A stretch of 30,153 bases of DNA. Source: a virus. The notes beneath the pieces are model-generated. The model saw only the letters and a list, made by a program, of their open reading frames with translations. It ran no database searches and had not been told where the DNA came from. How positions within the stretch are numbered: the stretch's first letter is position 1; each line of letters starts with the position of its first letter. Positions 1-30,153 of this stretch are shown here, in pieces. The stretch lies in the IMG/VR virus record IMGVR_UViG_3300046096_000025, positions 1 through 30,153 of that record; one strand, written 5' to 3'. Both the position numbers and the translations under genes were made by a program.

Positions 1-127
1 TTCCAACCCGGTGCTGCACTGAGCAAACTGTGTTGACCAACAGGGCTACCACTGGCGTTAATACCAAATTGCTTACCATACCAAAACTGCATACGCACAC
101 GATTTGCATATTTGCCCTTGGCTACAT
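1..127. repeat. Terminal direct repeat, left copy (circular contig overlap)
   Basis: These 127 bases are identical to the last 127 bases of the window. The length equals the largest k-mer used by common metagenome assemblers, so this most likely marks a circular or circularly permuted molecule and not a true terminal repeat. The reading frame of the J-like gene runs through the join without interruption, which supports closing the circle at 30,026 bp. Confidence 0.93.
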
Positions 128-560
128 CAACTGTTTCACCGCGGTTAAGCGCACCGATCAATTCAGGTGTGCCGATTGGTGTGTCGTCAATTTCGATTTC
201 GTAAACACCTTCTACTGGTCCTTCGCTCAATGCGTAAGCAACCCATAGGTATTTGTTTTCTGTGCTGCCTGTTTCAGCGTAAACAATAGTTCCGCCTACT
301 TGTCTAAAACCATAGATTACAGGAATGGCTTCTGTTCCACCACCACGCTTGGTAATCAACACACCTTCTTCTCTGGCAGCATCGTTACCACTTGGAATGT
401 CCATGTCGCCCATGAATGGCTTGAGAACAAAGTTCATAACCTTGTTAACAAGTTTGTCACCTGCTTTGGTCATGCCTGCGCCGAAGCCTATGGCAGCACC
501 CATTGGTCCGCCTACGAAGAAGCCTACTACACCGCCTACAATTGCGCTAAACAATCCCAT
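1..560 (-). CDS. J-like tail-tip / host-specificity protein, N-terminal part (gene continues at 30026 across the circle)
   Basis: This is the 5' end of the gene whose remainder lies at 26726-30026. Starting from the ATG at 558-560 and joining the ends gives one open frame of 3861 nt (1286 aa). The first 30 residues are a glycine- and alanine-rich hydrophobic stretch (begins MGLFSAIVGGVVGFFVGG). A conserved-looking tail-tip N-terminal region follows: around residues 63-80 it reads EEGVLITKRGGGTEAIPVIY, then YLWVAYALSEGPVEGVYEI near 104-122. That pattern is typical of the phage tail-tip attachment family (lambda gpJ-like). The start lies 2 nt after the acetyltransferase stop, inside a tail operon. 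The apparent GTG start at 30124 is internal codon 155 and only arises from linearising the contig. Confidence 0.88.
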   Translation of the reverse strand, partial: MGLFSAIVGGVVGFFVGGPMGAAIGFGAGMTKAGDKLVNKVMNFVLKPFMGDMDIPSGNDAAREEGVLITKRGGGTEAIPVIYGFRQVGGTIVYAETGSTENKYLWVAYALSEGPVEGVYEIEIDDTPIGTPELIGALNRGETVDVAKGKYANRVRMQFWYGKQFGINASGSPVGQHSLLSAAPGW

Positions 561-562
561 AA

Positions 563-997
563 TTATTCCTTAATCCAAATTTCTTTCTTTGCAAAGCCTT
601 GTTGTTCAATAACAGCATTAATGTGCTCACTGTTCAAGTCAAGATCTCCTGCAATAATTTTTACAACATTGTTAGCCACAGTCCACTCTTTAAATGGTTT
701 AAACATGTCACTGTAAATGCCTTGATTGCGGTGTGTCGGTAAGACATAGAAAAACTGCAAGTGTGCATAGAGATCTTTGCTCCAGTTGCCTTGAACTAAG
801 TATCCGCCAATGCAACCAATGGGTCTTGAGCCTTCGTAAGCATTATGCCAAAAGTGTGTTGCTTTGACGTTGTAGTTTTTTACAGTTTGTGTGACAAAGT
901 CTTCGTCATATTGACTTATTTCGAATTCGTCACGTTGGTATTCCAACAATATTAATGTTGAGTCCAACTCAGTTGCGTGTGGTCTTCTGATTACCAT
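563..997 (-). CDS. GNAT-family N-acetyltransferase-like protein in the tail module
   Basis: The 144-residue protein has the GNAT fold pattern. A beta-strand and acetyl-CoA loop lie at about 82-95 (FFYVLPTHRNQGIY), with R90-x-x-G93 matching the R/Q-x-x-G-x-G/A pyrophosphate-binding motif. An amphipathic helix follows (SDMFKPFKEW), and a C-terminal motif-B region ends in QQGFAKKEIW, typical of the family. The ATG is preceded by AAGAGAG about nine bases upstream. It lies between the minor tail genes and the J-like gene, where lambda-type phages often carry the NlpC/P60-like protein K. Similar acetyltransferases occur in tail modules of other phages. The substrate is unknown; a virion or host protein, or a small molecule such as an antibiotic, are all possible. 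Confidence 0.75.
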   Translation of the reverse strand: MVIRRPHATELDSTLILLEYQRDEFEISQYDEDFVTQTVKNYNVKATHFWHNAYEGSRPIGCIGGYLVQGNWSKDLYAHLQFFYVLPTHRNQGIYSDMFKPFKEWTVANNVVKIIAGDLDLNSEHINAVIEQQGFAKKEIWIKE

Positions 998-1002
998 TTA
1001 AA

Positions 1003-1031
1003 TTGCTCTCTTAGTATTTTTATTGTATACT
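1003..1031 (+). promoter_or_regulatory. Candidate promoter for the rightward HNH gene (leaderless)
   Basis: TTGCTC (1003-1008), a 17-base spacer and TATACT (1026-1031) resemble a sigma70 promoter with a good -10 box and a weak -35 box. Transcription would begin at about 1038, the A of the HNH start codon. There is no Shine-Dalgarno sequence, so the mRNA would be leaderless. The site overlaps the ribosome binding region of the leftward acetyltransferase gene. Confidence 0.45.
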
Positions 1032-1037
1032 TTACTT

Positions 1038-1394
1038 ATGGCACGACCAAAATCAGATCCTAACACTAGATTCTTTTCTAAAATTGAAATAACAGATGAC
1101 TGTTGGCTTTGGCGCGAAGGTCTTGATCGAGATGGATACGGTTTATTTGGATATGAAGGCAAGCAATGGCGTGCCCACAGATATATGAAACACATAACCG
1201 ATGGCTTAGACAATACTAAACCAGTAGTCATGCACACCTGTGACAATCCTAGTTGTGTAAATCCAGACCATCTTGTTAATGGCACTGTGCAAGAAAATAA
1301 TTTAGACAAACATCTAAAAGGCCGAAACAGAGGTTGGAAATTTCCTTCTTGGAAGAAAGGTAAAAAGAAACAACCTGACGGAACTTGGAAATAA
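1038..1394 (+). CDS. HNH homing-type endonuclease (HNH_3 family), only rightward gene
   Basis: The 118-residue product begins MARPKSDPN. It has the layout of the small HNH_3 phage nucleases: DDCWLWREGLDRDGYG near the N-terminus, then AHRYM, then the catalytic and zinc region VVMHTCDNPSCVNPDHL, followed by GTVQENNLDKHLKGR. The tail is lysine-rich and basic. These enzymes nick or cut DNA and often spread as free-standing homing endonucleases. The gene is opposite in strand to every other gene and is wedged between two minor tail genes. Its stop is separated by one base from the stop of the leftward neighbour. An upstream in-frame start at 1023 falls inside the promoter, so the ATG at 1038 is preferred. 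A second, diverged member of the same family lies at 16252-16716. Confidence 0.87.
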   Translation: MARPKSDPNTRFFSKIEITDDCWLWREGLDRDGYGLFGYEGKQWRAHRYMKHITDGLDNTKPVVMHTCDNPSCVNPDHLVNGTVQENNLDKHLKGRNRGWKFPSWKKGKKKQPDGTWK

Positions 1395-1395
1395 A

Positions 1396-2013
1396 TCAAT
1401 TCAAGCGACCCCATTTGTATTCAGTGTTGGCAATGATGCCACTCTTTTCCAATGCTGTATCATACTTAACCCCTTGGAACAACCAGTTGGATTCATTATT
1501 GGTTTTGCGAGCAGCGACTCGTTCAAAGTCCGCAAAGATACTAGAGCAGTCAATTTGAATTGTAGCACTGCGACTGCTTTCGTTTACTGAGTAACCATGG
1601 ATTTGACCATCAAACACCATAATAGGTGTGTCTAGGATTTGACCAGTAGTCTTGCTTAGGAATGCTTTGTAAACAACAACACGACTGCCTTCTGTTTCGT
1701 TGTTTAAGAATGTGCTGAGTGTAGCGTATTCAATAGCACTGAGCACAATGCTGAACTTGCCTACCTTAACATCAAAGTTTTCTTCAACACCGCTGAATCC
1801 AATAAAGTCACCTTGACTTAGATACACAATATCGCCTGCTGTAGGAGCAGTAGTTGAGTTCCAGGTGATGTCATATCCACCATTGCAGTAATACTTGCTT
1901 ACGTCTGTGCCGCTGTAGTCAAACAAATGCAGTTCTACAAGATCCACGCTGATGAATGAATCACTGTAAAACGCATTGCGAGCATTTGGGTGTGTTACTG
2001 AATAATTCTTCAT
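1396..2013 (-). CDS. Minor tail protein (lambda gpL position; DUF2163-like layout)
   Basis: The 205-residue protein is the second gene after the tape measure. It looks like a beta-rich tail-tip hub protein: a segment VELHLFDYSG, then YYCNGGYDITWN, then a motif like GDFIGFSGVEENFDVKVGKF, and later VFDGQIHGYSV. This pattern is seen in minor tail proteins that recruit the tail tip. No zinc or iron-sulfur cysteine set is evident. The ATG (2011-2013) overlaps the upstream stop in a TAATG junction and has an AGAGAAG ribosome site. A TTG six bases upstream is a poorer start. The assignment rests mainly on gene order (tape measure, M-like, L-like, J-like). Confidence 0.7.
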   Translation of the reverse strand: MKNYSVTHPNARNAFYSDSFISVDLVELHLFDYSGTDVSKYYCNGGYDITWNSTTAPTAGDIVYLSQGDFIGFSGVEENFDVKVGKFSIVLSAIEYATLSTFLNNETEGSRVVVYKAFLSKTTGQILDTPIMVFDGQIHGYSVNESSRSATIQIDCSSIFADFERVAARKTNNESNWLFQGVKYDTALEKSGIIANTEYKWGRLN

Positions 2014-2624
2014 TACCAAACTTCTCTAAAACTTACTTCTAGGTTAGTCATACCACCAATGCCCACAGTCCACTCGTCTACATCCTTGTCTAGGATAACT
2101 GTAAATGGCACTGCGTTGATAGTTACTAATTCATCTACTACCACTGGGTCAACTAACTTACCACTAAAGTAAATTACGCCTTCGCCTGAACCATCGCTGG
2201 TCAATGTGTTTGTGGCCATGTAGACTTTGCTGTGATTACCAAACTTAAAGTAATCACCTGCTTTGATCACAGTTTTGTTAGCACCAAGACCCTTAAGGGC
2301 TACTTGATACGCACCCACTGCGGCTGCTGTTTTTACTTTGGCATTGCCCACTGCTTGTGCGTAGTCAGCGGCTTTGTTGTAACTGATCTTAGGCAATGTA
2401 ATTTGAAAACTTTCTAGTTGACCGTATTGTTGTGCCATAAAAGCCTGAATAGGACCTACTTGATCTAGTGTCAAAGAAGTATACTTGCCTGTAAAGGTAT
2501 AGTAACTTGTGCCATAGCCAACACGGCGCTTGCGTCCGTTGACTGTTTCTGTGCTTTGCATTGGTGTAGTGACTTTAAAGTCCACACTGGCAAATTCTGG
2601 GCTTGTTGGATATGTTCCACTCAT
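2013..2624 (-). CDS. Minor tail protein directly after the tape measure (lambda gpM / distal-tail position)
   Basis: The 203-residue protein begins two bases after the tape measure stop. The N-terminal 90 residues contain basic and aromatic strands (NGRKRRVGYGTSYYTFTGKY) and a QQYGQLESFQITLP segment that resembles beta-barrel tail proteins binding the end of the tail tube. The second half has alternating strands ending in GGMTNLEVSFREVW. Its position between tape measure and gpL-like gene corresponds to lambda gene M or a distal tail protein. Which of these it is cannot be settled by reading alone. Translation is probably coupled both to the gene before it and, through TAATG, to the gene after it. 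Confidence 0.7.
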   Translation of the reverse strand: MSGTYPTSPEFASVDFKVTTPMQSTETVNGRKRRVGYGTSYYTFTGKYTSLTLDQVGPIQAFMAQQYGQLESFQITLPKISYNKAADYAQAVGNAKVKTAAAVGAYQVALKGLGANKTVIKAGDYFKFGNHSKVYMATNTLTSDGSGEGVIYFSGKLVDPVVVDELVTINAVPFTVILDKDVDEWTVGIGGMTNLEVSFREVW

Positions 2625-2626
2625 TT

Positions 2627-5059
2627 TTAGAATCCTCTTTGTCCTGAGTCTACCATTGCGTCGTTAATGACTTGACGGATAAGACCCTTTCTACTAATTA
2701 GCAAGTTATCAAAGCCCTGTGTATCATTAGCGACAATGGTAAAGTTTACGTTGACCGATTGTCCGCCACCAATATCTCCATTGCGTGTAATTGAACCAGT
2801 TGTGCTTGGTGTAAACAATTCTGGACCATTCTCACCAACCATATAAGTTGAGCCGCCCATAACTGGACCACCTAACTGACGACCACTGTATGTTTGTCCG
2901 CGAATTTGTGCTACTTGTGCAAGACCCATAGCCACTGCGCCTGCGGCAGCAATAGCACCGAATGGGAATGGATAAGTTGCCAATGCTTTAGTAGCAGCCA
3001 TGTAAGTGTTCATGATAGCGTTGGCAATGTTAAATGCCTTGGCTGCTTCAAACGCTTTCTTGTTTTGTGCGCCTAGAGCACTAAACATCTGTGCGCCTTG
3101 TTGAATACCGAACTGCGCCTTTTCCATATCGCTTTTCTTTTCAAACGCAATACGATCCGCCACAATGGCTTTTTGTTTTTCTTGAGCACCTATGGCTTGT
3201 AATTGTGCGCTGTCTCTTTCACCTAGCACTTGTGCAATACCATTCTTTTCTGCCATCAACACACTGTTAATGCGGTTAACTTCCATTTGAAGCAACTTAT
3301 CATTCAATTCCTGACTGATACGTAGTTTCTCATCTCTTAACTGCAATGCCAACATGACCTGTGCATCTAGCAAGGCTTTTTGTTGTTCCATGGTAAGTTG
3401 AATCTCACCAGCGTCAGCACGGACTTGTAAGTCTAATAATTGATTGCGGTCTTTTCTAAATTTTTCTTCTAGTGCAAACAGTTGGTTATACTTGCCTATT
3501 TCACTGTTAACAACATTCTGAACTTGTTGATTAACGGCTGCTTCGCCCATCTTGCGATAACGTTCATCAGTGGCAAACTGTTGCTCACGAATCTTCTTAA
3601 TATCGTCAGCACTCTTGCCTTCCATTAACAAGCGGTATTCTAATTGCTTTTGTAGTGCGGATTCAACTGGGCTTTGTCCGCCCATAATAGCACCAAAGCC
3701 TGCACTGGCTTGTTCACTGCGTAATTGGTTTTGACGCTTGATGCTTTCTTCTTCACGGATTGCATCACTTAGTCTATCTTTTTGTTGTTGGTTTAATGAC
3801 AAGCCAACTTTTTCTAACTTAGAGTTTTCTTCAGCAATAGTCTTGCGAATACGTGCTTCTGATTCACCGTATTGAAGTTTGTCTCTTTCGTAACTTGCAC
3901 TTTGTTGGATCTTAGCAATAGTGTCATCAAGTGCATCAATGGCTTTTTGTTGTGCTTGGTTGTATTGACCCAATGCTAAAGTAGCGTCATTTTGTTTGGT
4001 AGCAGTATTTGCAACTTCAGTAGCAATGTCTGCTTGTTTGTCTGCGGCTTTTTCACTAAGTCCAGTGTATTCATCCATCAAGGCTACTACATCCAAGCCT
4101 AATACTTTGGATAGTAACAATGCGGCACCAACTGCCAACATTAATGGATTCTTCTTAACTATAGTATTAAACAATGCCATAGCAGTGCCGGCTTGTCTAA
4201 TAGCCGCAGTCAATGCTACTGCACCTGTGGCTAACTTACTAACAGTTAATATGCCTACTAAGATCAATGCCACATTGGCTGTGTCTTTAATAGCAGTTTT
4301 GACATTTTGCATTACAGCATCAAATCCGCCTGCATTTTGAATGGCTGTTTTGATTTCGTCTGCAATAGCAATAATATAAGGAGCAATTTCAGCCACAGAC
4401 TTTTTAAGACCTTGGTTGAAAATCATTGTTAATTCATCTACACTGTCGCCAGCGGCATCTAATGTAGCGTAGTCAACATCACTTAATGCAAGACCTAAGT
4501 CTTCCATCATTTTCTTTAATCTGTCAGTGGCAGCAGCGGCTTCTAAAAGTCTTGGTCCTTGCTTGCCCAACAAGTCCATGGCTAATGCACTGCGTTCTGC
4601 ACTGTTTGGAATTTGTTTCAGTGCTTCACTGATCATCTTCAACTGCACATCAGCGGGTTGATTGACAATCTCTTTAAGTGGAACACCTAAACGCTTTAAT
4701 GCGTCTGTAGCAGGACCAGTGCCTTTGACCAATGCATCACCGATACTGGCTTGTAACTTACGCAATGAATTATTCAACTCACCTGCTTCAATACCTGCTA
4801 ACTGCGCACTTTGTTGCAGATAACTTAGATTCTTAGCACTTATGCCTAAGGCATTGGCAGCGTCAACAAGTTCACCTGCGCTTTGAAGTGTTTTAGAAAT
4901 AGCAAAGCCCATAGCAGCCGCGGCCGCAGTAATACCAGCCAATGCTAAGGCAGCACCATTGCCGATATTATCAATATCCTCTAATGCACGACCAAGGTTT
5001 TTAATCTGTCGTTCTGCATCACGGGTATCGGCCGTAATTTTGATTTGTGTTTCTGCCAC
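2627..5059 (-). CDS. Tail tape measure protein
   Basis: This 810-residue protein is the longest after the J-like protein and follows the G/GT chaperone genes, as expected for a tape measure. It begins with a helical segment (MAETQIKITADTRDAERQIK) and has alanine-rich hydrophobic stretches near residues 35-55 and 255-290. Long charged coiled-coil helices occupy about 360-660. The C-terminus carries the family hallmark MVGENGPELFTP near residue 740. The start is GTG, set directly after the TAA of the frameshifted GT reading frame, with an AGGAG box upstream. At roughly 0.15 nm per residue it would set a tail of about 120 nm (inference). No lysozyme or peptidase motif was seen. Confidence 0.95.
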   Translation of the reverse strand: MAETQIKITADTRDAERQIKNLGRALEDIDNIGNGAALALAGITAAAAAMGFAISKTLQSAGELVDAANALGISAKNLSYLQQSAQLAGIEAGELNNSLRKLQASIGDALVKGTGPATDALKRLGVPLKEIVNQPADVQLKMISEALKQIPNSAERSALAMDLLGKQGPRLLEAAAATDRLKKMMEDLGLALSDVDYATLDAAGDSVDELTMIFNQGLKKSVAEIAPYIIAIADEIKTAIQNAGGFDAVMQNVKTAIKDTANVALILVGILTVSKLATGAVALTAAIRQAGTAMALFNTIVKKNPLMLAVGAALLLSKVLGLDVVALMDEYTGLSEKAADKQADIATEVANTATKQNDATLALGQYNQAQQKAIDALDDTIAKIQQSASYERDKLQYGESEARIRKTIAEENSKLEKVGLSLNQQQKDRLSDAIREEESIKRQNQLRSEQASAGFGAIMGGQSPVESALQKQLEYRLLMEGKSADDIKKIREQQFATDERYRKMGEAAVNQQVQNVVNSEIGKYNQLFALEEKFRKDRNQLLDLQVRADAGEIQLTMEQQKALLDAQVMLALQLRDEKLRISQELNDKLLQMEVNRINSVLMAEKNGIAQVLGERDSAQLQAIGAQEKQKAIVADRIAFEKKSDMEKAQFGIQQGAQMFSALGAQNKKAFEAAKAFNIANAIMNTYMAATKALATYPFPFGAIAAAGAVAMGLAQVAQIRGQTYSGRQLGGPVMGGSTYMVGENGPELFTPSTTGSITRNGDIGGGQSVNVNFTIVANDTQGFDNLLISRKGLIRQVINDAMVDSGQRGF

Positions 5060-5571
5060 TTATCGTCTCCTTTGGCTTTGCTTCTTCATTTCTTTTTGTT
5101 CCCAAGTATAGAATGCGACCCATCCTTGGAACTCTGCAACTGTCATTTCGAAAACATCTGTAACTCGGAGACCAAGATCCTTTGCCAGCCTATAGGCAAA
5201 CATCAGATCCGGATCTCCAGTTAGTTTTTTTCTACTGACTCAATGCTTTCATCGTCACCGCTGGCCAAGTTAATCTCACCAACAACACGAATAATAACAT
5301 TAGGATCTACTTCATTCATGAAAACAACTTTGTCCATAGGAGTAAACATCTTTGAACCATCTTCGTTGCGAGCCTTGGTAATAAGACTTTCAACTAGTGC
5401 TTCAACTGTTTTGCCTTGCTGACTTAGTTCGATCAACTTGCTTTGCTCTTTAAGAGTAATGCTGGTCTTGAACCAAATCTTTGCGTCCCATTCTGGAACA
5501 TGAACACTCTTCATTTCGCCTGAAATCTTGTTGCGAAAGTGACCTGTTGCTTTTTCTAATACTTTTGACAT
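5060..5571 (-). CDS. Tail assembly chaperone GT fusion made by -1 ribosomal frameshift
   Basis: Slipping back one base at the A AAA AAC heptamer (5224-5230) avoids the TAA at 5221-5223 and extends the 116-residue G product by 54 residues to about 170. The extension begins LTGDPDLMFAYRLAKDLGL and contains MTVAEFQGWVAFYTWEQ, which is typical of the T domain of lambda-like gpGT: an acidic-Pro start, then a helix ending in a W-x-A-F-Y motif. It ends in TAA at 5060-5062, immediately before the tape measure GTG. In lambda, G and GT coat the tape measure and recruit the tube protein. The gene pair, slippery site and position all agree. Confidence 0.9.
5181..5230 (-). promoter_or_regulatory. Programmed -1 frameshift signal: slippery heptamer plus downstream stems
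   Basis: The heptamer AAAAAAC (5224-5230) is read as A AAA AAC just before a TAA stop. Seven bases past the heptamer lies the palindrome AGATCCGGATCT (5205-5216). A second stem follows, TTTGCC/GGCAAA (5181-5186 with 5195-5200) around an eight-base loop. Either could stall ribosomes and stimulate slipping. The heptamer and frame layout are seen directly; the stimulatory role of the stems is inferred. Confidence 0.85.
5221..5571 (-). CDS. Tail assembly chaperone G (unshifted product)
   Basis: The 116-residue protein is mostly helical and acidic at the end (GDDESIESVEKN). It lies between the HK97 gp10-like gene and the tape measure, the standard place for lambda gpG and its functional equivalents. 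Residues 20-80 contain the segment VHVPEWDAKIWFKTSITLKE, which resembles chaperone families that bind tape measure cores. The start ATG follows the upstream stop by 2-3 bases. It is made in excess over the shifted GT form in related phages. Sequence identity to any named family could not be tested here, so the call relies on gene order and the frameshift arrangement. Confidence 0.88.
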   Translation of the reverse strand: MSKVLEKATGHFRNKISGEMKSVHVPEWDAKIWFKTSITLKEQSKLIELSQQGKTVEALVESLITKARNEDGSKMFTPMDKVVFMNEVDPNVIIRVVGEINLASGDDESIESVEKN

Positions 5572-5889
5572 TTAATTTTTTCCTTTGATTGTTTTTAAAC
5601 TTGGACCAATAATACCATTGGGTGCTTGCTTACTGCCTCGCATACCTCTGGAAGTCATATGGCGTCCTCTATCTAAGACTGGAACATATGGCACATCATT
5701 TGATAATTCAAAATCTCTGTCATTCACAGTCTTTTTCCATCCGCCCCTTGCCGCTCCCGTTTTTACCGGAGTGGTTTTGACAACTTCAGTAAAGAGATCG
5801 TCAGCCAACCTCTTTACTGTGCTCCTAAGTTCATCATTGACCTGACGAATAGTCTGATCAATACCAACCACTTGGACTTTAAAAGTCAT
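5572..5889 (-). CDS. HK97 gp10-like tail completion / minor tail protein
   Basis: The 105-residue protein has the signature of the HK97 gp10-like family: a helical N-terminus, then TPVKTGAARGGWK near residues 40-53, then the strand NDVPYVPVLDRG. It ends in a basic, glycine-rich region (HMTSRGMRGSKQAPNG). These proteins sit at the head-tail joint and complete the tail. Its ATG overlaps the stop of the second tube gene in TAATG. The gene order is unusual, because in most siphoviruses this gene precedes the tail terminator and tube genes, while here it follows both tubes. Confidence 0.85.
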   Translation of the reverse strand: MTFKVQVVGIDQTIRQVNDELRSTVKRLADDLFTEVVKTTPVKTGAARGGWKKTVNDRDFELSNDVPYVPVLDRGRHMTSRGMRGSKQAPNGIIGPSLKTIKGKN

Positions 5890-6299
5890 TACGCCCAGCC
5901 TAGTGAACCTGTGCCCTGGAATGAAATGCTCGCTTCGATCATTCCATCAAAACTACCGTTAACTGTGTAACCAGTGACGATAACTTCACCACTCCATGCT
6001 GTGCCTGTGCCAGTTGGGTAAACTGTCAATGTAACAACCTTGTTAGTAGCACCAACACTACCTGCTGTTGGATTTGCATCCACAGTGGTAAAGTGAGTCG
6101 GATCCCAATACACATCAGCAGTGCCGCTAAAAGAACTAATTCCTTTAACATACTGACGTGTGCTATTGCCCATGATTGTCTTTTCGATTGTGTCAGCAGT
6201 TGCTTCGATACTGTATGAACGAACTTCTGCTACTGTTTGTGCTGATCCTGCGTCATCATCTAAAGTGATTGCGCCAGCGTTGCCTACATAAACTGTCAT
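5889..6299 (-). CDS. Major tail tube protein, second tandem paralogue
   Basis: The 136-residue protein is a clear duplicate of the gene immediately upstream. Both share VAEVRSYSIE near the N-terminus, then STRQYVKG and SSFSGTADVYWDP in the middle, and NGSFDGMIEASISFQGTG near the C-terminus. The middle third, where tube surface loops are expected, differs between the two. The alternating strands and the strand-final motif fit the tail tube beta-barrel fold. The ATG is preceded by AGGAGACTAAT. Whether both copies form one mixed tube, or one caps or decorates it, cannot be told from the sequence. Confidence 0.85.
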   Translation of the reverse strand: MTVYVGNAGAITLDDDAGSAQTVAEVRSYSIEATADTIEKTIMGNSTRQYVKGISSFSGTADVYWDPTHFTTVDANPTAGSVGATNKVVTLTVYPTGTGTAWSGEVIVTGYTVNGSFDGMIEASISFQGTGSLGWA

Positions 6300-6311
6300 A
6301 TTAGTCTCCTA

Positions 6312-6731
6312 TTAACCTGTAGTTGCGTATGTTAATGCGCCAGTTCCTTGGAAACTGATGCTTGCTTCGATCATACCATCGAATGAACCGTTGATAGTAT
6401 AACCAGTAACAATGATGTTACCTTCCATAACTTTGTCAGTGCCAGAACCTACATCGCCTTCTGGGTAGATGGCCAATGCTGCACCTGCGTCACCAACTGA
6501 TGCGAAGATCTCGCCGTCAATGTTGTTGGTGCCTGTGAAGTGTGCTGGATCCCAATACACGTCTGCTGTTCCACTGAAACTGCTTAGACCTTTAACATAC
6601 TGGCGAGTTGAGTCGCCCATAACTGTTTGCTCGATAGTATCAGCGGTCATCTCGATACTATAACTTCTTACTTCTGCTACGGCCGCCCCATTGATCTTGA
6701 TGGCGCCGGCATTGCCTACGAATGATGTCAT
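6312..6731 (-). CDS. Major tail tube protein, first tandem paralogue
   Basis: This 139-residue tube protein lies just upstream of its paralogue with a 12-base gap. It has the same landmarks (VAEVRSYSIE, STRQYVKG, SSFSGTADVYWDP, NGSFDGMIEASISFQGTG) but a different central insert containing TGTNNIDGEIFASVGDAG and a different C-terminal tip. Its ATG overlaps the stop of the 69-residue gene in ATGA. The position after the tail terminator and before the chaperones is normal for the tube protein. Both reading frames are intact, so neither copy is a decayed remnant. Confidence 0.86.
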   Translation of the reverse strand: MTSFVGNAGAIKINGAAVAEVRSYSIEMTADTIEQTVMGDSTRQYVKGLSSFSGTADVYWDPAHFTGTNNIDGEIFASVGDAGAALAIYPEGDVGSGTDKVMEGNIIVTGYTINGSFDGMIEASISFQGTGALTYATTG

Positions 6732-6937
6732 AATTGTTCTCCTATAATGTCATCGTTGCCAACCTCTTCTTCAACGGCGGGTATGGGCATTACCGTTTTC
6801 GTTTTAGGAGCCTTAAGTTTAGCAGTAACTTCTACTACTGCTGGCTCCCATCCATATTGTCTATAGAAATCAACACGCTCTGTTTCAACCATTTGACTTT
6901 TGTTAGTGCCGGGTTTGATTACTTTTGTATATTTCAT
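6728..6937 (-). CDS. Small head-tail region protein of unknown function
   Basis: This 69-residue protein is joined by ATGA overlaps to both neighbours (tail terminator before, tail tube after), which supports a real and coupled gene. The N-terminal half contains a small strand-helix unit ending in FYRQYGWEP. The C-terminal half is a Pro/Lys-rich linker followed by an acidic tail (EEEVGNDDIIGEQL). Small proteins of this size are common between connector and tube genes in siphoviruses, but no family is recognised. Confidence 0.7.
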   Translation of the reverse strand: MKYTKVIKPGTNKSQMVETERVDFYRQYGWEPAVVEVTAKLKAPKTKTVMPIPAVEEEVGNDDIIGEQL

Positions 6938-7374
6938 GCTGTTCCTCTCAAATAGTTATAGCGGACTTCTAATTCGATTAATAATTCTGCTAGTGGTGCA
7001 AGACGATCAACAATTTCAATTTTAGTAATTTGACTGTCCATTACACCTTGTGCTTTAAGACCCAAGTAGCGGTCTAGTTCAAGTTGTTCTTCAATGGCTT
7101 CTAGCATTTCATTGCGTCTTTGATCCAATTCTGAACCACGCACATACGCACGAATGTCAATACGTATTGTGCCTTGTCTGCGGCCAACACCTGGAGCACC
7201 CAGTGTTACAGTGCTACGATCTTCTTGACGAAGAATTACCACTGCGGCAGGAAACTGAGTAATGGCGATCTTGTCAATCTCAATTTGTTCGCGTGTAATA
7301 AAGTTGATGCGAGGCTCTTCGATTTCAGTAAGTGTGCGCTCGATCTCTTTAATGATATCGTTGCGTAAACTCAT
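6934..7374 (-). CDS. Probable tail terminator protein (lambda gpU-like position)
   Basis: The 146-residue protein shows the alternating helix-strand plan of tail terminators. An N-terminal helix (LRNDIIKEIERTL) is followed by a strand with FPAAVVILRQED, then TIRIDIRAYVRG, then a helix RRNEMLEAIEEQLELD, and a closing strand LLIELEVRYNYLRG. Such proteins cap the tube and join it to the head connector. It overlaps the connector gene upstream and the 69-residue gene downstream. The call is based on fold pattern and gene order; no catalytic site is expected in this family. Confidence 0.65.
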   Translation of the reverse strand: MSLRNDIIKEIERTLTEIEEPRINFITREQIEIDKIAITQFPAAVVILRQEDRSTVTLGAPGVGRRQGTIRIDIRAYVRGSELDQRRNEMLEAIEEQLELDRYLGLKAQGVMDSQITKIEIVDRLAPLAELLIELEVRYNYLRGTA

Positions 7375-7812
7375 TATCTTACTAGCCTTAATGTGTTCTT
7401 AGATTGGGTTTCTGTCCCTGGACTGAATGTATCGTCTTCGTTAACGTCATAACGAACGCCTTCGCGTAGGCAAAGATCCATCTCGTGGTCAAAGCGGCCT
7501 TGATAGTATTCCATTTTGACTTGGAAGTTATCTTGCTCTACTTCGAACTTGCTTAGTTTAGGGAAAATGTGATATGCTAGAGCGTGATACACTGTGGCTT
7601 GTGTCCACTGTGTTGGGTCTAACAATGTTGGGTCCAGCGGCGTTGCACTGCTGATTGCATTCTTGGCTCTGAATTCTTGATACCAACGAACTGTCAATAC
7701 ACGATTAACTTCAGTTTCAGATCTGGCTAATTCTACATCCCAATCTAGGACACCGTAGTCCTGTATAGTTGGTTCGACCTGTAATAAGTCGTCAAGGGTT
7801 GCGTAAGCCATG
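7374..7812 (-). CDS. Head-tail connector / adaptor (HK97 gp6-like position)
   Basis: The preferred start is the ATG at 7810-7812, preceded by GAAGGA at suitable spacing, giving 145 residues beginning MAYATLDDLLQVEP. A longer frame to a TTG at 7892 would start inside the U-tract of a terminator hairpin and is unlikely. The protein is largely helical, with VNRVLTVRWYQEFR and YHALAYHIFPKLSKFE in the middle and a C-terminal FDHEMDLCLREG region. This resembles neck adaptor proteins in size and helix content. It is the first gene of the neck-tail unit, downstream of a promoter and terminator region that separates it from the capsid gene. Confidence 0.65.
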
Positions 7813-7893
7813 GTCTGATGTCCTTCATCGTAAATTGTATTGAGCAAGTCCTTCTTGCTGATAGTATTTAGTTTGAAGCAGGAAAAAGCCAAG

Positions 7894-7929
7894 AAAAAGC
7901 CCCCAAACTTTTAGTAGAAGTCAGGGGGC
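7894..7929 (-). terminator. Intrinsic terminator (or attenuator) upstream of the connector gene
   Basis: On the minus strand a 6-bp G/C stem GCCCCC/GGGGGC (7924-7929 with 7899-7904) encloses a nested ACTT/AAGT stem and is followed by TTTTT (7894-7898). It lies between a candidate promoter at 7978-8006 and the connector start, so transcripts from that promoter must cross it. Confidence 0.75.
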
Positions 7930-7933
7930 AAAG

Positions 7934-7950
7934 GTAGTTGTCAGAACTAC
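7934..7950 (-). other. Small leader hairpin
   Basis: GTAGTT (7934-7939) and AACTAC (7945-7950) form a 6-bp stem with a 5-base loop. It lies in the leader between the candidate start near 7971 and the terminator hairpin. It could be part of a switching leader; no function is shown. Confidence 0.4.
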
Positions 7951-7977
7951 TATAACTTTTATTATTGTTATGTCTCT

Positions 7978-8006
7978 ATTATACAGAGAAACAAAAAGGA
8001 CCACAA
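7978..8006 (-). promoter_or_regulatory. Candidate sigma70 promoter for the neck-tail operon
   Basis: Reading leftward, TTGTGG (8001-8006), a 17-base spacer and a perfect TATAAT (7978-7983) form a promoter-like pair. The -35 box overlaps the 3' arm of the post-capsid terminator hairpin. The predicted start near 7971 gives a leader of about 160 bases containing the 7934-7950 hairpin and the 7894-7929 terminator. Confidence 0.6.
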
Positions 8007-8038
8007 GGATCCTTTTTGCCATTCTAGTAACCTTGTGG
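7993..8038 (-). terminator. Post-capsid intrinsic terminator
   Basis: Immediately after the capsid stop, an 8-bp perfect stem CCACAAGG/CCTTGTGG (8031-8038 with 8001-8008) is followed three bases later by TTTTT (7993-7997). A competing stem AAAAAGGA/TCCTTTTT overlaps it. It would limit read-through from the strongly needed capsid gene into the tail genes. Confidence 0.65.
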
Positions 8039-8042
8039 GTTA

Positions 8043-8897
8043 TTAGGCTGGGTCTACTAGACTAGAGTCAGCAGTGATTTTAACACCGTAACCGTCATAC
8101 AACTCGCCAACAGCGTAGTGGCAAGAAGCAACAATGTCGTCACCTAAGAAAGATGCACGACGTTGTGTTTCGATAGTGATGTCACCAATCATAGCAAGAC
8201 CTAGTGCATCGCGGTGGAATACACCACCAACGTAGTCACCAGCAGTGCCGTTGTCTAACAAGTTAGCACTTTCAAACACTGGAACACCAAACAATGTGCC
8301 AACATAACCAGTTTGCATTGCTTCGTTCTGGATAACACCAGCATTTGGGTTAGCAAATGTGTTAGTCAATGCTGACTTCAAGTCATAAGCCACGTATGGG
8401 TTCAATACGCAAGCCAAGTTTTCGCTTGGAACACCACCAGCACGTAGTTTTGCAACTGCTTGTGCTAGGATGGCTGCTGACATTGCTGTAGAAGCACCGC
8501 CAACACCAACAGAGAAACCGCTGAACAATGCGATAAGATCTTGGTCGATCTTCTTAGCAACTGCTTCACCGAACAAACGACCAATGTCTGCAACTACGTT
8601 AGATGCTGAACTTGTGCGAGCCAAGTCAGTAACCATAGTGCGGATTGCGTTTGTAGCAACAGTCAATGTAACACCAGAAGTGCTGATTGCTGTGTTAGAG
8701 ATTTCGTCACCTTCAGTCAATGCTGCCGCAGTTTGTGCTGGGTAGATTGGAACTGTAACTGTCTTACCTTGACCTGGAGCCAAAGTGTAATTCTTTACGA
8801 GACCGCGCATGATAGAGCGCTCGTTTGCTACGAACATTGCTTCTGCAACGATACTTGGTAGCAAGTCATTTAGAGTTGTGGTTGTTGAACCGGCCAT
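8043..8897 (-). CDS. Major capsid protein (HK97 fold)
   Basis: This 284-residue protein follows the scaffold gene and has the look of a compact HK97-fold capsid. The N-terminal arm MAGSTTTTLNDLLPSIVAEA is followed by VTVPIYPAQTAAALTEGDEI (E-loop region). Later come the spine helix region ADIGRLFGEAVAKKIDQDLI and the P-domain strand LACVLNPYVAYDLKSAL. Near the C-terminus LFGVPVFESANLLD and RRASFLGDDIVASCHYAVGE complete the A-domain pattern. There is no long N-terminal delta domain, consistent with the separate scaffold gene and the absence of a recognisable protease. The AAGGAGAATT box upstream is strong, matching the need for high expression. Confidence 0.92.
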   Translation of the reverse strand: MAGSTTTTLNDLLPSIVAEAMFVANERSIMRGLVKNYTLAPGQGKTVTVPIYPAQTAAALTEGDEISNTAISTSGVTLTVATNAIRTMVTDLARTSSASNVVADIGRLFGEAVAKKIDQDLIALFSGFSVGVGGASTAMSAAILAQAVAKLRAGGVPSENLACVLNPYVAYDLKSALTNTFANPNAGVIQNEAMQTGYVGTLFGVPVFESANLLDNGTAGDYVGGVFHRDALGLAMIGDITIETQRRASFLGDDIVASCHYAVGELYDGYGVKITADSSLVDPA

Positions 8898-8919
8898 AAT
8901 AATTCTCCTTAATTAGATT

Positions 8920-9603
8920 TTAGGCTAAACCGTTTTGTTTGCGATAATCCGCATATACTTTACGGTGTTCTGGGTTTTTAAAATCCAACTTTGAGACATC
9001 TACTTTAGATGAACCAACACTGTTGACGTTAGTCTTGGTATTAGTCGTCGATGGAGTAGGCGCAACGAAGTGAGGATTCGAATCTAAGAATTCTCGCACT
9101 AAGTCTTGCACACCAATTGGAGCACCGCTATCTGAATAACGAACAGCACCTTTGGTATCTACTACTTCAACTTCACCTTCTTGATTAAGTCTTACATTCT
9201 GACTTAACAAACTTTTTACTTGTTCTGCATTTACAGCGCGAAACTGTGCGGCGGCACTAAGCAAAGGAGTGTTAATCTTGTATTCCTTAATCACACTATC
9301 TCTCTTTTGGATCTCTGCATCTTTTTTGGCTGCTAATTCTTGAAGAGTCTTTTCAAACTCACCACGCTTGATTGCTTGTTCCTGTTGACGCTTTTCGTAA
9401 TCACTTTTAATGTTACGTAGTTCGTCTGGATCACCTAGGTCTTCGTATTTGCTGGCAAACTTCTTCTCAATTTGAGATTTAGTTCTTGCTAGAATTGCGT
9501 TGACTTCATCTTGCGTAAATGTCTTAGCGGCTTGTGCCTGATTTGCAGTTTCGCCTGCGGGATCAGTTCCCATATCGTTGTTGCCAATGTTTTGGTCAGT
9601 CAT
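8920..9603 (-). CDS. Capsid scaffolding protein
   Basis: The 227-residue, highly charged protein directly precedes the capsid gene. Residues about 30-110 form a lysine/glutamate-rich coiled coil (from FTQDEVNAILARTKSQIEKK to about DAEIQKRDSVIKEYK). A middle region, LLSAAAQFRAVNAEQVKSLL, is typical of phage minor structural GP20/scaffold-type proteins. A Thr/Ser-rich linker leads to a short C-terminal helix that could bind the capsid protein (KDFKNPEHRK-like, ending YRKQNGLA). No protease motif is present. A good AAGGAAGG ribosome site precedes the ATG. Confidence 0.85.
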   Translation of the reverse strand: MTDQNIGNNDMGTDPAGETANQAQAAKTFTQDEVNAILARTKSQIEKKFASKYEDLGDPDELRNIKSDYEKRQQEQAIKRGEFEKTLQELAAKKDAEIQKRDSVIKEYKINTPLLSAAAQFRAVNAEQVKSLLSQNVRLNQEGEVEVVDTKGAVRYSDSGAPIGVQDLVREFLDSNPHFVAPTPSTTNTKTNVNSVGSSKVDVSKLDFKNPEHRKVYADYRKQNGLA

Positions 9604-9645
9604 TGTATCTGCGCCTTCCTTTCGAAGTTATTGTAAGTTTATTTA

Positions 9646-9670
9646 TTCGAATGAGTTAAACTCATGCGAA
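9646..9670. repeat. 25-bp near-perfect inverted repeat
   Basis: TTCG-A-ATGAGTT (9646-9657) and AACTCAT-G-CGAA (9659-9670) are inverted copies around one central base, with one mismatched pair. It lies in the gap between endonuclease VII and the scaffold gene, about 43 bases upstream of the scaffold ATG. There is no U-run, so it is not a standard terminator. It could be a protein-binding palindrome or an RNA-processing hairpin. Confidence 0.7.
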
Positions 9671-9690
9671 AATCGGTATTTTAGTAGCCT

Positions 9691-10077
9691 TTACGCTTTG
9701 GCATTGGAGGCTTTGGCCTCTTTTTGTTTTTTTCTGTTCTGCTTCCTCTTACGGGCAAGTTTCTCATTTCGTTCTTCCTTGGTTAAATGTGTTGGATGCA
9801 ATACATCTGTATGTTGGGTAGAGATGTAAGCAAGCAAATTTCTTGCAAACACCCCTAGTCGCTCCCGGGTCATTTGGCTTCTGGGCATGTTATTTTCTAT
9901 CTTGCCCAGCATTGTGTTGCAACCACGATGTAAAACTTTTCTAATCAATCCTGTTTTATGACAGTGATCAAGGACCGCGTCCAACCCAACAGCCTCACCA
10001 CATAAGGCACATTTGTGATTCTGATGTGATAGTTGGGTTTCACGGTATTGTTTTATCTCAGTGGTTTTTAACTTCAT
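9691..10077 (-). CDS. Recombination endonuclease VII-like nuclease
   Basis: The 128-residue protein has the endonuclease VII pattern: zinc ligands C23-x2-C26 (CALCG), then the catalytic LDHCHKTGLIRKVLH segment with D37, H38 and H40, then C53-N54. The second zinc pair is H50-x2-C53 where T4 gp49 has Cys-x2-Cys. The C-terminal 30 residues are very rich in Lys and Arg. T4 gp49 resolves branched DNA before packaging, so a role in clearing branched DNA is plausible; many such genes are also mobile. The gene lies between portal and scaffold, a place often taken by a head morphogenesis gene. Its start has little Shine-Dalgarno match. Confidence 0.87.
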   Translation of the reverse strand: MKLKTTEIKQYRETQLSHQNHKCALCGEAVGLDAVLDHCHKTGLIRKVLHRGCNTMLGKIENNMPRSQMTRERLGVFARNLLAYISTQHTDVLHPTHLTKEERNEKLARKRKQNRKKQKEAKASNAKA

Positions 10078-10083
10078 TGTTTA

Positions 10084-10132
10084 CTTAATAAAAAGTAAGG
10101 GCTAAATGCTACGATTAGAAACATCATAGCCC
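10084..10132 (-). terminator. Weak terminator-like hairpin after the portal gene
   Basis: GGGCTA/TAGCCC (10127-10132 with 10099-10104) forms a 6-bp stem around a 22-base loop. It is followed on the minus strand by a T-rich stretch containing TTTTT (10090-10094 region). The large loop makes it weaker than the other terminators here. Confidence 0.4.
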
Positions 10133-10153
10133 AAAAGTCCAAGACGTTTTCTA

Positions 10154-11626
10154 TCATTCTTCTTCGTGAACATAGCCCATGTCTGCATACATCATGTGCT
10201 CTGCTTCTGTCCTAGCGTAATATTTGTCACCTGTTGCTGGATCAATCATAACATGTGGATCAAACGGCACTTGTGCAGGAATGTCTTCTGGATTGTATTC
10301 TTCTTGACCCAACATATTAGGATCTTCGCCTAACAACTCTAGCAATTCGTGATCAATAACACGCAACACACGTGGATCAGTAGCGGCTTGTTTGGCTTTG
10401 ACTAAACGATTAACTTCTGCATCTGTATCTTTGATGTTGAAACTGCCTGGATATTCAATCTTGCCAGTCCACTGCTTGCCTTGATACATGCAATACAATT
10501 CCCAGATTTGTTCTTCTGTAAGTTCGATGTTGTCTGCTTTTTCTGAAAGTTTTGCATTAAGCAATTCGAACTCTTGCTCTTGTGCAACACCGCTTTGGCG
10601 ATTAGGCTGTGAACTACGAATACTACCCACGCTGGCCATCTTGTCAATAGCATCCACTGTGTGCTTAATTGCATTGTAAATTGAGTTAGTATCAGTGCTG
10701 ACTGCCAACATGTATGGCTTTAAGCCTGAATCCAAGTTGTCTTCCATCTGAATGATAGCACCAGCACCTGCACTGGCTTCAGTGCCTGCTGTTTTAACCA
10801 ATGTTGGGTGACCATTGATGCGAATGCTGGCTTCTACTTCGCTGGTCAAGTTATAGATAAACTTTTGTGCATCTTTAATGTCAGCAATATCTGATACGCC
10901 AATGCCACGCACAGGACTACGGTGGTTATAAGCAATCACAGCAGGAATACGACCTAAGCCGTTGATCTCGACTACTTTTTCAATAACCTTCTTTTGATTG
11001 TGCTCTACAACAGTAGTAGTAATGGATTCTGGAGTCCACTCTTTGATAGTGGTAAATGTGTCGTTGGCTTCTTCTGTGTATTTGAAGTAACTTAGGCTGA
11101 AACGACCCACTGCATCACGCTTCCAAGTCCAATCCATTACAGTAAGTGGTGTTAGCAGTGTTAGATAAGGTCGCAATCCCATGGCCATTTCTTCACCCAG
11201 TGTTTGTGCATTAATGTTTGGCTTAACAACCATTACCCAGCAGTGTCCAAAAACACTGCTCCACACTGAAACTTCTTTCATGAAAGAATCAAAACTGCGA
11301 CCATCAAGGTCAGCATCTTCCATAAAGTCCATAACAGTAGTGTCGTATTCTAACAAGCCTAGTTCACGCTCTGGTTCTTTACGGAATAAGAAACTAACAT
11401 AAGTGGAAATAACACTCTTACAGTGATTTTCTAGTGGTGTGCTGTTAATTCGAGCATTATATTCAGCGGCTGTTTCGTTTACATACTTGGTAAGGTAACT
11501 GCCACGTTGGTATTCAACACCTCCCATATAAGCATTCAAACTATCTTCCCAAGTTTGCTGATTACGGCTATACAACATGTTAGTGCTGGTAGCATCTAAA
11601 TATTGTTCTATCATTGTTTGATTCAT
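10154..11626 (-). CDS. Portal protein (DUF4055-like)
   Basis: The 490-residue protein lies directly after TerL, as portals usually do. The N-terminal segment from about residue 14 (LNAYMGGVEYQRGSYLTKYV, then AAEYNARINSTPLENHCKSV) resembles the DUF4055 portal group. The middle has GRIPAVIAYNHRSPVRGIGV followed by helical DIADIKDAQKFIYNLTSEVE, the region expected to form the wing and stem. Helix-rich residues about 340-390 contain RQSGVAQEQEFELLNAKLSE, a common portal feature. The acidic C-terminal 60 residues would form the crown. The ribosome site AGGATAAAG lies inside the end of TerL. Family name is moderately sure; portal function is well supported by order and length. Confidence 0.88.
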   Translation of the reverse strand: MNQTMIEQYLDATSTNMLYSRNQQTWEDSLNAYMGGVEYQRGSYLTKYVNETAAEYNARINSTPLENHCKSVISTYVSFLFRKEPERELGLLEYDTTVMDFMEDADLDGRSFDSFMKEVSVWSSVFGHCWVMVVKPNINAQTLGEEMAMGLRPYLTLLTPLTVMDWTWKRDAVGRFSLSYFKYTEEANDTFTTIKEWTPESITTTVVEHNQKKVIEKVVEINGLGRIPAVIAYNHRSPVRGIGVSDIADIKDAQKFIYNLTSEVEASIRINGHPTLVKTAGTEASAGAGAIIQMEDNLDSGLKPYMLAVSTDTNSIYNAIKHTVDAIDKMASVGSIRSSQPNRQSGVAQEQEFELLNAKLSEKADNIELTEEQIWELYCMYQGKQWTGKIEYPGSFNIKDTDAEVNRLVKAKQAATDPRVLRVIDHELLELLGEDPNMLGQEEYNPEDIPAQVPFDPHVMIDPATGDKYYARTEAEHMMYADMGYVHEEE

Positions 11627-11630
11627 ATCT

Positions 11631-12863
11631 TTATCCTATTTGGTGTGCCCAACGTTTTGGTTGTGCTATTTCTTCGCGTTCGCGCTTAATCGGGAACATG
11701 AAGTCAATGCAGTAACTAGCGGCATCAAACATATGGTCCCATTGTCCTTTATCAGGAACCTGAGTCCCTTCTTTGTAACAGAACTTTTCAAGGCTCTCTA
11801 TTGTGTATTTACACTTAGGGTCTATGAAGAGGTGTCTAATGCCATCTGAACTACAAAGTCTTGCGTTGTAACTGTTTATTCTATCTCTGACGAGGTTGTG
11901 TCTGTTGGGTGCCAATACTGTAAATCCTGCGTTTCTGAGGATTGTAAAATCCGTGGCACCTGACGCTGAGGTTTTACGCTGTGCTCCTGCTGGGTCTGGG
12001 TAGCACTTGATTTGGCTTTTTGGATATCTTCTAAGTATTTCATCTGCCATGTCTTGCGTATGAGAATTAAGCATGTGGATTTCGTCAATTTGATACATCT
12101 CCCGACCTTGTTGAACATAGATTGCTGCCGTAACTGGGCTTGTGTTAAAGTCCATGCCAATATGTAGCACTCTTAAGTCTGGATTTTCCAAACGTTTTAT
12201 GTTATGTTCTCTTGTAAAGTTGTAAGCAACAACGCCTTGGAATGTTTCCCATGTGGCTTCGAATTCTTGCTTATAAGTTCTAGCATCCATTTCTTGTCTG
12301 GCTGCTTCAAGTTCTTTTTGTGTAACAAACCCACCTTGTGCTGTGGTGAATTGAAAACTTTTCCAACTGTCTGGATGGTCTTGTTCCATGCAATACAGTT
12401 CGTATGCGTGGTTATTTTTGCCTTTGGGTGTGCCGATAATCAAAGCAGCACCTTCGCTATCTGCTAGGGCAGGACGAATAATCTCTGTAAACAAATCAGG
12501 ATCGCAGTCCGCTATTTCGTCAATGGCACAGAATGCTAGTTTAGCACCACGCAGGCTATCTCTGTTGTCAGCGCCTTTGAGACTGATTGTTGAATTGTTC
12601 TTTAGTGTGATTTGCAGTTCGGATTCATTAATCTTTTTGACCCAACGCAAATCCTGCAACTTGTGCTTGAGTTGCTTCCAAGCCACCATCTTGATACTGC
12701 GATAAGTTGGTCCTACTAACCAGACATCCACATTGGGTTCCTTAGCATGCCAACACAGTTCTCTAATAGCCAGTGTAGTCTTGCCAAAGCGACGACCGGC
12801 AATCACTACTTTAAAGCGATGCCTGTCTTCAACAATAGTCTGTTGCGGAATGCTTAACGCCAT
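11631..12863 (-). CDS. terL: Terminase large subunit
   Basis: The 410-residue packaging motor has both expected domains. The ATPase shows Walker A AGRRFGKT (residues 22-29), Walker B ending in D115-E116 (FCAIDE), and coupling motif LIIGTPKG (141-148). The nuclease has D238 in HIGMDFN, D290 in CYPDPAG and the C-terminal DHMFDAASY with D376, H377 and D380. The length is typical for compact TerL proteins. It overlaps the Ig-like gene in TAATG. The terminase-small-subunit candidate is not adjacent but about 8.4 kb upstream, beyond the appendage cassette. Confidence 0.96.
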   Translation of the reverse strand: MALSIPQQTIVEDRHRFKVVIAGRRFGKTTLAIRELCWHAKEPNVDVWLVGPTYRSIKMVAWKQLKHKLQDLRWVKKINESELQITLKNNSTISLKGADNRDSLRGAKLAFCAIDEIADCDPDLFTEIIRPALADSEGAALIIGTPKGKNNHAYELYCMEQDHPDSWKSFQFTTAQGGFVTQKELEAARQEMDARTYKQEFEATWETFQGVVAYNFTREHNIKRLENPDLRVLHIGMDFNTSPVTAAIYVQQGREMYQIDEIHMLNSHTQDMADEILRRYPKSQIKCYPDPAGAQRKTSASGATDFTILRNAGFTVLAPNRHNLVRDRINSYNARLCSSDGIRHLFIDPKCKYTIESLEKFCYKEGTQVPDKGQWDHMFDAASYCIDFMFPIKREREEIAQPKRWAHQIG

Positions 12864-13198
12864 TACGCTGAACGATTCTCTACTTTAACACGGAAACTGC
12901 GACGATCAATTGAACCGTCATCAGTGGCGACTTCTGCTGTAACTGTGTAGATTTTACCTACTTGACCGCCACTGAGTTCTACATAAGTCTTAGCGCCTGT
13001 TACGCCACTGCTTTCTTTGACCAATGGTGCTGGATCATTAGCACGGACTTGCAATGTGTAAGTTACAGTGCTTAGTGCAGTGCCTACTGGTAACCACTCA
13101 CTCCAATCAAATGTGTAAGTTAGTTGTGCTTCTGGGTCTTTAGGAATCCAGATGCCGTCCACATCTTTTAGATATCCTGTTTTATCTATTGTGCTCAT
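12863..13198 (-). CDS. Ig-like / fibronectin-like virion surface protein
   Basis: The 111-residue protein has the layout of small phage fibre Ig-like domain proteins. A proline-containing lead-in (DGIWIPKDPEAQL) is followed by DWSEWLPVGTALSTVTYTLQ and then GGQVGKIYTVTAEVATDDGS with RRSFRVKVENR at the end. The final G-x-Y-x-V strand pattern and closing R-S-F-x-V strand are typical of Ig folds that decorate capsids or fibres. It has a clear AAGGAAA ribosome site and is coupled to TerL by TAATG. Its exact location on the particle is unknown. Confidence 0.72.
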   Translation of the reverse strand: MSTIDKTGYLKDVDGIWIPKDPEAQLTYTFDWSEWLPVGTALSTVTYTLQVRANDPAPLVKESSGVTGAKTYVELSGGQVGKIYTVTAEVATDDGSIDRRSFRVKVENRSA

Positions 13199-13207
13199 GA
13201 TATTTCC

Positions 13208-14431
13208 TTATATGATATTTACGAGTGTATTGGGTTCAACAGTGTAATCACGAGTTTCCTCAGTGATGATGTAAACTCTGCTGTCTTCTGCTACAGTGAA
13301 TAGTCTGCTTTCTCCAGTGATTACAAAAGTTCTTGACTCTTGTTCAATGACATAGGTCAAGTATGGATCAAGTTGTAGTGCTCGACCTGCGACTAAAATA
13401 AAGCCATTGCTTTGTATGTTAGAACTGAATGTTACAACTCTGTCAATACTTGCATCTAAATTAGATTGGCTTAGAATATCCGCATTTAGACTTGCACGGC
13501 GTTGACCAATGGTTTGCAAACTAGTGTTTGAAGTTAGATTCGCACCAGCAGTAACAGTGCCTTGTGTTTGGGCTGTTAAGTTTACTTCAGCACTCAGTGC
13601 CGCGCTGACAAATATTAGAGTCGTAATTTCAGCACTTAATGCTGCTTGTGATTGCAACACCGCATCAATACTAACAGTTGCATTGACTTGGGCTGTTAAT
13701 CCAGATTGACTGTTTAAATTAATTTGTGCTGATCGGACTACATCTGCATCTGCCAATAAAGTAGAGTTACTGCTTAAAACAACATCGCCTAAAATATTAG
13801 TATTAGCATCAACAGTAAGCGTTGAACTTACCTGCATTGGCACAAAGAAATCAGCAATCTTGCCAGCGGCAGTTACTACAAATCCTTCAGATAATATATT
13901 GGCTGCTAACTGTTTGGTTCTTAACGCAGTTGCTTGTAATGTGGCTTGACTCTGACAAACTATGTCAGCATTAACAGTGTTAGTGATAGACGCACTGAGA
14001 TTACTAATTGAATTTAGATCAGCATCAAATAATTTAATTCGTCTGCCATCAGCAGTTAAACTACTAATAACTTGATAGTTTTCATTGCTGTAATCAGGAT
14101 CCCAAGTGGTTCTATACCAATCAGTCCAGGATTCTATTTCGTCCCATGTAACTGGCTCTTGTCTGATTAAAGAAACAAGTTTGCTACCAGTAACTGCAAC
14201 ACTAGAAGCGGATGCCAGTGTGGCTTCTGCTTGTTTTACTATTCCTGCATCTGCACTTAAAGTAACATTGGTGGCCAATACTGCATTGGCTTGTTTTAGA
14301 AACCCTACATTTGCAGTAACAGTAGTAGATGAAGACAAGACTGCATCAGCCTCTGCTTCATAGACGTAATACTCCTCAGGAGTAAAATACCCTAAATCAA
14401 TGTATAAATTGTCAGATGCTTCGCGGCTCAT
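13208..14431 (-). CDS. Repeat-rich appendage protein with C-terminal nonapeptide repeats
   Basis: This 407-residue protein is dominated by Ala, Ser, Thr, Val and Asn. Near the N-terminus three roughly 20-residue repeats occur (EADAVLSSSTTVTANVGFLK, ANAVLATNVTLSADAGIVK, AEATLASASSVAV). Similar A-x-L-x-S units recur to about residue 350, suggesting a fibrous beta structure. The C-terminus carries four 9-residue repeats of the form E-x-[ST]-R-x-[FY]-x-[VI]-x: ESRTFVI, ESRLFTV, DSRVYII, ETRDYTV. It overlaps the 62-residue gene in ATGA. It is almost certainly a structural appendage protein, but its attachment site and receptor are unknown. Confidence 0.65.
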   Translation of the reverse strand: MSREASDNLYIDLGYFTPEEYYVYEAEADAVLSSSTTVTANVGFLKQANAVLATNVTLSADAGIVKQAEATLASASSVAVTGSKLVSLIRQEPVTWDEIESWTDWYRTTWDPDYSNENYQVISSLTADGRRIKLFDADLNSISNLSASITNTVNADIVCQSQATLQATALRTKQLAANILSEGFVVTAAGKIADFFVPMQVSSTLTVDANTNILGDVVLSSNSTLLADADVVRSAQINLNSQSGLTAQVNATVSIDAVLQSQAALSAEITTLIFVSAALSAEVNLTAQTQGTVTAGANLTSNTSLQTIGQRRASLNADILSQSNLDASIDRVVTFSSNIQSNGFILVAGRALQLDPYLTYVIEQESRTFVITGESRLFTVAEDSRVYIITEETRDYTVEPNTLVNII

Positions 14432-14616
14432 TGTTCGCTTCCTAAGTGTCTGGCTCCGGGACCAAATAGTTCTATGACCTTACTATCATAAGCCTGTGTT
14501 AGTGCAGTAGTGTCAGCGTCTGTTAAGAAACTGTCAATCACTGCTTGAAACATTTCTGTTAACACAGGATCAGAAGTGGTAACTTCTAGACCATTTACTA
14601 AAATATAGATTATCAT
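14428..14616 (-). CDS. Small appendage-cassette protein of unknown function
   Basis: The 62-residue protein overlaps both neighbours by ATGA, indicating translational coupling between the lectin-like protein and the repeat protein. It starts with a hydrophobic strand (MIIYILVNGLEV), then forms predicted helices through MFQAVIDSFLTDADTTALTQ. No zinc, membrane or catalytic motif is apparent. It might be a fibre chaperone or connector, by position only. Confidence 0.6.
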   Translation of the reverse strand: MIIYILVNGLEVTTSDPVLTEMFQAVIDSFLTDADTTALTQAYDSKVIELFGPGARHLGSEQ

Positions 14617-15371
14617 GTTGTGCTGTCCGTAGTAATGTTGCTGCCGTTAGCACCATTGAAGTTCATAATCAACTTGGTGTTAGCATCACTGGTGTATTCA
14701 GCAGTAGGCACTGTTAATGTTGTGCCAGTATAGCGAGCACTGTTGCTGAGTCTAAACGCATCTTGGTAACTTGAAGTCATCGAACTTCCGCCACCTATAC
14801 CAAACACACGAACTTTTCCTGCTGTGCCAAAGAGATTACTCTTGGCAGTAGAACGACTTGATGTTCTAGTGCCATTGCCATAAACGTTGATAGTGTTGCT
14901 GGTTCTAGCAATAGCCCAATGATACCAAGTGTTGGCCGTTAAAGTTCCACTTGTGCCGTTAGCGTTGCCGTTCCAGTTCTCACCTTGCCAGTAGTATTCA
15001 ATGTAATAACTGCCTGAACCAAAACTACGAAGGTTAACAGCCATTGAATTATTGTCAGCCGCATATGATCCTAATATAGATCTATAAGTTCCACTGCCAT
15101 CAATTTGTCCTAGTTTGTAAAAACCTTCAATGGTCCAAGCACCTGCGGCAAAGTCTGTGTAGGTCACTACTGTTTCAAAGTAATCACCTGAACCAGCACT
15201 ACTGTTAGCATACAAACTGGCACTGCCAAATTTAGGGCTGGTTGTGCTTTGTGTAATGTTTGTGCCAGTAATGGTCAAATCATTGTTGTAGCGTGTGCTT
15301 TTGTTCCAAGTAGGGCCACTAGGTGCCTCATACTTGGCTAATGAGTTAAGTCTGAAAGATCCTAATGGCAT
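14613..15371 (-). CDS. LamG / concanavalin A-like lectin-fold virion protein
   Basis: The 252-residue protein has the jelly-roll pattern of LamG/Laminin_G_3 domains. KFGSASLYANSSAGSGDYFE is the family's typical K-F-G-x-S-L strand. It is followed by AAGAWTIEGFYKLGQ, then NTWYHWAIARTSNTINVYGN, the hallmark W-H-h-A-h-x-R strand, and finally YQDAFRLSNSARYTGTTLTV. The C-terminus LIMNFNGANGSNITTDST repeats the usual L-h-F-N-G strand. Such domains bind sugars, so it probably contacts host surface glycans. It is joined to the fibre gene upstream by TAATG and to the next gene by ATGA. Confidence 0.82.
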   Translation of the reverse strand: MPLGSFRLNSLAKYEAPSGPTWNKSTRYNNDLTITGTNITQSTTSPKFGSASLYANSSAGSGDYFETVVTYTDFAAGAWTIEGFYKLGQIDGSGTYRSILGSYAADNNSMAVNLRSFGSGSYYIEYYWQGENWNGNANGTSGTLTANTWYHWAIARTSNTINVYGNGTRTSSRSTAKSNLFGTAGKVRVFGIGGGSSMTSSYQDAFRLSNSARYTGTTLTVPTAEYTSDANTKLIMNFNGANGSNITTDSTT

Positions 15372-16255
15372 TATGCAAATCCTTTAGCAAGTGAGGCAAA
15401 GTAGTTAGTGCCATCATAATAAATGCTGGCGATATCAATGCTGTTGGCTGCTGTGCTTAATGTCTTAATACCACCAGCCCATTTCATAGTTGAAGTCAAT
15501 GTTCTACTTCCTGTTGCATCCTGAACAATCTTTAGTGTAATACTTTGTCCAGCCACAGGACTAGCAAATGCGTTTAGAGTCAAGTTACCGTTAAGTGTAA
15601 TGGTCTGCACGTTGCCGTTAGTAGCGTTAGGGGTAATAGTTCCTGAAGTTGTGCCAATACTGTAAATGGCTCCTTCTCCATAGTTCATTGCTGATATTAC
15701 TGTTTTGCCAGTGCCGTTCGGTGTAATGCTAATGTTGCCATTGCTTACGGATACGATACTGTTACCGTTAACATCAAGACTGCCACCCAATTGCGGTGTA
15801 GTGTCCGCCACAATGTCAGCCAATGCACCAATGCCTGCTGCTGTTGGTGGTGTATATGTAAACACGCCTGTGGTGTTGTCATAAGCAATGCTGCCGTCGC
15901 CACTTGCTGTGCCTTCTGTGCCTACACTAAGATCAGTAAGGTCAATGCCTGCATCACCGTTGATCCAATCAGCACCATCATAGATCAATATTTGACCTGT
16001 GACTGGAGTTGTAATTACTACATCTGTAAGTTCATCTAATGTAGTCGCACCACTTGCGCTGACGTCAGCGGGTGTAAATGTAAACACACCTGTGGTATCA
16101 TTATAACTTAAACTGCCTCCACTGCTGGCTGTGGCAGTGCTTACACTGAGATCAGTTAATTCAATCTTGTCTGTGTTAAGATTGGTTATGTTTGCATCAC
16201 CTTCTGTCCAACTCAGAGCACTGCCCTTCGTGGCTCTTGTGTAAATTGTTGTCAT
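15371..16255 (-). CDS. Modular tail fibre protein, short paralogue
   Basis: The ATG at 16253-16255 with GGAG 6 bases upstream is chosen over a TTG at 16267; it overlaps the HNH stop in ATGA. The 294-residue product starts with a module shared with the 496-residue fibre (ATKGSALSWTEGDANITNLN here). It contains two copies of a repeat with GSLSYNDTTGVFTFTP and GSIAYDNTTGVFTYTP, and a GNISITPNGTGKTVI unit. The last 75 residues (from about TITPNATNG to FASLAKGFA) match the end of the longer fibre closely, including VQDATGSRTLTSTMK. Shared ends with variable middles suggest recombination-driven fibre evolution. Confidence 0.8.
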   Translation of the reverse strand: MTTIYTRATKGSALSWTEGDANITNLNTDKIELTDLSVSTATASSGGSLSYNDTTGVFTFTPADVSASGATTLDELTDVVITTPVTGQILIYDGADWINGDAGIDLTDLSVGTEGTASGDGSIAYDNTTGVFTYTPPTAAGIGALADIVADTTPQLGGSLDVNGNSIVSVSNGNISITPNGTGKTVISAMNYGEGAIYSIGTTSGTITPNATNGNVQTITLNGNLTLNAFASPVAGQSITLKIVQDATGSRTLTSTMKWAGGIKTLSTAANSIDIASIYYDGTNYFASLAKGFA

Positions 16256-16716
16256 ACGTGTCTCCAAGTTTTATTATGTTTGATGTCTGAAATAATAACT
16301 TTTGAGACACCATATTTCTTTCCTAACATTGCTCCAAGTTTCTTACCATTGGCAAGTTCTTGTTTTATTTCTTTAACATCTTGTTCAGTAAGTTTGCTGG
16401 CTGGATTTTTACTGCCAATTAATGTTCTTCCTGATTTGACGCAATCTAAAGCATTGTCTTTTGCTGTTCCTACATTTAAATGATTTGGATTACAGCAACT
16501 TGGATTGTTGCACATGTGTCTAATCATCTGTCCTTCTTTTATCGTCTTTCCAGATAAAAGCCAAGCAATCTGATGAGCACCTGTTTTTTTGTAGATGTCA
16601 GGATAAAACAAATGTGTTCTTCCGTAACCATCTGCATCTTTTCTCATTTTCCAATTCCAGCAATCTGTAGATTGATTAATATCTACATTACTCCAGAATT
16701 TTTCTTCTTTATTCAT
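16252..16716 (-). CDS. HNH homing-type endonuclease with C-terminal helix-turn-helix
   Basis: The 154-residue protein has the HNH_3 layout: STDCWNWKMRKDADGYGR, then GAHQIAWLLSG, then the zinc and catalytic region IRHMCNNPSCCNPNHL and GTAKDNALDCVKSGR. Residues about 100-154 form a DNA-binding tail (KLTEQDVKEIKQELANGKKL, then YGVSKVIISDIKHNKTWRHV), typical of free-standing homing nucleases. It lies between two fibre genes in the same direction and ends in an ATGA overlap. It is probably a mobile insertion, although it is neatly coupled to the fibre gene downstream. A shorter relative lies at 1038-1394. Confidence 0.88.
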   Translation of the reverse strand: MNKEEKFWSNVDINQSTDCWNWKMRKDADGYGRTHLFYPDIYKKTGAHQIAWLLSGKTIKEGQMIRHMCNNPSCCNPNHLNVGTAKDNALDCVKSGRTLIGSKNPASKLTEQDVKEIKQELANGKKLGAMLGKKYGVSKVIISDIKHNKTWRHV

Positions 16717-16764
16717 TTGTGACTTGCTCCACTAATTGTTTGTTCTACAATGCTAAAGGAGTCT

Positions 16765-16822
16765 AAGTCTTTAACACTGGGTTACTCAGCCTGAAAGGAG
16801 GCGAACCCCCTTATCAAGACTT
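16765..16822. other. Nested stem structure in the gap upstream of the HNH gene
   Basis: Three nested inverted repeats occupy the 112-bp gap: AAGTCTT/AAGACTT (16765-16771 with 16816-16822), GGGTT/AACCC (16779-16783 with 16804-16808) and GCCT/AGGC (16789-16792 with 16799-16802). All pairs are compatible in one fold on either strand. No U-run follows on the minus strand. It may be a processing, stability or insertion-associated RNA element. Confidence 0.6.
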
Positions 16823-16828
16823 GAACTA

Positions 16829-17257
16829 TTAGGCTAGGCTAACAGTTAGTGCGCCTGCTGACACGGAGAAAGTATCTCCAGAATCAATTGCTTTGGCTGT
16901 GGTAACTTCACCATAGAATAGCACGTTGCCTGCACCGGCTGTGCCACCGTCCATCAATGCTACACAAGTGATTGTGCCCCATGATGCAGTTGCAGCATCA
17001 AAGGTTACGCCTGGACTTGCATTGTCAATGCTGCCACCACTGGCTGCATCAAAAGTGATTGACTTGCGGCTATAAGCAGTGCCTGAAGTAGTGACTTCAT
17101 TAGTTAATGTGCCTGCTTCTAAGTTGGCTAGTGTTGTTCCGGCTGTGCCTGTGAACAATGCTAGGTAAACTGTGCTTGGTGCTGTGTATGGTGCTGTGCC
17201 ATAACGTAGCACGTGGTCGAGAACTTTATTCTCTAGATAGTTGGATGCGGCAGAAAT
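16829..17257 (-). CDS. Phage appendage/structural protein, probable AUU start codon
   Basis: No ATG, GTG or TTG is available near the ribosome site AAGGAG (17265-17270). The frame downstream begins with ATT (17255-17257) at seven-base spacing. Starting there gives 142 residues reading SAASNYLENKVLDHVLRYG after the initiator, which is the N-terminus expected for this common phage structural family (followed by TAPYTAPSTVYLALFTG). The only standard start is a GTG at 17210-17212, inside that conserved segment and with no ribosome site. The rest is beta-rich with SITFDAASGGSIDNASPG and GNVLFYGEVTTAKAI. It lies among the fibre genes and probably forms part of the adhesion device. Confidence 0.72.
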   Translation of the reverse strand: MSAASNYLENKVLDHVLRYGTAPYTAPSTVYLALFTGTAGTTLANLEAGTLTNEVTTSGTAYSRKSITFDAASGGSIDNASPGVTFDAATASWGTITCVALMDGGTAGAGNVLFYGEVTTAKAIDSGDTFSVSAGALTVSLA

Positions 17258-17284
17258 TTTAATTCTCCTTAAATTTAATTAAAC

Positions 17285-17302
17285 AGACAACACCCGTTGT
17301 CT
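17285..17302. terminator. Short hairpin between appendage genes, possible terminator
   Basis: AGACAAC/GTTGTCT (17285-17291 with 17296-17302) is a perfect 7-bp stem with a 4-base loop, about 30 bases upstream of the AUU-start gene. On the minus strand it is followed by GTTTAATTAAATTT and on the plus strand by ATTTTT, so it could be a weak terminator in either direction. Confidence 0.45.
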
Positions 17303-17366
17303 ATTTTTCTGATCTCATTGTTATTTAACCTAAAGTCAAATAAACCCTAGAAAAAGACAAAAAACA

Positions 17367-18011
17367 TCAATTATATTTTGTTATCTTGATTTGTTCACCG
17401 GAATAATAATAACCAGTTGAAATTCTAAATGAAATAGTCTTGGTTGAGGCCAATGTTAAAAACACCCAATTACTTCTAGCATCCTTGGGTCTGACACCTG
17501 CTGTGGTTCCGTCTAATAGAAAACTGCTTAGAGTGCCAATGTCAGTGCTGTCAGTTACGTTTCTAATTTGAATAGGAGTAGCACCAGTCGCGGCTGATGA
17601 GTCTGGATTGTCCAATATTACACCGTGTGCTTCAAAAGCATAGTTACCTGCTGTGAGACTAATTTGATTGCTGGACACAGTGATAAAGTTATTAGGATCA
17701 AATGCTTCACTAATAGGCAATGTGGCTACGCTACCGCTGGTGTTAGATCCTGAACCAACTGCAACCCAAGCGTCCATTGCTCCTGGTGTGGCATTGGCTG
17801 CAATATATGCGGCACCATCAGTCATTTCCCATGTGCTGGTAGAGGCATTGTAAACAATAATGTCACCATCACTGGCACCGTTAATGTCAAAAGTGGCTTG
17901 AATATCATTGACTGCATCTGCCATTTGTTTTAAATCCGCACGGGCTAATCTTGGTTGATCAGATCCTGCGTCTAAGTTTGTTGTTGGAATTGGTGTTGTA
18001 GGCCAAGTCAT
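17367..18011 (-). CDS. Tail fibre/appendage protein with shared N-terminal adaptor
   Basis: The 214-residue protein starts MTWPTTPIPTTNLDAGSD and continues with LARADLKQMADAVNDI. Nearly the same N-terminus occurs in the 141-residue gene at 25554-25979 (MTFPTTPINTSNLD, then LARADL). Both also share a GGATAAC sequence ahead of the start. This points to a common docking module carrying different C-terminal heads. The remainder is a beta-rich domain with DGDIIVYNASTSTWEM, SAGNYAFEAHG-like strands and a final FRISTGYYYSGEQIKITK, resembling the C1q/TNF-like tips of phage fibres. That fold assignment is tentative. Confidence 0.72.
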   Translation of the reverse strand: MTWPTTPIPTTNLDAGSDQPRLARADLKQMADAVNDIQATFDINGASDGDIIVYNASTSTWEMTDGAAYIAANATPGAMDAWVAVGSGSNTSGSVATLPISEAFDPNNFITVSSNQISLTAGNYAFEAHGVILDNPDSSAATGATPIQIRNVTDSTDIGTLSSFLLDGTTAGVRPKDARSNWVFLTLASTKTISFRISTGYYYSGEQIKITKYN

Positions 18012-18049
18012 AGTTTGTTATCCTTTATAAAATTAACTGTTTAGTTTGA

Positions 18050-19540
18050 TTAAGCAAATCCCTTGCTTAGGCTGGCGTAGTATGTTGAACCATCATAGTA
18101 AACAGTCATAATGTCAGTAGCATTGGCTGCTGTGCTGAGTGTTTTGCTACCACCTGCAAACTTCATAGTAGAGGTTAGTGTTCTACTGCCTGTTGCATCT
18201 TGGACTAACAACATGGTCATGCTTTGTCCTGCAACTGGAGTGCCAAATGCGTTCCAAGTAATGTTACCCGTTAGTGTGTATTTCTGAATAGAACCATTAG
18301 CGGCGTTGGGAGTAATAGTGGCAGCACCACTGTTACCATTATTGTAAAGTGTTTCAGTTGTTACTATGTTGTTGATAACAGTCTTGCCAGTGCCGTTTGG
18401 TGTGATTGTGATGTTAGCATTAGCACCTTGTGTAAGAGTAATGCTTCCGCTGTTGGTTCCTGAGTTAGTGTTTAATACTAGATCATTGGTAGTGAAACTA
18501 GTGATGGTGGTTCCACCTGTGCCACTTGCGGCACCTACTACTACCTTACCAGTAGATGTTTTTGGCTGTAAATGCACATCGCCATCAACGGCCTGTATGT
18601 ATGCTCTACCCGCTGTGCCAGCACCGCCTGCTTTTAAATAACTATTGGCATTTTCTAATAACACTTCACCTACTGTGGTTGAATTTCTAGCACGAAGCGT
18701 TAAGAAACTACTTGTGTTGTTCCAATTGCTAGTAATAATTGCACCTGCGGCGACATCGCCTACAGTCATGTCACCCACAACAACTAATTTGCCCGTGCCG
18801 TTGGGTGTAATGTAAATGTCAGCGTCAGTAGTGCTGGTAATACCCACTGTGCCGGAATCAATAATGACACCCGCACCGCCATTGCTGATTGAGGCTACAT
18901 TTAAATTGCCAGGAACACTGTCATTGGTAATTGTTACTGAGCCAGTGCCAAATGTGTCTAACCATATGTCGCCATTAATAGCGGCTGTTAGTGTAATGTC
19001 ACTACCACTGGCAATCTCGAATTCATCCTGTGCTGTGAGTGTTTGAATACCCACTGCTTGTGAGTAACTGATCAGTGTATCATCGACTACATCAGTAGTG
19101 GCAAAACCACCTGGATAAAATGCCAATGCTCCATCAGCGCCTGTGTTGACTGTGCCACTTGCACTACTGCCAATGGTAATTGAATCCGCGCCGGCGTTGG
19201 CTGCGAGTGTAATGCTGCCTGATGCTAACAGTGTTAAAGTGTCACTAGTAGAATCCGCAACTACGTTGGTTGCACCTACTGCGATTGTGCTAAAAGAATT
19301 GCCGCCTGGGCTAGTATTGGTGATAGTAATAGTCTTAGCAGTGTTGTTGCCACTAAGACTGATGTTAGTGCCTGCAACCAAAGTGATGTTGCCATTAAGA
19401 TCACTAATAACTTCAGTGCCACCTGAGCCTGCGGTTAGGCTTACTGTGGCATCCTGAAGATTTGTAAAGTTCGCATCATGTTCTGCGTATGTTAGTGCCT
19501 CGCCCTTTACTGTGCGTAGGACTATAATGGGTTTGGTCAT
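18050..19540 (-). CDS. Modular tail fibre protein, long paralogue
   Basis: The 496-residue protein is a low-complexity, Thr/Ser/Gly/Asn-rich fibre. Its N-terminal module (VKGEALTYAEHDANFTNLQD) and last 90 residues (from about TITPNAANGSIQK, through VQDATGSRTLTSTMK, to YASLSKGFA) are shared with the 294-residue fibre downstream. The middle contains repeated units of the type I-T-P-N-G-T-G-K-x-V (DIYITPNGTGKLVV and NITITPNGTGKTVI), plus QAVDGDVHLQPKTSTGKVVV. This suggests repeated beta units of a trimeric shaft. A hairpin sits directly over the ribosome site upstream (19544-19565). It opens the appendage cassette. Confidence 0.82.
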   Translation of the reverse strand: MTKPIIVLRTVKGEALTYAEHDANFTNLQDATVSLTAGSGGTEVISDLNGNITLVAGTNISLSGNNTAKTITITNTSPGGNSFSTIAVGATNVVADSTSDTLTLLASGSITLAANAGADSITIGSSASGTVNTGADGALAFYPGGFATTDVVDDTLISYSQAVGIQTLTAQDEFEIASGSDITLTAAINGDIWLDTFGTGSVTITNDSVPGNLNVASISNGGAGVIIDSGTVGITSTTDADIYITPNGTGKLVVVGDMTVGDVAAGAIITSNWNNTSSFLTLRARNSTTVGEVLLENANSYLKAGGAGTAGRAYIQAVDGDVHLQPKTSTGKVVVGAASGTGGTTITSFTTNDLVLNTNSGTNSGSITLTQGANANITITPNGTGKTVINNIVTTETLYNNGNSGAATITPNAANGSIQKYTLTGNITWNAFGTPVAGQSMTMLLVQDATGSRTLTSTMKFAGGSKTLSTAANATDIMTVYYDGSTYYASLSKGFA

Positions 19541-19543
19541 TTT

Positions 19544-19565
19544 ATAGTATCCCTGATGATACTAT
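19544..19565 (-). promoter_or_regulatory. Hairpin over the ribosome binding site of the long fibre gene
   Basis: ATAGTATC/GATACTAT (19558-19565 with 19544-19551) form an 8-bp stem with a 6-base loop. The stem ends four bases before the fibre ATG. The only Shine-Dalgarno-like bases (CAGGGA) lie in the loop and 3' arm, so the fold would hide them. This could restrain fibre translation. Confidence 0.5.
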
Positions 19566-19574
19566 ATTTATGGC

Positions 19575-19793
19575 TCACTTGGGCATTGAGGTATTAAACG
19601 CCCAGAGTTCAAGAAGTTCTGTATTTTGTTGGGTTATTTGTTTGATTAACTGTGCCTGTGCATTGTGTGCTTTGACTAACTGTTCAAACATTTTGCCCAG
19701 TTCAATCAAGTGCAATTCATGTTGCAAAGACAATTCTTTAAGTGCTTGTAAGTCACTTAATGGATCAAAGTCAGGGTTCAGCATCTTGGTCAA
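19575..19793 (-). CDS. Small coiled-coil protein
   Basis: This protein of about 72 residues is one long amphipathic helix with heptads (LQALKELSLQHELHLIEL through LVKAHNAQAQLIKQITQQN). It probably oligomerises. The start is uncertain. A TTG at 19791-19793 overlaps the upstream stop as TTGA and follows a GGGGG run. An ATG at 19782-19784 and a TTG at 19806-19808 are alternatives. It lies between a small unknown gene and the fibre gene and might be a fibre assembly helper, by position only. Confidence 0.6.
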   Translation of the reverse strand: MTKMLNPDFDPLSDLQALKELSLQHELHLIELGKMFEQLVKAHNAQAQLIKQITQQNTELLELWAFNTSMPK

Positions 19794-20110
19794 GTTGTTT
19801 TCCCCCAACGTGCTTCATTACGCTTCTTACCACTGCGGCTAAAGTGTTCATAGCGGGGTAAGACTTCAACATTGCCTAACTCCCATGCACCCTCATCGTC
19901 AGTTCTGGTCATGCAGTAATCATCACGAGTCCTACCTTTGTGTTCCCAATGCTCGCGCCATAGTGCTTGGTAATCATCAAATGTAATTGTCCATTTTTCA
20001 GCACGGAAGTTGGCTTGATTTTTGGCCTGTATCCAGCATCGATACATAGCGTGAACTACAGGATCAGGTCCTGAGCGCCATACGTGTGGCTGTGGTCCTC
20101 TTTTAGGCAA
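19790..20110 (-). CDS. Small phage protein with a WRSGPDP...NVEVLPR motif
   Basis: The 106-residue protein begins with TTG, preceded at seven bases by GGGAG, and the start overlaps the upstream stop region. It has a basic N-terminus (MPKRGPQPHVWRSGPDP), a helical Tyr/Trp-rich middle (HAMYRCWIQAKNQANFR) and a C-terminal segment, YCMTRTDDEGAWELGNVEV, ending LPRYEHFSRSGKKRNEARWG. The D-x-C-x-x-R-x-D-x-x-G-x-W-x-x-x-N-V pattern resembles the strand-turn part of HNH or AP2-like DNA-binding phage proteins. The catalytic histidines are missing, so it is more likely DNA-binding than a nuclease. Function unknown. Confidence 0.6.
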   Translation of the reverse strand: MPKRGPQPHVWRSGPDPVVHAMYRCWIQAKNQANFRAEKWTITFDDYQALWREHWEHKGRTRDDYCMTRTDDEGAWELGNVEVLPRYEHFSRSGKKRNEARWGKTT

Positions 20111-20417
20111 AACTATTCTCCCAGTATTCTTTTAAATTATCTTGTAGTGTAGCATAGTTCTTGAAGTTATACCAAGTAAAACGACTATCTGCACTCAGCA
20201 CTGACTCAGTGTCTTTCTTAAGTCTGAGTCCTTGGAATATGGCTGCTTGGGGTTGTGTAGTAATCACATCCTGCCACTTCTTGTAATTGCGAAATGTAGG
20301 ACTAACATAGCAACGATATTCTTCTGCTGTGTCTATGTCAATGAAGGATAGTTCCCAACTAAGGTTGCCATCTAACTTGCTGGTAAATGATCTAATGTTA
20401 TAAAGCCAATGTGCCAT
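20103..20417 (-). CDS. Hypothetical protein, strong ribosome site under a hairpin
   Basis: The 104-residue protein is not recognised. The N-terminal half has alternating strands rich in Trp, Tyr and Phe (LSWELSFIDIDTAEEYRCYV), and the middle is helical (SPTFRNYKKWQDVITTQPQA). The final 30 residues form a helix ending YWENSFA. The ATG is preceded by AGGAG at six bases, and that box is the 3' arm of a hairpin at 20424-20446. It overlaps the next gene. Its position upstream of fibre genes and downstream of a strong promoter gives no clear function. Confidence 0.6.
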   Translation of the reverse strand: MAHWLYNIRSFTSKLDGNLSWELSFIDIDTAEEYRCYVSPTFRNYKKWQDVITTQPQAAIFQGLRLKKDTESVLSADSRFTWYNFKNYATLQDNLKEYWENSFA

Positions 20418-20423
20418 AATAAT

Positions 20424-20446
20424 CTCCTATACTGTATTTATAGGAG
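20424..20446 (-). promoter_or_regulatory. Hairpin sequestering the Shine-Dalgarno of the 104-residue gene
   Basis: CTCCTATA/TATAGGAG (20439-20446 with 20424-20431) form an 8-bp stem with a 7-base loop. The 3' arm contains the AGGAG ribosome site of the gene starting at 20417. Folding would block ribosome access, so translation may depend on melting, a ligand or translation from upstream. Confidence 0.6.
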
Positions 20447-20464
20447 ACAGCAAAAAAGGGCTAG

Positions 20465-20659
20465 TTATGCTATGGAAACTTCAACTTTTCTCATAACACC
20501 AATACCATTAAGTGTTAACCACATGGCTAGTTCACTATCTGGATCAAGGTAGTAGTGCTGACTGACATAATCATAAAACACAATGCTTCTAGCCAAACGA
20601 CTTTCAGTAAAGAATGTGTGTTCCTGTTCTACCTGGAAATCAACTTCTAGTAAGTTCAT
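20465..20659 (-). CDS. Small unknown protein overlapping the 52-residue gene
   Basis: The ATG at 20657-20659, with AGAGG five bases upstream, gives 64 residues beginning MNLLEVDFQVEQEHTF. Its first 20 bases overlap the end of the 52-residue gene in another frame. A longer in-frame version starting at 20755 would lie entirely inside that gene and has no ribosome site, so the shorter form is preferred. The protein has a compact strand-helix character (IVFYDYVSQHYYLDPDSELA) with no known motif. Confidence 0.55.
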   Translation of the reverse strand: MNLLEVDFQVEQEHTFFTESRLARSIVFYDYVSQHYYLDPDSELAMWLTLNGIGVMRKVEVSIA

Positions 20660-20798
20660 GGAGCCTCTTGATCCAATAAGTTTCATATTCCAAATTGGAT
20701 CTGTAAGCCTGTGCGGCCTTGGCACTTTGTGCGGCATAGTATTCAATGTTGGCACGGATAGCGGCTTCGCTAAGATTGGGTTTAGGATCTGGTTTCAT
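20640..20798 (-). CDS. Short 52-residue helical gene
   Basis: This small frame starts with an ATG in an ATGA overlap with the lipoprotein stop and ends at TGA 20640-20642. The product begins MKPDPKPNLSEAAIRANIEY and continues as a charged amphipathic helix to RLHELTRS. The coupling to the lipoprotein and its consistent overlap make it more likely real than the longer frame that shares this stretch. The Tyr/Ala/Arg-rich helix could be a small partner of the lipoprotein. No domain is recognised. Confidence 0.6.
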   Translation of the reverse strand: MKPDPKPNLSEAAIRANIEYYAAQSAKAAQAYRSNLEYETYWIKRLHELTRS

Positions 20799-21052
20799 CG
20801 TGACTTAGAAGTTTGAATTACTGAGGTTGTTGAGCCACTACGGATTACCATGTAACCGCCAGAGGGCAAATTGTATTGACTACCTGTAATACCCATGTTA
20901 GGTGTGTAGGTGCTGGGTTGTGCTGTGCCTGAATAACTCACCGCACTGTCAGTATATTGGTCACAGGTCCAAATGCAGCCTGTCTTCAAGTGAGTTGAAT
21001 AAGTCGAACAGCCTTGCAATAAAGCCACAGTAAGTAAAGCAATTAGTCTCAT
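20795..21052 (-). CDS. Small phage lipoprotein (superinfection exclusion or o-spanin candidate)
   Basis: The 85-residue protein starts MRLIALLTVALLQGC, a short basic N-terminus and hydrophobic stretch ending at a lipobox with C15 as the lipidated residue. The mature part is about 71 residues, with C26 and C30 and a Ser/Thr/Tyr-rich, beta-prone tail. It is driven by the best promoter of the window (21083-21111) and has an AGAGGAT ribosome site. A small outer-membrane lipoprotein made early and strongly suggests receptor-blocking exclusion of other phages; an outer spanin is the alternative, but the Pro-rich linker of many o-spanins is not obvious. A lipobox implies a bacterial envelope with lipoprotein sorting, consistent with a Gram-negative host. 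Confidence 0.72.
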   Translation of the reverse strand: MRLIALLTVALLQGCSTYSTHLKTGCIWTCDQYTDSAVSYSGTAQPSTYTPNMGITGSQYNLPSGGYMVIRSGSTTSVIQTSKSR

Positions 21053-21082
21053 AAATGATCCTCTGTGTGTTTGTATGTGTAG

Positions 21083-21111
21083 ATTATACTGTCAGAACTC
21101 TAAGATGTCAA
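21083..21111 (-). promoter_or_regulatory. Full-consensus sigma70-type promoter
   Basis: TTGACA (21106-21111), a 17-base spacer and TATAAT (21083-21088) match the housekeeping sigma consensus in all twelve positions. Start would be near 21076, about 24 bases before the lipoprotein ATG. It follows a terminator at 21129-21157, so it opens a new transcription unit. Confidence 0.9.
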
Positions 21112-21128
21112 TGTTTTTGGTTGCAAAG

Positions 21129-21157
21129 AAAAACCCCCAACCATTGCTGATTGAGGG
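21129..21157 (-). terminator. Intrinsic terminator after the terminase-small-subunit-like gene
   Basis: On the minus strand CCCTCAA (21151-21157) pairs with TTGGGGG (21134-21140) in a 7-bp stem with one G-U pair and a 10-base loop. TTTTT (21129-21133) follows. Confidence 0.8.
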
Positions 21158-21244
21158 CTTTCAAACTTGGAGATTGTGAACTATGCCTAATCCACAACTG
21201 TATTATATCTTCTTTGTCGAGCAAAGCCTAATGTTTTGGTCAAA

Positions 21245-21706
21245 TTAATCCGCCCAGGGCAATGGTTGTTGATCTTCGCCATCTGTTGGCTGATCTCGCA
21301 TACCCAATAAGTTCTTTGCTAAGAATATCTGAACTGCGGCATTGTTATTTTGGATAGCATTGGTCAACATAGCCCTGCGTAATCGCTGTTTTAAGTCAAT
21401 ACGGGCTTTTGCCAGAAATCCCTTAAAATTGTAGCGCAATGTCTGTTCATCAATGCCAAACCAATCAGCAATGTCTTTGTCACTGCATCCTAAGGCACCT
21501 AACTTATAAACGTCATCAGGTGGCACAATGGCTTGTTTATTGCCACGTCCAACCTTAAGACCCTGTTTGGTCACTTCTCCCCATTTAGGGTTTTTGCGTT
21601 CGTTATATTCCCACTTAGGCACTGAGCCTGTTTGCTCGGGCTCTTCTGAGGGTAGTAAGGGCTGGTCTTCAAACCCTTCATCTAAATCATCGTTAATATT
21701 GTCCAT
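21245..21706 (-). CDS. Terminase small subunit candidate (helix-turn-helix protein)
   Basis: The 153-residue protein has an acidic N-terminus and a homeodomain-like helix-turn-helix at about residues 67-92 (LGALGCSDKDIADWFGIDEQ and following helix). A helical region then ends in AAVQIFLAKNLLGMRDQP. That last pattern (helix, then A-K-N-x-L-G-M-x-D) is common in TerS-like proteins. It is separated from TerL by about 8.4 kb of appendage genes, which is unusual. It lies between two terminators, so it may have its own promoter. No ribosome site precedes the ATG. A regulator is the alternative reading. Confidence 0.6.
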   Translation of the reverse strand: MDNINDDLDEGFEDQPLLPSEEPEQTGSVPKWEYNERKNPKWGEVTKQGLKVGRGNKQAIVPPDDVYKLGALGCSDKDIADWFGIDEQTLRYNFKGFLAKARIDLKQRLRRAMLTNAIQNNNAAVQIFLAKNLLGMRDQPTDGEDQQPLPWAD

Positions 21707-21727
21707 ACTGTTATTTATTAAGTCAAC

Positions 21728-21750
21728 AAAAAGCCCACTTATTTGTGGGC
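21728..21750 (-). terminator. Intrinsic terminator after the polymerase operon
   Basis: GCCCAC/GTGGGC (21745-21750 with 21733-21738) is a perfect 6-bp G/C-rich stem with a 6-base loop, followed leftward by TTTTT (21728-21732). It ends the unit that starts at the 24.0-kb promoter. Confidence 0.85.
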
Positions 21751-21758
21751 AGTTTGGG

Positions 21759-22013
21759 TTAGATTTTCGGAATGTATAAGAAACTTACAAAGTCATTTTC
21801 CCAAGCGTCTTTGTTGGGTAATGTTCGCAAAGCCCTTAACCATTGCCTAGCAGTATAACCTTGGCTTCTAACTAGAGTATAAACATCTCGTATCCAATAC
21901 TCATAATCACCCAGAGATTTTCCACTGGACCAATTAAAATCACTATGTTCTAGTTTAAACAACATCCATTGATAGTGCCAAATCATTTGTATTTTCTCTG
22001 CATCATTATTCAT
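21759..22013 (-). CDS. Small hypothetical protein in the polymerase operon
   Basis: The 84-residue protein is rich in Trp, Tyr and Arg and is largely helical (KIQMIWHYQWMLFKLEHSDF; LVRSQGYTARQWLRALRTLP). It has a GAGGAAC ribosome site and follows the 99-residue gene closely. It lies downstream of the polymerase in the unit ended by the terminator at 21728-21750, so it may be an early or replication-associated gene. No family recognised. Confidence 0.6.
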   Translation of the reverse strand: MNNDAEKIQMIWHYQWMLFKLEHSDFNWSSGKSLGDYEYWIRDVYTLVRSQGYTARQWLRALRTLPNKDAWENDFVSFLYIPKI

Positions 22014-22020
22014 AAGTTCC

Positions 22021-22320
22021 TCACTCTTCAGAATATTTTATTTTGGTTAACAATGTTCTTTTACTCCACTCTGAATAAATCTTGTTCTTTTCTAATTCGC
22101 TTAGATTGCTATACCAAATTACCAATTCAGTGTAGTCATTGATTGCATCTTTGTAAACATCTGAGTATGATTGATCCATCGCAGTTAATCTTGACTTCTT
22201 GATGAACTTCTTTTCCCATACTTCTGCGATTGAATCCAATGGTCCATTGTTTTTCCATTCACAATACCCTAACACAACTGAAGCAAAGATTGCTTCAAAA
22301 CCTTCATAACTATTTGCCAT
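22021..22320 (-). CDS. Hypothetical acidic helical protein in the polymerase operon
   Basis: The 99-residue protein is helical and Trp/Tyr-rich, beginning MANSYEGFEAIFASVVLGYC and ending in a charged helix (SEWSKRTLLTKIKYSEE). It has a strong AAAAGGAAG ribosome site and lies 11 bases after the polymerase stop. It probably shares a transcript with the polymerase; the function cannot be guessed. Confidence 0.62.
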   Translation of the reverse strand: MANSYEGFEAIFASVVLGYCEWKNNGPLDSIAEVWEKKFIKKSRLTAMDQSYSDVYKDAINDYTELVIWYSNLSELEKNKIYSEWSKRTLLTKIKYSEE

Positions 22321-22331
22321 TTTTCTTCCTT

Positions 22332-23984
22332 TTATTTGTTTGTTTTGATTAGTAACTCTTGTATAAAGTTTGGTAAGCCTGTTTGTTGTGGGTAAAACTC
22401 CTTTTCTAATTGCTGTAATTCTAATTCACTATATCCTTCATAATGAAGGTCATTTCTGATATCATAGTGTTCCATGTGCTTGTTTTCATCCCAGTAGCCT
22501 GAATCAAAATCTTCATACTTTTTAGTTGACTCAGTTTTGTATTCATCTACTACAGGATTCACATATGGTTGACCTAATCTTTCCGCATACTGCATTGCTT
22601 GTAGTTCTTCTTGTCTAATGGCGGTTTGATGTTGTATAATTTCCTGATTGTCTTGAAATCGCCAGGCTCGGTGTCGTTCTTGATCAATGCGGCCATTAGT
22701 AATGTGCTTTTGTAACAATGCCCTAAGTTCTGCTAACGGAACTGATTTCTTAGTATAGATAGCATCATGACAACGAAGTAAGATTTCGTATTGACTGAAC
22801 TCTGCTTCAAGAATAGCCATTACTTCTGCTTCTTTGTGCTGATACAACCAACTGACTGTTTTGTTAATACTAAGTTGTCCTCTAGCATTTTGAATCTCTT
22901 TGTGATCTCTTAGATTTTCTTTATTAGCATTAAAGATTGCTTTGTTGAGATGTGTTTGTTCATTGATGAATTCTTTTACCCAAGCATCTTCTAAAAACAG
23001 TTTTAGTTTTTCAGTGCTGTGAATAATATCTCCAAGACTAGTAGAGCGCCATTGACCGTTTTCTTCACGCCATACTGCATTAGTCGCCCTAGCACCAAAG
23101 CCGATGGCTGTGATTAACTGTTTAACGGTTTTGATTGTGCGTTCGTAATCATTGCCAAATAACAAGTGAGCAATGCGCTGTCTAAACTTGCTTTTGTTTT
23201 CTAAGTAACGCTCAGTAGCATAAAACTGTTGATGTTCATAGTGTTGATGGTATTCATGTAGTTTCCAAGCAAATACTGAACTTTCAATGTCATACTGATA
23301 GCAGTCACCTAAGGCAGCATGGCGAACTACTCGACTAACACTTTGTAAGTTTGGTCCTCGGTAGTATTTGCGACCAAAGAGACTCCAATTGATTACTTGT
23401 GGCAATTGATTATTCATTACTGATGCAATGCTTTGAATCAATTTAGCCTGCTTTTGGTTCATGGCCAATGTGGCTTGGTGTTCTTTATTTCTTGCTTCAA
23501 CTGAATTATTGGCCAGTATATAAGCCTCTAGGCTCTGCTGATCAATTGGCGCCCAATCAATTGATGAATCAGGAAGATCAGCAAAATCTTGATAATAAGC
23601 ACGAACAATGGCTTTAGGCTCATTGGCTGCTAGTAATATGTCTAAATCAATTATGGATTTTACCATAGTAAGTATTCCTGTTTTTCCTACTTTATGGCCT
23701 CTTTGGACTTGTGTCATAAGTGGATAATTTTCTTGAAACCAATCAAACCAATACTGCTGATGGCCTCTTGGACCAAACTTTCCGCATTGGTGTCTCAGTT
23801 GGCTAAAACTCACGGGCAGTATATCTTGATTGATTTGATCCTCAGTGGCCAAGTGAAATCCCTTAATCAAAGCCGCACGGGTGTGATTAAAGTAATTCAG
23901 GGCTATATCTTTTGGATTAGATGTTTTTGGACTCACAACCATAATGGCTTGAGTAATTTGTTTTAAATTAAAAAGTTCGTGCAT
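22332..23984 (-). CDS. Divergent family A (PolA-like) DNA polymerase without recognisable exonuclease
   Basis: Starting at the ATG 23982-23984 gives 550 residues; an upstream ATG at 24038 lies inside the promoter spacer and is rejected. Family A marks appear in order. PNLQSVSR (211-218) matches the family's PNLQNIP motif, and YQYDIESSVFAW gives motif A with D232. K288 lies nine residues before G297 in a motif-B-like TAIGFGARA. QHKEAEVM (382-389) resembles the Q-G-T-A-A-D helix, and CHDAIYTK gives motif C with H406 and D407. Spacings D232-K288 (56) and K288-D407 (119) are close to E. coli Pol I (53 and 124). Two features are odd: V237 replaces the usual steric-gate Glu, and motif C is HDA where HDE is usual. 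The N-terminal 200 residues show no clear exonuclease motifs. Function is probably replication. Confidence 0.8.
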   Translation of the reverse strand: MHELFNLKQITQAIMVVSPKTSNPKDIALNYFNHTRAALIKGFHLATEDQINQDILPVSFSQLRHQCGKFGPRGHQQYWFDWFQENYPLMTQVQRGHKVGKTGILTMVKSIIDLDILLAANEPKAIVRAYYQDFADLPDSSIDWAPIDQQSLEAYILANNSVEARNKEHQATLAMNQKQAKLIQSIASVMNNQLPQVINWSLFGRKYYRGPNLQSVSRVVRHAALGDCYQYDIESSVFAWKLHEYHQHYEHQQFYATERYLENKSKFRQRIAHLLFGNDYERTIKTVKQLITAIGFGARATNAVWREENGQWRSTSLGDIIHSTEKLKLFLEDAWVKEFINEQTHLNKAIFNANKENLRDHKEIQNARGQLSINKTVSWLYQHKEAEVMAILEAEFSQYEILLRCHDAIYTKKSVPLAELRALLQKHITNGRIDQERHRAWRFQDNQEIIQHQTAIRQEELQAMQYAERLGQPYVNPVVDEYKTESTKKYEDFDSGYWDENKHMEHYDIRNDLHYEGYSELELQQLEKEFYPQQTGLPNFIQELLIKTNK

Positions 23985-24021
23985 ATTTGGTCTCAATGTT
24001 GCGGCTGTCAACGCAAATATA

Positions 24022-24051
24022 TTTATAACATATATCATATAGAGGTGTCAA
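24022..24051 (-). promoter_or_regulatory. Strong sigma70-type promoter of the polymerase operon
   Basis: TTGACA (24046-24051), an 18-base spacer and TATAAA (24022-24027) give a full -35 and a five-of-six -10 match. Start near 24015 leaves about 30 bases before the ATG at 23984. It lies just downstream of the terminator at 24271-24305 and would fire early using host RNA polymerase. Confidence 0.78.
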
Positions 24052-24207
24052 ATAGGATTATGCCAAAAAACAGAAATAAATGAGTAATTGACTTGATTGA
24101 ATTAACTTGACTAGGAAGGAACTTCAGTCAAGCAGGAGCCTATGGCTCAGGCATATTGTTATTATCAAGAAGTAATCATGAATTATTTTATCTTATATGT
24201 ATTAGTG

Positions 24208-24227
24208 TCACTACGGCCTCGTAGTGA
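24208..24227. repeat. Perfect 8-bp hairpin in the non-coding region
   Basis: TCACTACG and CGTAGTGA are separated by GCCT. There is no U-run on either side, so termination is unlikely. It may be a recognition or cruciform element. Confidence 0.7.
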
Positions 24228-24270
24228 TGTTGAGAATGTAAGTAGGTGTTTTGGTTACAGAATTTTAGTC

Positions 24271-24305
24271 AAAAAAATAGCCCAGGGTCTTAATCTGGGC
24301 TATTT
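24271..24305 (-). terminator. Strong intrinsic terminator of the zinc-knuckle gene transcript
   Basis: An 11-bp perfect stem AAATAGCCCAG/CTGGGCTATTT (24275-24285 with 24295-24305) with a 9-base loop is followed leftward by a run of seven T residues (24271-24277). It separates the zinc-knuckle gene from the polymerase promoter. Confidence 0.9.
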
Positions 24306-24358
24306 GGACTCTAGCATTGCACTAAAGATACTTGTTCTGGAGTTATGAACTTTGGATT

Positions 24359-24463
24359 GACAGCCTAAGGACAAATATGACAAGGTCGAACAAGGTAGAG
24401 ACCAGGAAACGGATGGCTGTCCGCAGTGTTCGATGAGTAAAAAGGAAACACACTAATCTCTAC
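24359..24463. ncRNA. Candidate structured RNA with interleaved inverted repeats
   Basis: Three 7-bp complementary pairs cross each other: GACAGCC/GGCTGTC (24359-24365, 24415-24421), TCGAACA/TGTTCGA (24386-24392, 24427-24433) and GTAGAGA/TCTCTAC (24395-24401, 24457-24463). Local stems CGGA/TCCG (24410-24423) and AGTGT/ACACT (24425-24454) fit inside the third pair; their loops contain bases complementary to the two upstream arms. This is pseudoknot topology. On the plus strand it is followed by AATTTTATTT. No family is recognised; it could also be a DNA element. Confidence 0.42.
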
Positions 24464-24487
24464 AATTTTATTTAGCACGGATGTATT

Positions 24488-25093
24488 TTATTCCTTAGAA
24501 ATAGGCTCACGCACGTAGACAGTGCTGTCGCCGCGGTCATAGGCAACCATGTGTGTAGTTTCTTTCTGGGCGGGCAACATTTCTCTTAGACGCTCTCTAG
24601 CACGGCGCTTAACAATGCTTTCTTTTTCTTTGGGTTGATGTTTGCTCTTATAAGCACCTAACTTGGGTCTGTAATAACTACCCAAATACTGATGGACGCC
24701 TTTAGGATCCAAACTGTAACTGCCGTCCGCTGGATCTTTATAAAGTCCGCATTCTGCACAACGATGACGCCAATGCTGTGCTCCAGTGGTGCATAACTTG
24801 TGTTCTGTTCTACGACCATTCTCACAGTGACGTCCACAGTCCTCACAAGCCGTGGGTTGTATTTTGAGTTTAATGATTACAGGAGGTAAATGCTCATTGG
24901 GCTGTTGCTCGCGCCAAGCCATGATCCACTCATAAAGTTCATCTGCTTCTGTATCCGTCATGGCTTCTAACTCAGCCTCTGTATACACAGGTGGTTCGTC
25001 TACCATCTTGCGATCACGGTGATAGTTGTTAGGATCCGCACGTCGCCATTCGGCTACTTCGGTAAGGCGTTTTAAGAATAATTCGTTGTCCAT
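24488..25093 (-). CDS. Zinc-knuckle protein of unknown function
   Basis: The ATG at 25091-25093 gives 201 residues; a TTG at 25123 is less likely. The centre contains a cysteine/histidine cluster: CEDCGRHCE with C83, C86 and C90, then H98 and C101, then HWRHRCAECG with H107, H110, C112 and C115. Two Cys-x2-Cys knuckles of this type usually bind zinc and nucleic acid. The N-terminal region is acidic and Trp-rich and the C-terminal part is basic (KSKHQPKEKESIVKRRARER). It lies between a terminator upstream and a terminator downstream and next to the non-coding region, so a DNA-binding or transcription role in early infection is plausible, but not shown. Confidence 0.68.
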   Translation of the reverse strand: MDNELFLKRLTEVAEWRRADPNNYHRDRKMVDEPPVYTEAELEAMTDTEADELYEWIMAWREQQPNEHLPPVIIKLKIQPTACEDCGRHCENGRRTEHKLCTTGAQHWRHRCAECGLYKDPADGSYSLDPKGVHQYLGSYYRPKLGAYKSKHQPKEKESIVKRRARERLREMLPAQKETTHMVAYDRGDSTVYVREPISKE

Positions 25094-25140
25094 ACTGTAT
25101 CTATCTCTTGCGTAAAATGCCAAGTTTAGATTTGGACAGC

Positions 25141-25177
25141 AAAAAACCTACGTTCCTTGGGCAGAAAACGCAGGTTT
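25141..25177 (-). terminator. Intrinsic terminator at the end of the tail/holin-like operon
   Basis: On the minus strand AAACCTGCGTT and AACGTAGGTTT (25167-25177 with 25144-25154) form an 11-bp stem with one G-U pair and a 12-base loop, followed by TTTTTT (25141-25146). It fits only leftward transcription, since the plus strand has an A-C mismatch. Confidence 0.85.
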
Positions 25178-25272
25178 AAAGGGGTAAAAATTGAAATTTC
25201 AGTTAATTATAGCCAGGACATACTTGGGTAGCGGCTGACTGAATTATCTTAGCATTTAAGACTCATCTAGCG

Positions 25273-25306
25273 CCTATACTTATTATGGTATAGCAACAAG
25301 TATAGG
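25273..25306. repeat. Competing inverted repeats (possible switch hairpin)
   Basis: CCTATACTT (25273-25281) can pair with AAGTATAGG (25298-25306) over 9 bp. Its CTATAC core (25274-25279) can instead pair with GTATAG (25288-25293). The two folds exclude each other. It lies in the gap after the membrane protein gene, upstream of the terminator at 25141. Confidence 0.5.
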
Positions 25307-25312
25307 TTTAAA

Positions 25313-25552
25313 TCAAAACTTTAAGACTAGTGTGGCTATCAAACCCAATAGGCTTGCAACCACAGTGGCAGAACTGGTAATGATAACTGCCGAAATACTT
25401 GAACTAGATTTTTGGATTTGTTCGCCAAGACCATCTACCTTAGCCTCAACAGTAGACAAACGCTTTTCCAACAATGTGTATCGTTGGGCGCAAAGATCTA
25501 CGTGTAAATCCAAGTTAGTGCGTTCTGCTTCTACTGTTACAATATCATTCAT
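25313..25552 (-). CDS. Coiled-coil protein with C-terminal membrane helix (XhlA/holin-like)
   Basis: The 79-residue protein has an N-terminal helix with heptads (LEKRLSTVEAKVDGLGEQIQ) and a C-terminal hydrophobic segment of about 24 residues (AVIITSSATVVASLLGLIAT then LVLKF). This layout is seen in XhlA-like and other small phage membrane proteins, some of which take part in lysis with a holin. It is the last gene of the tail operon before a strong terminator, a frequent place for lysis genes. No second transmembrane segment is present, so it is not a classical class I or II holin. The call is tentative. Confidence 0.6.
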   Translation of the reverse strand: MNDIVTVEAERTNLDLHVDLCAQRYTLLEKRLSTVEAKVDGLGEQIQKSSSSISAVIITSSATVVASLLGLIATLVLKF

Positions 25553-25553
25553 A

Positions 25554-25979
25554 TTATGTCGCGCTGATAGCGGCTCCTACTGAGATACGGACCCAATCGG
25601 TGCCGTTATATACGGATAAGCATGGTGATCCTGCGTCACCATCACTAGCAAACGCAATATCGCCTGCTTGTGGATCTACTAAGGCTTCAATGTCCGCAGT
25701 GGTCATTTGTTGCATACGCAATACGTCTTGGATGTTAACAATGCCGCTTGTGGGATTGATAACCTGCACACCACTGGTAAGACTGATTTGCACAGGCAAT
25801 GCTGTGGCTGGAATACGACCAGTGCCTGATAATACGCAAACACCATTGGCTTGACCCGCTTCGTCAATGATCGTGTTTAGTTTTTCTACTGCATCTAGCA
25901 AGTCCGCACGAGCAAGACTAGGATCATCTGTTGATTCGTCTAGGTTGCTGGTGTTAATTGGTGTTGTTGGAAATGTCAT
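25554..25979 (-). CDS. Appendage adaptor protein sharing an N-terminal module
   Basis: The 141-residue protein starts MTFPTTPINTSNLDESTDDP and continues LARADLLDAVEKLNTI, closely matching the N-terminus of the 214-residue gene at 17367-18011. Its middle and C-terminus differ (MQQMTTADIEALVDPQAGDI; VYNGTDWVRISVGAAISAT). The GDIAFASDG...VYNGTDWV segment resembles tip modules of phage fibres. Its ribosome site and spacing (AGAGGATAACAA before ATG) also resemble the paralogue, suggesting duplication of the start region. It lies after the tail-tip genes, so it may form a second appendage type docking to the same partner. Confidence 0.68.
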   Translation of the reverse strand: MTFPTTPINTSNLDESTDDPSLARADLLDAVEKLNTIIDEAGQANGVCVLSGTGRIPATALPVQISLTSGVQVINPTSGIVNIQDVLRMQQMTTADIEALVDPQAGDIAFASDGDAGSPCLSVYNGTDWVRISVGAAISAT

Positions 25980-26003
25980 TTGTTATCCTCTTTTTATTTA
26001 TTT

Positions 26004-26729
26004 TTAACGCACAAGTATGTTATTTCCGCGGATATACATCTCGGGCAAGTATTCTATTTTGATGTCCACAACACCATCTTTAGGATGATTGTCCATACCT
26101 ACTAAGGCAAACGCTGGCGTTGCAGCAGTAGTGTCAGTAACACGTGGGACTACTGTGGTTGATGTTGGTGTATTGGTAACATACACATCCATGTTGTAAG
26201 CCGGGACTTCACGTGGAGTAATCAGTATGTTGGTAATGGCACCTACTGTTTTTGGCAATGGAATCAAGTAACTGTCAATGGTTCCATCAAGTGTAGTTGT
26301 ATCCACTGCATCAATGCTCATTTGACTCCGAGCATTGCTGACTTGGACTTCTACGCCATACAATTCAGGTGGCAATGTTGTTTGGTTTACTGTTACTTCA
26401 ACAACAACGTATCTGCCTGTGAATGCAGGGATTGAGGTCTCTTCATTAACAATAACGGTTTCAGTTTCCTCACCATCAAATTCACCAGTGTCACTTGTGT
26501 AAACCTTCCAATCAGCAACACCATTACAGTTTGTAGTTATGGTCAATGCAAAAGTCTTGACAGAGCCAAGATCAATTGGATCAACTAACCAAGTCAATGT
26601 TCTGCTGGGATCACTTTTATAAGAAGTCCAGTCTGCCCAGGTAGTAAGATCCGCCCAACCTCCGTCGTTGGTTCCTACTACATATCCTAATTTTTCGTCT
26701 AAGACGCCTGTTGGGCTTGCTATTGTCAT
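26004..26729 (-). CDS. Tail accessory protein downstream of the J-like protein
   Basis: The 241-residue beta-rich protein starts in an ATGA overlap with the J-like stop. The N-terminal third has Trp-rich strands (GGWADLTTWADWTSYKSDPS), followed by VDWKV-type strands and PAFTGRYVVVEVTV, the pattern of a jelly-roll (discoidin-like) domain. The C-terminal part has LIPLPKTVGAITNILITPR and VDIKIEYLPEMYIRGNNIL. It probably attaches to the tail tip. No catalytic site was seen. Confidence 0.68.
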   Translation of the reverse strand: MTIASPTGVLDEKLGYVVGTNDGGWADLTTWADWTSYKSDPSRTLTWLVDPIDLGSVKTFALTITTNCNGVADWKVYTSDTGEFDGEETETVIVNEETSIPAFTGRYVVVEVTVNQTTLPPELYGVEVQVSNARSQMSIDAVDTTTLDGTIDSYLIPLPKTVGAITNILITPREVPAYNMDVYVTNTPTSTTVVPRVTDTTAATPAFALVGMDNHPKDGVVDIKIEYLPEMYIRGNNILVR

Positions 26730-29700
26730 ATTACTGAACTTCCTCTTGTTGGTGTTGGAGCAACATAGTAATTAGCAGCGGTGTTTGAGTTAGCGGTTAA
26801 TAAACTGGCATCCGCAGTGTTTGCACGACTTCCATCGCCACCGGGTTCAATATTACGCTTGTATCCTGCAACGCAACTGTCATAATCGCTTAATGTTACT
26901 TCTTTATTTGGGTTAGGTGTTGTAGTAACACCGTTGCCTGTAATAAACGCACACTGTATACCTTTAACACTGTATCCAGCACTGGTCTGTGCTACGATAA
27001 CAAATTCATTTCTTAGACCCAATGGGTGAAGAACTTTCTTCACGGCCCAACCATATGTTGTGTTTTCTAGCGGATCAGTATTACCCGTAGTTCCGTAGTA
27101 AGTATTGAATTCAGTAAAGCCTGTGCTGGTTCTTAAATTAACCAAGACATTACCGTTATCCAATGTTGTGGCATTGGTGCCTGGCACTACATCAATGTAT
27201 TCCCAACGACCCAATCCATAGTATTTTGCCGCAGTATATGTTGCTGGCTCATAAGCACGTCGATAGATTCTAACGCCTGTTAAGCCTGTGATGTGACTTG
27301 CGTTGTATTCAAGTTCAAAGTAAGTGTAGTTAGGGCTGTTTAGATAGCCAGTGTTCTTAAACACACGCTTCCAACTCTTAACTGCCACTACTGCATTGGC
27401 TGTAGGGAATGGTGTTGCTTCTAGTTCTGGAATGTTTACGCTGGACATTTCTTTGAAACTCAGTGCGCGAATCCAGTTGGCATCACTTGGATAGTCCACT
27501 GCTGTTTGACGCTTGTGAACTGTGCCTTCGCCTACCCAACTGTAACGTCCTTCTGTTTTAGCACCACCGTAACGCACTACTGGAGTCAACACGTATTGAA
27601 TCTTACGATCATAAGCAGTTGGCACATTAGTAATGCTGTAGATGCCGCCACTAGAACTAACCGGCAAGTAACTGTAAGTGTCAAATGCACTGGTTCCGCC
27701 GCCTAGTGGTATTGTTCTAACACGCACACGCACACCATACCAATTGCCACGATCAGCAATGTCTGGAGGAGTAATTCTAAAGTTAATCACATCGCCTGTG
27801 CCCAATGTGGTAACTGTTTGTATACCAATGTGCATATCGCGTGTGTCTGCAACTGCGCCTGCTGGTGCTAGTGTTGGTTGATACTTGCCTGCTTCTTCGC
27901 TGATGCACAATCTGTCGCCTGATCCAAAACTACTTAAAACAATAGCGCCAGTGGTGTTTTCTACGTTAACACCCATCCAACGTAATTGCACAGTGCTTTC
28001 TACACCAGACTTGTAACGGAAGCGCACAATGAAGTCATAGTCATCAAGTGGATCACCTGGAACACCAGGGTCAGTGTCACTACCTGGATATGTGCGAATA
28101 CCTAAGTCCAATGTGGGAGTAAAGGTATAGGCTTGTCCGGGTTGGTAACTGCCATTGAATGTTTCTTCGTGCTTGGTCCAATAAGTAGCGTCTTGTTGCT
28201 TGTAATAAATGTTTACACCAGCGATTTCTGTAGTGTATGGGACTTGGTTAATGTCTTGGATAAGAGTCCATACTAAACCGCGGTCTTCAGTTGGCACACC
28301 TGCACTTTCGTAAGTAGGAATTGCCTGTATTGAATTAAAGCCCACATTGACTGGCGCAGGATCTGGAGTCGTATTAGGAGGTGTCCAGCCTGCTTGTGTT
28401 TGTGGTGGTAAGTCAGTGATTGGCTCAGTGCTAATTGCACCGCTTACATTCAATGTAAATGTGCCTCTAACAGTAGAGTTGTAATCATTAGTATAACGCA
28501 CACGACTGATAACAATATAAGGTGTTTGACCTTTGATCAAATCCGTAAATGTGTAACTGACTTTTTGACCCGCTCCCGGGATTGTTGTTGATTGTGCAGT
28601 TTTATAAACTGTGTCAGTTGCAATGTTGCGCTTATACCAAAAGTCCACACCCGCATAGTTTGGATTTGGTGGTTGCAAGAATTCAATAGTTGCATTGACT
28701 GATCCGCCACTAACTGTGTAGTCCGCCTTAAGCACATCAATGTAGTCCACTAATGTGTTCACAGGTGGAGGTGTTGGTGTAGGAGGAACTGTTACTGGGT
28801 TAGTATTTTGTGTGCCATCGCCAGCACCGACTCCACCACCTGTAGTGCCTGTTGGGTCAGTTGGTGTTGGAGGGTCCAATGGACTTGTAATACTGCCTGT
28901 GCCAATGTAAGCATAACTCGGTGGGTATAAACCTAAGTCTGTTTCTGGTCTAGGATATAAAATTGTATCATACTTTGGAATGTATGGTGGAAGAATAACA
29001 TCACGCTCATTAGCACGACCATGTGGGTAAATGCTGTCTGGGTTGCGAACACAACCTAAATCATAACTCCAATCATCGTTAAGTTTGATGCTGATAATGC
29101 GCCATGGAATTGCATCCTCACCAATTGTCAGTGTAAGCACGTTGCCTTGGACTTGAATGTTGTCACCTGGCTCTAGTTCCATTGCTTGGCTAGTTACTTT
29201 TAAGTTTAGACTTTCTTGGTAGCGTGACTTTTCAAACAATAAACGAGCCATGTCATAAGCCATAGCGTAGTTTGTAATTGTTGGGAATGTTGCTGAGCCT
29301 TTGTTCTCACGTCCACCGTCGACGGCAGCGTAAGCATTTCTGTCTTCTTCTAATACTGGGTAAACAGCAGTGTTGGTTGCCCATTTGTTGTTTGGATCAA
29401 CATAGGTAACTTCGTATTGTGTATACTTGCTGCCACGTGGAATACCTGAATAACTAATGTCGCCTACAATGTTGTCGGGAGTAAATGTAGCCGCAATGGT
29501 AGCACTGCCGCTAAGAATGTCAGTGGCATTACCAGCGTCTTCTACTTTTAATTTGTAAGCACCCTGCACATATGGTAGGTAACTGCGGCAACCTTGCAAC
29601 AATGACTTAAGGTTGTTAAAGATTGTTTGGTTAGTATCCAAGACCACGTTGGTAGTAAGGATAGGACCCTTAACGCCACTTACATAAGTGACTTCTTGGT

Positions 29701-30153
29701 TATACTTGTTGCGAGCAATACGGAAACTAGCCCAGTCAATTTCTGCATTGCTTAGACCCTTACCGTAGAATGGATTACGCAAGTAGTCCGCAATAATTTC
29801 TGCTGGGTTTGTTGAGTAACGCTCACGTCCTGCGTTAACATCACTAACATAATCAGTTGCTTCAGCAGTTGAATCCAATGGCAACACTTTGCGTCCTAAC
29901 ATTGTTACTTTGATGTTAGGAATGTTGCCTGTGAATGGATTGTTGTCTGCTTCTGCTTGTGTGGTTGCTTTCTTCCACTCATAACGCACAAACAATGTTG
30001 ATAAACCGTTGTAAGCGTTGGTAGTTTTCCAACCCGGTGCTGCACTGAGCAAACTGTGTTGACCAACAGGGCTACCACTGGCGTTAATACCAAATTGCTT
30101 ACCATACCAAAACTGCATACGCACACGATTTGCATATTTGCCCTTGGCTACAT
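26726..30153 (-). CDS. J-like tail-tip / host-specificity protein, main part (5' end lies at 1-560)
   Basis: Bases 30027-30153 repeat the start of the window, so the unique part is 26726-30026. Joined with 1-560 it encodes 1286 residues. The region from joined residue about 155 has the beta-strand and helix arrangement of phage tail-tip attachment proteins (LSSLFVRYEWKKATTQ-like strands, IIADYLRNPFYGKGLSNAEI, LLQGCRSYLPYVQGAYKLKV). MARLLFEKSRYQESLNLKVT and ELEPGDNIQVQGNVLTL complete the hub. A Pro/Thr/Gly linker near joined residue 580 (VPPTPTPPPVNT) leads to repeated fibronectin-like strands and then a variable C-terminus, the likely receptor-binding region. It ends in ATGA with the 241-residue gene. 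Confidence 0.9.
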   Translation of the reverse strand, partial: VAKGKYANRVRMQFWYGKQFGINASGSPVGQHSLLSAAPGWKTTNAYNGLSTLFVRYEWKKATTQAEADNNPFTGNIPNIKVTMLGRKVLPLDSTAEATDYVSDVNAGRERYSTNPAEIIADYLRNPFYGKGLSNAEIDWASFRIARNKYNQEVTYVSGVKGPILTTNVVLDTNQTIFNNLKSLLQGCRSYLPYVQGAYKLKVEDAGNATDILSGSATIAATFTPDNIVGDISYSGIPRGSKYTQYEVTYVDPNNKWATNTAVYPVLEEDRNAYAAVDGGRENKGSATFPTITNYAMAYDMARLLFEKSRYQESLNLKVTSQAMELEPGDNIQVQGNVLTLTIGEDAIPWRIISIKLNDDWSYDLGCVRNPDSIYPHGRANERDVILPPYIPKYDTILYPRPETDLGLYPPSYAYIGTGSITSPLDPPTPTDPTGTTGGGVGAGDGTQNTNPVTVPPTPTPPPVNTLVDYIDVLKADYTVSGGSVNATIEFLQPPNPNYAGVDFWYKRNIATDTVYKTAQSTTIPGAGQKVSYTFTDLIKGQTPYIVISRVRYTNDYNSTVRGTFTLNVSGAISTEPITDLPPQTQAGWTPPNTTPDPAPVNVGFNSIQAIPTYESAGVPTEDRGLVWTLIQDINQVPYTTEIAGVNIYYKQQDATYWTKHEETFNGSYQPGQAYTFTPTLDLGIRTYPGSDTDPGVPGDPLDDYDFIVRFRYKSGVESTVQLRWMGVNVENTTGAIVLSSFGSGDRLCISEEAGKYQPTLAPAGAVADTRDMHIGIQTVTTLGTGDVINFRITPPDIADRGNWYGVRVRVRTIPLGGGTSAFDTYSYLPVSSSGGIYSITNVPTAYDRKIQYVLTPVVRYGGAKTEGRYSWVGEGTVHKRQTAVDYPSDANWIRALSFKEMSSVNIPELEATPFPTANAVVAVKSWKRVFKNTGYLNSPNYTYFELEYNASHITGLTGVRIYRRAYEPATYTAAKYYGLGRWEYIDVVPGTNATTLDNGNVLVNLRTSTGFTEFNTYYGTTGNTDPLENTTYGWAVKKVLHPLGLRNEFVIVAQTSAGYSVKGIQCAFITGNGVTTTPNPNKEVTLSDYDSCVAGYKRNIEPGGDGSRANTADASLLTANSNTAANYYVAPTPTRGSSVI
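30027..30153. repeat. Terminal direct repeat, right copy (circular contig overlap)
   Basis: Exact copy of bases 1-127. Remove one copy before treating the sequence as a 30,026-bp circle. Confidence 0.93.

Follow-up and report, generated by a model that had tools for sequence, protein, structure and literature searches.

A divergent TV-Pol-like family A polymerase gene in a 30-kb phage record and its relatives in other viral contigs

The locus and its genomic setting

The window, meaning the whole stretch of DNA analysed here, is a phage record of 30,153 bases that looks like a complete genome because the same 127 bases stand at both of its ends. Its structural genes are related to those of phage DSL-LC06, pelagiphages HTVC202P and HTVC026P, and Vibrio phages, and its large terminase matches that of phage DSL-LC06 at 47%. 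Two adjacent paralogous genes (5889-6299 and 6312-6731; 71% identity over 146 nt) likely encode major tail proteins. Small HNH/endonuclease-VII-like genes are dispersed in the structural region (1023-1394(+), 16252-16716, and 9691-10077), one of them on the opposite strand.

The gene under study encodes a predicted A-family polymerase resembling the transposon-virus polymerases (TV-Pols) and is followed by two small open reading frames (ORFs) in the same row (Table 1). The 84-aa ORF gives a weak match to the MCM7 winged helix (E 0.035). Between this ORF and a terminase small subunit-like gene (21245-21706) lies a GC-rich hairpin (21733-21750) with T following it on either strand, similar to a bidirectional terminator.

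Table 1. Positions of the polymerase gene, its neighbours and its key residues in the window (residue numbers of the 568-aa form; Pol I residues are those of E. coli)
Feature	Position	Strand	Remarks
A-family (TV-Pol-like) polymerase gene	22332..23984	-	550 aa from inner ATG
N-terminal domain, helices and beta wing, winged-helix-like	23565..23933	-	residues 36-158
99-aa ORF, possible operon partner	22021..22320	-	11 nt downstream of polymerase; no homologue found
84-aa ORF, next in same gene row	21759..22013	-	no homologue found
R223, hairpin arginine (Pol I R668)	23370..23372	-	38/38; aligned by hhalign
Q232 of GPNLQ (Pol I Q677 of PNLQNIP)	23343..23345	-	conservation and hhalign
D250, motif A catalytic aspartate (Pol I D705)	23289..23291	-	model strand 246-252, conservation
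V255, steric gate position (Pol I E710)	23274..23276	-	alignment of 38
R286, family-invariant fingers arginine	23181..23183	-	alignment of 38
Motif B (O-helix), K306...T310...F314-G315-A316 (Pol I K758, F762, Y766, G767)	23091..23123	-	conservation and hhalign
Q400 and E403 of YQ..E helix (Pol I Q849 region; Q400 on Q849)	22830..22841	-	conservation and hhalign
H424-D425, motif C (Pol I H881-D882)	22764..22769	-	conservation and hhalign

An in-frame upstream ATG at 24038 would extend the polymerase to 568 aa. The family alignment and the structural model favour the inner ATG (23984), and residues 1-21 of the longer form have pLDDT under 50 in the model. Promoter-like sites around the gene, scanned as host-type promoters, occur only at the level of shuffled sequence and do not decide the start. 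Residues are numbered here in the 568-aa form; the numbers of an earlier first-pass annotation of this DNA are lower by 18.

Sequence searches and the family in viral contigs

The window polymerase has no match in Pfam, PHROGs, NCBIfam or PDB sequences. The PF00476 (DNA_pol_A) profile, which the first-pass annotation had put forward as a check, matched neither the window protein by hmmscan nor the genome in a six-frame search in which ten control genomes were positive, and tblastn of the protein at E 1e-5 matched 0 of 50,697 phages. At E values up to 10, two Polaromonas plasmids match at the stretch of PNLQ, motif A and motif B. The plasmid proteins (501 and 538 aa) possess the entire motif set and lead to the next relatives, Microcystis phage Ma-LMM01 gp030, Vibrio phage GR11A_00066 and a 767-aa ORF, not annotated, of Desulfovibrio phage 7757. 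In this set of six very distant proteins 14 columns are invariant, including G-R, Q, D, K, GA, Q..E and HD. Two other genome matches (L100 and L101) were discarded as a chance WREENGQW peptide within a short unrelated protein. A six-row profile found no match among 388 genomes of one phylum in a scan that had no positive control, and the profile of the whole family matched no PDB chain by sequence.

A search with a degenerate DNA pattern (GR.Y-x5-LQ-x6-R.A.L-x6-D, then an aliphatic residue or Phe) identified 42 viral contigs, and a full homologue is present in 41 of them (E 1e-25 to 1e-54 with the six-row profile). This result led us to abandon the view that only the window phage has the gene. 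With relatives in at least 41 other viral contigs the gene is no lone oddity, and its product takes its place among the TV-Pol-like polymerases found in mobile elements. Against a profile that left it out, the window protein reaches 472 bits, compared with 9 bits for the best PolA control. Across 38 aligned sequences the homologues are 19-40% identical to the window protein, the nearest of them (L145, from a record of 29.7 kb whose end repeats are 123 bases long) reaching 40% over 528 residues. The family is under purifying selection, with dN/dS of 0.12-0.22 in ten homologue pairs. None of the 38 members has a convincing match in Pfam, PHROGs or NCBIfam, and a single one touches the PHROGs 'DNA polymerase' family at E 0.005.

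Other TV-Pol-like proteins were seen along the way. Record G012, whose terminase is 57% identical to that of the window, encodes a shorter and different one (L095 10066-11124, minus strand; 352-362 aa, with DYDIESC and HDG) that scores 31.8 bits against the family profile. Nitratidesulfovibrio phage SRB7757 (142.6 kb) encodes an unannotated 767-aa protein (L106:4200-6503(+)) whose gate residue is V and which is extended at its C terminus. The TV-Pol-like gene of Vibrio phage GR11A (L105:4951-6804) is followed by a ribonuclease HI gene (7061-7720), which would suit the removal of RNA primers.

Predicted fold

The AlphaFold2 model, built from a 38-row alignment, has a mean pLDDT of 81.4 and exceeds 90 over most of residues 190-460. 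Family A polymerases make up all 50 of the Foldseek matches listed against the PDB (best E 6e-7). The VIA-align Z scores are 17.3 (Pol theta), 15.5 (T7 DNA polymerase) and 15.3 (Klenow); residues 157-458 of the model align with Klenow 537-923, and identity in the structural alignments is about 10-15%. When BFVD is searched by fold, three uncharacterised proteins of uncultured phages come first, followed by virus replication proteins, all ahead of DNA polymerase I; the matches include V6BPG7, a 'DNA replication protein' of Zamilon. In hhalign comparisons, the Polaromonas plasmid proteins score 99.6%, the phage set of Ma-LMM01, Vibrio GR11A and Desulfovibrio 7757 scores 98.3% and the Pol I set 52-74%, while five unrelated phage families score 0.6% or less.

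Both the family and the predicted fold are well supported: this gene encodes an A-family (PolA/T7-like) polymerase core. The first-pass annotation had suggested comparing a predicted structure with Pol I and T7 DNA polymerase, and had named scattered motifs or a fold without the palm-fingers-thumb arrangement as the contrary outcome. The model has a palm/fingers fold, preceded by helices 167-179 and 185-207 before the hairpin, and the motifs stand in PolA order, so that the contrary outcome was not observed. Correspondence to Klenow residues is drawn from VIA-align ranges and hhalign columns in place of single-residue superposition: R223, Q232, K306, Q400 and H424-D425 fall on Pol I columns, and D250, where the hhalign path gaps, is assigned by motif order, conservation and its model strand.

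About 158 residues precede the polymerase core, too few for a 3'-5' exonuclease domain, and no match to such a domain was found in the window protein by sequence or by fold. About 120 of them form an N-terminal domain (pLDDT 84.5 in the model). Winged-helix proteins, ORC2 and plasmid Rep/Pi initiators among them, dominate its fold matches, with weak Z scores of 5.3 or less, and Foldseek returned nothing significant for it. By topology the domain is likely, if tentatively, a winged helix, and it is probably a DNA-binding domain that replaces the exonuclease.

Active-site motifs and sugar-selector positions

All of the PolA-order motifs reported in the first-pass annotation are present, its D232, V237, K288, G297 and CHD(A) 406-407 being D250, V255, K306, G315 and H424-D425(-A426), respectively; the hairpin arginine R223 had been missed. 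In the alignment of 38 sequences, from which all invariance counts are taken, R223, Q232, D250, K306, Q400, H424 and D425 are invariant. The first three of these belonged to the search pattern. Also invariant, and outside the pattern, are A242, G244, R286, K306, F314, G315, A316, Q400, E403, H424 and D425. Since positions unused in the homologue search are invariant in all 38 sequences and dN/dS is low in the ten pairs, the motif match is not due to chance. R223 also occurs in 6/6 distant relatives that were found without R223 in the search, and R223, D250 and D425, present in 38/38, are likewise found in 6/6 sequences of the wider set. The spacings in the window and in E. coli Pol I are 9 and 9 residues (R-Q), 18 and 28 (Q-D), 56 and 53 (D-K), 94 and 91 (K-Q), and 25 and 33 (Q-D). 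An intact active site is well supported.

In Pol I, E710 and F762 exclude ribonucleotides. The position equivalent to E710 is V in 25 sequences, S in ten, A in two and I in one, and never E; that of F762 is T in 37 and S in one, and that of Y766 is F in all 38. The third residue of motif C, after HD, is A (18), C (11), G (8) or S (1). The V at the gate and the HDA of motif C pointed out in the first-pass annotation are real, and the gate Glu is replaced across the whole family (38/38). The loss of both sugar selectors suggests that this polymerase family may use ribonucleotides and, because both equivalents are replaced throughout the family, a primer made by these enzymes may be RNA or mixed. 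R286 is a possible substitute for R754 of Pol I, which is missing at K-4. The earlier description of the protein as an exonuclease-less PolA relative without the ribose-gate glutamate holds for its fold and motifs, but the protein is not a canonical PolA, as PF00476 does not match.

Gene context and distribution

Gene context was read in the window and in 18 other polymerase-bearing records. Nine of the records (window included) have the head and tail genes of the window, five have another structural set and two a third. The polymerase tree conflicts with these capsid groups, as its starred branches force at least three changes for the first group and at least four for the second, and the polymerase gene has moved between capsid lineages. 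Phages of the window's capsid lineage without such a gene also exist, and the host machinery can therefore do the bulk copying. Two of them, G005 and G010, have terminal repeats and for this reason are apparently complete genomes, and another, G012, has the shorter TV-Pol-like protein described above in its place.

No conserved partner gene was found flanking the polymerase across the phages, and no integrase, recombinase or transposase was recognised near it. In G408, G418 and G422, ORFs of 64-71 aa abut the polymerase stop and have in common a loose pattern like GLYCGN..W..W; a counterpart is absent beside the window gene. DnaB_C, SSB, ResIII and D5_N have no match in the whole window genome or in 15 other polymerase-bearing records (16 in total), and as far as these profiles reach, the polymerase is indeed the only replication enzyme, as the first-pass annotation had it. 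A Pfam SSB search recognised no OB-fold partner of the CcPol-MP type beside the polymerase gene.

Comparison with known systems

The closest known class is that of the TV-Pols, represented by phage Ma-LMM01 and virophage replication proteins. Gene contexts led to the proposal that TV-Pols (Iyer, Abhiman and Aravind 2008) are primase-polymerases; TV-Pols are characterised by a hairpin arginine, two metal-binding aspartates, RxxxK in the fingers, a thumb of two antiparallel helices and no fused nuclease (PMC2579912). They are linked to a D5 helicase, or to a recombinase or transposase, although standalone forms also occur, and Ma-LMM01 is named as a TV-Pol-carrying phage (PMC2579912). The window clade shares the minimal palm/fingers core, the hairpin arginine, the two metal aspartates, the lack of a nuclease domain, a length of 400-600 aa and the mobile-element setting; Ma-LMM01 gp030 belongs to its 98.3% hhalign set, and virophage-type replication proteins are close by fold. 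Unlike TV-Pols, it does not conserve RxxxK, with R286 lying 20 residues before K306 and K-4 being mostly I, V, L, E or Q. The window also has no D5 helicase, either fused or in the genome, and no recognised adjacent recombinase or transposase, and its polymerase has a winged-helix-like N-terminal domain. Although we take the polymerase to work in the manner of the TV-Pol carriers' enzymes, to which it is related by sequence, the lack of a conserved RxxxK and of a linked D5 helicase or recombinase keeps us from filing it as a strict TV-Pol. Ma-LMM01 gp030, likely the founding phage member of TV-Pol, is also without R at K-4 in the alignment, and RxxxK may not discriminate.

CcPol, the only TV-Pol-like polymerase biochemically studied according to PMC7581432, primes de novo together with its partner MP, which is recognisable only by structure prediction; CcPol keeps the E710 and F762 equivalents and uses dNTPs (PMC7581432). 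The window clade is similar to CcPol-MP and the PolA-SSB primases of SCC elements (PMC7581432, PMC10061031) in its A-family core, its mobile-element setting and the lack of a second primase. It differs from CcPol in having neither the E710 nor the F762 equivalent, and in that an OB-fold partner and a helicase were not recognised. By analogy with CcPol-MP, we propose that the window polymerase may act in priming.

Similarly, divPolA2 (AUR84708) has an A-family palm, an N-terminal globular domain and no exonuclease, and has a short GR.Y..G.QN stretch in common with the window clade; its motifs A and C read DFKAFE and FDE, whereas the clade has V/S/A/I and HD[ACGS]. Barbaviruses with divPolA2 also have a regular PolB (PMC11348598). 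Identity with divPolA2 was dropped, given an hhalign value of 2% and an HMM score of 1 bit to AUR84708, the one divPolA2 sequence compared. E. coli Pol I (Klenow) and T7 DNA polymerase share with the window clade the fold and the order of the R668, Q677, D705, K758, Q849 and H881-D882 equivalents, but the clade lacks their PF00476 match, exonuclease domain and E710 and F762 equivalents. F314 stands where T7 RNA polymerase has Tyr. The window polymerase falls outside canonical PolA and divPolA2, and its gate is unlike that of CcPol.

The hypothetical proteins of Polaromonas plasmids pW9NP1 and pH8NP1 (PMC6015842) are relatives over their full length of about 500-540 aa and contain every core motif, although they differ from the window clade in having H at the gate and HDG in motif C, at about 21-22% identity. 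These plasmids carry their own Rep protein, and in pW9NP1 (L102:37-2497) the related polymerase gene lies directly before repA; in the text searched, the plasmid paper (PMC6015842) makes no mention of the gene.

Proposed function and alternatives

We consider the chances slightly better than even that the window polymerase is an origin-bound primase-polymerase that hands over to the host replisome. The protein would be an active template-dependent polymerase of the A-family superfamily, from the TV-Pol-like branch of plasmids, transposons, virophages and phages. Its N-terminal domain would hold the phage origin or its single-stranded template, the polymerase core would make the first primer or short strand at the origin, as RNA or mixed, and the host DnaB helicase and Pol III replisome would then copy the phage genome. 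Catalytic activity, priming, origin binding, NTP use and host hand-over are steps that we infer; a primase or NTP-using activity is plausible from family precedent and the gate residues. Because the lineage can replicate without the gene, an add-on for starting the phage's own replication is likelier than a bulk replicase. For the start of replication in the smallest tailed phages that lack helicase, primase and SSB genes, the window gene is a concrete candidate. It is one unannotated gene common to capsid lineages that are otherwise little alike, it extends the TV-Pol-like polymerases to a clade outside the coverage of Pfam, PHROGs and NCBIfam, and the family-wide loss of both sugar-selecting residues yields a direct prediction on RNA versus DNA synthesis.

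More tentatively, and on balance with some doubt, the family as a whole, lacking both ribonucleotide-excluding residues and having an N-terminal DNA-binding domain, could be a one-gene, origin-specific maker of RNA or mixed primers that serves several unrelated phage lineages of ~30 kb, a type of primase distinct from DnaG, AEP and CcPol-MP. Counting against the primase-polymerase reading are the lack of a recognised OB-fold partner and of a conserved neighbourhood that would tie the gene to replication, the weak winged-helix match and the non-conserved RxxxK.

A distinct replicase, as raised in the first-pass annotation, would copy the whole genome and use the host only for unwinding. T7 is replicated by a family A enzyme. 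The family A fold, the fact that no other polymerase is recognised in the phage and the known swapping of polymerases between phages (PMC11348598) all suit such a role, but a helicase, an SSB and a processivity partner are not recognised, the exonuclease domain is missing and both dNTP selectors are gone. Given that the apparently complete G005 and G010 of the same lineage lack the gene, we regard a whole-genome replicase as unlikely. A-family enzymes are related to T7-like RNA polymerases, and the loss of the E710 and F762 equivalents would also fit a single-subunit RNA polymerase that transcribes the phage genes, as T7 RNA polymerase does; a comparable suggestion has been made for divPolA2 (PMC11348598). 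This reading is less probable still, as hhalign gives 0.1% to T7 RNA polymerase (a single sequence compared) versus 52-74% for Pol I, the structural matches listed are DNA polymerases and the scan for host-type promoters near the gene stayed at shuffle level.

The absence of a proofreading domain, the patchy presence of the gene and Pol theta as top structural match are what a phage repair or translesion polymerase would predict. We nevertheless consider that role improbable for the sole nucleic acid polymerase recognised in the window, whose relatives adjoin plasmid repA or are virus replication proteins. Finally, the gate and motif C residues differ from the Pol I consensus, as they might in a catalytically dead remnant retained as a DNA-binding factor. 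Such a remnant is very hard to reconcile with metal-binding and template residues that are all invariant in the 38 sequences, and with the dN/dS of the ten pairs.
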